DNA of 64,000 nucleotides from Limnohabitans sp. Jir61. GTDB lineage: Bacteria > Pseudomonadota > Gammaproteobacteria > Burkholderiales > Burkholderiaceae_C. The position numbers and the translations under genes are program-made. The notes beneath the pieces are model-generated. The model made no database searches, had not been told where the DNA came from, and worked only from the letters and a program-made list of their open reading frames with translations. This document shows, one piece after another, positions 1 through 64,000 of this stretch. Within the stretch, counting starts at the first letter, position 1; every line of letters begins with the position of its first letter. The stretch lies in contig NZ_NESD01000002.1 in the NCBI RefSeq assembly GCF_003063545.1, positions 124,001 through 188,000 of the forward strand. Reading direction: 5' to 3'.

Positions 1-1321
1 GCTCGATGCTGCGTGCACCAATGCCACGCGGCGGGAAGTTGACCACGCGCATGAAGCTGGTGTCGTCGCGTGGGTTTTCTAGCAAGCGCAAATAGGCCAA
101 TGCGTGTTTGATTTCGGCGCGTTCGAAGAAGCGCAAACCGCCGTACACACGGTAAGGCATGGCAGCGTTGAACAGCGCGGTTTCAATCACACGGCTTTGT
201 GCGTTGCTGCGGTAGAGCACAGCAATTTCGCTGCGGTGTTGAACGCCATTTGCGCCATCGCCATTTTGGCCATCGCGCAAGAGCTGCTTCATTTCTTCCA
301 CCATCCATTGCGCTTCCGCAAAGTCGGTGGGCGACTCATACACACGCACGGGCTCGCCAGCGCCCTGCGTGGTGTGCAGGTTTTTACCCAAACGGCCTTT
401 GTTGTGGCTGATGAGGTGGTTGGCACTGTCCAAGATGTTGCTGAAGCTGCGGTAGTTTTGCTCGAGCTTGATTTGGTGCGTCACGTTGTACTCGCGCACA
501 AAGTCGGCCATGTTGCCCACGCGTGCGCCACGGAAGGCGTAAATGCTTTGGTCATCGTCGCCCACAGCCAAGATAGCCCCGCCGCCTTGGTCTACAGGCC
601 CTGCGAGTTGTTTGAGCCATGCGTATTGCAGCTTGTTGGTGTCTTGAAACTCGTCTACCAAGATGTGTTGAAAGCGGCGGCGGTAGTGTTCGCGCAGCGG
701 ATCGTTGTCGCGCAGCAGCTCGTATGAGCGCAGCATGAGTTCTCCAAAGTCCACCACGCCTTCGCGTTGGCATTGGGCTTCGTACAGCTCGTACAGCTCC
801 ACGCGTTTGCGGTCGTCGGGGTCGCGGGCCACGACGTCTTTGGGGCGTAAGCCGTCTTCTTTGCAACCGGCGATGAAGCGCATGGTTTCTTTGGGTGGAA
901 AACGCTCGTCATCCACATTGAACTGTTTGCTCAGGCGCTTGATGGCGCTGAGCTGGTCTTGGGTGTCCAAGATTTGAAAAGACTGGGGCAAGTTGGCCAG
1001 TTTCCAGTGCGCGCGCAAAAAGCGGTTGCACAGCCCGTGAAACGTGCCCACCCACATGCCGCGCACACTGACTGGCAGCATGGCCGACAAACGCGTGAGC
1101 ATTTCTTTGGCCGCCTTGTTGGTAAAGGTCACGGCCAACAAACCGCCTGGCGACACCTGCCCCGTTTGCATGAGCCACGCAATGCGCGTGGTCAGCACCC
1201 GCGTCTTACCCGACCCTGCCCCCGCCAAGATAAGGGCATGCGCCTGCGGCAACGTGACTGCGGCGGCTTGCTCGTTATTGAGGCCTTGGAGCAAGGGGGA
1301 TGTGTGGGGGGTGGAATGCAT
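1..1321 (-). CDS. uvrD: UvrD/PcrA/Rep-family ATP-dependent DNA helicase (C-terminus outside window)
   Basis: Minus-strand reading frame from ATG at 1321, open to the window edge: MHSTPHTSPLLQGLNNEQAAAVTLPQAHALILAGAGSGKTRVLTTRIAWLM..., with Walker A GAGSGKT, TFTNKAAKEM, VDEFQDTN and LEQNYRS motifs of SF1 helicases. Absent from the ORF track because it has no stop in the window. Confidence 0.93.
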   Translation of the reverse strand, partial: MHSTPHTSPLLQGLNNEQAAAVTLPQAHALILAGAGSGKTRVLTTRIAWLMQTGQVSPGGLLAVTFTNKAAKEMLTRLSAMLPVSVRGMWVGTFHGLCNRFLRAHWKLANLPQSFQILDTQDQLSAIKRLSKQFNVDDERFPPKETMRFIAGCKEDGLRPKDVVARDPDDRKRVELYELYEAQCQREGVVDFGELMLRSYELLRDNDPLREHYRRRFQHILVDEFQDTNKLQYAWLKQLAGPVDQGGGAILAVGDDDQSIYAFRGARVGNMADFVREYNVTHQIKLEQNYRSFSNILDSANHLISHNKGRLGKNLHTTQGAGEPVRVYESPTDFAEAQWMVEEMKQLLRDGQNGDGANGVQHRSEIAVLYRSNAQSRVIETALFNAAMPYRVYGGLRFFERAEIKHALAYLRLLENPRDDTSFMRVVNFPPRGIGARSIE

Positions 1322-1459
1322 CGAAAGATTTTAGGTTTAGAATCAGCCACCGGGCCCAAGATTCTTGCGCTCGGTTTTTTTATGTCTGCTATTTGCGCCT
1401 AAAAAAACCGGCCAAGCCAAGCGCTCAATCTTCGAACGTTATTTTCTGGAGCTTGGGAA

Positions 1460-2437
1460 ATGGAAATTTTTGATTACGACAACATCTTGTTGCTGCCACG
1501 CAAGTGCCGCGTGGAAAGCCGCTCTGAATGCGATGCAGGTGTTGAACTCGGTGGCCGCAAGTTTCGCTTGCCTGTTGTCCCCGCCAATATGAAAACCGTG
1601 GTGGATGAAAGCATCTGCTTGTGGATGGCGCAAAACAATTACTTCTACGTGATGCACCGCTTCGATTTGGACAATGTCCAATTCGTGAAAGACATGCACG
1701 CCAAGGGTGTGTACGCCTCTATCTCTTTGGGCGTCAAAGGCCCAGACCGCGCCACCGTGGACACGCTGGCTGCTGCTGGCTTGACACCTGAGTACATCAC
1801 CATCGACATCGCCCACGGCCACGCCGACAGCGTGCGCGACATGATTGGCTACATCAAGGCCAAGTTGCCTAAGAGCTTCATCATCGCGGGTAACGTGGCA
1901 ACACCTGAAGCCGTGATCGACCTCGAAAACTGGGGCGCTGATGCGACCAAAGTGGGTGTGGGTCCAGGCAAGGTGTGTATCACCAAGCTCAAAACTGGTT
2001 TTGGCACAGGCGGCTGGCAGTTGTCAGCGCTCAAGTGGTGCGCACGCGTGGCGACCAAGCCCATCATTGCGGACGGCGGCATTCGCAGCCACGGTGACAT
2101 TGCCAAGAGCATCCGCTTTGGCGCAAGCATGGTGATGATTGGTTCCCTGTTTGCTGGCCACGAAGAGTCGCCAGGCAAGACTGTGGAAGTTAACGGCGAG
2201 ATGTTCAAAGAGTATTACGGCTCAGCCTCTGACTTCAACAAAGGCGAATACAAGCACGTGGAAGGCAAACGCATCCTCGAGCCCGTCAAAGGCAAACTGG
2301 CCAACACGCTCATCGAAATGGAGCAAGACGTGCAAAGCTCCATCAGCTACGCCGGCGGCACCAAGTTGATGGACATCCGCAAAGTGAACTACGTGACTTT
2401 GGGCGGCGACAACGCTGGCGAACATCTGTTGATGTAA
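1460..2437 (+). CDS. guaC: GMP reductase
   Basis: 325 aa; IMPDH/GMPR TIM barrel with [17 protein letters not shown] and [38 protein letters not shown]. Confidence 0.93.
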
Positions 2438-2466
2438 ACCTCGCACCTTGGCCATTGATGGCCAAA

Positions 2467-2508
2467 CAAAAAAGCCTGTCTGCTTTACGCATGACAGGCT
2501 TTTTTTAT
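2467..2508 (+). terminator. Rho-independent terminator downstream of guaC
   Basis: aaaaaagcctgtc-tgctttacgcat-gacaggctttttt perfect stem with flanking A/T tracts. Confidence 0.85.
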
Positions 2509-2520
2509 TGCTGTGGTTTT

Positions 2521-3378
2521 TTACTTGTGCATCAGTTCAAGCGCCAGCGTGTGCAAGCGGCTTCCAGGCTGCGTCATCGCCTCGACGATGCTGAAGTGCT
2601 GCAAGCCCTCTAAGGTTTCAGCCACGGGTACATGTGCTTTGCCCCAAGCTTGTTGAATCAAAAAGTTATGGCGAATGAATTCTTCGCTCTCAATGCCACC
2701 CGCTACGCTGTAAAGCGTGCTCTGCTTGGGCGCTGGCATCCAAGCGGGGCTGTTGCGCAGCACCACATCGTCGGTCAAGCGTAAGCTGTCTTTGAGGTAC
2801 GGCGTGGCTTGCACAGATTCAAGTTCATACAAACCAGAAATCGACAACGCCTTGGTAACCAGATGCGCAGGCAAATCAGCGGCATACGCAGGCCAATCGC
2901 AAGCCAACAGCATGGTCACCAAATGGCCACCAGCTGAATGCCCCACCAAGGTGATGCGGCTGGGGTCGCCTCCAAAGCGATGAATATTGCGCCACACCCA
3001 AACCACGCACTTGACCATTTGCAAGGTGATGTCAGACACCGTCACTGCCGGGCACAACGCATAGTTGGGCACGACCACATGCGCGCCTTGTGCCGTGAAA
3101 GTGGGTGCGATAAACGAATGATCGGCTTTGTCGAGCGAGCGCCAATAGCCACCGTGAATGAACACCACCACAGGGGCTTTGTCACCCGCAGAGTCGCTGG
3201 GAAAAATGTCTAAGGTTTCATTCAAGCCATGGCCATAGGCCACGTCTTGATAGCAGCGGTGCTTGGCACGCACATGTGCGGATGACTCATGCCAATGCGC
3301 AAAGTGCGCGGCGTGTTCAGGCACCAAGGCCCGGTTGTTATACATGCGGTCATACCAAGCGCCATCGTGTTGCGTCAT
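2521..3378 (-). CDS. Alpha/beta hydrolase, arylformamidase (KynB)-like esterase
   Basis: HGGYW oxyanion motif and GHSAGG nucleophile elbow; 4-bp overlap with the upstream TonB receptor gene. Confidence 0.8.
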   Translation of the reverse strand: MTQHDGAWYDRMYNNRALVPEHAAHFAHWHESSAHVRAKHRCYQDVAYGHGLNETLDIFPSDSAGDKAPVVVFIHGGYWRSLDKADHSFIAPTFTAQGAHVVVPNYALCPAVTVSDITLQMVKCVVWVWRNIHRFGGDPSRITLVGHSAGGHLVTMLLACDWPAYAADLPAHLVTKALSISGLYELESVQATPYLKDSLRLTDDVVLRNSPAWMPAPKQSTLYSVAGGIESEEFIRHNFLIQQAWGKAHVPVAETLEGLQHFSIVEAMTQPGSRLHTLALELMHK

Positions 3379-5513
3379 AGTTTTTTCTCCAGAAGAATTT
3401 GCACGTTGGTCCAGCTGCGGTTTTGGGTATTGCTATTTTCAAGCACACCATTGCCGTTGTAGATGCTGCCGGTGTTGTAGTTATGCGGATCAAGGTTACT
3501 CAAGGTCAGTCGCCAGGCCGTGCTGCCATCCACGCGCCACAAACCATAGAGGTCCATCACGCGTTTTTGAGAAACCACAGTTAATTGCTCAGCACTTAAG
3601 CGGGTGCTGTAGCCAGGGTTGTAGTTCACGTTGCCACCAATGGTGAGCGGCACAATTTTCAAGCGGTAATCCGCACCGAGGTTTGCCGTCATGCTGGGTT
3701 GTTGATCTAAACGGTTATCAGGCCCCATGATGCTAAGCACGCGTGAACGATAGAAGCTGACGTTGTTGCGCAGGTCGATATTGGGGGCATCGTCAATCCA
3801 TTGATCCATCCGAAATTTAGCTTCTAGCTCAATACCTTCGGTCACAGCTTCGCTGATGTTTTCAGGACGGGACAAATAGCCACTGCCATCTGGGCTAGTG
3901 ACATTGCGAATCAAGTTTTGTACACGGCGATGGAATGCACTTGCACTCAACACACCACCTTGAGGCAAATAACGCTCAACCGCTACATCCAACCCTGTAG
4001 CAACTTCAGGCTTGAGATTTGGGTTACCAATCGTGTCGGGACTTGATGGACTCGATGGATCTTTTGAATACGTGCGGCGCGCCAAGAAGCTAGGCATGCT
4101 GGGGGTTTTAAAGCTTTTGGTCAAGCTCATGCGCACCTGATCACGGCTGTCGGGGTTGGGCCGCCACATCGCATGCAACAACGGTGTGAACACGCTGCTG
4201 CGATTGGTCACATCGCTGGTGCTTGTAGCGCCTTCAGTGGTCAGGCTTTCGTAGCGTGCACCGAGGTGTGTGGCCCAGTGCGGCGTGAGCTGCCACTCAT
4301 CCTGCGAGTAAATCGCATAGCGCGTAGTGCTGGCTTGCAAATCGGAATTGGCGTTCAGAGAGGATGTGCCAAAGTCGTACGTACCCAGAATGGTTTGCGT
4401 GCGACGCACACGTTCGACTTCACTACCACTCACCCATTGATGCCCACCGCCCAACACATTGGTATATTTGCCGCCAAGGTTGACCGACCTGTCTTGCATG
4501 CGCGAGTCCTCATTGATGGAGGGCAGCAAGCTCGGGTTGAGCGAGTATTGATTGGACTGTGAATGACTGTCCCAACCACCCACATTGAACTTCCACTCCA
4601 TAGTGCTGTCGCTGGAGAGCTTGCGCTTCCATTGACCGTTGAGCCTCGCCACCATGAAATGGTTGTCGATTTGTGTGGCGGCCGTTGTCGGTTGACTGTT
4701 GGTCTGTGATGCCCACATGCTGCCAGGCGTTGAGCCTTGCGAATACGCAATAAATGGCATCAAAGTGAGCGCTTCGCCCGGCTCCCCTTTGAGCTGCAAA
4801 CGCGCTGTTGCGTTCATACCTTGTCGATCGTAATGACTGTTGCTGCTGCGATCACGCGTGATACCGCCGCGCTCGATGTGCGTCTCACTGTGGTCAGGCA
4901 CGGCATAGCGGTTGACCGACAAGGTGTAGTTGGCCGTCCACTTCTCAGCATCGTGGTATTTGACCAACGAAGCTGTGGGCGATGCATAACCGCCTTGAAA
5001 TGACGAGCCCACTTTCAACTCAGTGGGCATGCCTTTGCGACCTTCACGCGTGATGATATTGATCGTGCCTGCAATCGCTTGAGCACCCGTTTCAGCCGTA
5101 GGTGCGCGATAAATTTCCACACGCTCAATCATCTCAGGCGTGAGCGACTCCACGCTAAAGCCGGGTGGCACACGCTGGCCGTCAAGCAGTATTTGTGTGT
5201 AGCCTTGGCTCAGGCCACGCATGCGAATGCCACCGCCTCGACCGGGCGCGCCACCCAAGGTGATGCCTGGCATACGCTTCAATATTTCGCCAAGGTTGGA
5301 ATCACCTTGACGTTCAATCTCTTCACGACCAATCACAATTTTGCTGGCGGTGGATTCACGGCGCTGTTGCGTGTCGTTGTCACGACCGCTCGTGATTTCA
5401 ATGCGCCCCATGTCAGAGGTGGCAGCAGGCGTGGCCGCTTGCTGTGCCCACGCCGCAGTTGCACTGAGCGCAAATGGGACAAAGATGGAACGTATGAAGT
5501 GTTGAGAGTGCAT
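3375..5513 (-). CDS. TonB-dependent outer-membrane receptor
   Basis: 712 aa with signal peptide, plug domain (GEILKRMPGITLGGAPGRGGGIRMRGL...YTQILLDGQRV) and beta-barrel typical of TBDRs. Confidence 0.9.
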   Translation of the reverse strand: MHSQHFIRSIFVPFALSATAAWAQQAATPAATSDMGRIEITSGRDNDTQQRRESTASKIVIGREEIERQGDSNLGEILKRMPGITLGGAPGRGGGIRMRGLSQGYTQILLDGQRVPPGFSVESLTPEMIERVEIYRAPTAETGAQAIAGTINIITREGRKGMPTELKVGSSFQGGYASPTASLVKYHDAEKWTANYTLSVNRYAVPDHSETHIERGGITRDRSSNSHYDRQGMNATARLQLKGEPGEALTLMPFIAYSQGSTPGSMWASQTNSQPTTAATQIDNHFMVARLNGQWKRKLSSDSTMEWKFNVGGWDSHSQSNQYSLNPSLLPSINEDSRMQDRSVNLGGKYTNVLGGGHQWVSGSEVERVRRTQTILGTYDFGTSSLNANSDLQASTTRYAIYSQDEWQLTPHWATHLGARYESLTTEGATSTSDVTNRSSVFTPLLHAMWRPNPDSRDQVRMSLTKSFKTPSMPSFLARRTYSKDPSSPSSPDTIGNPNLKPEVATGLDVAVERYLPQGGVLSASAFHRRVQNLIRNVTSPDGSGYLSRPENISEAVTEGIELEAKFRMDQWIDDAPNIDLRNNVSFYRSRVLSIMGPDNRLDQQPSMTANLGADYRLKIVPLTIGGNVNYNPGYSTRLSAEQLTVVSQKRVMDLYGLWRVDGSTAWRLTLSNLDPHNYNTGSIYNGNGVLENSNTQNRSWTNVQILLEKKL

Positions 5514-5584
5514 TTAAAAAAGTTTACCTAGGTATCAATACCCTTGCCGTGTAAAGTTGAGGTTTTCTTTTTTACGCAAGTTCC

Positions 5585-6331
5585 ATGAGCCAAGCCTCCG
5601 CGCCACACGCCTACGAAATCAAAAGTGCCTCGTTGCCCTTGGTGTCTTTCCTCCTCAAAAACCCCGACACATCCGCGCTCCAAGCCGATATGGCACGCCG
5701 CTTGGGGGCTACCCCTGGGTTCTTTGACAACGACCCCGTGGTGATCGATTTGAGCGTCCTAGAGGACCCCCACAACCTACTCGACCTCCCCTCGGTGTGC
5801 CTGATGCTGCGCACACACCAAATGCTGCCTGTGGCAGTACGCGGCGCTAATGAACACCAATTAGCTAACGCGCACAAGGCAGGGTTGTTTGAAGCAAGTG
5901 ATTTGAGCATTCAAGCACCAGCAGCGCCACGCGTCGAAACCGTGGTGCAAGAGGTGATTCGCGAAGTGGAAGTGGTGCGCGAAGTGCAAACCGGCAACGG
6001 CGCAGCCATGGTGATCGACAAGCCTTTGCGCTCGGGCCAACACGTCTATGCCAAGGGACGCGACTTGATCGTGCTCGCCATGGTCAACCCAGGCGCTGAA
6101 ATCATGGCAGACGGCCACATCCACGTGTACGCACCGCTGCGCGGCAAAGCCATTGCAGGCGCACGCGGTGACGAACAAGCGCGTATCTTCACTTCAAGCC
6201 TAGAAGCAGAGCTACTTTCAATTGCAGGAACCTACCGCACCAGCGGCGATGCACCACTGCCTGCGGATGTCGCAGGCAAACCCGCGCAAATCAGCTTGCA
6301 AGGGGATAAGTTGGTGATGCAAGCACTGTAA
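5585..6331 (+). CDS. minC: Septum site-determining protein MinC
   Basis: C-terminal GQHVYAKGRDLIVLAMVNPGAEIMADGHIHVYAPLRGKAIAGARGD signature; followed by minD and minE. Confidence 0.95.
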   Translation: MSQASAPHAYEIKSASLPLVSFLLKNPDTSALQADMARRLGATPGFFDNDPVVIDLSVLEDPHNLLDLPSVCLMLRTHQMLPVAVRGANEHQLANAHKAGLFEASDLSIQAPAAPRVETVVQEVIREVEVVREVQTGNGAAMVIDKPLRSGQHVYAKGRDLIVLAMVNPGAEIMADGHIHVYAPLRGKAIAGARGDEQARIFTSSLEAELLSIAGTYRTSGDAPLPADVAGKPAQISLQGDKLVMQAL

Positions 6332-6372
6332 AATTCAGCAATTAAATAACAGAAACAACTAAGGCTTTATTC

Positions 6373-7188
6373 ATGACAAAAATCGTGGTGGTGACTTCTG
6401 GCAAGGGCGGCGTGGGCAAGACCACAACCAGCGCCAGTTTTTCCTCTGGCCTCGCATTGCGCGGCTTCAAAACGGTGGTCATCGACTTTGACGTTGGCTT
6501 GCGTAACCTCGACCTCATCATGGGTTGCGAACGTCGTGTGGTGTATGACTTCATCAACGTCATCAACGGTGAAGCCACGCTAAACCAAGCCTTGATCAAA
6601 GACAAGCAGTGCGACAACTTGTACGTGCTGGCTGCTTCGCAAACCCGCGACAAAGATGCGTTGTCACAAGACGGCGTCGAGCGCGTGTTGAACGAACTCA
6701 AAGAAATGAAGTTCGACTACATCGTGTGCGACTCACCTGCTGGCATCGAAGTGGGCGCCATGATGGCCATGCACTTTGCCGACGAAGCCTTGGTGGTGAC
6801 CAATCCTGAAGTTTCCTCGGTGCGCGACTCTGACCGCATCTTAGGCATGCTCAGCAGCAAAACCAAACGTGCAATTGACGGCGATACACCCATCAAAGAA
6901 CACCTGCTCATCACCCGCTACAACCCAAGCCGTGTGGAAGATGGCCATATGCTGTCGCTCGAAGACATCCAAGACATCTTGCGCATTCCATTGATTGGCG
7001 TGATTCCCGAATCAGAGACTGTGTTGACTGCCTCTAACCAAGGTTTGCCAGCAGTGCATTTGGAAAACACCGATGTGTCTGAAGCGTACAAAGACGTGAT
7101 CAGCCGTTTCTTGGGTGAAGACGTACCTATGCGATTTACCGAATACGTCAAGCCTGGTTTGCTCAAACGTATGTTTGGTGGGAAGTAA
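6373..7188 (+). CDS. minD: Septum site-determining protein MinD
   Basis: Deviant Walker A GKGGVGKTT, MinD sequence throughout, amphipathic C-terminus LLKRMFGGK. Confidence 0.97.
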   Translation: MTKIVVVTSGKGGVGKTTTSASFSSGLALRGFKTVVIDFDVGLRNLDLIMGCERRVVYDFINVINGEATLNQALIKDKQCDNLYVLAASQTRDKDALSQDGVERVLNELKEMKFDYIVCDSPAGIEVGAMMAMHFADEALVVTNPEVSSVRDSDRILGMLSSKTKRAIDGDTPIKEHLLITRYNPSRVEDGHMLSLEDIQDILRIPLIGVIPESETVLTASNQGLPAVHLENTDVSEAYKDVISRFLGEDVPMRFTEYVKPGLLKRMFGGK

Positions 7189-7191
7189 GCC

Positions 7192-7443
7192 ATGTCGTTG
7201 CTCTCTCTATTACTCGGTGAGAAGAAAAAAACAGCGAACGTTGCCAAAGAACGTTTGCAGTTCATCCTCACCCACGAGCGCACGGGTCGTAACCCACAGC
7301 CAGACTATTTGCCTGATTTGCAGCGCGATTTAGTGGCTGTGCTGTCTAAATACGTGAAGATCAATCCAGAAGATATCAAGGTCAATCTGGAGCGTCACGA
7401 TAACCTCGAAGTGCTCGAAGTCAAAATCGAACTGCCAGAGTAA
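7192..7443 (+). CDS. minE: Cell division topological specificity factor MinE
   Basis: 83 aa, MinE-type sequence ([38 protein letters not shown]). Confidence 0.96.
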
Positions 7444-7464
7444 AAGGCTTCATCGCCCACAAAA

Positions 7465-7492
7465 CAAAAAGCGACCCGAGGGTCGCTTTTTG
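7465..7492 (+). terminator. Rho-independent terminator after minE
   Basis: aaaaagcgaccc-gag-ggtcgcttttt. Confidence 0.85.
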
Positions 7493-7519
7493 TTTGGCTT
7501 GTAAAAGCAAGAGGGGGAA

Positions 7520-7687
7520 TTAACCGCCTTTGTTTGAACGCTTGCCAGGGTTCTTTTTGCTACGTGTCGCAACACCGCGCTCAAGACTCACACGTTGACC
7601 ACGACCACCGGTGCGCAGCGTGGTGCCTGGCAGTGGGATTGGTTTTGGTGCGCGTTGGCGGTCGGCTTCAGTGACGATTTTGTTTCC
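7520..7687 (-). CDS. Small basic hypothetical protein (55 aa from the internal ATG; 60 aa ORF from 7702)
   Basis: ORF MGNKIVTEADRQRAPKPIPLPGTTLRTGGRGQRVSLERGVATRSKKNPGKRSNKGG; highly basic; sits alone between converging and diverging neighbours. Confidence 0.55.
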   Translation of the reverse strand, partial: GNKIVTEADRQRAPKPIPLPGTTLRTGGRGQRVSLERGVATRSKKNPGKRSNKGG

Positions 7688-7789
7688 CATGAAATTTTCC
7701 AAGTAAAAAGTTACAGCCCCTTATTAGGCCACAGGTTTTGGCGTATTTTCGCACGGAACAACCCATAATCAGCGCAACCTAAGGCATTT

Positions 7790-8377
7790 ATGAACCCAAA
7801 AATCAGCGAACTGCTCGACCGCATCCAAAAAATGGAGCAAGAAATCGAGCTAGAGATGAAGCGCAAACGCGCTGAACTTCAAGCCGACTTCGAGGAAACA
7901 CGGGTGCGCTTTGAGCATGAGGTGCTTGAGCAACAGCGCCGCTTTAAAACCGGCGTGATTGCCTATTTGCTGACCGCCAATTTCATGAGCGTGCTCACCG
8001 CACCCGTCATTTACGCCCTCTTCTTTCCTATCGTGTTTCTGGATTTATCCATCACGGTCTACCAACACATTTGTTTTCGTGCCTATGGTCTCCCCCGCGT
8101 GAAGCGCGGTGATTACTTTGTGTTCGACCGCGCGCATTTGGCTTACTTGAACTTGATTGAGAAAATCAATTGCGCTTACTGCTCGTACGGCAATGGCGTG
8201 ATGGCTTATGGCCGCGAAGTGGTGGCGCGCACCGAGCAGTATTGGTGCCCCATCAAACATGCTCGCAAAATCATGGCGGCACACCCCTACTACACCGGTT
8301 TTGTAGACTTTGGCGATGCCCAGAGCTACAAAGACGAACTCGAAAACCTGCGCACCGAATTGGCCAAACTCAAATAA
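7790..8377 (+). CDS. Hypothetical membrane-associated protein
   Basis: 195 aa; N-terminal coiled coil, hydrophobic hairpin (YLLTANFMSVLTAPVIYALFFPIVFLDLSI), Cys-containing C-terminal part. Confidence 0.7.
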   Translation: MNPKISELLDRIQKMEQEIELEMKRKRAELQADFEETRVRFEHEVLEQQRRFKTGVIAYLLTANFMSVLTAPVIYALFFPIVFLDLSITVYQHICFRAYGLPRVKRGDYFVFDRAHLAYLNLIEKINCAYCSYGNGVMAYGREVVARTEQYWCPIKHARKIMAAHPYYTGFVDFGDAQSYKDELENLRTELAKLK

Positions 8378-8389
8378 CAAAAACACCAA

Positions 8390-8605
8390 ATGCCACACAC
8401 CGACATTGACAAACGCTTGATGGACCTTGAGATCAAGGCCAGCTTCACCGAAGACTTGGTGGAGCAGCTCAATCAAACTATTTTTCAGCAACAGCAGCAA
8501 ATTGATGCGCTCATTCGCGAAGTGAGCCAACTTCGCCAGCAAACACCAGACGGCGGGACAGGCGGCTTCACCAGCTTGCGCGACGAGTTGCCTCCGCACT
8601 ACTGA
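8390..8605 (+). CDS. slyX: SlyX family protein
   Basis: 71 aa, LEIKASFTEDLVEQLNQTIFQQQQQIDAL.. and PPHY C-terminus typical of SlyX. Confidence 0.88.
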   Translation: MPHTDIDKRLMDLEIKASFTEDLVEQLNQTIFQQQQQIDALIREVSQLRQQTPDGGTGGFTSLRDELPPHY

Positions 8606-8607
8606 GC

Positions 8608-8742
8608 ATGACCGAAGCTTTGAAAGAGCAACATACCCTTGAGCTGAGCGAGTTCGTGCTCTCGGTGCTGTATCGACTGAGCGCCTATGCCGTTGTCAAC
8701 CTGATTGATGACGCGGCCATGCTCTCGATCGTATTCATTTGA
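8608..8742 (+). CDS. Possible micro-ORF (44 aa) translationally coupled to slyX
   Basis: ATG 2 nt after the slyX stop; MTEALKEQHTLELSEFVLSVLYRLSAYAVVNLIDDAAMLSIVFI. Not in the ORF track (below size cut-off). Confidence 0.35.
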   Translation: MTEALKEQHTLELSEFVLSVLYRLSAYAVVNLIDDAAMLSIVFI

Positions 8743-8761
8743 ATTTTTACTGGAGACACCC

Positions 8762-9361
8762 ATGACAATGACGGTTGATTACTACCTCGCCCCCATGAGT
8801 CCTTGGACGTATTTGGGCCACCAACGCTTTGTGCAAATTGCCAAAGCAGCAGGTGCTACGGTGCGTGTGATGCCAATGGATTTGGGCAAGGTGTTTCCCA
8901 TTTCGGGTGGTTTGCCTTTGGGCAAACGTGCGCCTCAGCGCCAAGCGTATCGACTGGTCGAATTAACACGTTTCAGCCAACGCCTGAATTTGCCACTCAA
9001 CCTACACCCCAAGTTTTTCCCCGTAGCAGGCGACCCATCTGCCAAACTCATCATTGCGGTGGATATGCACCACGGCACAGACGCAGCATTAGCCATCACA
9101 GGGGCCGTACTGGCTGCTGTCTGGCACCAAGAGCGAGACATTGCAGACGCTGCCACCTTGGGCACCCTTCTGGCCGAACACAAGCTAGACGCAGCTTGCT
9201 TGGCACTCTCCAACACGCCAGAGGTGCAAGCCCGCTATGACAGCTACACACAAAGCGCGATAGACACCCATGTGTTTGGTGCACCCACCTTTATGGTGGA
9301 GGGTGAGATGTTTTGGGGCCAAGACCGCTTGGACTTTGTGGCGCAAAAGCTCAAGGACTAA
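8762..9361 (+). CDS. DsbA-family / 2-hydroxychromene-2-carboxylate isomerase-like protein
   Basis: MTMTVDYYLAPMSPWTYLGHQRF...FGAPTFMVEGEMFWGQDRLDFV; kappa-class GST/DsbA fold signature. Start moved from 8705 to 8762. Confidence 0.85.
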   Translation: MTMTVDYYLAPMSPWTYLGHQRFVQIAKAAGATVRVMPMDLGKVFPISGGLPLGKRAPQRQAYRLVELTRFSQRLNLPLNLHPKFFPVAGDPSAKLIIAVDMHHGTDAALAITGAVLAAVWHQERDIADAATLGTLLAEHKLDAACLALSNTPEVQARYDSYTQSAIDTHVFGAPTFMVEGEMFWGQDRLDFVAQKLKD

Positions 9362-9397
9362 TTCAAAGCTCAAGGCCTCAATCGAAGTCCACAAACA

Positions 9398-9443
9398 ATT
9401 CAGCCACCGGAGTTGCACGCAAGGTGCAACGCGGTGGCTGAAT
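9398..9443. terminator. Long hairpin between convergent genes (possible bidirectional terminator)
   Basis: attcagccacc-g-gagttgcac-gcaa-ggtgcaac-gc-ggtggctgaat inverted repeat. Confidence 0.6.
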
Positions 9444-9474
9444 GCGTTTTAGCCCGCTGTGAAGCGGGAACTCA

Positions 9475-11457
9475 TTAACGAGGTGTGCGTGGCTTAGGTG
9501 CGCGTTTTTTGGCATCAAAACCGCCACCAAACGACTTGCCACCGGCTGGACGGCCTGGCTTGTCAAAGGGTGTACGACCTGCTTCAAACGGGGCGCGTGG
9601 GCCACGTGCTGGGGCACGGTCATCAAAGCTGCGTGGTGCGCGATCTTCGAAGCTACGAGGTGCGCCGAAGTTGCCACGTGGTGCGCCATGGCCTTCGCCA
9701 AAGTTGCCACGAGGAGCGCCACGGCCTTCGCCCCCGAAGCCACGGTTTTCATTGAAACCGCGGTTGTCGCCGAAATTGCCGCGTGGAGCGCCTTGACGTG
9801 GTTCGAAGCTGTTGCCACGAGGTGCGTCAGAACGGTGGTTGTCTTGACGACCTTCGAAACGACCTTCCGAACGTGGCTCGAAGCGGCCTTGGCCGTTGCC
9901 TTCAAAACGGCCACCGCCGCCACCAAACTTGTTGCCGCCGCCGAAGCCACCACGTCCACCGCCGCCGCCGCCGCCGAACTTACCGCCGCCTTTGCGGTCG
10001 TAGTCACGGCCCGCACCGCCGCGTTGTTCAACGCGTTGTGTGGGTTCCATGCCTGGAATCACTTCAGCAGTGAACTGCTGGCGTGTGTAGGCTTCGATGT
10101 CATAAATTTTGCGCTTGTCGCGGAACTCAGCCAACGTGATCGCCAAGCCATCACGGCCAGCACGACCGGTACGGCCAATGCGGTGGGTGTAATCCTCAGA
10201 CTTCATAGGCAAGCCGAAGTTGAAAACGTGCGTGATAGTAGGCACGTCAATGCCGCGAGCGGCCACGTCAGTGGCGACTAAGAACTGCACTTGACCTTGG
10301 CGCAAAGCCATCAAGCGGCGGTTACGCAAGCCTTGGCTCAACGCGCCGTGCAATGCGACAGCGGAGAAGCCTTCTTGTTGCAAGTCATTGGCCAAGCCGT
10401 CGCACTCGATTTGGGTGCTAGCGAAGATGATGGCTTGGTTGATGGTGGTGTCGCGCAAGAGGTGATCCAACAAACGACGCTTGTGTTGCGCGTTGTCTGC
10501 CCAATGCAGCACTTGGCGAATGTTGTTGTGCTTTTCTTGAGGTGAGTCAATTTGCACGCGTTGAGGTTGACGCATGACGCGTGTGGCCAACTGTTGAATG
10601 CGCGGCGCGAAAGTTGCGCTGAACATCATGGTTTGCTTGCGGTCGATGGTGAGCTGGTTGATTTCAGCCAAGTCGTCCGAGAAACCGAGGTCCAACATAC
10701 GGTCGGCTTCGTCCACCACCAAGAATTGGACCTTGTCCAACTTGATTTGCATGGAGCGTTGCAGGTCGAGCAAACGGCCAGGTGTGGCCACAACCAAGTC
10801 AGCGTTTTGCAGTTTGGCGATTTGCAACTGGTAAGGCATGCCACCCACCACGTTGGCCACGCGCAAACCACGGCAATGCTTGACCAAGTCGATGGCGTCG
10901 TGCGCCACTTGTTGTGCCAATTCGCGGGTTGGGCAAACGATCAAGGCGCCAGGTGTTGGGGCTTTGAAGTTGCGTGTGTTGGTGGGGTCTTTGCGCTTGG
11001 CGCGCTTGGGTGGCTCTTCGCCATTGGCCGCAGCGTCAGCAACAAGCTTGTCCCAAGCTGCTTTATCAGCGGCTTCGGCTTGGGCTTGTTGTTGAATCAA
11101 GGTGTGCAACACAGGCAACAAGAACGCAGCTGTTTTGCCGCTACCTGTTTGGCTGGACACCATCAAGTCGATGAAGCCAGCTTTGGCATCCGCGTTGTCG
11201 TTAGGCAAAGCCAAAGGAATGGTTTTGAGTTGAACGGTGGTGGGTTGGGTGTAACCCAAATCGCCCACGGCTTGCACCAATTCAGGGGCCAAGCCCAATT
11301 CAACGAAGCCGTTAGGCACGTCGACTTTAGGTGCTTCAGCTTCAGCTTGAGCGGCTTCGGGAGCTTGAACGCCCTCATTGGAAACTGCATTTTGAGCAGC
11401 AATAGAAATAGTTTCGGCAGGCGCAAATTCGCCTGTCACATTCAAAGTGTCAGTCAT
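9475..11457 (-). CDS. rhlE: DEAD-box ATP-dependent RNA helicase, RhlE-like, with RGG/APRGNF-repeat tail
   Basis: Q-motif, SSQTGSGKTAAF, VDEADRMLDLG, HRIGRTGRAGR; long Gly/Arg-rich C-terminus. Start re-assigned to MTDTLNV at 11457. Confidence 0.9.
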   Translation of the reverse strand: MTDTLNVTGEFAPAETISIAAQNAVSNEGVQAPEAAQAEAEAPKVDVPNGFVELGLAPELVQAVGDLGYTQPTTVQLKTIPLALPNDNADAKAGFIDLMVSSQTGSGKTAAFLLPVLHTLIQQQAQAEAADKAAWDKLVADAAANGEEPPKRAKRKDPTNTRNFKAPTPGALIVCPTRELAQQVAHDAIDLVKHCRGLRVANVVGGMPYQLQIAKLQNADLVVATPGRLLDLQRSMQIKLDKVQFLVVDEADRMLDLGFSDDLAEINQLTIDRKQTMMFSATFAPRIQQLATRVMRQPQRVQIDSPQEKHNNIRQVLHWADNAQHKRRLLDHLLRDTTINQAIIFASTQIECDGLANDLQQEGFSAVALHGALSQGLRNRRLMALRQGQVQFLVATDVAARGIDVPTITHVFNFGLPMKSEDYTHRIGRTGRAGRDGLAITLAEFRDKRKIYDIEAYTRQQFTAEVIPGMEPTQRVEQRGGAGRDYDRKGGGKFGGGGGGGRGGFGGGNKFGGGGGRFEGNGQGRFEPRSEGRFEGRQDNHRSDAPRGNSFEPRQGAPRGNFGDNRGFNENRGFGGEGRGAPRGNFGEGHGAPRGNFGAPRSFEDRAPRSFDDRAPARGPRAPFEAGRTPFDKPGRPAGGKSFGGGFDAKKRAPKPRTPR

Positions 11458-11674
11458 GATTTTTTCTCGCACGTGAGCGCCGCAAGTTGTGCGGCTGCTC
11501 CGTTCTAGGTTAAAAAACATCAACCATCAAACGGAACCTGCTCTGACCCGCTAGGGGTTTATTCAGTGCTTGGGGCTCATTTGGCGAGCCCGGTGAATGA
11601 AGGGAGATGTACAAATTCGCTACGGCTTGGTAGCGAAGACTGCAATTATGGCACGGATTCGGGTTTTTACCTAA

Positions 11675-12265
11675 TTAAAGTTTCAAAAAATGTTCACGGT
11701 AGTGAATCATCTCGTCAATCGACTCGTGCACATCTGCCAAGGCTGTGTGTTTCTGGGCCTTTTTAAAAGCGTTCAACACCTCGGGTTTCCATCGGCGTGA
11801 CAGCTCTTTGAGCGTGCTCACGTCTACATTGCGGTAGTGGAACCAGCCTTCAAGCTTGGGCATGTATTTGTTCAAGAAGCGGCGGTCTTGGCCAATGGTG
11901 TTGCCACACATGGGCGATGCGCCCTTAGACACATATTGCTTCATGAAGGCAATGAGTTGCTCCTGCGCTTGCTCTTCAGTCACGGTGGAGGCTTTGACTT
12001 TGTCAATCAAGCCGCTCTTGCCATGTGTACCTTTGTTCCATGCGTCCATCTTGCTGAGCAATTCGTCGCTTTGGTGAATCACAAACACGGGGCCTTCGAT
12101 GCGGATCGACAAATCGGGGTTGGTGACGATGACGGCAATTTCCAGCAAGCGCTCGCGCTCGGGGTCAAGGCCAGACATTTCGCAATCGAGCCAAACCAAG
12201 TTCAAGTCTGACTTGGCGAGTTTGGGGATGACGGGGGTAACAGGAGTGGTTGCAACTTCAGACAT
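11675..12265 (-). CDS. orn: Oligoribonuclease
   Basis: [27 protein letters not shown] and [19 protein letters not shown] (DEDDh exonuclease). Confidence 0.95.
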
Positions 12266-12302
12266 AGGCTAGATTGTCGCCCATCATCTAAACTCCTCCC
12301 TC

Positions 12303-13562
12303 ATGATGAATCCCTCTCTCGCGATGACCTTGACGCTGGCAGCTGTGCTGGTGGCTAACCTGCTCACCAAACTTTGGCTCAGCGGCCGTCAAGTACGCCA
12401 TGTGGCGCAACACCGCGCCCAAGTGCCTGAGGCCTTCGCACACACCATCAGCTTAGACGCGCATCAAAAAGCCGCTGACTACACATTGGCCAAAGCACGC
12501 GTGGGCTTGATGGACTTGGGTGTTGATGCCGTTACCTTGGTGGCATGGACATTACTCGGCGGCCTGGATCTGCTCAACCAAGTGATTTTGAATTGGATGG
12601 GCGAAGGCATGGGCCAGCAAATCATGCTGGTGGTGAGCTTCACTTTGATAGGCGGTTTGATTGGCCTGCCTTTGTCGCTTTACCAAACCTTTGGCATCGA
12701 GCAGCGCTTTGGCTTTAACAACACCACACCCAAACTGTGGGTGAGCGACATGCTAAAAGGTTTGTTGGTGGGCATGGTGTTGGGCTTGCCCATTCTTTGG
12801 CTGGTGTTGTGGCTCATGCAAGCAGGTGGCGCGCTGTGGTGGCTCTACACCTGGGCGGCCTTGGTGGTGTACCAACTGTTTGTGATGTGGATTGCACCCA
12901 ACGTCATCATGCCCTTGTTCAACAAATTCACACCGCTGGAAGACGCCACTCTCAAAGAGCGCGTCACCGCGCTGATGACCCGCTCTGGCTTCACTGCCAA
13001 GGGCTTTTTTGTAATGGACGGCAGCCGCCGCTCAGCCCACTCGAATGCTTTTTTCACCGGCTTTGGAGCCGCCAAGCGCGTGGTGTTTTTCGACACACTG
13101 CTGGCCAAATTGAATGGCGATGAAATGGAAGCCGTGTTAGCACACGAACTGGGCCACTTCAAACACCGCCACATTCTCAAAATGATGGCCACCAGCTTTG
13201 CTACTAGCCTCGCTGGCCTTGCCTTGCTGGGCTGGGTGTCGCAACAAGTTTGGTTTTACACAGGCTTGGGCGTGATGCCTAACCTCAACGGCAACAACAG
13301 CGCATTGGCCTTGTTGCTGTTCATGCTGGTGCTGCCATTGTTTACTTTCTTTGTGTCGCCCTTGTCGGCACGTCGCTCGCGTAAGTTTGAGTTTGAAGCC
13401 GATGCTTATGCGGTGGCCAACAGCGATGGCAAGGCTTTGGCAAACGCGCTGTTGAAGCTCTACCAAGACAACGCCTCCACCCTCACACCCGACCCTTGGT
13501 ACGTGGCGTTTTACTACTCGCATCCGCCCGCCTCACAGCGCTTGGCGCGCATGGCCGCATGA
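12303..13562 (+). CDS. M48 family metalloprotease, Ste24/CAAX-prenyl-protease-1-like
   Basis: Multi-pass membrane protein with HELGH zinc motif (VLAHELGHFKHRH) and EFEADAYAV. Confidence 0.9.
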   Translation: MMNPSLAMTLTLAAVLVANLLTKLWLSGRQVRHVAQHRAQVPEAFAHTISLDAHQKAADYTLAKARVGLMDLGVDAVTLVAWTLLGGLDLLNQVILNWMGEGMGQQIMLVVSFTLIGGLIGLPLSLYQTFGIEQRFGFNNTTPKLWVSDMLKGLLVGMVLGLPILWLVLWLMQAGGALWWLYTWAALVVYQLFVMWIAPNVIMPLFNKFTPLEDATLKERVTALMTRSGFTAKGFFVMDGSRRSAHSNAFFTGFGAAKRVVFFDTLLAKLNGDEMEAVLAHELGHFKHRHILKMMATSFATSLAGLALLGWVSQQVWFYTGLGVMPNLNGNNSALALLLFMLVLPLFTFFVSPLSARRSRKFEFEADAYAVANSDGKALANALLKLYQDNASTLTPDPWYVAFYYSHPPASQRLARMAA

Positions 13563-14446
13563 AGCAAACCGGCTTGGTGGTAGCCAGCCACGGACGACAC
13601 TGCGTGGTGGAAACACCCGATGGTGAGCGTCGCATTTGCCATCCACGTGGCAAGAAAAGCCAAGTGGTGGTGGGCGACCGCGTGCAATGGTTGGCCAGCA
13701 CCGACGAAGGCACGATCGAAAAAGTGGAGCCGCGCCACAACTTGTTTTACCGACAAGACGAGATTCGAACCAAATCGTTTGCAGCCAACCTAGACCAAGT
13801 GTTGATTCTGTTGGCGGCAGAGCCAGAGTTCTCTGAAATGCAGCTCACGCGCGCCCTCATTGCAGCCGAAGCCGAGCACATCACGCCCCTCATCGTTCTC
13901 AACAAACGCGATTTGACCGAGTTGCATGCCCGCGCCCTCGCCCGCTTAGAGCCTTATGTGAAGATGGGCTACACCGTGCTGCAAGGTGCATTTAAATCAG
14001 GTGATTTGGGTGATTTGCCCGAGCGCTTGAAACACAAAACCACCTTGGTGCTTGGACCCTCAGGCACAGGCAAAAGCACGCTCATCAACGCCCTTGTGCC
14101 CAACGCCAATGTGGCCACGGCAGAGATTTCTCAAGCGCTCAACTCAGGCAAGCACACCACCACATCGACCACGTGGCACTGGGTGGATGCCGAGCGTAAA
14201 ACGGGCTTGATTGATTCACCCGGCTTTCAAGAATTTGGCGTGCATCACATCGATGCCATGCAGTTGGCGGCCTATATGCCAGACTTCAAACCGCATGTGG
14301 CGAACTGCAAGTTTTATAACTGCACGCATTTGCATGAGCCTTCGTGCGGTGTGCAAGACGCGGTAGAAGCTGGGGTTATCAGCCCATCGCGCTACAAGCT
14401 TTACGGCATGTTGTTTGCCGAGCTCACGCAGCCCGTGAATTACTGA
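13559..14446 (+). CDS. rsgA: Ribosome small-subunit-dependent GTPase A
   Basis: Circularly permuted GTPase: LNKRDL, GPSGTGKSTLIN, DSPGFQEFG, C-terminal Cys/His Zn knuckle. ATG overlaps the M48 stop (ATGA). Confidence 0.95.
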   Translation: MKQTGLVVASHGRHCVVETPDGERRICHPRGKKSQVVVGDRVQWLASTDEGTIEKVEPRHNLFYRQDEIRTKSFAANLDQVLILLAAEPEFSEMQLTRALIAAEAEHITPLIVLNKRDLTELHARALARLEPYVKMGYTVLQGAFKSGDLGDLPERLKHKTTLVLGPSGTGKSTLINALVPNANVATAEISQALNSGKHTTTSTTWHWVDAERKTGLIDSPGFQEFGVHHIDAMQLAAYMPDFKPHVANCKFYNCTHLHEPSCGVQDAVEAGVISPSRYKLYGMLFAELTQPVNY

Positions 14447-14471
14447 ACCCCGTCAACGGGTTGCCAAAGCT

Positions 14472-15431
14472 TTAGCCCAGCAAGCGGGCCAAAGTGAGCA
14501 AGGCCAGCAACACCATCCACAGCACCACACTGCGCCAAACCAAACCCACGACACTGGGTAAATGCGCCATCTCTGGCGTACGGCCTGGGGTGCTTTCACT
14601 GTCTTGGCTCTCATCGTGGGCATCTTCTGCACGCAGGGCTTCACCACCCAAACGCACATTCAAGGCCCCTGCCGTAGCGGCGAGGACCACGCCATCGTTG
14701 TCATCTGGGAAACGCTGCGCATGGTTACGCCAGCAATCAATGGCCTCTTCAAAATTGCCCATCACGGCAAACGCTACAGCAGTTAATCGGGCGGGTAGCC
14801 AATCGACTCGACGCCATGCTTCGCGCGCGGCGTTTTGCAAGGTGTCACTCACCCATCCTTTGGTAGCTTTGGGGGACGCTTGCCATGCATGAGACACCAT
14901 TTGGCTCATGCGATAAATCACTGCGCCAGCTGGGCCAAAACCCAATGCAGCGAGCACAGAAAACCAAGTGAGCACACCAAATACATGGTGGTGTGCTGAG
15001 AGCACCGAATGCTCAATCACATGACGCAGCAATTCGCTGCGCGGCAAGCTACCTACCTCCACGTGTTGCCACTCGGCCAACAGCTCGCGCGCCAAGCGCT
15101 CGTCGCCCACATCCAAGGCGTCACGAATGTCGGTGAAATGGTGGCTGAACTGACGGAACCCCAAGGTCACGTACAACACCGCCACGCTCCAAATCATGGC
15201 AACTGGCCAGCCAAAAACACCAATCAAAAACCAATGCACCACCGTGGCAATGACGGCGGGCAAGCCCACGGCCAGCATCCACGTCGTCCAAGCCAACCGG
15301 GGGTGGCCAGCATCCAAGGTCTGGCTGATCCAATTGACCCACACTCGCACGGTGCCATGCACCCAATTGCCGCGCACCAGTGGTCGGGCTTGTTCAATCA
15401 ACAACGCGAGGAGCAGGGAAAGGAAACTCAT
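14472..15431 (-). CDS. CobD/CbiB family protein (membrane)
   Basis: 319 aa; SLLLALLIEQARPL.. FWRCLKF-like CbiB domain features (ERLARELLAEWQHVEVGSLPRSELLRHVIEHSVLSAHHHVFGV). Confidence 0.75.
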   Translation of the reverse strand: MSFLSLLLALLIEQARPLVRGNWVHGTVRVWVNWISQTLDAGHPRLAWTTWMLAVGLPAVIATVVHWFLIGVFGWPVAMIWSVAVLYVTLGFRQFSHHFTDIRDALDVGDERLARELLAEWQHVEVGSLPRSELLRHVIEHSVLSAHHHVFGVLTWFSVLAALGFGPAGAVIYRMSQMVSHAWQASPKATKGWVSDTLQNAAREAWRRVDWLPARLTAVAFAVMGNFEEAIDCWRNHAQRFPDDNDGVVLAATAGALNVRLGGEALRAEDAHDESQDSESTPGRTPEMAHLPSVVGLVWRSVVLWMVLLALLTLARLLG

Positions 15432-15470
15432 GCCTGAATGATAGCTGTGAGTTCTATCAATTTAAGAGGT

Positions 15471-16145
15471 TCAAGCACGCAAGAAGCGGTAAAAGTTGCG
15501 CAACATCCCTGCAGTCGCACCCCACACAAAACGCAGGTGCTCGCCGTCTTGGTAAGGCATAGATAGCCACTCGCGGGTCACACCCTCAAACTCGTAGCGG
15601 TGCCAGCGGTGATGGGCAGGATTCATCAAAAAAGCCAAGGGCACTTCAAACGCATCCGACACCTCGTGGGTGTTGAGCCTTAGCGTCATAGCGGGTGAAA
15701 TCAAGGCCACCACAGGCGTTACATAAAAGGCCGAGCCTGTCACGTATTCGGGCAAAGTGCCCAACACCTGCACATGGTGGGCGTCTAGCCCGACTTCCTC
15801 ATGCGCTTCACGTAAGGCGGTGGCGGCGACATCGGCATCCGTCTCATCGCATTTGCCACCCGCAAATGCAATCTGCCCCGCGTGCGTAGACATGTGAGAG
15901 GGGCGCTGGGTCAAGAGCACCTTGGGCTCATCACGCATCACGATTCCCAACAAGACAGCGGCTTGGGCAGGCTGACGATCCATGAACTTGCGCTCACGCA
16001 CCAGCTCGGGCTTCCACTGCGGTGGATTGGCAAAGCGCGCTTGCAAGGCCTCAGGCGTGAGGTGATGCGCAGGCACGGCCTCCAGGTGCATGTCCACTTG
16101 GAACACGGGCACTTGTTTGGGATCAAAAATGGGAAGTTTGGACAT
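15471..16145 (-). CDS. CoA pyrophosphatase, NUDIX hydrolase
   Basis: NUDIX box GGKCDETDADVAATALREAHEEVGL; CoAse-type LLTQRPSHMSTHAGQIAFAGG. Confidence 0.9.
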   Translation of the reverse strand: MSKLPIFDPKQVPVFQVDMHLEAVPAHHLTPEALQARFANPPQWKPELVRERKFMDRQPAQAAVLLGIVMRDEPKVLLTQRPSHMSTHAGQIAFAGGKCDETDADVAATALREAHEEVGLDAHHVQVLGTLPEYVTGSAFYVTPVVALISPAMTLRLNTHEVSDAFEVPLAFLMNPAHHRWHRYEFEGVTREWLSMPYQDGEHLRFVWGATAGMLRNFYRFLRA

Positions 16146-16147
16146 AG

Positions 16148-16183
16148 AAAAAGCCACCACAAGCTCTCACTTGGGGTGGCTTC
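16148..16183 (-). terminator. Terminator-like hairpin downstream of rplS
   Basis: aagccacc...ggggtggctt, T-run on the minus strand. Confidence 0.65.
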
Positions 16184-16202
16184 TAAGCAAGGATTAACCT
16201 GC

Positions 16203-16598
16203 TTATTGAGCTGCTGCTGCGGCTTTAGAAGCTGCGGCTGACTTGCTGACCAATTTTTCTTTGATACGAGCAGATTTGCCGCTACGGTCGCGCAAGTAGT
16301 ACAACTTGGCACGACGGACATCACCGCGACGCTTGACTTCGATGCTAGCGATCAATGGGCTGTAAGTTTGGAACGTACGCTCCACGCCTTCGCCGCTAGA
16401 GATCTTGCGCACTGTGAAGCCGCTGTTGAGGCCACGGTTACGCTTAGCGATCACCACACCTTCGTAGGCCTGCACACGCTTGCGTGTACCTTCAACCACG
16501 TTGACGCTCACAATGACTGTGTCACCAGGTGCGAATTCAGGAATCGTTTTGCCGAGGCGGGCAATTTCTTCTGCCTCGAGAGTTTGGATCAGGTTCAT
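16203..16598 (-). CDS. rplS: 50S ribosomal protein L19
   Basis: [59 protein letters not shown]. Confidence 0.97.
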
Positions 16599-16690
16599 GT
16601 TTTCCTCTAAAAGATCTTGATCGCGCTACACAAAAGGCTTCTTGCAACAAAGGCTCGAAGCGGCCGACCAGAGGATCGAAAAGCCCACCA

Positions 16691-17452
16691 TTATAGCGAG
16701 TTTTGGACCTTCAAGACAGCCTCGTCTTGCGGGGTCAGCTTGGACGCGGCTCGGGCTGCGTCAATCAGCTCTGGCCTCAGACGGGCGGTCAGCAGCAAAC
16801 GCTGGTCACGGCGCCAGCGCTCGATGTTGATGTGATGGCCAGAAACCAACGCAGGCGGCACGCCCTGCCCCTCCCACTGCTCAGGGCGCGTGTAGTGCGG
16901 GCAATCCAGCAAACCATCCAAGGCGGGGTTAAAGCTGTCGAGCTGATGGCTGCCTTCGTCGTTGAGCACACCAGGCTGCAAGCGAGCCACAGCGTCGAGC
17001 AGGGTCATGGCGGCGATTTCGCCACCCGACAACACAAAGTCGCCCACGCTGATTTGCAGGTCCACATGGGTGTCGATGAAACGTTGGTCAATGCCTTCGT
17101 AGCGGCCACACAGCAGCACAGCACCTTGACTGTCAGACCAACGCTGAACAGCGGCATGGCGCAAGGTCTCGCCAATGGGCGAAAACAGCACCAGCGGGGC
17201 CACATCACGGCCTTGACCACGGTCGGCGCGAATAGCGCTCAAGCAGGCAGCCAACGGCTCGGCCATCATGACCATGCCGGGGCCCCCACCAAACGGGCGG
17301 TCATCGACGCGGCGGTAGTTGCCTTCGGCGTAATCACGGGGGTTCCACAAGAGCACATCCACCAAGCCCGCCTCGTAGGCACGACGTGTGATGCCGATTT
17401 TTAAAAACGGCTCAAACAGCTCTGGAAACAGGGTGATGATGTCAAAGCGCAT
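16691..17452 (-). CDS. trmD: tRNA (guanine-N1)-methyltransferase
   Basis: MRFDIITLFPELF...PFGGGPGMVMM...CGRYEGIDQRF. Confidence 0.97.
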   Translation of the reverse strand: MRFDIITLFPELFEPFLKIGITRRAYEAGLVDVLLWNPRDYAEGNYRRVDDRPFGGGPGMVMMAEPLAACLSAIRADRGQGRDVAPLVLFSPIGETLRHAAVQRWSDSQGAVLLCGRYEGIDQRFIDTHVDLQISVGDFVLSGGEIAAMTLLDAVARLQPGVLNDEGSHQLDSFNPALDGLLDCPHYTRPEQWEGQGVPPALVSGHHINIERWRRDQRLLLTARLRPELIDAARAASKLTPQDEAVLKVQNSL

Positions 17453-17476
17453 GGCGATGGCCTTGGACGGCTCGAT

Positions 17477-18040
17477 TTAGTAATCGGGTTGCCAATCGGC
17501 AGTGATGCGACGACCCGCCAAGTCGACAGTGTCGATGTAGGCCGACACAAAAGGAATCATGCGCTCTTTGGCTTTGCCCTCTTCCTCGTAAGCAAGCACT
17601 AACACGGTTTGTGGGCCGGTGTGTAGCAACTCGCGCACAGCGCCTAGCGCCACGCCTTCGCGGTTGACCACGTCAAGGCCAATCAGGTCGACCCAGTAGT
17701 ACTCGTCTGCTTCGGGGGTTGGAAAGCTGGCACGCGAGACAAAAATGCGTGCGCCTTTGAGAAGTTCTGCGGTGTTGCGGTCTGGCACTTCGGCCGAGGT
17801 GGCCACCACAGAATCAGAATGATCTTTGGCTTCTTTGATTTTCAGAAGCACGGTGCCAGAAAATGTTTTGGCACCTCTTTCCGAGGGTTGTAAAAACCAA
17901 CGCTTGGAAGAAAAAAGCGCTTCCGGAGAAGCGCTGTGGGGCAAGACCTTGAACCAGCCTTTGATGCCCCAAGCATCTGCAATACGCCCGACTTCGATAG
18001 CGTCCGCAGGAAGATCTGCGGACTCAAGGCCCAGCGTCAT
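17477..18040 (-). CDS. rimM: Ribosome maturation factor RimM
   Basis: VGRIADAWGIKGWFKV, YYWVDLIGLDV; located between rpsP and trmD. Confidence 0.95.
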   Translation of the reverse strand: MTLGLESADLPADAIEVGRIADAWGIKGWFKVLPHSASPEALFSSKRWFLQPSERGAKTFSGTVLLKIKEAKDHSDSVVATSAEVPDRNTAELLKGARIFVSRASFPTPEADEYYWVDLIGLDVVNREGVALGAVRELLHTGPQTVLVLAYEEEGKAKERMIPFVSAYIDTVDLAGRRITADWQPDY

Positions 18041-18057
18041 TGCAATGCCTTTATCAA

Positions 18058-18315
18058 TTAAGCAGCAGGCGTTGCTTTAGCAGCTTGCTTGACCAAACGG
18101 ATAACAGTAGGAGAGCATTGAGCGCCCACGCTGGTCCAGTGGTTCAAACGGTCGTGCGCAACGCGCAAGCTTTCAGCTTGGCCTTTGGCGATTGGGTTGT
18201 AAAAACCAATGCGCTCGATGAAGCGGCCGTCGCGACGATCGCGCTTGTCGGCAACAACAATGTTAAAAAACGGACGGGCTTTAGAACCGCCGCGTGAGAG
18301 TCGGATGACGACCAT
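18058..18315 (-). CDS. rpsP: 30S ribosomal protein S16
   Basis: [41 protein letters not shown]. Confidence 0.97.
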
Positions 18316-18416
18316 GATGAATCCTTCGGGTGGAAATTTTTTTCAACGTTTGAGACACGCGCTAAGCCACCCGGCCTGCGACACGCTGAAAAGCCTGCCA
18401 TTATAGCGCGCAAACC

Positions 18417-19427
18417 TTAGAACAACTGCAAGCTCACCCAATAAGCCACGCCAGCCACAAAGGCGCTGGCAGGAATGGTCAAGATCCAAGCCCACACGAT
18501 GCCGCCCGCCACACCCCAACGCACGGCACTGGCGCGCTGCGTCGAGCCCACGCCCACGATAGCGCCGGTGATGGTGTGGGTGGTCGACACGGGCACGCCC
18601 ATCGCCGTAGCCAAGAACAAGGTCATGGCGCCGCCGGTTTCGGCACAGAAGCCGCCCACAGGCTTGAGTTTGGTGATTTTTTGACCCATGGTCTTCACAA
18701 TGCGCCAGCCACCAAACATGGTGCCCAAGCCAATCGCCATGTAGCAACTGACGATGGCCCAGCCAGGAGGCGACGCGCTGTCAACCTCGGCGTACCCCGT
18801 GGCCATCAGCAACATCCAAATGATGCCAATGGTTTTTTGCGCATCGTTACCACCGTGGCCCAAGCTGTAGGCGCCAGCAGAAACCAGCTGCAAGCGACGG
18901 AACCACTTGTCCACGCGTGAGGGGCGGAAGCTTCGGAAAATCCAAGCCACAGCCACCATCATCAACGAGCCTAACGTAAAGCCAAGCAGTGGCGACACAA
19001 AAATGAAGGCCACAGTTTTCAAAATGCCAGCAGCGACCAATGCACCTGCACCTGCTTTGGCAATCACAGCGCCCGAAATGCCACCAATCAAGGCATGCGA
19101 CGAGCTGCTGGGAATGCCGTAGTACCAAGTGATCACGTTCCAAGTGATGGCCCCCACCAAAGCGCCAAACACAACATGGGTATCCACAACACCAGGCTGA
19201 ACAATGCCTTTACCCACCGTAGCAGCCACGCTCAAGTGGAAGATGAAGATGGCTACAAAGTTAAAGAACGCAGCAAACAAAACAGCTTGCGCAGGCTTCA
19301 ACACCCCGGTCGACACCACAGTCGCGATGGAGTTGGCAGCATCATGAAAACCATTCATGAAGTCAAACATCAAAGCCAACGCTACCAACAAGGCGACCAC
19401 CCAGAAGGCGGTTTGTACGGTTTCCAT
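18417..19427 (-). CDS. pit: Inorganic phosphate transporter (Pit family)
   Basis: 336 aa; FDFMNGFHDAANSIATVVSTGVLKP and GGNDAQKTIG motifs of PiT carriers. Confidence 0.93.
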   Translation of the reverse strand: METVQTAFWVVALLVALALMFDFMNGFHDAANSIATVVSTGVLKPAQAVLFAAFFNFVAIFIFHLSVAATVGKGIVQPGVVDTHVVFGALVGAITWNVITWYYGIPSSSSHALIGGISGAVIAKAGAGALVAAGILKTVAFIFVSPLLGFTLGSLMMVAVAWIFRSFRPSRVDKWFRRLQLVSAGAYSLGHGGNDAQKTIGIIWMLLMATGYAEVDSASPPGWAIVSCYMAIGLGTMFGGWRIVKTMGQKITKLKPVGGFCAETGGAMTLFLATAMGVPVSTTHTITGAIVGVGSTQRASAVRWGVAGGIVWAWILTIPASAFVAGVAYWVSLQLF

Positions 19428-19440
19428 GATCAGCCCGTGA

Positions 19441-20088
19441 TTAAGAATTCTCGAGGACGATGCCCTCGATCAAGTTGGCCACGTCTTCGCACTTGTCAGT
19501 GATGGTTTCCAACAACTGATAAATGGCTTTGAGCTTGAGCACTTCGCGCACATCGGGCTCTTCGCGGAACAACTTGCTCATGGCGCTGCGCATCACGCGG
19601 TCAGCATCTGATTCAAGCTTGTCAATTTCTTCGCAAGTCTTCAATGCAGCTTCAGCAGTGCCGTGGTCAGAGATTTTTTCCAACAAGTACACGGCGTCGC
19701 GCAGACGCTCGCAGCACTTCACGCTGAGGTCGGTCAAACGCACGATCTCTTCGTTCATCACGCGCACGTCGTACAAAGCCATGGTCTCGGCCGTGTCTTG
19801 GATCAAGTCAGCCACGTCGTCCATGGTGTTGATCAAGGAGTGGATTTGCTCACGGTCGATGGGCGTGATGAATGTTTTGTGAATGGCCACATTGCATTCG
19901 TGCGTGATGCGATCAGCACCGCGCTCAGCGTTGTCCACTTCAGTGTTGTACTTGTCACGCAAGATGGGGTCGCCGTAATTGGCCACCAAATGCGAAAACG
20001 CGTGCACAGCTTCGACGATGCGGTCGGCGTGCTGGTTGAACATGACGAAAAAATTGCCTTCAGTGGGCAACAACTTTCCAAACAACAT
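19441..20088 (-). CDS. DUF47 family phosphate transport regulator (PhoU-like)
   Basis: FGKLLPTEGNFFVMFNQHADRIVEA...; adjacent to pit, as in other bacteria. Confidence 0.9.
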   Translation of the reverse strand: MLFGKLLPTEGNFFVMFNQHADRIVEAVHAFSHLVANYGDPILRDKYNTEVDNAERGADRITHECNVAIHKTFITPIDREQIHSLINTMDDVADLIQDTAETMALYDVRVMNEEIVRLTDLSVKCCERLRDAVYLLEKISDHGTAEAALKTCEEIDKLESDADRVMRSAMSKLFREEPDVREVLKLKAIYQLLETITDKCEDVANLIEGIVLENS

Positions 20089-20207
20089 TTGGAGCTCCTG
20101 TGGGATGACTTATTTGTGACAGTTAAATGACACCGAAGTGTAAACGCAGCTCATCACCCTGAGCCATCCCACGTCTCCCGAGGTGTGCCATACGAATTGA
20201 GAAATGT

Positions 20208-20681
20208 CTAAGGCAAGATACGCTGAATCGGTTGATCTTGCACGGCCACAAGTTGCAGATCGCTCACACGCTCGGGCCACACCTCAGCCACGGGTTGCAG
20301 CACAAACGCGCGTTCGTGCCAGCGCGGATGCGGCAAAGTCAGCTCAGGCGTTGCCAAAGCCACATCGCCATAAAAAATGAGGTCGAGGTCGAGCGTGCGC
20401 GGGGCATTCTTAAAAGGTCGCTCACGCCCACTTTGCAGCTCGAGCGCTTGCAAGGCATGCAACAGCGCCACTGGGCTGAGCTGGGTGTGGATCAAGGCCA
20501 CAGCATTGATGAAATCTGGCCCTTGGGCCTCATAGGGTGCACTGCGGTACAGCGACGAGGCTTTGAACAACTGCGTCTCAGGCAAGCCCGCCACATCGCG
20601 CAAGGCTTGCTGCACGGTGGCCACCGCGTCGCCCAAATTGGCGCCGAGGGCCACACACGCCATGACGGGTTTTGCTGACAT
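20208..20681 (-). CDS. folK: 2-amino-4-hydroxy-6-hydroxymethyldihydropteridine pyrophosphokinase
   Basis: ALGANLGD, GRERPFKNAPRTLDLDLIFYGD, HPRWHERAFVLQPVAEV. Confidence 0.95.
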   Translation of the reverse strand: MSAKPVMACVALGANLGDAVATVQQALRDVAGLPETQLFKASSLYRSAPYEAQGPDFINAVALIHTQLSPVALLHALQALELQSGRERPFKNAPRTLDLDLIFYGDVALATPELTLPHPRWHERAFVLQPVAEVWPERVSDLQLVAVQDQPIQRILP

Positions 20682-20695
20682 GGCGAAGGCTCTGC

Positions 20696-22240
20696 TTATT
20701 CGGCGGCGGGTGAGCCACCGGCTTCGCCCGTGGGCTTGCGACGGCGACGACGGCGTTTTTTGGCGGGCGATGCTGCACCTTCTTCACCTTCGGGCTCCAC
20801 CTCACGGAAACGTGGGTCTTCACTCTCGGGCTTTGGCGCACGACGCACCGCATGCACGCGGGGTGCGCGCTGGGCTTTTTGTTGTTCTTGGCGCACTTGC
20901 TGCAACAGGTCTTCGCGCTCGCTGTCACTGGCCACGCTGAACTCTTGCCACCAATCCGACAAGGCTTCGTCCACCTCGCCCACATCGGCACGCAAGCGCA
21001 TGAAGTCAAAGCCAGCACGGAAACGCGCTTGATCCACCAAGGTCCAAGGGCCGCTGCCTGTGCGCTTTTCAAAGCGCGGCTGCATCATCCAAATTTCGCG
21101 CATGTCCGCGCCGAGCTTGCCTCGGCCCGACACATCGCCAATGCGAGAGTCAAACACTTCGTCAATGGCATCTTGCAAGGCAGGGAACGATGGCTGTTTG
21201 ACACTGCGATGCGCCCATGTCTCACGCACATCCGACCACAACACACAGGCCAGCAAGAAGCTAGGTGCTACCGGCTTGCCCTCGCCCACGCGGCGGTCGG
21301 TGTCGTTCAAAGCGGTGGTGACAAATTGTTCGCTGGCACGCTCGACCACGATGTCGAGCAAGGGGTAAATACCTTTGGCCAAACCGTGTTGCTTGAGTTG
21401 TTCAATGCTGGCCAGCGCGTGGCCGGTTTGCAAAAGCTTGAGCATTTCGTCAAACAAGCGGCTTTGCGGCACATCGGCCAGCAGCTTGGCGGCTTTTTTC
21501 AGAGGAGCAGCCGTCTTTGCTTCCATCTTGAAGCCTAAGCCCGAGAGCTTGGCCGCAAAACGCACGGCGCGAATCACGCGCACAGGGTCTTCGCGGTAGC
21601 GCGTGGCAGGGTCGCCAATCATGCGAATGACTTTTTTCTTCGCGTCGGCAATGCCGCCGTGGTAGTCGATCACGTTGCCCGTTTCGGGGTCGTAGTACAT
21701 GGCGTTGATGGTGAAGTCGCGGCGCGCCGCGTCTTGGTCTTGTGGGCCCCACACGTTGTCGCGGAGCACACGGCCGCTGGCGTCAACGGCGTGCTTCATA
21801 TTGGCCAGCTCTTGCTTGCTGCTGCGCTCGTTGCCTTTGACTTTTTCGGCATCGGCGTTGTCTAAGTGGGCGCGGAAGGTGGACACCTCAATCACTTCGT
21901 GCTCACGGCCTCGGCCGTACACCACGTGCACGATGCGGAAACGTCGGCCAATGATGAAGGCGCGACGGAATGCCGCCTTCACTTGCTCGGGCGTGGCGTT
22001 GGTGGCCACATCAAAGTCTTTGGGCTTCAAGCCCAGCAACAAATCGCGCACTGCGCCACCCACGATGTAGGCTTCAAAGCCACGGTCTTGCAGGGTGCGC
22101 ACCACGTTCAAGGCGCGTTCATCCACCCAGTCGACGTTGATGCCGTGCACCTTGGCAGGCACCACATGGCGTTTGCCTAAGTTGGGCAGCGTGCTGGCGG
22201 GCGACTTGCCCATCAGCTTGTTGATGAATTGTTTGATCAT
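20696..22240 (-). CDS. pcnB: Poly(A) polymerase I
   Basis: IVGGAVRDLLLGLKPKDFDVATNATPEQVK; basic C-terminus. Start set at 22240 (MIKQFINKLMGKS), overlapping the HAD gene stop. Confidence 0.93.
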   Translation of the reverse strand: MIKQFINKLMGKSPASTLPNLGKRHVVPAKVHGINVDWVDERALNVVRTLQDRGFEAYIVGGAVRDLLLGLKPKDFDVATNATPEQVKAAFRRAFIIGRRFRIVHVVYGRGREHEVIEVSTFRAHLDNADAEKVKGNERSSKQELANMKHAVDASGRVLRDNVWGPQDQDAARRDFTINAMYYDPETGNVIDYHGGIADAKKKVIRMIGDPATRYREDPVRVIRAVRFAAKLSGLGFKMEAKTAAPLKKAAKLLADVPQSRLFDEMLKLLQTGHALASIEQLKQHGLAKGIYPLLDIVVERASEQFVTTALNDTDRRVGEGKPVAPSFLLACVLWSDVRETWAHRSVKQPSFPALQDAIDEVFDSRIGDVSGRGKLGADMREIWMMQPRFEKRTGSGPWTLVDQARFRAGFDFMRLRADVGEVDEALSDWWQEFSVASDSEREDLLQQVRQEQQKAQRAPRVHAVRRAPKPESEDPRFREVEPEGEEGAASPAKKRRRRRRKPTGEAGGSPAAE

Positions 22241-22911
22241 TGTTTTGGGAACAGTTCCAAAATCGGCCAGCCTTTTTCTAAGGCCACGGCGCGCAGTGTG
22301 TTGTCGGGGTTGGTCGCCACGGGGTGGTTGACGCGCTCCAACAGGGGCAAATCGTTGCGGGAATCGCTGTAGAAGGTGGTCTCTACATCGGCCCAGTCCA
22401 AGCCTTCGCGTATGAGCCATTGTTGCAGACGTTGCACTTTGCCTTCGCGCAGGGTGGGCACACCGCTGATTTCGTTGGTGAACCAGCCCTTCGCATCGCG
22501 CACCAGCTCCACCGCAATCAGCTCTTCCACGCCAAAGGCTTTGGCAATGGGGCGGGTCACAAACTCGTTGGTAGCGGTGATGATGATGACGCGGTCGCCT
22601 GCATCTTTGTGCTTTTGCACCAGCGCCAGCGCTTCGGGGCGAATGGCTGGCTGAATGACTTCGCGCATGAATTGCGCATGGGCCTGCGCCGCCACATCTG
22701 GGCCACGCTGGCAAAACGCTTCGGATGCAAAACGCACGTAGTCGTGAATATCCAAAGTGCCTGCTTGGTAGTGGGCATAAAACTCGTCGTTACGCCTGAT
22801 GAACGCATCACGCTCATGCCAGCCCAAACGCACGGTGAACTCGCCCCACGATTGGTCGGAGTCAATCGGCAGCAAGGTGTGGTCGAGGTCAAATAAGGCG
22901 AGTTTCATCAC
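22237..22911 (-). CDS. HAD-IB family phosphatase (SerB-like)
   Basis: LALFDLDHTLLPIDSD, IIITATNEF, YSDSRNDLPLL. Confidence 0.9.
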   Translation of the reverse strand: MMKLALFDLDHTLLPIDSDQSWGEFTVRLGWHERDAFIRRNDEFYAHYQAGTLDIHDYVRFASEAFCQRGPDVAAQAHAQFMREVIQPAIRPEALALVQKHKDAGDRVIIITATNEFVTRPIAKAFGVEELIAVELVRDAKGWFTNEISGVPTLREGKVQRLQQWLIREGLDWADVETTFYSDSRNDLPLLERVNHPVATNPDNTLRAVALEKGWPILELFPKQ

Positions 22912-23600
22912 ATGGCTTCCAGCATGGCTTTGATCAACGGGATAGTGATGGCTCGTTGCGTTTGCAAGGCGTAGCCATCGAGTTGATCGAGGAGTTGAAT
23001 GAGGCTGCTGAGGTCACGGCTGAAGCGGTTGAGCATGAAGTCCATCACCTCATCGCTCAAGAACACACCTCGGTCATCGGCCTGTTGGCGCAGCACAGCG
23101 CGGCGCTCGGTTTCGCTGAGCACCTGCAATTGAAAAATATGGCCCCAACCCAAGCGGGTACGCAAGTCTTCGCGCAAGGCCAAGTCGCTGGGCGGCACGC
23201 TACCTGCGGCTAGCACCCAACGCTGCTGACCATCGTTGGGCGTAGTGGCGTTGACAAACCAATTGAAAGCGGCGTGTTGCTGCACGGCGGTGTAGAGGTG
23301 CACATCGTCCAAGATGACCACGCGCCATGCGTCATTGAAAGCAGAAGGCTCGGCCAATGTGGCATCCATCCAGCCCACGGGGCAGCTTTGGTCGCGCAAG
23401 GCGGCTTGCGCAGCGCGCAGCAAATGGGTTTTACCGCTACCACCCTCGCCCCACACATACGTGGGCACGGGTGAGCGCTTGTCGTTGCCCACCCAGAGTT
23501 GCAAGTGCTGCAACGCCGCTTGATTGGGGCCTGCGAAAAAGTTTTTGAGAGTCGGGCCGGGAGCCAAACCAATGTCGAGTGCGATTTGCTTCATCTGCAC
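22908..23600 (-). CDS. hda: DnaA regulatory inactivator Hda
   Basis: DnaA-like AAA+ (WGEGGSGKTHLLRA) without a DNA-binding domain; IAL N-terminus. Confidence 0.9.
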   Translation of the reverse strand: MQMKQIALDIGLAPGPTLKNFFAGPNQAALQHLQLWVGNDKRSPVPTYVWGEGGSGKTHLLRAAQAALRDQSCPVGWMDATLAEPSAFNDAWRVVILDDVHLYTAVQQHAAFNWFVNATTPNDGQQRWVLAAGSVPPSDLALREDLRTRLGWGHIFQLQVLSETERRAVLRQQADDRGVFLSDEVMDFMLNRFSRDLSSLIQLLDQLDGYALQTQRAITIPLIKAMLEAM

Positions 23601-24674
23601 TCAAACACCACGGTACAAAGCGCTGGCTTGGTACTGCGCACGCAAGCGGCGAATGGCCACCAACAACACTGCGCTGGCAGGCAAGGCCACCAGCACACCG
23701 ACAAAACCAAACAACTGGCCAAAGGCCATCAAAGCAAAAATCACATGCAGCGGGTGCAGGCCAATGCGCTCGCCCACCAAGCGTGGCGTCAGCACAAAAC
23801 TCTCAATGAGTTGGCCCAAGCCATAGACCACCGCCACCATCAGCAAAGCTTCGCTGGGCGCAAACTGCAGCACGCCCGCCAAGATGGCCAAGACCAAGCC
23901 CACACCAAAACCCACATATGGCACAAACACCGCCAAGCCTGTGAACACGCCAATCGGGAATGCCAATTCCAAACCAAAGGCCCACAAGGCCACGCTGTAA
24001 TACACCGCCAACAAGGCCATGACGGACAACTGGCCGCGCAAGTATTGACCCAGCACCTCATCGCATTCGTTCACAAAACTGTCGTATGAACCCCGTGCAG
24101 GCATAGGCACCAAGGCTTCCACATGGTGCACCAAGCGCTGCCAATCGACCAACAAATAAAACAGCACCACAGGGATCAAGATCAAATTGCCCACCACGGC
24201 AAGAGCCACGCTGCCACCAATGCGTAGCGAAGTCAGAGCTTGTCTGAAACCATCGTCAAACGAGGTGCTGAAGGTTTGCAGCACAAAAGCTTTAATGCTG
24301 GCACTGTCCAGCATGACGTGAATGCCTTTGGCTTGCAGCCAAGGCACGATGTCGGTTTGCAAACGCTCCACAAGCACGGGCACTTGATCGCGCATGCGCG
24401 GCAACTCGTGAGCCAAGATAGGAATCAGTAAGGTACACAGCGCCACTAGCAGCGTCAAAAAGAACACCTCAACCAGCACCACCGCCACCAAGCGGGGCAA
24501 ACGCCCACCAAATACACGCTGGAGACTTCGCACCATCGGGCTCAGCACATAAGCCAACACAGCTGCCACCACAAACGGCATCAGCACAGGGCCCAGCAGC
24601 CACAGCACAAGCGCGGTCACGCCCGCGAGGCCAGTCCAAGCGAGGGCGTGTTGTTGTGCGGGGGTGAATTGCAT
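23601..24674 (-). CDS. AI-2E family transporter (putative permease)
   Basis: PF01594-type membrane protein; start re-assigned to MQFTPAQQH. Confidence 0.88.
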
Positions 24675-24756
24675 ACAGCGTGTGAAGGTGATGGCTTTAA
24701 AATTACCGCTTGATTCTATCGGCGCACACCTTGCAGCGCCCCAGCACCTTTTCACT

Positions 24757-25785
24757 ATGAACAAACCCCTCTCCTACAAAGACGCCGGCGTCGACATCGT
24801 CGCAGGCGATGCCTTGGTCGAACGCATCAAACCCTTGGCCAAGAAAACCATGCGCGAGGGCGTGTTGGCCGGCATCGGTGGTTTTGGTGCCTTGTTTGAA
24901 GTGCCCAAGCGCTACAAAGAACCCGTGCTGGTGAGTGGCACTGACGGCGTGGGCACCAAGCTCAAGCTGGCCTTTGAATGGCAAATGCACGACACCGTGG
25001 GCATCGACTTGGTGGCCATGAGCGTGAACGACGTGTTGGTGCAAGGCGCTGAACCCCTGTTCTTCCTCGACTACTTTGCCTGCGGCAAATTGCACATCGA
25101 CACCGCCGCTGCGGTGGTGGGCGGCATTGCCAAAGGCTGCGAGCTGTCAGGCTGCGCCTTGATTGGCGGCGAAACTGCTGAAATGCCAGGCATGTACCCC
25201 GATGGCGAATACGACCTAGCCGGTTTTGCCGTGGGTGCGGTGGAAAAATCCAAAATCCTGACCGGCCAAAACGTCAAGCCAGGTGATGTGGTGTTGGGCT
25301 TGACATCAGCTGGTGTGCACTCCAACGGCTTCTCATTAGTGCGCAAAGTGATTGACCGTGCAGGCGCAAACGCACCCGATACCTTGGACGGCAAGCCGTT
25401 CAAAGAAGCCATCATGGCCCCCACCCGCTTGTACGTGAAGAGCGTGTTGGCTGCTTTGGCCGAGACACCCATCAAAGCACTCGCCCACATCACCGGTGGC
25501 GGCTTGCTGGAAAACATCCCACGCGTGTTGCCCGAAGGCACGGCCGCTCACCTGAAAAAAGGCAGCTGGCCACAAACCGAGCTGTTTGCTTGGTTGCAAA
25601 ACACGGCTGGCATCGACGACATCGAAATGAACCGTACTTTCAACAACGGCATTGGCATGGTGGTGGTGATTGACGCCGCACACGCTGCCGCTTGTGCCGA
25701 CGTGCTGCGCGCTCACGGTGAGCAAGTGCACACCATTGGCGTGATTGCTGAGCTGGGTAATGGCCCTGCGGTGGTGGTGGCCTAA
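24757..25785 (+). CDS. purM: Phosphoribosylformylglycinamidine cyclo-ligase
   Basis: [25 protein letters not shown]...[12 protein letters not shown]...[11 protein letters not shown]. Confidence 0.97.
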
Positions 25786-25801
25786 AGCCCCTTGCCCCAA
25801 C

Positions 25802-25829
25802 AAAAAAGCACCCTCGGGTGCTTTTTTTA
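25802..25829 (+). terminator. Terminator after purM (overlaps the end of the convergent SirB1-like gene)
   Basis: aaaaaagcaccctcgggtgctttttt. Confidence 0.8.
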
Positions 25830-26555
25830 TTCTTCGTCGTCGTGCACTTGCGGCAGCAGCACCATCAACCTTTGCCGTACCAACAGCAACCGCTCTGGGT
25901 CTTGGTGCGAGGTGTAGACCTCTTCCAAATTGCGCAGCATGCGCGCCACGATTTCGCGTGGCGTTGCGGCACGTAAATAGTGCTTAAGCAATTCGTCCGA
26001 CACATGACCGTCGCGCAACAACCCCGACTCGGCATGTATAGGCACCAAGCGCTCAGACAAATCTTCTTTGCTAAGCGACTCGCCCGTGAACGGGTCGATC
26101 ACCACCTGCCCTTCGTTCGGGAAAGGCAATCGTACTTTCATCAGGAAGTGTCCAGGAAAGCCCACGCCTTGCGCACGCAACCCAATGCTTTGCGCCAGCT
26201 CTAACCACAACACCGCCAAACTGATGGGAATGCCTCGGCGCGTGCGCAACATCACATGCAAATAGCTGTTGTCAGGGTCGTAATAGTTGTTGAGGTTGCC
26301 ACTGAAGCCAAGTTCTTCAAAAAAGAACTTGTTGAGCAAGCGCAGTTTTTGTAAAGCGCCAGCATCTGAGGGCAAGCGTTGTTTGAGGCGACTGCTGAGC
26401 TGATCCACCAGATCCAGCACCTCTTGAATGTCTAGCTCTGGGTATTCGTCTTGCGCCAAGCTGGCGGCAGCTTCGAGCAAGGGGAACTGCTCATCGCTTT
26501 GCACCAAGGAAGCAAAGTATTCCAGGGCGGTGGGTACTTCGAGTTTGAAATCCAT
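25827..26555 (-). CDS. SirB1 / transglutaminase-like family protein
   Basis: LNKFFFEELGFSGNLNNYYDPDNSYLHVMLRTRRGIPISLAVLWLELAQSIGL typical of the family. Confidence 0.85.
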   Translation of the reverse strand: MDFKLEVPTALEYFASLVQSDEQFPLLEAAASLAQDEYPELDIQEVLDLVDQLSSRLKQRLPSDAGALQKLRLLNKFFFEELGFSGNLNNYYDPDNSYLHVMLRTRRGIPISLAVLWLELAQSIGLRAQGVGFPGHFLMKVRLPFPNEGQVVIDPFTGESLSKEDLSERLVPIHAESGLLRDGHVSDELLKHYLRAATPREIVARMLRNLEEVYTSHQDPERLLLVRQRLMVLLPQVHDDEE

Positions 26556-26595
26556 GGCTCAGTCCCCTTCTTTGTTTGGGTTGATCGGCGCTAAG

Positions 26596-28161
26596 TTATC
26601 GACGCAACAAGGCACGCAGCTTCAAGCCGGTGAGGGTGAGTGTCGCAAAGTACAGCAATGCAGACACAGCCAACACACCGGCCATCAAGCCCACGCGCAA
26701 CAGCGGCGTGGCGTGCAAAGCCGTCCAATCCCAATACTGGGCAGACCACCACAACCATGCTGCCAACACGGCACATGCAGCCAGCACTTGCAACACGAAT
26801 CGCAACCACCCCGCGCTCATCACATACGTGCCATTCTTGCGCAAACCCCACAGCAACCAAGCTGCGTTGACCAAGGCTCCCAAGCCAATCGACAAAGCTA
26901 AGCCAGCGTGCGCCAAGTAAGGAACCAAGGCCAAGTTAAGCAGCTGCGTGATGATCAGCACTGCCACCGCAATGCGCACCGGCGTGCGAATGTCTTGGCT
27001 GGCGTAGTAGCCGGGCGCCAGCACCTTGATGGCCACCAGCCCGAGCAATCCCACGCCGTAGCCCATCAGCGCCAGTGTGGTTTGCTGCACATCGTGGGCG
27101 CTGAACGCGCCGTAGTTGTATAGCACGGCCACCAAAGCTTTAGAAAACACCAGCAAAGCCAAAGCACACGGCAGTGCCAACAGCAGCACCAAGCGCAAGC
27201 CCCAATCAAGCATGTCTGAATATTTAGCGGTGTCATTGGCCGCTTTGGCCGCCGACAGCTGAGGCATCAGCACCACCCCCAAAGCAACGCCTAGCAAGGC
27301 CGTGGGGAACTCCATCAAACGGTCGGCATAGCTGAGCCAACTCACACTACCAGCCGTGAGGTGCGATGCGATTTGCGTGTTGATCAACAAAGAAATCTGC
27401 GCCACGCTCACGCCCAGCAAAGCAGGCACCATCAGCTGCAAGATGCGTTTGGGGCCTTCGCCTCCCCAAGCTTCTCGCACGGCACGCCAGCTCAGGCCCA
27501 CGCGGGGCAACATACCCAAACGGCGCAAAGCCAAGAGTTGAATGCTGAGCTGGGCCACACCGCCCAGCATCACACCCACGGCCAAGGCATAAATCGGGGG
27601 CACGCCCAAAGTACCAAACCACGGGCCACCCCACCAAGCGGCGGCAATCATCGACACGTTCAGCAGCACAGGCGTGGCCGCTGGCACAGCAAAACGCTTC
27701 CAAGTGTTGAGCACGCCTGCGGCCAGAGCCACGAGCGACATAAAAGCGATGTACGGAAACATAAAGCGCGTCATCACCACAGCCACCTCAAAACCCTCGG
27801 GCGACTGCTGCAAACCACTGGCCATGGCCCACACCAGCCAAGGCGCAGCTAAAACGCCCAGCACTGATGTGATGAACAAAGCCCAAATCAGCAAGGTGGC
27901 GACTTGGTTGATCAGTACATGGGTGGCCTCATCTCCGTTTTGCTGGCGGCTAGCGGCCAGCACCGGAACAAAAGCTTGACTGAATGCCCCCTCGGCAAAC
28001 AGACGTCGGAATAAATTGGGGATGCGAAACGCCACATTGAAGGCGTCAGTCAGTGCGCTGGCCCCGAAAGTCGAAGCAATCAGCAGTTCGCGCATCAGCC
28101 CAGTGATGCGGGAAACCAGGGTCAAGCCCGAGACGATGGAGGCAGATTTGAACAATGACAC
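26596..28161 (-). CDS. murJ: Lipid II flippase MurJ
   Basis: SLFKSASIVSGLTLVSRITGLMRE..., 14-TM MviN/MurJ sequence. Confidence 0.95.
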   Translation of the reverse strand: MSLFKSASIVSGLTLVSRITGLMRELLIASTFGASALTDAFNVAFRIPNLFRRLFAEGAFSQAFVPVLAASRQQNGDEATHVLINQVATLLIWALFITSVLGVLAAPWLVWAMASGLQQSPEGFEVAVVMTRFMFPYIAFMSLVALAAGVLNTWKRFAVPAATPVLLNVSMIAAAWWGGPWFGTLGVPPIYALAVGVMLGGVAQLSIQLLALRRLGMLPRVGLSWRAVREAWGGEGPKRILQLMVPALLGVSVAQISLLINTQIASHLTAGSVSWLSYADRLMEFPTALLGVALGVVLMPQLSAAKAANDTAKYSDMLDWGLRLVLLLALPCALALLVFSKALVAVLYNYGAFSAHDVQQTTLALMGYGVGLLGLVAIKVLAPGYYASQDIRTPVRIAVAVLIITQLLNLALVPYLAHAGLALSIGLGALVNAAWLLWGLRKNGTYVMSAGWLRFVLQVLAACAVLAAWLWWSAQYWDWTALHATPLLRVGLMAGVLAVSALLYFATLTLTGLKLRALLRR

Positions 28162-28280
28162 GCTTTGGAGTGTAGCGAGGGCTTGACAAGCCTTTTGGGT
28201 GGGCTTCGGCCCCAGTTTTGGGATTTGCTACAATCGTGGGCTTTGCTGACATCATCCTCAGACACTTAAGGAATTTAATC

Positions 28281-28580
28281 ATGGCTTCAGCCAAACCCAA
28301 GAAAAAGAACCCACGCCTGGCATCAGGCCGTAAACGCGTCCGTCAGGACATCAAAATCAACGCTGCCAACACCTCGTTGCGCTCGAAGTACCGCACTGCG
28401 GTGAAGAACGTCGAGAAAGCTGTTCTGGCTGGCGACAAAACCAAAGCTACCGAACTGTTTGCCAAGATGCAAGCTGTTGTGGACACGATTGCTGACAAAG
28501 GCATCTTCCACAAGAACAAAGCAGCTCGCGATAAGAGCCGCTTGTCTACCAAGGTGAAAGCCTTGGCACTCGCCGCCTAA
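28281..28580 (+). CDS. rpsT: 30S ribosomal protein S20
   Basis: [48 protein letters not shown]. Confidence 0.97.
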
Positions 28581-28655
28581 TTTATTAGGCAACCAGCCCG
28601 GGCTGAATGTTCAGCCCGCCGTTTGTAACGGGTGCGCTGTCAGCAAAGAAAAAGC

Positions 28656-28682
28656 AAAAACCCGCTCTTGAGCGGGTTTTTT
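28656..28682 (+). terminator. Terminator after rpsT
   Basis: aaaaacccgctcttgagcgggtttttt. Confidence 0.85.
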
Positions 28683-28723
28683 GTTGTCTGGTGTTTTTGT
28701 GGCACTGCCCTTTGGGCGCGAAA

Positions 28724-29044
28724 TTAAACAGCAGGTGGATGCTCAGGCAGCAAGCAGGCTTCCACCACTTGCAAGTTGTTGTCGCGGGCGAAGTTCATCA
28801 CGAAGTTCCAGGCCATGGCATCTTCGTCGCGCAAGTCGGTGTGGACGATGACGCACTTATTGCCATCCAGCACATTGGGCACACACCAAGGGGAATAGCT
28901 CAAGTGGCTGCCGGGTGTTGCGCCGCCCGGGCGGAATTGGCTCATCACGCCCGCCAAACGCTCGGCCCAATCGCTGGGGCGAAACGTGCGTCCTTCATGG
29001 GTGATACCCAGAATAAAAACTTCTTTGGCGGAGTGTGAAACCAT
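28724..29044 (-). CDS. DUF3579 family protein
   Basis: KEVFILGITHEGRTFRPSDWAERLAGVMSQFRPGG family-typical sequence; start chosen at MVSHSAKE. Confidence 0.8.
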   Translation of the reverse strand: MVSHSAKEVFILGITHEGRTFRPSDWAERLAGVMSQFRPGGATPGSHLSYSPWCVPNVLDGNKCVIVHTDLRDEDAMAWNFVMNFARDNNLQVVEACLLPEHPPAV

Positions 29045-29242
29045 CGGGTAGATGCTGAAAACGGTTGCGTGGCGAACGGGGGATCTCCCGCAGTCGCTCG
29101 GTGACAGGTATTCTATCTTATATAAGACTTGTGACATTTGGATGCCCCCAAAACCGCCACGGTTTTGTCATGTCAGTGCCTTTAAAATCACGCCTCAACG
29201 GCTCAACCTTCGTTGGGTCGTTTTTATTTTTGGAGTACCTAC

Positions 29243-30451
29243 ATGTCATCCGCTACACGCACTGTGCCTACCGAACCTCATGTCATGCCGACTTTTGGGC
29301 GCTTGCCCATCGCCATTGCACGCGGTCAAGGCTGCCGCGTGTGGGACACCGAAGGTCGCGCCTACTTAGATGCCTTGGCTGGCATTGCGGTCAACACCTT
29401 GGGCCACAACCACGCTGAGTTTGTGGCCGCTTTGCAGCAACAAATGACCGAAGTCATTCACTGCTGTAACTACTACTACACCCCCAATGCTGAAAAGCTG
29501 GCTGCCAAGCTGACCGAGTTCTCGGGCATGAGCAATGTGTTCTATTGCAACAGCGGCTTGGAAGCCAACGAAGCTGCTATCAAGCTGGCACGCAAATACG
29601 GCCACGACAAAGGCATCCACAACCCACAAATCGTGGTCTACGAAAAAGCCTTCCATGGCCGCAGCATCGCCACACTCAGCGCCACGGGCAACGCCAAGAT
29701 TCAAAAAGGCTTTGAACCGTTGCTCGAAGGCTTCATCCGTGTGCCCGTGAACAACATCGAAGCACTCAAGCAAGCCACCGAAGGCAACCCCAATGTGGTG
29801 GCTGTGTTCTTGGAGACCATCCAAGGCGAAGGCGGCGTCAACCCCATGCACATGAACTACCTGCGTGACGTGCGCGCCCTGTGCGACCAACACGATTGGC
29901 TGATGATGGTCGACGAAGTGCAAAGCGGCATGGGCCGCACAGGCAAATGGTTCGCCCACCAATGGGCAGGCGTGGTGCCTGATGTGATGCCACTGGCCAA
30001 AGGCTTGGCCTCTGGCGTGCCGATTGGCGCGGTGGTGGCTGGCCCCAAAGCGGCTGGCGTATTGACAGCGGGCACACATGGCTCCACCTTTGGTGGCAAC
30101 CCACTGGCTGTGCGCGCTGGTTTGGAAACCATCCACATCATGGAAAAAGACGACCTGATGGGCAACGCGGCCCGCATGGGTCAATACCTGGCTGATGCAT
30201 TCAAGCGCGAATTTACCAATGAGCCAGGCGTGAAAGACATTCGCGGCCAAGGCCTGATGATTGGCATTGAGCTCGACCGTCCCTGCGGCGCGATCATGCA
30301 ACGCGCTTTGGATGCGGGCTTGATGCTCAGCGTCACCGCCGACACCGTGGTGCGCTTGTTGCCACCGCTCATCATTACCCAAGCTGAATGCGATGAGTTG
30401 ATTTCCATCTTGGTGCCGCTGATCAAAACCTTCTTGGCAGAAAAAGCATGA
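29243..30451 (+). CDS. argD: Acetylornithine/succinyldiaminopimelate aminotransferase
   Basis: Class III PLP aminotransferase (NSGLEANEAAIKLARK, GEGGVNPM, HGSTFGGNPLA); upstream GGAG Shine-Dalgarno; next to argF. Confidence 0.93.
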   Translation: MSSATRTVPTEPHVMPTFGRLPIAIARGQGCRVWDTEGRAYLDALAGIAVNTLGHNHAEFVAALQQQMTEVIHCCNYYYTPNAEKLAAKLTEFSGMSNVFYCNSGLEANEAAIKLARKYGHDKGIHNPQIVVYEKAFHGRSIATLSATGNAKIQKGFEPLLEGFIRVPVNNIEALKQATEGNPNVVAVFLETIQGEGGVNPMHMNYLRDVRALCDQHDWLMMVDEVQSGMGRTGKWFAHQWAGVVPDVMPLAKGLASGVPIGAVVAGPKAAGVLTAGTHGSTFGGNPLAVRAGLETIHIMEKDDLMGNAARMGQYLADAFKREFTNEPGVKDIRGQGLMIGIELDRPCGAIMQRALDAGLMLSVTADTVVRLLPPLIITQAECDELISILVPLIKTFLAEKA

Positions 30452-31383
30452 CGATCAAACATTACCTGCAGTTCACTGACCTGTCGGCGGATGAATACGC
30501 TTATGTGTTCACGCGCGCAGCGCTGATCAAGAAGAAATTCAAAGCCTACGAAAAACACCACACGCTGGCAGACCGCACGCTGGCCATGATTTTCGAGAAG
30601 GCCTCCACGCGCACGCGCGTGAGCTTTGAGGCTGGCATGTATCAGCTGGGCGGCTCGGTGGTTCACTTGACCACGGGCGACAGCCAACTGGGACGCTCAG
30701 AGCCGATTGAAGACAGCGCCAAAGTCATCAGCCGCATGACCGACTTGGTGATGATTCGCACTTACGGCCAAGACAAGATCAACAGCTTTGCTGCCAACTC
30801 GCGCGTGCCCGTGATCAACGGTTTGACCAACGAATTTCACCCCTGCCAAATCATGGCGGACTTGTTCACTTTCATCGAGCACCGCGGCTTGACCGTGCAC
30901 CCGCTTGAATGCCTCAAAGGCAAAGTGGTGGCTTGGGTGGGCGACGGCAACAACATGGCCAACACTTGGCTGCAAGCGGCCGACATGTTGGGCTTTACCG
31001 TTCACGTCAGCACGCCTAGTGGCTACGAAGTCAACCCTGCCATTGCAGGCCTGAGCAACGCCAACTGCTACAAGGTGTTCGACAACCCCATGCAAGCCTG
31101 CGAAGGCGCAGACCTTGTCACCACTGATGTGTGGACCAGCATGGGCTACGAGGCGGAAAACGAAGCACGCAAAAAAGCCTTTGCCGATTGGTGCGTGGAC
31201 AGCGAAATGATGGCCGTGGCCAAACCCAATGCCTTGTTCATGCACTGCTTGCCAGCCCACCGTGGCGAAGAAGTGTCGGCCGATGTGATCGACGGGCCAC
31301 AAAGCGTGGTGTGGGACGAAGCCGAAAACCGCATGCACGTGCAAAAAGCGCTCATGGAGTACCTGCTGCTCGGACGTCAGTGA
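30448..31383 (+). CDS. argF: Ornithine carbamoyltransferase
   Basis: FEKASTRTRVSFEAGMYQLGG, FHPCQIMADL, HCLPAHRGEEV. Confidence 0.96.
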   Translation: MTIKHYLQFTDLSADEYAYVFTRAALIKKKFKAYEKHHTLADRTLAMIFEKASTRTRVSFEAGMYQLGGSVVHLTTGDSQLGRSEPIEDSAKVISRMTDLVMIRTYGQDKINSFAANSRVPVINGLTNEFHPCQIMADLFTFIEHRGLTVHPLECLKGKVVAWVGDGNNMANTWLQAADMLGFTVHVSTPSGYEVNPAIAGLSNANCYKVFDNPMQACEGADLVTTDVWTSMGYEAENEARKKAFADWCVDSEMMAVAKPNALFMHCLPAHRGEEVSADVIDGPQSVVWDEAENRMHVQKALMEYLLLGRQ

Positions 31384-31688
31384 TGTCGGCCTGCACCAGC
31401 TGCGGCGCTTGCTGCGCCAGTTTTCGGGTGGACTTCAGCGTGGAAGAAATGGACACGCATGGCGGCTCCGTGCCCTCAGGCTTGGGCCAAGAACTCACGT
31501 CCACGATGTGCCGTATGCGCGGCACCGACTACTCGCCACCACGCTGCGGCGCACTGAGTGGCCAAGTGGGCGAAAAAGCCACCTGCGGCATTTACGAATG
31601 GCGCCCCTCCCCTTGCCGAGAATTTGAAGAAGGCAGCGATGCTTGCCAACGTGCGCGCATGCGCCACGGGCTGGCTGCACTCAGCTAA
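31383..31688 (+). CDS. YkgJ-family cysteine cluster protein
   Basis: MSACTSCGACCASFRVDFSVEE...CGIYEWRPSPCREFEEG; overlaps the argF stop. Confidence 0.88.
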   Translation: MSACTSCGACCASFRVDFSVEEMDTHGGSVPSGLGQELTSTMCRMRGTDYSPPRCGALSGQVGEKATCGIYEWRPSPCREFEEGSDACQRARMRHGLAALS

Positions 31689-31712
31689 AACTATTCGGAT
31701 TCGGCTTTCGCT

Positions 31713-32927
31713 TTAGCGATAGCCGTACAACCACGGCACATCCATCAAGCGCGGGCCCATGAGGCGCAAGCTCATATCACGCCCCATGCGCATCGGCCCC
31801 TTAGCATGGAAGATTTGCCCATTACGTACCGCCCTCGCCTGCACACGCGCATTGCGCTGCCAGCGGGCATGGGCAAACTGCTGCAACCGTTCGGGCACAT
31901 GTGCTGGTGTAGCGCCCAACAATTGCGCCGCCAACTCGTAAGCGTCTTCAATCGCCATGCCAGCGCCTTGCGCCAAATACGGGAGCATCGGGTGTGCGGC
32001 ATCACCCACCAAAGCCACTCGGCCTTGCGCATGCTGATGTGCGCCTTGCATCGCAGGCCTGCCACACAAGGGCCACAAGCGCCAATCGCTGCAGGCAGAC
32101 ATCAAATCAGTCAACGGCTGACATGCCCCGCGCAAAGCGTGGTGCAACTCGGCCAGGGTTTGTGCTTCAGACTTTTGCGCATTCCACGTTTGTAAGGCTT
32201 GCAAGTTATTCGCATCGTCATCGAGCAATCGCCCCTCGGCCAAACACACCACGTTCAGGTACTTTCCAGCGCGCACGGGATAGCTCACTACATGGGCTTG
32301 CACGCCCATCCATACCGACACGTCTTGGCTACGTAAATGCTTGGGTAAATCGGCTTGCGCCACCAAGGCGCGATATGCAATATGCCCCGTGAAGCTGGCC
32401 AATCCATCGCCTAGCAACTGTTGACGCAAGGGACTCCAAACACCATCGGCAGTCACAGCCATAGCAGCGTGATGCTGTTGAAGCTGCCCATGCTGCATGA
32501 CCTCTAACGAGACAGCATCAGGCATTTGGTTCACGCGTTGCACCAACGCATCGCTATGCACTTGCACACCTTCGCGCTCAGCCGCTTGCAAAAGCAAGCC
32601 ATGCAAATCTGCGCGGTGAATCGTCACATAGGGTGCACCATAGATGGTTGCAGCGTCTTTCACGGGCAAAGTTGCCAGCACCTCACCCGTTGTCATGCTG
32701 CGCGCATGCAAACCACTAGGAAATGCTGCGACTTGCGCCAGTGCATCACCCAAACCCCACGCGCTCAATATGCGCGTGACGTTGGGGCCCAGCTGCACAC
32801 CAGCGCCAACTTCAGAGAACTCAACTGCTCGCTCCAGAACCGTGGCACACCAACCCGCGCGCGCAGCCGCAAAGCCAGCGGCCATGCCAGCAATGCCGCC
32901 ACCTGCAATCAACACATTTCGATTCAT
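31713..32927 (-). CDS. FAD-dependent monooxygenase (salicylate/3-hydroxybenzoate hydroxylase type)
   Basis: Rossmann GGGIAGMAAGFAAARAG, ...GDAAHPMLPYLAQGAGMAIEDAYELA. Confidence 0.88.
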   Translation of the reverse strand: MNRNVLIAGGGIAGMAAGFAAARAGWCATVLERAVEFSEVGAGVQLGPNVTRILSAWGLGDALAQVAAFPSGLHARSMTTGEVLATLPVKDAATIYGAPYVTIHRADLHGLLLQAAEREGVQVHSDALVQRVNQMPDAVSLEVMQHGQLQQHHAAMAVTADGVWSPLRQQLLGDGLASFTGHIAYRALVAQADLPKHLRSQDVSVWMGVQAHVVSYPVRAGKYLNVVCLAEGRLLDDDANNLQALQTWNAQKSEAQTLAELHHALRGACQPLTDLMSACSDWRLWPLCGRPAMQGAHQHAQGRVALVGDAAHPMLPYLAQGAGMAIEDAYELAAQLLGATPAHVPERLQQFAHARWQRNARVQARAVRNGQIFHAKGPMRMGRDMSLRLMGPRLMDVPWLYGYR

Positions 32928-33015
32928 ATACGTGATTGTGCTATGTCTGAAGCTCTCAAAAAGTCTACCGCTCAGCCTATGATTTGTTGCATCAAAAAAC
33001 AAGGAGACTTCCGCC

Positions 33016-33993
33016 ATGAAACGCCGCACCCTGATTCAAGCTGCTGCCAGCACCAGCCTGTTGCCATTGTTTGCACAAGCCCAAGATAAATACCCTAATC
33101 CCAGCAAAACCATCATGTGGATCTGTCCCTACGCTGCAGGCGGTAACGCCGACAGTCGCTCGCGCCAAGTGGCCAAGGCGATGGGCACCATACTTGGCCA
33201 GCCCATCATCATTGACAACAAGGCCGGTGCTGGCGGAAACATTGGCACTGAAGCTATTGCGCGCGGCAAGCCTGACGGCTACACACTGGGGATGGGTAAC
33301 TTCGCGCCCTTAGCAGTCAATCAATCGTTGTTCAAAAAACTCAACTTCGACCCACTCAATGACCTTGTTCCCATTTGCTTGATTGAACGCGGCCCTCTCA
33401 TCTTGATGGTACGTAACGACTCGCCCTACAAAACCGTCAAAGACCTCGTGGCAGCGGCCAAGGCCTCGCCCGGCAAACTCAGCTACGGTTCGGGTGGCAT
33501 TGGTGGCTCGCACCATTTGAGCGGCGCTTTATTTGAGCATTCAGCTGGCATCGACATGATTCACGCCCCATACAAAAGCGGCTCTGCCGCCGCCACCGAT
33601 TTGATGGGCGGCCAAGTGCACATGATGTTTGAGCAGATGTACGCCGCCATGCCGTCTATCCAAGGTGGCCGCATGCGTGCGCTGGCCATCACCAGCAAAA
33701 AGCGATCCCCTTTGCTGCCCAACATCCCCACCATGGCAGAACAAGGTTTTCCAGAAGTCGAAGTGCTCAACTGGCAAGGCCTGATTGGCCCCAAAGGCAT
33801 GGCAGCTGAACTGGTCAAGCAGCTCAATGCAGTGTGCAACCAAGCCCTACAAACGGCTGAGGTGAAAGAAAAAATCTTGAGCCAAGGCAATGAGGTGGGT
33901 GGCGGCACGCCTGAGCAATTTGCAGCGCTGATCAAGGCAGAAGCCCCACGTTGGGCAAAAGTCGTGCGGGATGCGAAAATCGACCCTGAATGA
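33016..33993 (+). CDS. Bug (TTT-family) extracytoplasmic solute receptor
   Basis: KTIMWICPYAAGGNADSRSRQVAKAMG...DNKAGAGGNIGTEAIARGKPDGYTLGMG. Confidence 0.92.
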   Translation: MKRRTLIQAAASTSLLPLFAQAQDKYPNPSKTIMWICPYAAGGNADSRSRQVAKAMGTILGQPIIIDNKAGAGGNIGTEAIARGKPDGYTLGMGNFAPLAVNQSLFKKLNFDPLNDLVPICLIERGPLILMVRNDSPYKTVKDLVAAAKASPGKLSYGSGGIGGSHHLSGALFEHSAGIDMIHAPYKSGSAAATDLMGGQVHMMFEQMYAAMPSIQGGRMRALAITSKKRSPLLPNIPTMAEQGFPEVEVLNWQGLIGPKGMAAELVKQLNAVCNQALQTAEVKEKILSQGNEVGGGTPEQFAALIKAEAPRWAKVVRDAKIDPE

Positions 33994-34025
33994 TTTTTTA
34001 GCTGCCCTGTAAGCAGCACACCTCT

Positions 34026-35393
34026 ATGACCACACTCAAAGCCCCCGAGCTCCTGCTGCCTGCAGGATCGCTCGACAAAATGCGCGCCGCTTATGACTTC
34101 GGCGCTGATGCCGTGTATGCCGGCCAACCTCGTTACAGCTTGCGCGCGCGCAACAACGAGTTCCGCCTCGAGCAAATTGGCATCGGCATTGCCGAAGCCC
34201 ATGCACGTGGCAAAAAGTTCTTTTTGACCAGCAACTTGCTGCCGCACAACGACAAGGTGCGCACCTATATACGTGACATCGAGCCCATCATCGCCATGAA
34301 GCCCGATGCCCTCATCATGGCCGACCCCGGCCTGATCATGATGGTGCGCGAGAAGTGGCCCGAGGTGGACATTCACCTCTCGGTACAAGCCAACACCGTC
34401 AACTGGGCGGCTGTGAAGTTTTGGCAAAACGTGGGCGTGAAGCGCATCATCTTGTCGCGCGAACTCAGCTTTGACGAGATCGAAAAAATCCGCCAAGAGT
34501 GCCCAGACATGGAGCTAGAAGTGTTCGTGCACGGCGCGCTGTGCATTGCCTACTCAGGCCGCTGCTTGCTGTCGGGCTACTTCAACCGCCGCGACCCCAA
34601 CCAAGGCACTTGCACCAACGCCTGTCGCTGGGAGTACGGCACACAAGCCAGCGCCACCGACCCCAACACCGGAGAAGCCATGGCTGTTCCGATGCAAGGC
34701 GACTTTGACTTTGCTAAGTCACAACAAGAAGCCGAATCCAGCTTCTCATCGTGCGGCAATGGTGAGCGCCACCCTGCAGCCGACAACATTTACTTGCTCG
34801 AAGAAAAAGGCCGCCCAGGCCAGCTCATGCCTATCATGGAAGACGAGCACGGCACTTACATCATGAACAGCAAAGACTTGCGTGCTGTGGAATACGTGGA
34901 GCGACTCACCAAAATTGGTGTGGACTCACTCAAGGTTGAAGGCCGCACCAAATCGCTTTACTACGTGAGTCGCACCGCGCAGGTGTATCGCCGCGCGATC
35001 GACGATGCCGTGGCAGGCCGCCCGTTCAACCCCGAGCTCATCACTGAACTCGAAGGCTTAGCCAACCGTGGCTACACCGCCGGCCTGATGGACCGCCGCC
35101 CTGCCAACGACTACCAAAACTACGAAACCGGCCACTCCATTGCCCACCGCAGCCAGTTTGTGGGTGAAGTGCGTGGCGTGGCAAATGGTTGGGCTGAGAT
35201 TGAAACTAAAAACAAATTTTCAGTCGGCGACACCATCGAGATCATTCACCCCAGCGGCAACCGCAAGGTCAAGCTGGAACAGATGAAAGACAAAAACGGT
35301 GCGTCGATTGACGTGGCCGCAGGCAGCCCTACGCACGTGTGGATTCCTGTCGATGGTCCTGTTGAAGGTGGCCTGTTGGCTCGTATGTTCTAA
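34026..35393 (+). CDS. trhP: U32-family tRNA hydroxylation protein TrhP (YegQ)
   Basis: ELLLPAGSLDKMRAAYDFGADAVYAG...EVFVHGALCIAYSGRCLLSGYFNRRDPNQGTCTNACRW. Confidence 0.9.
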   Translation: MTTLKAPELLLPAGSLDKMRAAYDFGADAVYAGQPRYSLRARNNEFRLEQIGIGIAEAHARGKKFFLTSNLLPHNDKVRTYIRDIEPIIAMKPDALIMADPGLIMMVREKWPEVDIHLSVQANTVNWAAVKFWQNVGVKRIILSRELSFDEIEKIRQECPDMELEVFVHGALCIAYSGRCLLSGYFNRRDPNQGTCTNACRWEYGTQASATDPNTGEAMAVPMQGDFDFAKSQQEAESSFSSCGNGERHPAADNIYLLEEKGRPGQLMPIMEDEHGTYIMNSKDLRAVEYVERLTKIGVDSLKVEGRTKSLYYVSRTAQVYRRAIDDAVAGRPFNPELITELEGLANRGYTAGLMDRRPANDYQNYETGHSIAHRSQFVGEVRGVANGWAEIETKNKFSVGDTIEIIHPSGNRKVKLEQMKDKNGASIDVAAGSPTHVWIPVDGPVEGGLLARMF

Positions 35394-35410
35394 GCCACAC
35401 AGCACTCAAA

Positions 35411-35448
35411 ACAAAACCCCGCAAGGCTGTTGCTTTGCGGGGTTTTGT
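35411..35448 (+). terminator. Terminator after trhP
   Basis: aaaaccccgcaa...ttgcggggtttt. Confidence 0.8.
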
Positions 35449-35491
35449 TTATCACCCAAGCACCGAAGTGCCGGGTGAAGACGCAGGCAGC

Positions 35492-38083
35492 TTAAGCTGT
35501 CACGCCTTTGGCTGTTTCAACGTACTCGTCGATCTGGTTGAAGTTCAAGTACTTGTAGATGGCTGCGCCGTCGCTGTTGACCACGCCCATTGCAGCGTGG
35601 TACTCGGCCACTGTTGGGAACTTGCCCATCTTCGATGTGATGGCAGCCAATTCGGCAGAAGCCAAGTACACGTTGGTGTTCTTGCCCAAACGGTTGGGGA
35701 AGTTACGTGTAGATGTAGACACCACAGTTGCGCCTTCACGCACTTGCGCTTGGTTACCCATGCACAACGAGCAGCCTGGCATTTCTGTACGAGCACCGGC
35801 AGTGCCGAACGCAGCGTAGTGACCTTCTTTGATCAGCTCGCTCTCGTCCATCTTTGTTGGAGGAGCCACCCACAACTTGACAGGGATGTCGCGTTGGCCG
35901 CCGAGCAACTTAGCAGCTGCGCGGAAGTGGCCGATGTTGGTCATGCAAGAACCAATGAAGGCTTCGTCGATGTGAGTGCCAGCAACTTCAGACAAGAACT
36001 TGGCGTCATCTGGGTCGTTCGGGCAGCACACGATAGGCTCTTTGATGTCAGCCAAGTCGATTTCGATGATGTGTGCGTACTCAGCATCTTTGTCGGCCTC
36101 GAGCAGAGTTGGCGCAGCCAACCATTGCTCAACCTTCTCGATGCGACGAGCCAAAGTGCGTGCGTCAGCGTAGCCATCAGCGATCATGTTCTTCATCAGA
36201 ACCACGTTGGACTTGAGGTACTCAGCCACTGGCTCTTTGTTGAGCTTGATCGAGCAACCGGCAGCAGAACGCTCAGCAGACGCGTCAGACAATTCAAACG
36301 CTTGTTCCACTTTGAGGTTTGGCAGGCCTTCGATTTCCAAGATGCGACCAGAGAATTCGTTGATCTTGCCGGCCTTAGCCACAGTCAACAAACCTTGCTT
36401 GATCGCGTACAAAGGAATGGCGTGCACCAAGTCGCGCAATGTCACGCCAGGTTGCATTTCGCCTTTGAAACGAACCAAGATGGACTCGGGCATGTCCAAA
36501 GGCATCACGCCTGTAGCCGCACCGAAAGCCACCAAGCCAGAACCAGCTGGGAAGCTGATACCGATTGGGAAACGTGTGTGAGAGTCGCCACCTGTACCGA
36601 CGGTGTCAGGCAACAACAAACGGTTCAGCCAAGAGTGAATCACACCGTCGCCTGGACGCAGAGCCACGCCACCACGGTTGCTGATGAACGCTGGCAATTC
36701 GCGGTGCGTTTTCACGTCCACAGACTTGGGGTAAGCCGCTGTGTGACAGAACGATTGCATGACCATGTCAGCAGAGAAGCCCAAGCAAGCCAAGTCTTTC
36801 AACTCGTCGCGTGTCATTGGACCTGTGGTGTCTTGTGAACCCACGGTGGTCATCTTGGGTTCGCAGTAAGTGCCGGGGCGAACGCCTTGGCCTTCTGGCA
36901 AACCAACCGCACGACCGACCATCTTTTGAGCCAATGTGAAACCAGCTTTTGTGGTGATAGGTGCTGTGGGCAAACGGAACACGGTTGATGCTGGCAGACC
37001 CAAGAATTCGCGGGCCTTGGCGGTCAAGCTGCGCCCGATGATCAAGTTGATACGGCCACCGGCGCGCACTTCGTCAAACAGCACATCGCTCTTGAGTTGG
37101 AAGGTGGTGATGGTTTCGCCGTTCTTGACGATCTTGCCGTCGTAGGGCAACACGTCAACCACGTCACCCATTTCGAGTTTGGTCACATCCACTTCGATCG
37201 GCAAAGCGCCAGAGTCTTCTTGGGTGTTGAAGAAGATGGGGGCAATCTTGCCGCCCAAGGTCACGCCACCAAAACGCTTGTTTGGCACAAACGGAATGTC
37301 TTCACCAAAGCCCCAGATGATGCTGTTGGTGGCTGACTTGCGTGAAGAGCCTGTGCCAACCACGTCGCCAACATAAGAGACCAAATGGCCTTTTTTCTTC
37401 AGCTCTTCAATCATGGCCATTGGGCCGCGCTTGCCGTCTTCTTCTGGCTTGAACGCCGCGCCTTCGCGCGTGTTTTTCAACATCGCCAAGTAGTGCAATG
37501 GAATGTCTGGACGGCTCCATGCGTCAGGCGCAGGAGACAGGTCGTCGGTGTTGGTCTCGCCAGGCACCTTGAACACGGTGATGGTGATTTTTTTCTCGAC
37601 TTCAGGACGTGTGGTGAACCACTCGGCATCGGCCCAGCTTTGCATGACTTCTTTGGCCTTGGCGTTACCGGCCTTGGCTTTTTCAGCGACGTCGTTGAAA
37701 AAGTCGAACATCAACAATGTTTTCTTCAAAGCTTCAGCGGCTACAGCAGCCACTTCAGCGTCGTCGAGCAATTCGATCAAGGGGTGCACGTTGTAGCCAC
37801 CTACCATGGTGCCCAACAACTCAGTGGCTTTGGACTTAGAGATCAAGCCCACCTTCACTTCGCCGTGTGCCACAGCAGCCAAGAATGAAGCTTTGACTTT
37901 GGCAGCATCGTCCACGCCTGGTGGCACGCGGTGAGTCAGCAAGTCCATCAAGAACGCTTCTTCGCCTGCGGCAGGGGCTTTGATCAACTCGATCAATTCA
38001 GCCGTTTGCTTGGCGTCCAATGGCAGAGGTGGGATACCCAGCGCTGCGCGCTCGGCTACGTGGTCACGGTAGGCTTTCAACAT
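35492..38083 (-). CDS. acnB: Aconitate hydratase B
   Basis: 863 aa [35 protein letters not shown]...; [19 protein letters not shown]. Confidence 0.96.
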
Positions 38084-38120
38084 GGTTTTCTCCGGTCTAT
38101 CAAATCAAAAATTAAAAGGG

Positions 38121-38729
38121 TTATTTTTTGGCAAGGGTCGGGCCATCCAGCAAGCTGGGAGGCGGGTTTAGCTTCATGGCGTGGGCCGCAACAGTTTGAT
38201 GTTCACTTTGACACTCGTCAGCCATGCGTTGACCCAGCTTGCTGTTCATCAACATTGACTTATGCGGCAGCTGCAGCCACATGGCACCTGCTTGCGCGTC
38301 TTCCAAACGCACGGCACCTGTGGTGGTTTCCACGGGCGTCATCAGGTAGGTGTTTTTCTTCATCTGCACCACAAAGCGTGAAGGCTGCTGCGGGTCAGGG
38401 GTGACACTCACAAAGTTGCCCAACTCGCACACCATGCGACCAGTGTGTACGTCACCTGGCTCAGGGGCGGTCATTTGCATTTGCGCTGCAGAAACAGGTA
38501 TAGACGTGGTTGCTGCTGGCAAAGCTGGCAAGGAATCACCTCTGACGTAATAGTATTTAGGCGCAGCTGGTCTAGCTGGGGGCTTGGCCGCCGCGTGCTT
38601 GACGGCTAGCTGTTTAGCGGGGGTTGAAGCCGTAGCTTTTGACTGTTGCTGCGCCACAGGCTCAGCAGCGAAAGCCAAGCTAGACAGGGTCAACGAAACC
38701 CACACAGCCATGAAGTTGCGCATACTCAT
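38121..38729 (-). CDS. Hypothetical exported protein in the TCA cluster
   Basis: 202 aa with signal peptide (MSMRNFMAVWVSLTLSSLAFA). Confidence 0.75.
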   Translation of the reverse strand: MSMRNFMAVWVSLTLSSLAFAAEPVAQQQSKATASTPAKQLAVKHAAAKPPARPAAPKYYYVRGDSLPALPAATTSIPVSAAQMQMTAPEPGDVHTGRMVCELGNFVSVTPDPQQPSRFVVQMKKNTYLMTPVETTTGAVRLEDAQAGAMWLQLPHKSMLMNSKLGQRMADECQSEHQTVAAHAMKLNPPPSLLDGPTLAKK

Positions 38730-38735
38730 CTCCGG

Positions 38736-39716
38736 TTAATCCTTGAAGAATAACTGGACTTCGGCTGGCAGGCTACAGCCCGTGCTGTGCGCACGTTCCA
38801 ACACTTGCCAAAAGAAGCGGTAACTGGCGCGGTCATGCAGCTGACCTTGATGGCTGATGGGCGCCCACTGAGCGGCACGCGCAGCCAACACAATCTCACT
38901 GGCCACCTCAATAGCTGCCGCATCAGGGGCCATGGCCTCAAGGATGGGACGGATTTGTGCGGGGTGAATGCTCCACATGCGGGTGTAGCCAAACTCGTGC
39001 GCAGCACGCTGGACTGCTGCGCGCATAGCCGCGGTGTCATTGAACTCGGTCACCACGCAATGCGACGGCACTTTGCCATGGGCGTGGCAGGCACTGGCAA
39101 TTTCTAGCTTGGCACGCACCACCAGCGGGTGGGTGAACTGGCCTTTGCCACTCATGCCATGCGCAGGAATTGCGCCGCCATGGGCAGACACAAAATCCAT
39201 CAAACCAAAACTGAGCGACTGCACGCGCGGCTGCGCGGCAATGTCAAACGCACGATGCACAGCAGCGGGCGACTCAATCAATACATGGAGGGCCAAATCT
39301 TTGGCGCCGGCTTGAATCAAGGCTTGCTCGGCCAGTTGCACATCGGCAACTGACTCGACCTTGGGCACCATGATGTGCGTCAAGCGATTAGCAGCTTTGC
39401 CAGCAATGGTGGCAATGTCTGCTTGAAAACTGGGGTGATCAACGGGGTGCACACGCACGGCCACACGGGCCTCGGGTGCAGCACTCAATGCCAGCTCGGT
39501 GACCAGCGCGGCATGCTCTGCCTCGCCGCCCACGGGGGCACCGTCTTCACAATCTAGGGTCACATCAAAGACGCAGGTTCCAAACTCTTGCGTCATTTCA
39601 GCTTGCAGCTGCAAGCTTTTGCGCATCCGCGCTTCGACACCGCTGTAGTGGTCACAGACCGGGAGGGATACCCCCGAGGCCTGTGCCCCCAGCAGAACGT
39701 CGCGCGGATGGCTCAC
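38736..39716 (-). CDS. HpcH/HpaI aldolase / CitE-like (malyl-CoA lyase family) protein
   Basis: FDVTLDCEDGAPVGGEAEH, VLIESPAAVHRAFDIA, WSIHPAQIRPI. Confidence 0.88.
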   Translation of the reverse strand: MSHPRDVLLGAQASGVSLPVCDHYSGVEARMRKSLQLQAEMTQEFGTCVFDVTLDCEDGAPVGGEAEHAALVTELALSAAPEARVAVRVHPVDHPSFQADIATIAGKAANRLTHIMVPKVESVADVQLAEQALIQAGAKDLALHVLIESPAAVHRAFDIAAQPRVQSLSFGLMDFVSAHGGAIPAHGMSGKGQFTHPLVVRAKLEIASACHAHGKVPSHCVVTEFNDTAAMRAAVQRAAHEFGYTRMWSIHPAQIRPILEAMAPDAAAIEVASEIVLAARAAQWAPISHQGQLHDRASYRFFWQVLERAHSTGCSLPAEVQLFFKD

Positions 39717-39735
39717 TCTATGTCTCTGTTGAGAA

Positions 39736-40722
39736 TTAGATCAAGTGGGCAACGCCAGCTTGCTCATCGGTCAACTCTTTCAGAGTCTTGTCGATGCAGC
39801 CTTGGCTGAATGCGTCGATTTCCAAACCTTCGACCACTTTGTATTGGCCGTTTTCGCATGTCACGGGGAAACCGAACATGACGTCTTTTGGAATGCCGTA
39901 CCAGCCTTGTGATGGGATACCCATGGTCACCCACTTGCCGTTGGTGCCCAAAGCCCAATCGCGCATGTGGTCGATGGCAGCGTTAGCAGCAGAAGCAGCT
40001 GAAGACAAACCGCGTGCGTCAATGATGGCGGCGCCGCGCTTACCAACTGTTGGCAAGAACACATTGGCGTTCCACTCTTGGTCGTTGATCATGGTCTTGA
40101 CAGACTCGCCCTTGATGGTGGCGAAGCGGTAGTCGGCGTACATCGTTGGAGAGTGGTTGCCCCACACGCACAATTTCTCGATGTCGGCCACGGCTTTGCC
40201 AGTCTTGGCAGCGATTTGAGAAGCGGCGCGGTTGTGGTCCAAACGCAGCATGGCAGTGAAGTTGCCTGGCTTGAGGTCAGGAGCCGCTTTCATGGCGATG
40301 TAAGCGTTGGTGTTGGCTGGGTTGCCGACGACCAAGACTTTCACGTCGCGTGAAGCCACAGCATTCAAAGCCTTACCTTGAGCTGTGAAGATCGCGCCGT
40401 TGATGGCGAGCAATTCAGCGCGCTCCATGCCTGGGCCGCGTGGACGTGAACCGACCAACAAAGCGTAGTCGACGTCTTTGAATGCAGTCATTGGGTCGCC
40501 ATGGGCTTCCATACCGGCCAACAATGGGAACGCGCAATCTTCGAGTTCCATCATCACGCCCTTGAGCGCTTTTTGTGCTTTTTCGTCAGGGATTTCCAAC
40601 AACTGCAAGATGACGGGTTGATCTTTGCCCAACATTTCGCCAGAGGCGATACGGAACAACAGTGCGTAACCAATTTGACCAGCTGCACCAGTGACGGCAA
40701 CGCGAACAGGCTTCTTGCTCAT
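39736..40722 (-). CDS. mdh: Malate dehydrogenase
   Basis: [25 protein letters not shown]...[12 protein letters not shown]...[13 protein letters not shown]. Confidence 0.97.
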
Positions 40723-40866
40723 GAGGAAAACTCCAAGTAGTGATTAAAAAAAGAATGTGGACAGAGTTTACCCGCGAAATCGACGAATTGCTCTGTCTTA
40801 TGTCTTATAGAAGATATGATACGAGCTTGACAAAGAACTGACGTAAAAGCGTCTATCCAATAAAAA

Positions 40867-41676
40867 ATGGCCACCACCTCCGCGCCCTCATTTGCAACCA
40901 GCCCTAACCCGCCGTATGCGGGCGGCGATGCTCTGGGCGCGCCTGGCCTCACCCCCGCCTTCAGTCCGCTGTATCAGCAAATCAAGGGGCTGATTCTGCA
41001 AAGCCTGCAATCGGGCGAGTGGAAGCCGGGCGAAGCCATTCCTAGCGAGATGGACTTGGCCGCCCGTTTTCGCGTCAGCCAAGGCACGGTGCGCAAAGCC
41101 ATTGACGAGCTAGCCGCTGAAAACCTGGTGGTGCGCCGCCAAGGCAAAGGCACCTTCGTGGCGACACACGCTGAACAGCATGTGCAATACCGCTTCTTAA
41201 AGCTACAGCCCGACAACGGCGACACCCAAAGCGAAGGCCCTGCCGAGCGCACCATCATCGACTGCAAGCGCCTGCGCGCCAGTGCCGACGTGGCCCGCGC
41301 CCTCAGCCTGCGCAGCGGAGACCCAGTGCTGCAAGTGCGTCGCGTGCTGGCTTATGCGGGAGTGCCTACCATTTTGGAAGAACTGTGGCTGCCTGGCGCA
41401 CCATTTAAAGGCCTCACCGCCGAACGCTTAAGTAATTACAGCGGCCCGATGTACGCGCTGTTCGAAACCGAGTTTGGCGTGCGCATGGTGCGCGCCGACG
41501 AAAACATCCGCGCCGTCAACCCAGACGCCGAGCAAGCCGAACTACTCAAGGTCGACGCAGCCACGCCGCTTCTGAGCGTGGAACGCGTGGCCTACACCTA
41601 CAACGACACCCCCATGGAACTGCGTCGTGGTCTTTATCGAACTGACACGCATCACTACCGTAATGCTTTGAGCTGA
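40867..41676 (+). CDS. GntR-family (HutC/UTRA) transcriptional regulator
   Basis: wHTH GEAIPSEMDLAARFRVSQGTVRKAIDELAAENLVVRRQGKGTFVA plus UTRA domain. Confidence 0.93.
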   Translation: MATTSAPSFATSPNPPYAGGDALGAPGLTPAFSPLYQQIKGLILQSLQSGEWKPGEAIPSEMDLAARFRVSQGTVRKAIDELAAENLVVRRQGKGTFVATHAEQHVQYRFLKLQPDNGDTQSEGPAERTIIDCKRLRASADVARALSLRSGDPVLQVRRVLAYAGVPTILEELWLPGAPFKGLTAERLSNYSGPMYALFETEFGVRMVRADENIRAVNPDAEQAELLKVDAATPLLSVERVAYTYNDTPMELRRGLYRTDTHHYRNALS

Positions 41677-41765
41677 CAGGCGTGAAACCCTCATGTCAGT
41701 TTGATGAAGTGAAATAGAATTTAAAGTTGCTTTGACATACAGATAAACCCGAAGAAAGAGCCCAC

Positions 41766-42197
41766 ATGACCCAGCTTGCCAAAAAGCGGCCTGAGTTCCG
41801 CAACATCAACGCCCTGACCGATCTGCCTTCTTACCGCCTTCCAGCGGCCGGCATCGTGTCGATCTTGCACCGCATCAGCGGTTTGATCATGTTCTTGTTG
41901 TTGCCACTCCTCGTTTGGATGTTTGACACCTCTGTGTCATCAGAAATTTCCTTTGCCAAATTCAGCGCCGCGTTCACCGTCGGTTTGGGCTTTGTGCCTG
42001 CTGTGTTGGTCAAAGTTGTGGTGTTGGGCCTGATTTGGGCTTACTTGCACCACTTGATCGCTGGCGTTCGCCACGTCTACATGGACGTTTGCCACGCAGT
42101 GACCAAAGAATTCGGCAAGTCTTCAGCTGTTGTCACCTTGGTGTTGAGCCTGGGTCTGACTGCCGCTTTGGGCGCCAAGCTGTTTGGCCTTTACTGA
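41766..42197 (+). CDS. sdhC: Succinate dehydrogenase cytochrome b556 subunit
   Basis: AAGIVSILHRISGLIMF..., HHLIAGVRHVYMD. Confidence 0.95.
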   Translation: MTQLAKKRPEFRNINALTDLPSYRLPAAGIVSILHRISGLIMFLLLPLLVWMFDTSVSSEISFAKFSAAFTVGLGFVPAVLVKVVVLGLIWAYLHHLIAGVRHVYMDVCHAVTKEFGKSSAVVTLVLSLGLTAALGAKLFGLY

Positions 42198-42215
42198 TTT
42201 CCTAGGAGCAACAAC

Positions 42216-42581
42216 ATGTCCGTGAATTACGGTTCCAAGCGCGTCGTCGTGGGCGCGCACTACGGTCTGCGCGACTGGCTCGCCCAACGCGTCACCGGTG
42301 TTTTGATGGTTTTGTTCACCTTGGCTGTTTTGGGCCAAGTGCTGTTGACCAGCGGCGAAATCAGCTATGACAAATGGGCTGGCATTTTCAGCACCCAATT
42401 CATGAAGGCTTTGACCTTCTCAGTCTTCATCGCACTTGCCATCCACGTGTGGGTTGGCGTTCGCGACATTTGGATGGACTACGTCAAACCTGTCGGTTTG
42501 CGTTTGGTTCTGCAAGTATTCACTTTGGTCTGGCTGGTGTCTTGCCTCGGCTGGGCCATTCAGGTTCTCTGGAGGCTCTAA
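42216..42581 (+). CDS. sdhD: Succinate dehydrogenase membrane anchor subunit
   Basis: HYGLRDWLAQRVTGVLM, HVWVGVRDIWMDYVKP. Confidence 0.94.
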   Translation: MSVNYGSKRVVVGAHYGLRDWLAQRVTGVLMVLFTLAVLGQVLLTSGEISYDKWAGIFSTQFMKALTFSVFIALAIHVWVGVRDIWMDYVKPVGLRLVLQVFTLVWLVSCLGWAIQVLWRL

Positions 42582-42584
42582 GTC

Positions 42585-44381
42585 ATGACAGTTAAAAGCT
42601 CTATCCCACGTCGTAAATTTGATGTGGTCATCGTCGGAGCCGGCGGCTCTGGCATGCGCGCTTCGTTGCAACTTGCTCGCGCAGGTTTGAACGTGGCCGT
42701 GTTGTCTAAAGTGTTCCCCACACGTTCACACACCGTGGCTGCACAAGGCGGCATTGGCGCGTCTTTGGGCAACATGAACGAAGACAACTGGCACTACCAC
42801 TTCTATGACACCGTCAAAGGCTCCGACTGGCTCGGCGACCAAGACGCGATTGAATACATGTGCCGTGAAGCGCCCAAAGTCGTGTACGACTTGGAGCACA
42901 TGGGCATGCCTTTCGACCGTAACCCAGACGGCACCATTTACCAACGCCCCTTCGGCGGCCACACCGCCAACTACGGCGAAAAGGCTGTTGAGCGCGCTTG
43001 TGCCGCCGCTGACCGTACCGGTCACGCCATGTTGCACACCCTGTACCAGCAAAACGTCAAAGCCAAAACCAGCTTCTTCGTGGAGTGGATGGCCCTCGAC
43101 CTGATCCGCGACGACGCAGGTGATGTGGTGGGCGTGACCGCCCTCGAGATGGAAACTGGCGAGCTCTACATCATGGAAGCCAAAACCGTGTTGTTGGCAA
43201 CCGGTGGTGCAGGCCGCATTTTTGCTGCTTCAACCAACGCGTTCATTAACACCGGCGACGGCTTGGGCATGGCAGCACGCGCTGGCATCCCACTCGAAGA
43301 CATGGAATTCTGGCAATTCCACCCCACTGGCGTGGCCGGTGCTGGCGTGTTGTTGACCGAAGGCTGCCGTGGCGAAGGCGCTATCTTGCGTAACTGCAAT
43401 GGCGAACGCTTCATGGAGCGTTATGCACCCGCCTACAAAGACTTGGCCCCACGCGACTACGTGTCACGCTGTATGGACCAAGAGATCAAAGAAGGTCGCG
43501 GCTGCGGTCCAAACAAGGACTACATCAACCTCGACATGACCCACTTGGGTGCTGACACCATCATGAAGCGTTTGCCTTCGGTGTTCGAAATTGGCCACAA
43601 CTTTGCCAACGTCGACATCACCAAAGAGCCAATCCCAGTGATCCCAACCATCCATTACCAAATGGGCGGCATCCCCACCAACATCAACGGCCAAGTTGTG
43701 ACGCAAAACGCCAACAACGAAAGCGTTGTGGTGAACGGTTTGTACGCTGTGGGCGAATGCTCTTGCGTATCAGTGCACGGCGCTAACCGCTTGGGCACTA
43801 ACTCATTGCTCGACTTGTTGGTGTTCGGCCGCGCTGCTGGCAACCACATTGTTGAATTCAACCAAAAGAACAAAGAGCACAAGCCTCTGCCAGCCAATGC
43901 GGCTGACGTGACCTTGGCTCGTTTGGCTCGCTTGGAAGCCAACAAAACAGGCGAATATGCCCAAGACGTGGCCAACGACATCCGTGATGCCATGCAGTCA
44001 CACGCCAGCGTGTTCCGCACACAGGCGTTGATGGACGAAGGCGTCAAGCAAATCGCTGCCCTGCGCGAGCGCGTGAACAACATTGGTTTGAAAGACAACT
44101 CCAAAGTCTTCAACACCGCACGCATCGAAGCCTTGGAAGTGGAAAACTTGATCGAAGCCGCACAAGCCACCATGGTGTCTGCTGCTGCTCGTCACGAAAG
44201 CCGCGGCGCTCACACTGTGAACGACTACGGCGACACCCCAGAGCATCCAAACGGCCGTAACGACCAAGATTGGCACAAGCACACCCTGTGGCACAAAGAA
44301 GGCAACCAGCTGACTTACAAGCCCGTGCAAATGAAGCCATTGACCGTCGACAGCATTCCGCTGCAGACCCGTACTTTCTGA
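42585..44381 (+). CDS. sdhA: Succinate dehydrogenase flavoprotein subunit
   Basis: VVIVGAGGSGMRASLQLARAG; SHTVAAQGGIGASLGN. Confidence 0.97.
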   Translation: MTVKSSIPRRKFDVVIVGAGGSGMRASLQLARAGLNVAVLSKVFPTRSHTVAAQGGIGASLGNMNEDNWHYHFYDTVKGSDWLGDQDAIEYMCREAPKVVYDLEHMGMPFDRNPDGTIYQRPFGGHTANYGEKAVERACAAADRTGHAMLHTLYQQNVKAKTSFFVEWMALDLIRDDAGDVVGVTALEMETGELYIMEAKTVLLATGGAGRIFAASTNAFINTGDGLGMAARAGIPLEDMEFWQFHPTGVAGAGVLLTEGCRGEGAILRNCNGERFMERYAPAYKDLAPRDYVSRCMDQEIKEGRGCGPNKDYINLDMTHLGADTIMKRLPSVFEIGHNFANVDITKEPIPVIPTIHYQMGGIPTNINGQVVTQNANNESVVVNGLYAVGECSCVSVHGANRLGTNSLLDLLVFGRAAGNHIVEFNQKNKEHKPLPANAADVTLARLARLEANKTGEYAQDVANDIRDAMQSHASVFRTQALMDEGVKQIAALRERVNNIGLKDNSKVFNTARIEALEVENLIEAAQATMVSAAARHESRGAHTVNDYGDTPEHPNGRNDQDWHKHTLWHKEGNQLTYKPVQMKPLTVDSIPLQTRTF

Positions 44382-44394
44382 TCAGGTAAACACC

Positions 44395-45099
44395 ATGACA
44401 AAACGCACGTTCCAAATCTATCGCTACGACCCAGACACCGACGCCAAGCCCTACATGCAGACCATCGAGGTCGAATTGGATGGCAACGAGCGCATGCTCT
44501 TGGATGCTTTGATGAAACTCAAAGCCGTCGATCCCACTATTTCGTTCCGTCGTTCATGCCGTGAAGGCGTGTGCGGTTCAGACGCAATGAACATCAACGG
44601 CAAAAACGGCTTGGCCTGCTTGACCAACATGCGCACCCTCCCCGGCGTGATCGTGTTGAAGCCTCTGCCAGGTCTGCCTGTCATCCGCGACTTGATCGTG
44701 GACATGACTCAGTTCTTCAAGCAATACCACTCCATCAAGCCTTACTTGGTCAACGACACACAAGTGCCCGAAAAAGAGCGCCTACAGTCACCCGAAGAGC
44801 GCGATGAGTTGAACGGCTTGTACGAGTGCATCTTGTGCGCCAGCTGCTCCACTAGCTGCCCATCGTTCTGGTGGAACCCCGATAAGTTCGTGGGCCCCGC
44901 TGGTTTGTTGCAAGCCTATCGCTTCATTGCCGATAGCCGTGACGAAGACACCGCTGGCCGTTTGGACAACTTGGAAGACCCATACCGTCTGTTCCGTTGC
45001 CACACCATCATGAACTGCGTCGACGTGTGCCCCAAGGGTTTGAACCCCACAAAGGCCATCGGCAAGATCAAAGAATTGATGGTTCGTCGCGCCATCTAA
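44395..45099 (+). CDS. sdhB: Succinate dehydrogenase iron-sulfur subunit
   Basis: FRRSCREGVCGSDAMNINGKNGLAC, CILCASCSTSCPSFWWN. Confidence 0.97.
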   Translation: MTKRTFQIYRYDPDTDAKPYMQTIEVELDGNERMLLDALMKLKAVDPTISFRRSCREGVCGSDAMNINGKNGLACLTNMRTLPGVIVLKPLPGLPVIRDLIVDMTQFFKQYHSIKPYLVNDTQVPEKERLQSPEERDELNGLYECILCASCSTSCPSFWWNPDKFVGPAGLLQAYRFIADSRDEDTAGRLDNLEDPYRLFRCHTIMNCVDVCPKGLNPTKAIGKIKELMVRRAI

Positions 45100-45129
45100 G
45101 GCACGGCAAACATCACACGGAGCACCAAC

Positions 45130-45453
45130 ATGGACGCGGACGCACCATTTCGCGACACCTCTGTGGGTGACCCAACGCTGGATGGCTTAGACGGCAAGCT
45201 TTCGCTTGGCGAACGAGCCCTCAGCAAACTGCACTGGCGTAGCCGGCGCGGCCTGCTCGAGAACGATTTGTTCATCAAGAAGTTCTTTGAGCGGCATGAA
45301 TCTCGCTTAACCGTGGGTCATGCCAGAGGCATGTATGAATTGATGGACTTGTCTGACAACGATTTGCTCGACATCTTTTTGAAACGCAAAGACTTGCCAG
45401 AAAAGCCCCTGACAGAAGAAGCACTTGAAGTGCTGCGTATGTTGAGAGACTGA
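45130..45453 (+). CDS. sdhE: FAD assembly factor SdhE
   Basis: [21 protein letters not shown] (RGxxE motif), follows sdhB. Confidence 0.92.
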
Positions 45454-45494
45454 ACCGAACACCGCTTTTAATAAAAAGACATTTAGGAAGAACC

Positions 45495-46808
<1,314 letters not shown>

Positions 46809-46843
46809 TTGCACACAGCCCCGCCGCGACTCGTGCGCGACAG

Positions 46844-46872
46844 CAAAAAGCCCTGCACTGCAGGGCTTTTTT
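46844..46872 (+). terminator. Terminator after gltA
   Basis: aaaaagccctgcactgcagggctttttt. Confidence 0.85.
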
Positions 46873-46918
46873 GTTTTTGGAGCTTTCACATATCGGCCCA
46901 GTGGTAGGCTCTGTCCCT

Positions 46919-47302
46919 ATGAGTTCTGTTCCGTTCATCAGCACGCCTGAAGCCCTGCGCCAACTGGCCGCCAAACCCCACACGCCCTGCCAATGCAGCC
47001 TGCAACACTGCGCAGGCTGGGAGAGCGTGAGCGAAGCCGTGTGGCCTGCCCAGCAGATGACGCACGTCGCCACACTGCGCGACCCCGATGTGTATGAACC
47101 TACGTTTGAAGAACAGCATTCAAACGGCACCCGTTACGAATCAGCCGATGCACCTGTGGCCTTGAAGTTTTTCCCATACAACCGTTGCGATGTGCACGCC
47201 TGCAGCCAATGCCAACAACACGCTTTGCGCTACACCGAATTTGGTGGCTACTACGTGGACCCACGCGCCCGCCGCTTGAACGTTGAGCTGATTACCGACT
47301 AA
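46919..47302 (+). CDS. Hypothetical Cys/His-rich protein
   Basis: 127 aa; CQCSLQHC and CDVHACSQCQQH clusters suggest metal binding. Start re-assigned inside the longer ORF. Confidence 0.7.
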   Translation: MSSVPFISTPEALRQLAAKPHTPCQCSLQHCAGWESVSEAVWPAQQMTHVATLRDPDVYEPTFEEQHSNGTRYESADAPVALKFFPYNRCDVHACSQCQQHALRYTEFGGYYVDPRARRLNVELITD

Positions 47303-47619
47303 GTCAGGCGCTTCGCTAGCGAATGCTGGCAGTCTTCCCAGGGCAACACTGGGCAGCCGCAATGCGGCACCTCTACGGCAGATTTAGAAGCCACGGGTGG
47401 CTTGGTCTTCACCGTCGCAGTCTTGGTGCTTGCTTGGGGGCTTGTGGCCGCTGTAGCGCCCGTGTCTTGCGCTGCATCCAAGTTTGGAATCCAACGCATG
47501 AACGGGGTTAAGTCATCTACGTCCACGATGTACCAGCACTTTTTGGCCGCATCCCAACGCGCACCTAGCGCCTTGGCCGCATCCTTCTCGGCAAATGGGG
47601 TGACAAGGTTAATTCGCAT
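47299..47619 (-). CDS. DUF5710-like domain protein
   Basis: MRINLVTPFAEKDAAKALGARWDAAKKCWYIV; C-terminal CGCPVLPWEDCQH. Confidence 0.7.
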   Translation of the reverse strand: MRINLVTPFAEKDAAKALGARWDAAKKCWYIVDVDDLTPFMRWIPNLDAAQDTGATAATSPQASTKTATVKTKPPVASKSAVEVPHCGCPVLPWEDCQHSLAKRLT

Positions 47620-47635
47620 CACACACCTTTTGCTT

Positions 47636-48532
47636 TTAGCCCAGCGCCATCTCGCCGCCCAAGGCTTCAAACAAATCAGGAATGAGTTTGCTCAGCTCAC
47701 CCGTGGCAATGGCCACGTCGGTATCAAAGCCTTCGTCTTTTTCAGTGGAAGTAGCTTCAAACACCACATCTAAAAACGTGATCTTTTTCAGCTGCATGCC
47801 TTCGGTCAGCGAGAACGACACGCGTCCTTCCCACGTCAGCGCCAATCGTGTGGGCAGCTTGCCGCCTTCTACGTGCTGCTTCACCTCATCGGTATCGAGT
47901 GGGTGGCGCACATAGCGCACCACTGACTTTGACTCATCAGCGGCCTTTAGCTCGCACTCACGGTCCACGCTGAATGCAGCAGGCGACTCTTGCGTGATCA
48001 ACCATGAAGCCATGGCCGACTGCGGCGACATTTGTGTGTTGATCAAAGTCAGGCTCAAACCCGCGAATGACTTGATCAGCATCGTCACCACCTCATCCGC
48101 TTTGGCTTGACTGCCTGCGTCCAGCACCATCAGGTTAGTGACTGGGTCAATCCACACCAGAATCGACGACTCTTTGCTGAAGGCCATGGGCATCAAAGAC
48201 ATCTTCACGTCTTCTTTGATTTCCTTCATTTCCTTCTTGCCGGGCTTGCGACCTTCGGTGGCTTCAATCACCGCGCTGCGCTCTTTGGCCTTTCGGGTCA
48301 CGATGGAGCCGGGCACACCCTTGGTCTCGATCTTGAGCTTCAACATACGCTGACCACTCACCGCCTCCACCAGCGGGCCATGCGCCTCGCCACGTGGTTC
48401 GACCCAGCCAATCGCTTTTTCTTGGCTTGCGCCACACGGCACAAAACGCTCGGCGTCTAGCGCCTGTTCCATTTGCTCAAGGCTGGGGCTCCAGCCCTCA
48501 GCAATTCGATACACCATCACATTTTTAAACAC
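47636..48532 (-). CDS. rdgC: Recombination-associated protein RdgC
   Basis: GTG start, MFKNVMVYRIAEGW...; RdgC-type sequence GWVEPRGEAHGPLVEAV. Confidence 0.93.
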   Translation of the reverse strand: MFKNVMVYRIAEGWSPSLEQMEQALDAERFVPCGASQEKAIGWVEPRGEAHGPLVEAVSGQRMLKLKIETKGVPGSIVTRKAKERSAVIEATEGRKPGKKEMKEIKEDVKMSLMPMAFSKESSILVWIDPVTNLMVLDAGSQAKADEVVTMLIKSFAGLSLTLINTQMSPQSAMASWLITQESPAAFSVDRECELKAADESKSVVRYVRHPLDTDEVKQHVEGGKLPTRLALTWEGRVSFSLTEGMQLKKITFLDVVFEATSTEKDEGFDTDVAIATGELSKLIPDLFEALGGEMALG

Positions 48533-48546
48533 GGGTCACCTTTGCT

Positions 48547-48593
48547 TTTCGGCTCTCGCCGAAATAAAAAAGCCAACCGCAAGAGTTGGCTTT
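48547..48593 (-). promoter_or_regulatory. Two tandem hairpins in the rdgC 5' leader, the distal one terminator-like
   Basis: Minus-strand: aaagccaac-tcttgcg-gttggctttttttatt, then tttcggc-gaga-gccgaaa, then about 14 nt to the GTG start of rdgC. Confidence 0.55.
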
Positions 48594-48667
48594 GGAAGTT
48601 GTGATGATTTTAGCGCGCTACCCTCACGCTCAATCACGACGAGAATCAACAAGACAGGAGAACACGG

Positions 48668-49171
48668 ATGAACACACATTACCTTCGCGCATTGCTGTGG
48701 CTTGCTTACCTGCTAATGCCCCTCTCAGTGTTCGCCCAACAAGGCGACTGCGGCTTTATTCAAAACCCTGACCGACAAGCCTATTGCCGTGCCATCAACG
48801 GCGGTGGGTCTAGCCACTGTGGATTTATTCGCGACAGCGATTTGCAAGCGCGTTGCCGCGCCGAAACAGGTGGCGGCAGCAGCCAGTGCGGATTCATTCG
48901 AGACCATGACATGCAGGCTGCTTGCCGTGCCAGCGCAGAGCGCGCCAACACGTCATCATCTAGTAGCTCGGGCCAATGTGGGTTCATTCAAAACCCAGAC
49001 AAGCAAGCCTATTGCCGCGCCACCACCGGCGGGGGTAGCGGCCAATGTGGCTTTATCCGCGACAGCGACCTACAAGCCATGTGCCGCGCCGAAACAGGCG
49101 GCGGCAGCGGGCAATGCGGCTTTATTCGAGACCGCGACATGCAAGCGGCCTGCAGGGCCAAAACACGCTAA
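48668..49171 (+). CDS. Exported tandem-repeat protein, six CGFI-x-CRA repeats
   Basis: Signal peptide MNTHYLRALLWLAYLLMPLSVFAQ then 6 repeats of CGFIRDxDxQAxCRAxTGGGSxQ. Confidence 0.85.
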   Translation: MNTHYLRALLWLAYLLMPLSVFAQQGDCGFIQNPDRQAYCRAINGGGSSHCGFIRDSDLQARCRAETGGGSSQCGFIRDHDMQAACRASAERANTSSSSSSGQCGFIQNPDKQAYCRATTGGGSGQCGFIRDSDLQAMCRAETGGGSGQCGFIRDRDMQAACRAKTR

Positions 49172-49569
49172 GCCTGTGTATCCACCAAATGCGTGCCGTC
49201 GGGTAAGTGTGGCCGGTGTGGGTGTGACGCATGCACGGTGTGCGATACATGAGCCGTATGAGTTGTTAATGGCGTGGCGTTGATCAGCTTGGCTTTGATC
49301 TCGCGCACGATCTGCTGCGCCAAGTACACACTGCCCGCATCTAGCGCTTTGGACAAGCGCACAAACTGCGCATCGGTGCTGAGCGATTGATCGAAATTCA
49401 TCAACACCTTGAGAGCATGCTTGGAAGCTTCTAAGTGGCCGTGCTCTACCGCATCAATCAGCGCCAATTTCTTTTGACGCCGCTGGTGCTGCCGGTCTTG
49501 CGGCGTGCTGCCGTGCCCACCATAGCTGCTGGAGTGGGCGTTGACACGCATCATGCTTGTGGGTTCCAT
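49168..49569 (-). CDS. Hypothetical protein (short helical-repeat-like)
   Basis: LIDAVEHGHLEASKHALKVLMNF..., His-rich C-terminus; start re-assigned to MEPTSMMRV. Confidence 0.6.
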   Translation of the reverse strand: MEPTSMMRVNAHSSSYGGHGSTPQDRQHQRRQKKLALIDAVEHGHLEASKHALKVLMNFDQSLSTDAQFVRLSKALDAGSVYLAQQIVREIKAKLINATPLTTHTAHVSHTVHASHPHRPHLPDGTHLVDTQA

Positions 49570-49726
49570 AGAAAGCTCCTTCAAGATGTTGAGGTCATTT
49601 CCGTGTGTTCCTTGTTGCGGTAATTGGGTTGTCCAATTGGTGGCAAATATGCATAAGGCGTGCCAAAGCACAAGCGGCAATGGTTTGCCGATGTTGGAGC
49701 TTGAGGGGGGATGTATGTAGGGAAAG

Positions 49727-49756
49727 AAAAAACGCACCCCAAGGGGTGCGTTTTTT
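49727..49756 (-). terminator. Terminator downstream of tRNA-Ser
   Basis: aaaaaacgcaccccaaggggtgcgtttttt. Confidence 0.85.
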
Positions 49757-49759
49757 GTT

Positions 49760-49849
49760 TGGCGGAAGCGGTGAGATTCGAACTCACGGAAGGCTCACAC
49801 CTTCGCCGGTTTTCAAGACCGGTGCATTCAACCACTCTGCCACGCTTCC
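49760..49849 (-). tRNA. tRNA-Ser(TGA)
   Basis: GGAAGCGTGGCAGAGTGGTTGAATGCACCGGTCTTGAAAACCGGCGAAGG...GAGTTCGAATCTCACCGCTTCCGCCA; anticodon TGA, long variable arm, CCA encoded. Confidence 0.97.
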
Positions 49850-49896
49850 AGTTGAATTCAGCCAGCATTGTAATGCGACTTTTACGTCCTTTTGCT

Positions 49897-51111
49897 TCAG
49901 TCCTCAGACAAAAACAAAGATTGCAAATCGCTCAAGAAATCAAAGCCACGTTCGGTGGGCACCACGCGCTGAAAGTCCCGCGTGATCAAACCCTTGGCTT
50001 CGGCTTCGGTCAACGCGGCTTGAATGGCGGTCACGGGCAGGCCGGTGCGGTCGGTGAAGTCGGCCAGAGAAAAACCATGGCGCAAGCGCAAAGCGTTGAG
50101 CATGAATTCAAACGGCAGCTCGGCGCGCGACACCTCGGTGCTTTGGGCCACAGCGCGGTCGGCGCGGCTGGTGTCTAGCGCGTGGTCCATGAACAGGCGC
50201 GGGTCGCGGTTGCGCACCTGGCGCAGCACGCGGTGGGCAAAGCTGAGCTTGCTGTGTGCGCCAGCGCCAATGCCTAGGTAGTCACCAAACTGCCAGTAGT
50301 TGAGGTTGTGCCAGCAGCGGTGGTTGTCGTTGGCGTAGGCCGACACTTCGTAGCGGTGCAGGCCCACGGCGGCGGTGCGCTCGGTGATTCGGTCGAGCAT
50401 GGCGTAGGCGTCGTCATCCTCCGGCACTTGCGGCGGGAATTTGGCAAACACGGTGTTGGGCTCGATGGTGAGGTGGTACACCGACAAATGCGGGGGCGCG
50501 AGCGACAAGGCCATGTCCAGGTCTTCGTCCAACTGCGACAGCGTTTGGCCGGGTAAGGCGTACATCAAGTCGAGGTTGAAGGTGTCAAAGGCTTCACGTG
50601 CCTCATCTACCGCGGCAATGGCTTGGGCGCGGTTGTGTACGCGGCCTAAAGCCTGCAAATGTTGGTCATTAAAGCTTTGCACGCCCACCGACAAGCGGGT
50701 CACGCCTGCGGCACGAAAGGCGCGGAAGCGGTCTTTCTCGAACGTGCCGGGGTTGGCCTCTAGCGTGATTTCGCAATCGGCCTCTAGGCGCAAACGCGCG
50801 CGCATGTCGCTGATGAGCCGCTCAATCGCAGCAGGCGAAAACAAGCTGGGCGTGCCGCCCCCAATGAAGATGCTGTGCACAGTGCGGCCCCAAATAAGCG
50901 GCAGGCTGTGCTCTAGGTCGGCACACAAGGCGTCAAGGTAACGCTGCTCGGGCAGCTCGCCACCCACGCTACTAGTTAGTTCGTGCGAGTTGAAGTCGCA
51001 GTACGGGCACTTCTTCAAGCACCACGGCAAATGCACATACAGCGAGAGTGGCGGCAAGCTGCTGAGCGACAGCGTGCCGGGGCGCATGAGGTGTTGGATG
51101 TCTTGAGTCAT
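49897..51111 (-). CDS. hemW: HemW-type radical SAM protein
   Basis: LYVHLPWCLKKCPYCDFNSHE...FIGGGTPSLFSP...; start at MTQDIQ. Confidence 0.93.
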   Translation of the reverse strand: MTQDIQHLMRPGTLSLSSLPPLSLYVHLPWCLKKCPYCDFNSHELTSSVGGELPEQRYLDALCADLEHSLPLIWGRTVHSIFIGGGTPSLFSPAAIERLISDMRARLRLEADCEITLEANPGTFEKDRFRAFRAAGVTRLSVGVQSFNDQHLQALGRVHNRAQAIAAVDEAREAFDTFNLDLMYALPGQTLSQLDEDLDMALSLAPPHLSVYHLTIEPNTVFAKFPPQVPEDDDAYAMLDRITERTAAVGLHRYEVSAYANDNHRCWHNLNYWQFGDYLGIGAGAHSKLSFAHRVLRQVRNRDPRLFMDHALDTSRADRAVAQSTEVSRAELPFEFMLNALRLRHGFSLADFTDRTGLPVTAIQAALTEAEAKGLITRDFQRVVPTERGFDFLSDLQSLFLSED

Positions 51112-51121
51112 TGACAGTGTT

Positions 51122-51739
51122 TCAAACGAACCAACGCTCAAGCATGAGCGCGAGCATTTGCTGCGCGGCTTGGCCACGGTGGCTGTTGGCGTTTTTCACG
51201 TCGATGGGCAGCTCGGCAAAGGTTTTGCCAAAGCGCGGGATGAACATGATGGGGTCAAAGCCAAAGCCATTGCTGCCCACAGGCTCACGGGTAATTTCAC
51301 CCACAGCGCGGCCCACCGCAATGAGCGGCTCGGGGTCGTCGGGGTGGCGCACGGCGACTAGGGTGCTGACCAAGGCGGCGCGGCGGTTGTCGATGTTGGC
51401 CATTTGCTCTAGCAATGCACGCACGTTGTTGTTGTCGCTTTTTTCGTAGCCAAACTGGGTGGCGTAGTACGCGGTTTGCACGCCGGGCAAGCCGCCAAAG
51501 GCGTCTACACACAAGCCCGCATCGTCAGCCACAGCGGGCAAGCCGCTTTCACGCGCGGCGTGGCGGGCTTTGGCCAGGGCGTTTTCTACAAAGGTGTGAA
51601 ACGGCTCTTCGGCTTCGCCAATGTGCAAATCGCCTTGGCGCACCAGCTCGACGCCCAACGGCGCAAACATGGCTTGCAGCTCGGCGAGTTTGCCTTTGTT
51701 GTTAGAGGCCAGAACGATTCGTTTCATGGACTGCGTCAT
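51122..51739 (-). CDS. rdgB: RdgB/HAM1 XTP/dITP pyrophosphatase
   Basis: IVLASNNKGKLAELQAMF, ADDAGLCVDAFGG, GFGFDPIMF. Confidence 0.95.
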   Translation of the reverse strand: MTQSMKRIVLASNNKGKLAELQAMFAPLGVELVRQGDLHIGEAEEPFHTFVENALAKARHAARESGLPAVADDAGLCVDAFGGLPGVQTAYYATQFGYEKSDNNNVRALLEQMANIDNRRAALVSTLVAVRHPDDPEPLIAVGRAVGEITREPVGSNGFGFDPIMFIPRFGKTFAELPIDVKNANSHRGQAAQQMLALMLERWFV

Positions 51740-51741
51740 GG

Positions 51742-52476
51742 TTAAGAAGCCAAGGCTTCTTGCTGCATGGCGATGAGTTCGCGCACGCCTTTTTCGGCCA
51801 AGGCCAGCAAGGCGTTCATTTGATCTCGGGTGAACGGCAAGCCTTCGGCTGTGCCCTGCACTTCCACATAGTGGCCAGCGCTGGTCATGACCACGTTCAT
51901 ATCGGTGTCGCAGCCTGAATCTTCGGTGTATTCCAAATCCAGCAAGGGCAAGTCACCCAACATGCCCACCGAAATCGCAGCAATGCCTTGGGTGATGGGG
52001 CTCTCTGAAATCTTGCCTGCGTCAATGAGCTTGTTCACAGCGTCTTGCGCAGCCACAAATGCGCCGGTGATGCTGGCGGTGCGTGTGCCGCCGTCGGCTT
52101 GCAACACGTCGCAGTCCAAATGGATGGTGCGTTCGCCCAGTTTCTTCAGGTCAAACACAGCGCGCATCGAGCGGCCAATGAGGCGCTGAATTTCTTGCGT
52201 GCGGCCCGATTGCTTGCCGCGTGCGGCTTCGCGGTCGCTACGGGTGTGGGTGGCGCGAGGCAGCATGCCGTATTCGGCGGTGACCCAGCCTTCGCCCGAA
52301 CCTTTTTTGTGGCCAGGCACTTTTTCTTCCACCGATGCGGTGCACAGCACTTTGGTGTGGCCAAACTCAATCAGCACCGAGCCTTCGGCATGCATGGTGT
52401 AGTTACGGGTAATGCGCACGGGGCGCAGTTGGTCGGCAGCACGGGTGTGGCGAGAGGCGGGCAAGGTGGTGGTCAT
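51742..52476 (-). CDS. rph: Ribonuclease PH
   Basis: [51 protein letters not shown]. Confidence 0.96.
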
Positions 52477-52602
52477 TTTTTAATACTTCTAGCGGTTCGG
52501 TAAAAGACTAATTGTCGACCAATCCGAATACCCCGCCCCTGCGTCAAAAAACTGAAACGGAGAGCCTGAGATAATCTAACCTTTGATACGAAACGCCACC
52601 CC

Positions 52603-53514
52603 ATGCCCATTTACAGCATGACCGGTTATGCCAGCGCGCAAACCGAGCTGACTTCAGACATCGCCAACAGCCCAGCCCTGCGCTTGGGGCTGGAGATTCG
52701 CTCGGTCAACAGCCGCTTTCTAGACCTCACGTTCAAGATGCCCGAAGAGCTGCGCCAGCACGAAGCGGCCATGCGCGAACTCGTCACCAAGCACCTCAAA
52801 CGCGGCAAAGTCGAGGTGCGCGCGAACATTGAAAGCACGGCTGACAGCAGCTTTTCTGAGCCCACCCCTGCCCTGCTGCAACGCCTGCTGGGCTTACAAG
52901 AGCTAGTACACGCTCACTTGCCAAAGGCCAACGGCCTGTCTGTGGCCGATGTATTGCGCTTGGCCACGGCCCAATCTGCCGCGCCCGCCGACATTGGCCC
53001 TGCGGTGCTGAAACTGGCCCAAACCACCCTGACCCAACTGAGCGACGCCCGCGAACGCGAAGGTGCACGCTTGTCGCAAACCCTGCGCGAGCGCATTGGC
53101 CAGCTGCGCGTGCTGGCCACACAGGCCGCACCACTGGTGCCCCAACTGGTGGAGCAACAACGCTTGCGCTTTTTAGAGCGTTGGCGCGAAGCCATGGCCT
53201 TGACCGAAGGCACGGCCCTGCCCGAAGCCGCGCAAGACCGTGCTTTGACCGAAGCCACCTCCTTTGCCATTCGCATTGACGTGGCCGAAGAGCTGACCCG
53301 CTTGGTATCCCACTTTGACGAGATGGACGACTTGCTGGCCAAAGGCGGCAAGGCAGAAGGTGTGGGCAAGCGTTTGGACTTCCTCATTCAAGAGCTGCAC
53401 CGCGAGGCCAATACCTTGGGCTCAAAGTCGGCCACCATGGAAATGACCCGTATTTCGGTGGACATGAAAGTGTTGATCGAACAACTCCGCGAACAAGTAC
53501 AGAACATCGAATAA
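52603..53514 (+). CDS. yicC: YicC family endoribonuclease
   Basis: MTGYASAQ...[34 protein letters not shown]. Confidence 0.93.
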
Positions 53515-54137
53515 TGGACAACTTCCCCGGCAACCTCATTGTGGTCGCGGCCCCCAGCGGGGCTGGCAAATCAAGCCTCGTCAAAGCCTTGATGGAGCTA
53601 GACGCCAAAGTGCGCCCTTCCGTGTCCCACACCACGCGCCAGCCACGTGGCCAAGAAAAGCATGGCCGCGAATACTTCTTTGTGTCGCCCCCTGAATTCG
53701 ACCAAATGGTGGAAGGCAACGCGTTTTTGGAATGGGCCAATGTGCACGGCCAGCGCTACGGCACGTCGCGCAAAGCCATTGAAGACCGTATTGCGCAAGG
53801 CGCAGATGTGATTTTGGAGATCGACTTCCAAGGCGCGATTCAAGTCAAAAAGCTGTTTACCAACGCCGTACTCATCTTCATCTTGCCGCCCAGCTGGGAA
53901 GAACTGAAGTCTCGCCTGCACAACCGTGGCGAAGACGCGCCTGAGATCATTGAGCTGCGCCTGCAAAACGCCGCAGACGAGATGGCACAGGCCAAAGAAT
54001 TTGACTACGTTATAATCAACGAATTGTTTGAGACGGCATTGTTCGACCTTAAAGCGATCGTGCATGCACAGCGCCTCAAATACCTGGCACAGCGCCGGGC
54101 TCGGGCTGAGATCTTTCAAGCCCTGAACATCACCTGA
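53514..54137 (+). CDS. gmk: Guanylate kinase
   Basis: [43 protein letters not shown]. Confidence 0.96.
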
Positions 54138-54153
54138 ATTCTGGAGTATCCAC

Positions 54154-54357
54154 ATGGCCCGCATCACTGTTGAAGATTGCCTCGAGCAAATCCCTAACCG
54201 CTTTCAATTGGTGCTGTGCGCCACTTACCGCGCTCGCATGCTCAGCCAAGGCCACACTGCTAAGGTGGAAAGCAAAAACAAGCCAGGCGTGACCGCCTTG
54301 CGCGAAATTGCGGCTGGCCAAATCGGCATTGAGATGCTGAAAAAAGTACCAGGCTAA
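54154..54357 (+). CDS. rpoZ: RNA polymerase omega subunit
   Basis: [34 protein letters not shown]. Confidence 0.96.
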
Positions 54358-54374
54358 ATCGGGGTTATCCCAAG

Positions 54375-54404
54375 TAAAAAGCACCGCTCTGTCGGTGCTT
54401 TTTT
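54375..54404 (+). terminator. Terminator after rpoZ
   Basis: aaaaagcaccgctctgtcggtgctttttt. Confidence 0.8.
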
Positions 54405-54426
54405 CATTGCGGGTAAAGTATTCACT

Positions 54427-56691
54427 ATGAGCGTCAGCCAATCCACGTTAAAGCCCCCTGCTTCCATGTCTGGAAGCGCTGCCGCAGCCAATGCTGCCGC
54501 GGCAAGCTTTGCGGCGTTGACTGAAAAATTAGGCTACCTCAACCCAGAAGGCCTAGACATGGTGCGCCGCGCCTACCGCTATGCCGACGAAGCCCATTTG
54601 GGTCAACTGCGCAACAGTGGCGAGCCCTACATCACCCACCCCATCGCCGTGGCCGCGCAGTGCGCGGAATGGAAGCTAGACGCGCAAGCCCTGTCGGCTG
54701 CGCTACTGCATGACGCGATGGAAGACTGTGGCATCACCAAAACCGACTTGATCGAGCGCTTTGGCATTCAAGTGGCCGAGCTGGTAGATGGCCTGACCAA
54801 GCTCGACAAGCTGGAATTCAACACCCGTGAAGAAAACCAAGCCGAGTCATTCCGCAAGATGTTGCTGGCCATGGCGCGTGATGTGCGCGTCATCCTCATC
54901 AAGCTGGCCGACCGCAGCCACAACATGCGCACCATGGGCGATATGCCCCGTGCCAAATGGGGCCGCATCTCCAACGAAACACTAGAGATTTACGCACCCA
55001 TCGCCCACCGTTTGGGCTTGAACCAAACCTACCGCGAACTTCAAGAGCTGTGCTTTCAATACCTGTGGCCGTGGCGTCACAAGGTGCTGAACAAAGCCAT
55101 TCAAAAAGCCCGTCACCGCCGACGCGATTTGATGCAAAAGGTAGAGCAAGAGGTGGAAGCCTCTTTTGCTAAGCAAGGTTTGAAGGTGCGCATTTCGGGC
55201 CGCGAAAAAACGTTGTATTCCATTTACAAAAAAATGGATGGCAAGCACCTGAGCTTTGCACAGGTGACCGATATTTACGGCTTCCGTTTGGTACTGCCCG
55301 ATGTCATTGACTGCTACACAGCCATGGGCGTGTTGCACCAGATGTACAAGCCCGTACCGGGCAAGTTCAAAGACCACATTGCCATTGCCAAGCTCAACGG
55401 GTACCAATCGCTGCACACCACCATCGTGGGGCCCTCGGGTTTGAACGTTGAGTTTCAAATGCGCACTGAGGCCATGCACCTCGTGGCCGAAACTGGCGTG
55501 GCTGCTCACTGGCTTTACAAAGACAAAGGATCGAGCAACGAATCCAATGCCAACTTGGGTAACCAATGGTTGCAATCCTTGCTGGACATTCAAGATGAAA
55601 CGCGAGACGCCACCGAGTTTTGGGATCATGTCAAAGTCGATCTATTCCCAGATGCGGTGTATGTGTTCACCCCAAAGAGCAAGATCATGGCAATGCCACG
55701 CGGCGCGACCATCGTCGACTTTGCCTATGCGGTGCACAGCGATGTGGGCGACCGCACGATGGCGGGCAAGATCAACGGTGAGCAAGTGCCACTGCGTACC
55801 GAGCTGCGCAATGGCGACATCGTCGAGGTGGTGACTTCTGCCGTGGCTTCGCCCAACCCCGCATGGCTGGGCTTTGTGCGCACAGGTCGTGCACGATCCA
55901 AAATTCGCCATCACCTCAAGACTATGGCGCACTCCGAGTCGCAAGACTTGGGCAAAAAACTGTTGGCCCAAGCACTGCGTGCTGAAGGCATTGAAGACAT
56001 GCCTGCGCAAGACGAACAGTACGCCCATATTTGGGAAAAGTTGCTGCACTTCACGGGCAGCAAAACCAAAGCAGAACTGCTGACAGACATTGGCCTAGGC
56101 AAGCGCGTGGCCAGCATCGTGGCCAAGCGATTGGCCACCTTGTTGTCAGACACAGGCCAAAAACCTGATGCCTTGTTGTTGAGCCGCGAACGCTTCACCG
56201 CACACGAAAACGTGTCGCAAGGCAGCGTCACAGTGGATGGCAGCGAAAACGCTTCCGTGCAATACGCCACCTGTTGCCGCCCTGTGCCGGGCGACGCCAT
56301 TGTGGGTTACCTAGGTCGCGGCGAAGGCTTGGTGGTGCACACTGACAACTGCGGCGTGGCGCAGCGTCTGAAATACAAAGACAGCGAACGCTTCATCAAC
56401 GTGGAATGGTCTGAAGAACCCGCACGCAGCTTTGAAGTGGCCGTGGTGGTGACAGCAAGCAACGGCAAAGGTGTGCTGGCTCGCGTGGCATCAGCCATCA
56501 CCAGTGCGGAAGCAGACATCACTTTGGTAAACATGGCAGACGAGGTGAGCGGGCAAGAAGCGTTTGACTTGCGCTTTGTCATTGCCGTGCGTGACCGTGC
56601 ACACTTAGACGCCGTTTTGGGCTCCTTACGCCGCGTGCCTTCGGTGCTGCAAGCGCAGCGCGTGGTGTCGGGCGTGGGGCGCGAAGCGTAA
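54427..56691 (+). CDS. spoT: Bifunctional (p)ppGpp synthetase/hydrolase (RSH)
   Basis: HD domain (ITHPIAVAAQCAEW...LHDAMEDCG), synthetase KPVPGKFKDHIAIAKLNGYQSLHTT, TGS and ACT domains. Confidence 0.95.
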   Translation: MSVSQSTLKPPASMSGSAAAANAAAASFAALTEKLGYLNPEGLDMVRRAYRYADEAHLGQLRNSGEPYITHPIAVAAQCAEWKLDAQALSAALLHDAMEDCGITKTDLIERFGIQVAELVDGLTKLDKLEFNTREENQAESFRKMLLAMARDVRVILIKLADRSHNMRTMGDMPRAKWGRISNETLEIYAPIAHRLGLNQTYRELQELCFQYLWPWRHKVLNKAIQKARHRRRDLMQKVEQEVEASFAKQGLKVRISGREKTLYSIYKKMDGKHLSFAQVTDIYGFRLVLPDVIDCYTAMGVLHQMYKPVPGKFKDHIAIAKLNGYQSLHTTIVGPSGLNVEFQMRTEAMHLVAETGVAAHWLYKDKGSSNESNANLGNQWLQSLLDIQDETRDATEFWDHVKVDLFPDAVYVFTPKSKIMAMPRGATIVDFAYAVHSDVGDRTMAGKINGEQVPLRTELRNGDIVEVVTSAVASPNPAWLGFVRTGRARSKIRHHLKTMAHSESQDLGKKLLAQALRAEGIEDMPAQDEQYAHIWEKLLHFTGSKTKAELLTDIGLGKRVASIVAKRLATLLSDTGQKPDALLLSRERFTAHENVSQGSVTVDGSENASVQYATCCRPVPGDAIVGYLGRGEGLVVHTDNCGVAQRLKYKDSERFINVEWSEEPARSFEVAVVVTASNGKGVLARVASAITSAEADITLVNMADEVSGQEAFDLRFVIAVRDRAHLDAVLGSLRRVPSVLQAQRVVSGVGREA

Positions 56692-56709
56692 ACGACCGAT
56701 CGCTCAGGC

Positions 56710-57273
56710 TTAGGTCTTTTCAGCCACAGGTGCTGGATAACGAACCTCCACCACCTCCACATCTTGCACACCCACGGGTGTGACCAACTTCACCACATCG
56801 CCTTCGCGTGCTTTGAGCAAGGCGCGTGCAATGGGCGACACCCACGTCACTTGGCCTTTGAGGCTGTCGGCCTCATCAATACCTAGGATGGTGACGGTGC
56901 GCTCGATGTCAGCCTCGTCCACATACGTGACCGTTGCACCAAAGAACACTTGGTCTTTGCCATGGTGATTGCTGGGGTCGGTGATTTCGGCAATCTCTAA
57001 ACGCTTGGTGAGGAAGCGAATGCGGCGGTCAATCTCGCGCAGGCGTTTTTTGCCATACAAGTAGTCGCCGTTTTCTGAACGGTCACCATTGCTGGCGGCC
57101 CAGTGCACGATTTCAACAATGCGCGGGCGCTCGTTGTCGATCAGATCAAACAACTCGTCACGCAGCACCGCATAGCCTTGCGGCGTGATGTAATTTTTGC
57201 TACCTGCTGGCAATGGCGGCAAAGTAAGGTCATCGTCCTCGCCATCGGTTTCACGGGTGAAGGCCTTGCTCAT
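56710..57273 (-). CDS. greB: Transcription elongation factor GreB
   Basis: NYITPQGYAVLRDELFDLIDNERPRIVEIVHWAASNGDRSENGDYLYGKKRLREIDRR. Confidence 0.95.
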   Translation of the reverse strand: MSKAFTRETDGEDDDLTLPPLPAGSKNYITPQGYAVLRDELFDLIDNERPRIVEIVHWAASNGDRSENGDYLYGKKRLREIDRRIRFLTKRLEIAEITDPSNHHGKDQVFFGATVTYVDEADIERTVTILGIDEADSLKGQVTWVSPIARALLKAREGDVVKLVTPVGVQDVEVVEVRYPAPVAEKT

Positions 57274-57288
57274 TGCTGCTGACTGAAC

Positions 57289-57720
57289 TTAATGCCAGCC
57301 AATAACTTGATAGCCTCGTTCAGCCAAGCATTGCTGCACGAATTGGCGGTACAAACTGCTACCGCCTACCGATTGGGCAGCCGCGGTAGCAGCTGCACCA
57401 CCAGCACCAATGGCAGCTGCGCCGGCGGCGATGTCTTTCAAATCTGGCTTGTGACCCGTCAGCAATGAGCCCACCACCCCAGCTGTACCGACGCCAGCAG
57501 CACCGGCTGCCGCTGCGCGACCAGCATCCACCTTGTTCACAGCGCCCACATCCGATTGCTGCGCCATGTATGAGCAAGCCTGCGCATCAGCCTGCGCTTG
57601 GGCAGGACCGACATATTGGTAGTGCGCATTGGGGTAGAACGCAGGCTTAGCCACTGGTGTGGCACAACCGACCAATAAAGCAGTAAAAGCTGAAAAAGAA
57701 ATAACAAAGAAATTTTTCAT
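57289..57720 (-). CDS. Glycine-zipper putative lipoprotein
   Basis: Lipobox LLVGC; AAAAGAAGVGTAGVVGSLLTG and GAAAIGAGGAAAT segments. Confidence 0.75.
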   Translation of the reverse strand: MKNFFVISFSAFTALLVGCATPVAKPAFYPNAHYQYVGPAQAQADAQACSYMAQQSDVGAVNKVDAGRAAAAGAAGVGTAGVVGSLLTGHKPDLKDIAAGAAAIGAGGAAATAAAQSVGGSSLYRQFVQQCLAERGYQVIGWH

Positions 57721-57763
57721 AAGAGAAATTGTAGGGAGGGAAAGTCAATCAACGCGGAAAAAG

Positions 57764-57796
57764 AAAAAGGGTTTACATCCGAAGATGTAAACCCTT
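57764..57796 (-). terminator. Terminator downstream of tRNA-Arg
   Basis: agggtttacatc-cgaa-gatgtaaaccct. Confidence 0.8.
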
Positions 57797-57804
57797 GTTC
57801 AATT

Positions 57805-57881
57805 TGGTGCGGCTGGCAGGAATCGAACCCACGACCCCTTGGTTCGTAGCCAAGTACTCTATCCAGCTGAGCTACAGCCGC
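57805..57881 (-). tRNA. tRNA-Arg(ACG)
   Basis: GCGGCTGTAGCTCAGCTGGATAGAGTACTTGGCTACGAACCAAGGGGTCGTGGGTTCGATTCCTGCCAGCCGCACCA. Confidence 0.97.
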
Positions 57882-57998
57882 TCTGGAAAACCGAAAGTAT
57901 ATCACAGATATTTGCTAGTACCAGACGGTACTTTGGCCAAAGAATTTTGGTCCGCAAAGTTTTATGACTGGTTGGGCTATGTCTGGACTTTGCAAATA

Positions 57999-59090
57999 TC
58001 AGTCAGCAAACGGGTAATCCGTATAGCCTTTTTCAGCGCCACCATAGAAGGTCGCTCTATCGTATGGGGTCAATGGCAAGTCGTGCTCAAAGCGCTTTGG
58101 TAAATCTGGATTGGAAATAAAAATGCGACCAAAGGCAACTGCATCCGCTTCTGCGTGCTCAACAGCTGCGGTTGCGTTGTCTTTGTTAAAACCTCCAGCC
58201 AAAACGACTTTACCTTTGAATAATTTTCTAAACAGCTTGCCAGTACTGGGGGCATCTTCGGCAATTTGATCGTTTCCTCCAGCTGAAGTTGCACGCGGCT
58301 CAATCAAATGCAAATATGAAAGATTCAATGGATTGAGCTTTTCAATCAAGTAAGAGAACAACTTGATCGGATCAGAATCTTTCATGTCATTGAATTCACC
58401 ATAGGGCGAAAGACGGATGCCCACTCTGCCGCTACCCCAAACTGGAATGATGTCATTCAAAATCTCAAGCACCAATTTGCATCTGTTCTCAATCGAGCCG
58501 CCATAGGCATCCGTGCGTTGGTTGCTACCATCTTGCAAAAATTGATCAAGCAAGTAACCATTCGCAGCATGCAGCTCAACTCCATCAAAACCTGCCAACT
58601 TCGCTTGTGTCGCGGCGTGGACATACGACTTTTTGAGCGCCTCTATCTCTGAAAGTGAAATCTCTCTTGGAGTTTCATAGTCTTCCAAAGCCCACGAAGC
58701 CATATAGACCTTACCAGTTGGCTTGATTGCAGATGGCGCCCCAGGCAATCCATCCTTGGGATGATGCGATGAATGTGAAATACGTCCCACATGCCATAAC
58801 TGAAGAAAAATGACGCCACCTGCAGCGTGTACTGAGTCAGTGATTTTTTTCCAAGCATCACGTTGCGCATCGCTATAGATACCAGGCGTCGCTGGATAGC
58901 CTTTGCCGTGCTCGGAGATTTGGCTTGCCTCTGTGATGATCAAACCTGCAGAGGCCCGTTGCGAGTAATACTGTGCAGCCAACTCACCAGGGACACCATC
59001 ATTTCCAGCGCGCATGCGGGTAAGCGGGGCCATAAAGATGCGATTTTTTACCTTGACATCACCAAAGGTTTCTGAGGTCATCAACGACAT
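57999..59090 (-). CDS. Old Yellow Enzyme-family alkene reductase (NemA-like)
   Basis: 363 aa; NRIFMAPLTRMRAG, GFDGVELHAANGYLLDQFLQDGSNQRTDAYGGSIENR. Confidence 0.92.
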   Translation of the reverse strand: MSLMTSETFGDVKVKNRIFMAPLTRMRAGNDGVPGELAAQYYSQRASAGLIITEASQISEHGKGYPATPGIYSDAQRDAWKKITDSVHAAGGVIFLQLWHVGRISHSSHHPKDGLPGAPSAIKPTGKVYMASWALEDYETPREISLSEIEALKKSYVHAATQAKLAGFDGVELHAANGYLLDQFLQDGSNQRTDAYGGSIENRCKLVLEILNDIIPVWGSGRVGIRLSPYGEFNDMKDSDPIKLFSYLIEKLNPLNLSYLHLIEPRATSAGGNDQIAEDAPSTGKLFRKLFKGKVVLAGGFNKDNATAAVEHAEADAVAFGRIFISNPDLPKRFEHDLPLTPYDRATFYGGAEKGYTDYPFAD

Positions 59091-59163
59091 TGTTTTTCCT
59101 ATTCGATTGCTCTAACGACAAGTTAGTTACTGCACGTTAACACCATCGAAATAAACCCAAATG

Positions 59164-59198
59164 AAAAAAGCTCTTGTCATTTCTGACAAGAGCTTTTC
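59164..59198 (-). terminator. Terminator just downstream of the interrupted tRNA
   Basis: aaaaaagctcttgtcatttctgacaagagctttt, located 5 nt past the CCA end. Confidence 0.85.
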
Positions 59199-59203
59199 AT
59201 AGT

Positions 59204-59243
59204 TGGTAGGGCGTGACAGACTTGAACTGTCGACCAAAGGATT
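59204..59243 (-). tRNA. tRNA 3' half-exon (anticodon-loop end through CCA), probably a CAU-anticodon tRNA; 5' half not adjacent
   Basis: Minus-strand AATCCTTTGGTCGACAGTTCAAGTCTGTCACGCCCTACCA: T-arm GACAG-TTCAAGT-CTGTC, acceptor 3' strand ACGCCCT, A73, CCA. No matching AGGGCGT acceptor 5' strand or D-arm found upstream in the nearby sequence. Confidence 0.85.
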
Positions 59244-59443
59244 CAGGTTTGTGTAGCTTTCACTACTCCCTGGACTATGCCTTCACCATGGCTTGCGCTT
59301 TAGGTGGACGCCGTCTAGTCTCTACACGTTCAAAGTGCTTTCGCACTTAGCTTCGCTCGGCATTGGCATATCTTGCGACTTAGCTTTCACCGAATTTGAC
59401 GTCATTCACACGAGCAGTTTCCCAATCTCGGTGCACAAATTTT
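59244..59443 (-). ncRNA. Group I self-splicing intron (Azoarcus tRNA-Ile intron-like, about 200 nt)
   Basis: Minus-strand core: AAATTCGGTGAAAGCTAAG (P), ATGCCGAGCGAAGCTAAG (Q), GTGTAGAGACTAGACGGCGTCCACC (R), GGTGAAGGCATAGTCCAGGGAGTAGTGAAAGCTACACAAACCTG (S/P9). P7 GACTA/TAGTC, P3 GACGTC/GGCGTC, P9 GTAGT-GAAA-GCTAC. IGS GTG pairs with CAT of the 5' exon (U.G wobble at the splice site); last intron base is G. Confidence 0.93.
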
Positions 59444-59452
59444 ATGAGACGA
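59444..59452 (-). other. Residual 5'-exon tip (CTCAT) and inferred core/island junction
   Basis: Minus-strand ...TTAGTTAATCGTCTCAT|intron: CTCAT matches an anticodon-loop 5' side, but the upstream bases (ATCGT) do not pair with the TCCTT anticodon-stem 3' strand. Confidence 0.65.
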
Positions 59453-59503
59453 TTAACTAAAAATAAACCTAGTGTTTATGCGGCTTAGCGGGCTATTTGC
59501 AAG

Positions 59504-59527
59504 ACTGTAGAAGCAACTGTAGAAGTA
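59504..59527. repeat. Tandem 12-bp repeat near the island end
   Basis: actgtagaagca|actgtagaagta (11/12 identical). Confidence 0.8.
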
Positions 59528-59687
59528 AGTAGCATTTTACGTAAAACTAGCACTGCTAAAGAACAGCTATCTTGAGTGACTATTTTAGCTATACAAGACA
59601 CGTCATGGATACATGTTTACGCAATGCATAGCGTCAGTTCATCAACATTGCTCTTTTGAATCGTTTGACTGGATTTCAGCGTTAGCT

Positions 59688-59846
59688 TCATGCAGGTTGC
59701 GTAGACATCTTTGTTAAGCGTTGCTGCGTCTGCTGCAACCTTAACCGCAACGCCGCTTCCTTAGCTCGTTTTTGTGCAGCCTTTGCTTGCTGTTTTATTG
59801 CATCTACATGCTGCTGCCCAACATCCACAAACTCAAATGCTCTCAT
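59688..59846 (-). CDS. Small coiled-coil-like protein (52 aa)
   Basis: MRAFEFVDVGQQHVDAIKQQAKAAQKRAKEAALRLRLQQTQQRLTKMSTQPA; Shine-Dalgarno-like GAGAGG 8 nt upstream. Below the ORF-track size limit. Confidence 0.55.
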   Translation of the reverse strand: MRAFEFVDVGQQHVDAIKQQAKAAQKRAKEAALRLRLQQTQQRLTKMSTQPA

Positions 59847-59861
59847 TTCAGTACCTCTCTA

Positions 59862-59903
59862 AAAAAGTATTTATGGGTGTGCTGGCGCTTGGCAAACACA
59901 CCC
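59862..59903 (-). terminator. Terminator-like hairpin after the 59910-60347 gene
   Basis: Minus-strand GGGTGTG...CACACCC followed by ataaatactttttt. Confidence 0.6.
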
Positions 59904-59909
59904 TTTCGC

Positions 59910-60347
59910 TTACTTTAGAAAGCCACTCCGCAGCTGACCTGAAACAGCTTCAATCTGGCTGTCTAACTCACCCGCGAGTACTGCTACGTTTACCGCTTCC
60001 AAAGCTTCAATAAGCGCATCAGGATTAGCAACTTCAATAGCAGTCTTGCCTTTTGCAAGTTCAATAACCTTTGCGCCGTAACGGATAGCAATACAGCACT
60101 TGCCATTTTCTGCAACAAACCACCAAGGCTTAATGCGCTTAGGCACTGTTACAACAACACGCTCACCGCCTGTATTTGTAACTGTCTTGTTTTTAGTTGG
60201 CGCATAACTTTCGCCGCGGCTTTGTGCATGTGCCAGCTGGATTTGTTCGAACACCTTACTGCTTAGCTTATTGCGGCGCTGCACAACAGGTGACTGATTT
60301 GTAGGTTTTTTAGCTGCTACAAGCTTTAACGATGCAAGTGTTGCCAT
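59910..60347 (-). CDS. Hypothetical island protein (145 aa)
   Basis: MATLASLKLVAAKKPTNQSPVVQRRNKLSSKVFEQIQLAHAQSRGESY...; strong SD AAGGAG before the ATG at 60347. Confidence 0.75.
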   Translation of the reverse strand: MATLASLKLVAAKKPTNQSPVVQRRNKLSSKVFEQIQLAHAQSRGESYAPTKNKTVTNTGGERVVVTVPKRIKPWWFVAENGKCCIAIRYGAKVIELAKGKTAIEVANPDALIEALEAVNVAVLAGELDSQIEAVSGQLRSGFLK

Positions 60348-60453
60348 AGTCTTTCTCCTTTTTTTAACTGGGCAACACAACTTTATTTTCGGTGCTTGTA
60401 AATGGACAACCCCTATCTAGCCTTTGAACAGAAAAGAACCAGTCTTTTCACAA

Positions 60454-60477
60454 ATAAATATCAGTGCAGATAAATAT
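60454..60477. repeat. Direct repeat ATAAATAT x2 (16-bp period), overlapping the rep-like gene start
   Basis: ataaatat-cagtgcag-ataaatat. Confidence 0.7.
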
Positions 60478-60481
60478 TTGC

Positions 60482-61006
60482 ATGAACAAGCGAGAACTAA
60501 TAAAGGCACAGCAGCAGCTTTACGGACAGTTTGCAAGTCATTGCACATACGGAATGACACTTCAAACAACTTTAAGAACACGTAATGCAAACGCAACAAA
60601 AATGACCGAACTGGTCAGCATTGCAAACGATGTAATGTGCGACTTTAGAAAAAAACTTAACTGGCTACTTACAGGCAACGGACACAAACGAAATCCCAAA
60701 TACCTTCCTATTCTTATCGTTTCACTCGAAGGCACTACAAATACATACGACCACAATCGAACGCTTCACTATCACATTGCATTCGGAAACATTGATACAA
60801 AAAGGCTAGACGTAGATTTCCTAGAAAAACTCTCAAAACTTTGGATAGAAACAGGCATAGGCACAGACGATATAAAAATCCACCCCCTAACAAGTGGTCG
60901 CGAACACGGTTGGGGTACTTACATTAGCAAAGAGGCATGGAAAGGCAACATGGACTGCATAGATTTAGAAAATACACAAATACCAAAACACTTGCTGGCA
61001 AGTTGA
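60482..61006 (+). CDS. Small HUH/Rep-like candidate (rolling-circle replication-associated fold)
   Basis: LHYHIAFGN (His-x-His core) followed by WGTYISKEAW (Tyr-x-x-Lys-Glu) about 60 aa later, the order seen in HUH Rep proteins. Track start is 60464 (GTG). Confidence 0.6.
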   Translation: MNKRELIKAQQQLYGQFASHCTYGMTLQTTLRTRNANATKMTELVSIANDVMCDFRKKLNWLLTGNGHKRNPKYLPILIVSLEGTTNTYDHNRTLHYHIAFGNIDTKRLDVDFLEKLSKLWIETGIGTDDIKIHPLTSGREHGWGTYISKEAWKGNMDCIDLENTQIPKHLLAS

Positions 61007-61148
61007 CCAAGCGTTACTTGTCTTAAGGCTTTTGTCTAGGTTACTAGCAGATGGCTAGTTATATGAGCACGACTATGAAACCGACACATTCAACAAAGAC
61101 ACAGCAAGAAACATAGAGCTACACATTGAGACTTAGACAGGAGACGAG

Positions 61149-62366
61149 CTACTTGACTTTAGTTAACTTTGAGTTGGCACGTTGTTTTTCAAAACGCTTT
61201 GCTTCAGCAGCGTCTTTCTTTGCGCGAGCATCTTCCTTCTTCTTCTTTGCTACCGCTTTTTCTTCGTTCTTGCGCACCTTCTCTTGATACGCAACAATCC
61301 CTTTTTTGATATTTCCAGAAACAGCAAAGTCTTTATCAGCAAACCAACCTGAAACCTTCTTGTCTTTTGCGGTATCGCCGACCCATTTCAGGACATAGTT
61401 TTCGATAGCAGTCGTTGATGGCACATGACAATAAAGCTCCAGTTGGTCCATAGTTCCGCTTCGAGCAAGGACAAGGCCATACTCTCCGAAGATGTCATTT
61501 TTAAAGCTAGCCGTTTGACCACTACTCAACTGAACTACAAATGGTTTGAGTTTGCCTAGAGCTTGTATGGAAGCGTATTCTTCGGATTGCTTTACGTACT
61601 TCGGAACAAGTTTCCCAGCATCAGCAGCGATTACTGTCGCATATGCCTTTCGTATCTTTTCCATTCCGCCAAGTTCGGTTATGAAGCTCTCAAAGTCAGC
61701 TTGCAAGACGTCATAGCTATCGGCAATAAGAAAGGTCCGAGAGTAAAGGTGAAAAGTTTTTTCGGATACCCCTTTAAACACCATTTTTAACAGCAGTGTG
61801 GGTCGCGGTAAGTCATCGTGCGTTTTGATTTTGAAAACATTCCATAAAGCACTTCGCATCTTTTCGAATGTTTCTTCAGCGAACTCACATTTATTAATAG
61901 ACCTATAGACGCCGTAGGCTTCGCTAAGGTGCTTCATTTGCAATCTTCGACTCGCTAGCTCAACACGATTGACCTCATGTCTAAGCTTTTCCAGTGCAGC
62001 AAGTTGCTCTAATATTTCAGCTGTTTCATGCAGTTTTTGCTGTGTATAGCTGCTTTCGAAAGAAATATGCGGGTACTTGGCAACTAGCTCTTTAAGGGTA
62101 ACTATTGGCTTGCCCTGTTTCTTTCTTAGCGTCAAATACGCCTTGTCAGCTTCCTTAATCGCAATGGCCTTATCCTTTTTTGCTTTTGCTTCAGCAGCCA
62201 ATCGTTTCGGTGTATTTTCATACCCAGACTTTTTGCTCTTAAATAACGTCTCGCGAGATGGCGGTTTTCTGATTGCCTTTACAGCTTCAGGGTAGGCATC
62301 AAGAAATGCATCAACCTCAGCCCATATTTGTTTGTCGGTCGGCATTTTGAACTTAGCAGTAGCCAT
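61149..62366 (-). CDS. 405-aa protein of unknown function, immediately downstream of hsdR
   Basis: Long ORF with SD (AAGGGA), Lys/Ala-rich N- and C-terminal coiled-coil segments flanking a non-repetitive core; 42 nt from the hsdR stop, same strand. Confidence 0.75.
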   Translation of the reverse strand: MATAKFKMPTDKQIWAEVDAFLDAYPEAVKAIRKPPSRETLFKSKKSGYENTPKRLAAEAKAKKDKAIAIKEADKAYLTLRKKQGKPIVTLKELVAKYPHISFESSYTQQKLHETAEILEQLAALEKLRHEVNRVELASRRLQMKHLSEAYGVYRSINKCEFAEETFEKMRSALWNVFKIKTHDDLPRPTLLLKMVFKGVSEKTFHLYSRTFLIADSYDVLQADFESFITELGGMEKIRKAYATVIAADAGKLVPKYVKQSEEYASIQALGKLKPFVVQLSSGQTASFKNDIFGEYGLVLARSGTMDQLELYCHVPSTTAIENYVLKWVGDTAKDKKVSGWFADKDFAVSGNIKKGIVAYQEKVRKNEEKAVAKKKKEDARAKKDAAEAKRFEKQRANSKLTKVK

Positions 62367-62408
62367 ATTTCCCTTGATTTCAGTTTGTTACTTCAAGTAA
62401 TAAACAGC

Positions 62409-64000
62409 CTACACAGACTGTGCCCAATCTTCACCCAGCGCCTGAACTTGCTGCAAGACTAGTTCGACAGCGGCATCTTGTTGGTCGGGTGGGTACTTGT
62501 ACTTGCGCAGAATACGCCTAACCATCAATCGTAGGCTTGCACGAACACTTTCACGCTCAGACCAGTCAACCTTTAAGTTTTGACGCAGATTCTCTGTTAG
62601 CTCATGCGCAATCTTCTTCAAAATCTCATCGTTCAGTTCGCGAACAGCAGATTCGTTGTTTGCAAGTGCGTCATAAAACTTAACTTCATCATCAGTCAGT
62701 CCAAGTTGTTCACCGCGTCCGCTAGCTTCGCGGAACTTTTTAGCCATCTCGATAAGCTCTTCCATGACTTGCGCTGTTTCGATTGCACGGTTTTGGTAAC
62801 GCTGAATGACGCTGGTTAACAAGTCGCTGAACTTCTTTTCTTGCACAACGTTACTTTTGAAGCGACTTTTGATTTCGCCGTGAAGCAAGCGTTCAAGCAG
62901 CTCAACTGCCAAGTTACGCTCAGGTAGGTTTCGTACTTGAGCTAAGAACTCATCATCAAGTAGCCCAATGTTTGGTTTCTCAAGGCCAACAGCATCAAAG
63001 ATATCTACAACGCTATCGGAAACAACTGCTGAGCTAATGATTTGACGGATAGCTAGGTCACGTTGCTCGTCTGTCTTGCGCTGCGCCGTTAAATCACGCT
63101 TAGTCAGCAACACCTTGATGCCTTGCATGAACGCCACTTCTTCGCGTACTTGTTTCGCTTCATCCAATGTGCAGCAAAGGGTAAATGCCTTGCTCATAGC
63201 TACTGCCGTGTCAGCAAAGCGTTTCTTGCCATCCTTAACGCCTAGGACATGGTTGGCTGCACCTGCAAGTGCTTTGTGACCAGCAGTCATAAAGTTGCTG
63301 TAGTCGAAGCCATGCAGCATTCCACGAAGAATATCGAGCTTCTCAGCTAGTACGCTGTAGGCCTCTTGTGCATCGACTTTGATTTGTCCACGGCCTTTGC
63401 TGCCTGTGTACTCTTTCATGGCAGCTTTAAGCTCGTTACCAATGCCGATGTAGTCAACTACTAAGCCGCCCTGCTTGTCCTTAAACACGCGATTAACACG
63501 CGCAATCGCTTGCATTAGGTTATGGCCTTTCATGGGCTTGTCGACGTACAGCGTATGCACGCAGGGAGCGTCAAAGCCTGTTAGCCACATGTCCCTAACA
63601 ATAACCAGCTTCAGCTCATCGTTGGGGTCTTTAAATCGTTTCTCAAGACGCTTCTTAGTCTTGCCATCGTAAATGTGCGGTCGAAGCAAGGCTTTATCAC
63701 TTGCGCTGCCAGTCATCACAACTTTGATTGCGCCTTTTTCGGGGTCTTCGCTGTGCCAATCAGGACGTAGTTTGACAATCTCGTTATACAAGTGGACGCA
63801 GATTTCACGGCTCATAGCAACAACCATTGCCTTACCAGCCATTGCCTTATTACGTTCTTCAAAGTGCAGCACTAAGTCAGCAGCAACTTGGGCAACACGT
63901 GGCGCTGCACCGACTACCTTTTCAAGTGCAGCCCACTTAGACTTCAGCTTTGCCTGTGCGCCTTCTTCTTCATCTTCTGCCAGCTCATCAACTTCAGCGT
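62409..64000 (-). CDS. hsdR: Type I restriction endonuclease subunit R, C-terminal part (N-terminus beyond window)
   Basis: SF2 helicase C-terminal motifs ([56 protein letters not shown]) and HsdR C-terminal helical region. Frame remains open to 64000 upstream of the track start. Confidence 0.93.

What the first reader, a model, noticed from the sequence alone, without database searches (positions are those of the whole stretch)
59204..59450. Group I self-splicing intron next to a tRNA 3' half
The minus strand contains a complete, compact group I intron core: P, Q, R and S elements, P3/P4/P7/P8/P9 and several GAAA tetraloops. It ends in the universal G and is followed by a tRNA 3' half with CCA and its own terminator. 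Compared from memory with the Azoarcus tRNA-Ile(CAU) intron, the R-to-S segment is nearly the same, while P3 and P9 show base-pair-preserving changes, which suggests it is functional. The IGS GTG lies 7 nt after CAT, reproducing the Azoarcus splice-site geometry. The ORF track gives no hint of it.
Basis: partly seen in the sequence, partly recalled or inferred. Interest (0 to 1): 0.9.

Follow-up and report, generated by a model that had tools for sequence, protein, structure and literature searches.

The report
Split tRNA gene with self-splicing intron
The sequence is the back half of an essential tRNA gene containing a real self-splicing intron. Mobile DNA islands cut the gene in two at its anticodon and brought along their own intron-bearing replacement copies of the same tRNA, so the cell now appears to depend on a mobile, self-splicing tRNA.

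Summary
In detail: a 200-nt group I intron (59244-59443, minus strand; RF00028, E 4e-13) is followed by the 3' half of tRNA-Ile(CAU). There is no 5' half. It lies 31.9 kb away on the same contig, separated by two tandem integrative islands (X, about 20 kb; Y, 12.2 kb). Both end exactly in the 7-bp anticodon-loop sequence CTCATAA; Y's right end is window 59442-59448. The same island Y, 98-99% identical up to this core, sits in a bacterium of another family. The islands do not rebuild the tRNA gene they break. Each carries a complete replacement tRNA-Ile(CAU), itself split by a group I intron at the anticodon loop. The window gene is best explained as an older island's replacement tRNA (intact in two relatives), split by X/Y. 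No uninterrupted tRNA-Ile(CAU) was found in this genome. Mechanistically this resembles phage 'tRNA-dependent lysogeny', but in non-phage islands with defence genes and intron-bearing tRNAs. Nearly all replacement tRNAs (about 25 of 30 by intron, 4 by a flipped stem pair) lack the intact target site, suggesting protection from integrases, a bacterial, testable form of the Randau-Soell idea; protection is not absolute, because the window gene was itself split.

The parts
59244..59443 (-). Group I intron (200 nt), P-type, orphaned from its tRNA 5' half
   Evidence: RF00028 E 4.4e-13; 96% identical over 257 bp (intron, 3' half and downstream) to the intact gene in same-genus G261; covariation
59204..59243 (-). 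3' half of tRNA-Ile(CAU) with encoded CCA; element-type T-stem GACAG/CTGTC
   Evidence: joined to 5' half A it gives a complete CAT-anticodon tRNA (ARAGORN); T-stem equals that of X, G190, L047 and L050, and differs from most naive genes of the genus
59165..59203 (-). Hairpin-T-run terminator after the tRNA half
   Evidence: sequence
59442..59448 (-). attR core CTCATAA (anticodon loop 32-38): right end of island Y; its CTCAT stands where the 5' exon should be
   Evidence: island Y in own genome and G442 is about 98% identical up to the last A of this core, then unrelated
59442..64000 (.). Right part of island Y (full extent C2:183442-195639, 12.2 kb, beyond the window)
59910..60380 (-). DUF6641 protein, core gene of the island family
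   Evidence: PF20346 E 8e-17; homologues in related islands
60464..61006 (+). 180-aa protein with HYH (HUH-like) motif, possible replication initiator or relaxase
   Evidence: motif in sequence; homologues in other islands; no Pfam or PHROG match
62409..64000 (-). Type I restriction HsdR (runs past the window), cargo of Y
   Evidence: PADLOC REase_I, 1153 bits
57999..59090 (-). Old-yellow-enzyme-like gene between the orphan tRNA half and the host flank; probably leftover cargo of the older island P
   Evidence: OYE identity from sequence reading; absent at this point in the naive loci, where tRNA-Ile abuts tRNA-Arg
57913..57946 (-). Probable decayed 3' half of the original host tRNA-Ile(CAU), adjoining the host flank
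   Evidence: AATTCTTTGG...TACTAGCAAATATCTGTG against naive AATCCTTTGG...CCCTACCAAATATCTGTG; read by eye, moderate similarity
57805..57881 (-). tRNA-Arg(ACG), host gene directly downstream of tRNA-Ile in naive genomes

Best explanation
A family of integrative islands in freshwater Burkholderiales uses a tyrosine integrase that recombines at the 7-bp anticodon loop CTCATAA of tRNA-Ile(CAU). Integration splits this essential, apparently single-copy gene without rebuilding it. The island supplies a complete substitute tRNA-Ile(CAU) next to its left end, usually with a group I intron in the anticodon loop, so decoding of AUA depends on an island-borne self-splicing tRNA. The window shows a second-generation event. 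An older island (P) had put its intron-bearing substitute beside the host gene. Islands X and Y later integrated into that substitute at the exon-1/intron border, where the intron begins with AA and the core is therefore intact. Intron plus 3' half (window) were left 31.9 kb from the 5' half, and X and Y brought their own intron-bearing substitutes (copies 3 and 2). Shown by sequence: ends, replacement genes, intact P relatives, naive locus, lack of another tRNA-Ile(CAU). Inferred: splicing in vivo, identity of the recombining integrase, order of X and Y, essentiality.
For: Three group I introns lie on one contig and strand. Copy 3 is a full tRNA-Ile(CAU) with intron, 187 bp (5' end to 5' end) after a broken 5' half GGACTCATAA|TCTATT; copy 2 is a full tRNA whose intron lies between U33 and C34. 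Y in own genome and in G442 (another family) is 98-99% identical to the exact ends of CTCATAA. Naive same-genus loci: hrcA, one intronless tRNA-Ile(CAU), tRNA-Arg. G261 and G814 carry P intact: broken host 5' half, 197 bp, then tRNA with the window's intron; in G261 an orphan host 3' half precedes tRNA-Arg. Promoter region of 5' half A is 94% identical over 70 bp, and window intron + 3' half 96% over 257 bp, to the same G261 gene. Other islands show broken 5' half, full replacement tRNA, integrase and orphan host 3' half: L046, L052, G344. No uninterrupted tRNA-Ile(CAU) found in own, G185, G190, G261, G431, G442. Spliced copies fold as CAT tRNAs. Islands share integrase, small recombinase and DUF6641 gene.
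Against: No expression, splicing or excision data. The integrase next to each tRNA was not shown to act on this core. P in G261 has no recognised integrase among its longer ORFs, so its mobility is inferred. The original host 5' half was not found in the window genome and the host 3' half is decayed, so P's insertion there is reconstructed from relatives. ARAGORN calls the spliced tRNAs Met because it cannot see lysidine; Ile identity rests on tRNA sequence and known Azoarcus relatives.
Confidence: 0.86

Rival explanations
1. The window intron belonged to the host's own tRNA-Ile(CAU), not to an older island P; X/Y split an intron-bearing host gene.
For: Host tRNA-Ile(CAU) genes with introns exist in the family, and in G823 of the genus.
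Against: 5' half A has the promoter region of G261's second (replacement) gene and not the host's hrcA-linked one; its T-stem is of the element type; tRNA-Arg, adjacent to the naive host gene, is separated from it by an OYE gene and a decayed second 3' half.
Confidence: 0.1
2. A genuine split tRNA gene: 5' half A and the window intron + 3' half are transcribed apart and joined by trans-splicing.
For: The intron core and IGS are intact, CAU is the substrate, and Azoarcus-type ribozymes are known (general knowledge) to act on CAU in trans.
Against: Two complete intron-bearing copies exist in the same genome, so it is not needed; the arrangement is fully explained by site-specific integration with identical ends in another host.
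Confidence: 0.02
3. Ordinary tRNA-targeting islands that restore the gene by a 3' fragment; introns and extra tRNAs are incidental.
For: Relatives of the integrase do this at tRNA-Ile/Met/Lys genes (L049, L051, L064, L069).
Against: X, Y, L046, L052, L063, G431 and G442 leave the 5' half broken within a few nt of the core and place a whole tRNA gene with its own upstream region a few hundred bp away.
Confidence: 0.02

Closest known systems
tRNA-dependent lysogeny of actinobacteriophages (Guerrero-Bustamante & Hatfull 2024, PMC10865867)
   Different: Here non-phage islands of Burkholderiales with restriction-modification cargo; replacement tRNAs mostly interrupted by group I introns; tandem islands that break each other's replacement tRNA. 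No tRNA introns are described in that paper.
Azoarcus BH72 tRNA-Ile(CAU) group I intron (IC3)
   Same: Same gene, insertion after U36, compact core, GUG guide, terminal G (Azoarcus side from general knowledge)
   Different: Here carried by mobile islands as part of a replacement gene; window copy orphaned from its 5' exon
Randau & Soell 2008 hypothesis (tRNA introns block integration) and the Caldiarchaeum tRNA-Thr case (PMC3293823)
   Same: Intron at the attachment site; an element-supplied intron proposed to prevent further invasion
   Different: Those are archaeal protein-spliced introns, with one locus as evidence; here bacterial ribozymes, many islands, exact att cores, and a clear exception
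Canonical tRNA genomic islands (Islander, PMC4383910)
   Same: Tyrosine integrase splits a tRNA gene; displaced fragment marks the far end
   Different: The gene is not regenerated at the junction; a whole second gene is carried

Membership tests
Group I intron (RF00028, tRNA IC3 type) | Covariance-model match above gathering score | tested here: met
   59 bits against 50
Group I intron (RF00028, tRNA IC3 type) | P3, P4, P6, P7, P8, P9 with covariation | tested here: met
   99.1% of cells paired; compensatory changes in P3, P7, P8, P9 among others
Group I intron (RF00028, tRNA IC3 type) | U before the 5' splice site paired to G of the IGS; terminal G | tested here: met
   CAU with GUG; ends in G before AATCC
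Group I intron (RF00028, tRNA IC3 type) | Self-splicing activity | not testable with these tools
   needs in vitro transcription
tRNA-dependent lysogeny type integration | Short core inside a tRNA gene, gene not reconstructed | tested here: met
   CTCATAA ends of Y in two hosts; broken 5' halves
[quoted passage not shown]
   copies 2 and 3, P and Z fold as CAT tRNAs after removing the intron
tRNA-dependent lysogeny type integration | Element is a temperate phage | tested here: not met
   no relative of the integrase in viral contigs or phage records; no phage structural genes recognised among X/Y ORFs
tRNA-dependent lysogeny type integration | Carried tRNA required for survival | not testable with these tools
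   supported only by absence of another tRNA-Ile(CAU)
Canonical tRNA genomic island | Target tRNA regenerated at one junction | tested here: not met
   X/Y junctions; met in relatives L064 and L069
Split or permuted tRNA gene | Halves joined in the mature tRNA | not testable with these tools
   no expression data; simpler explanation available

The most novel reading that the evidence does not exclude
The group I intron in an island's replacement tRNA is an immunity device. It interrupts the CTCATAA core and/or right arm so that the island's own (and sister) integrases cannot recombine into the gene that now keeps the host alive; islands without an intron reach the same end by flipping a stem base pair next to the loop (CGA/TCG for GGA/TCC). 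A self-splicing ribozyme would thus be selected as DNA-level protection of a tRNA gene.
Probability: 0.4. Interest if true: 0.86.

Novelty: new variant of a known kind. Interest (0 to 1): 0.72.

Why it matters
It shows how an essential tRNA can come to depend on a self-splicing ribozyme carried by mobile DNA, and how bacterial tRNA introns can spread: inside whole replacement tRNA genes on islands. It extends tRNA-dependent integration from actinophages to defence islands of abundant freshwater bacteria (43 of 186 genomes of G431's genus, probably Polynucleobacter, carry the integrase). It also gives the unproven idea that tRNA introns protect tRNA genes from integration a bacterial system with defined cores, integrases, intron-bearing and intronless variants and one observed failure, so it can be tested directly.

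Tried and rejected
(1) First idea, a host intron-bearing gene split by an island: changed when G261 and G814 proved to carry the same intron in a replacement gene beside a broken host 5' half. (2) The idea that introns give complete protection: rejected, because P's intron begins with AA, leaves CTCATAA intact, and P's gene was split; G911 carries an intronless replacement with an intact site. (3) Phage origin: no relative of the integrase in IMG/VR or INPHARED, only 22-30% identity in plasmids. (4) A DNA search with the intron alone in phages and plasmids gave only short partial matches. (6) Paper searches for intron plus integrative element plus anticodon loop found nothing describing this; subscription papers and preprints are mostly not held.

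Full report
What is in the window. The minus strand at 59443-59244 is a complete group I intron by Rfam (RF00028, 59 bits, E 4.4e-13). It begins after CTCAT, has GUG 7 nt further on, and ends in G before a tRNA 3' half with CCA (59243-59204) and a terminator. In an alignment of 19 tRNA-Ile introns, the named helices including the P3/P7 pseudoknot pair in 99.1% of cells and 18 of 37 pairs show compensatory changes; slid controls pair in 28-44%.

What is missing. No tRNA 5' half precedes the intron. The own genome holds three group I introns, all on the same strand of contig C2: 183 kb (window), 195 kb and 215 kb. The 215-kb copy is a full tRNA-Ile(CAU) gene split after U36; 187 bp upstream (5' end to 5' end) is a second, broken 5' half reading GGACTCATAA|TCTATT. 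The 195-kb copy is a full tRNA with different exons and an intron of another type between U33 and C34; a related intron at the same place occurs in G938. No other tRNA-Ile(CAU) was found.

The islands. Between the halves lie two related islands, X (C2:195.64-215.33 kb) and Y (C2:183.44-195.64 kb). Each has a large tyrosine recombinase downstream of its tRNA (39% identical to each other), a small recombinase, a DUF6641 protein, a 180-203-aa protein, and restriction-modification genes. Y also occurs in G442, a bacterium of another family. The two copies are 98-99% identical at both ends, with a diverged restriction cassette between, and similarity stops exactly at the first C and last A of CTCATAA. 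This fixes the core to the seven bases of the anticodon loop and the right end of Y to window 59442-59448.

Whose tRNA was split. In naive same-genus genomes (G081, G832, G837) the order is hrcA, one intronless tRNA-Ile(CAU), AATATCTGTG, tRNA-Arg. In G261 and G814 the host 5' half is broken (CTCATAAACAATTT), and 197 bp on is an intact tRNA-Ile(CAU) with the window's intron; in G261 an orphan host 3' half directly precedes tRNA-Arg. In the window genome, 5' half A has the promoter region of that G261 replacement gene (94% over 70 bp), and the window intron plus 3' half match it at 96% over 257 bp. A probable decayed host 3' half lies just before tRNA-Arg at 57913-57946 (read by eye). So the window fragment is best read as the back half of an older island's replacement tRNA, split by X and/or Y. 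Which of X and Y came first is not known.

The pattern elsewhere. Broken 5' half, full replacement tRNA and integrase recur in Limnohabitans sp. B9-3, a Burkholderiales MAG, Polynucleobacter sp. MWH-Loch1C5, G344, G580, G639 and many genomes of G431's genus; orphan 3' halves at the far end were read in B9-3, a Comamonadaceae MAG, MWH-Loch1C5 and G344. L. parvus II-B4 has two such tRNAs in tandem. The integrase occurs in 5 of 401 family genomes, 14 of 399 order genomes, and 43 of 186 genomes of G431's genus (different E-value limits). More distant relatives behave canonically and rebuild a tRNA (L049, L051, L064, L069). In an intron tree, island-borne introns lie on one side of a branch (90/87); one 'host' row (G265) may itself be from a decayed island.

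Do introns protect the replacement gene? By my count, about 25 of 30 replacement tRNAs carry an intron at the anticodon loop. Four intronless ones, of two kinds, have a flipped stem pair (CGA-CTCATAA-TCG), and one (G911) has an intact site. Of 16 host genes or host orphans, 1 has an intron. A Fisher test on 24/29 against 1/16 gave p 6e-7, and on lineages (5/8 against 1/16) p 0.007. Counts within lineages are not independent, the tallies were made by hand, and the samples were found by integrase and by pattern, so these figures are indicative only. Against full protection: P's gene, whose intron keeps CTCATAA intact, was split, and in G442 island Y split what looks like the replacement gene of another island. 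X, Z and Y introns do break the 7-bp core (CTCATAT, CTCATAG or CTCATGG, CTTAAAA).

Known background. Non-reconstructing integration complemented by a carried tRNA is known as tRNA-dependent lysogeny in actinophages, with tRNA-Ile2-CAT among the targets; its authors note that its spread outside actinophages is unknown (PMC10865867), and a Sinorhizobium study cites it for a similar tRNA substitution (PMC11476347). That introns may protect tRNA genes from integration was proposed by Randau and Soell and discussed for an archaeon (PMC3293823). No paper found describes intron-bearing replacement tRNAs. I therefore file the intron as a new member of a known family, and the island system as a new variant of tRNA-dependent integration.

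Limits. Splicing, expression, recombination and essentiality are inferred. The genome is a draft of 8 contigs, although the recurrence in many independent assemblies argues against an artefact.

Noticed in passing
L080/L081 (G442 C4, about 89.6-89.3 kb): Another island (W) follows Y in G442; its replacement tRNA intron (CTCAT|AGCGTAAG) breaks off in P5 at what looks like an insertion sequence, leaving Y's copy as the only intact tRNA-Ile(CAU) seen there.
   Followed up: partly
island Y, own C2:184.4-192.7 kb against G442: Island ends are 98-99% identical between two bacterial families but the restriction-modification middle is only 85-91% or unalignable: cassette exchange inside the island.
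   Followed up: no
window 60464-61006; L005:10677-11288: Fast-diverging 180-203-aa island protein with an HYH (HUH-like) motif and no Pfam or PHROG match; possible rolling-circle initiator or relaxase.
   Followed up: no
L059:4181: Decayed tRNA-Ile 3' half 1.5 kb after an intron-bearing tRNA-Ile in G265; may be an old canonical integration whose 3' fragment brought the intron.
   Followed up: partly
L057 (G021 C1:899488-899696) and L058 (G233 C18:4807-5030): Second group I intron in a different tRNA gene, 3-11 kb from the intron-bearing tRNA-Ile, in two same-genus genomes.
   Followed up: no
L069:600-1300: In G468 a tandem array of partial tRNA-Ile 5' fragments (GGGCCGTTAGCTCAGTTGGAAGAGG...) precedes the tRNA rebuilt by an island.
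   Followed up: no
G000 C1:1288628-1291717 (L040-L042): Three anticodon-loop-like motifs (CTCATAAYC) within 3 kb near the end of contig C1, not in tRNA genes.
   Followed up: no
L073 (G780 C1, about 437 kb): Broken tRNA-Lys(CTT) 5' half (GGACTCTTAA|AAACG) next to a related integrase with no replacement seen in the stretch held.
   Followed up: no
L018, L034, L035: Group I introns in tRNA-Leu and another tRNA gene of other family members; the tRNA-Leu-type 3' end (GTGGTAAG) resembles the intron of copy 2, suggesting jumps between tRNAs.
   Followed up: no
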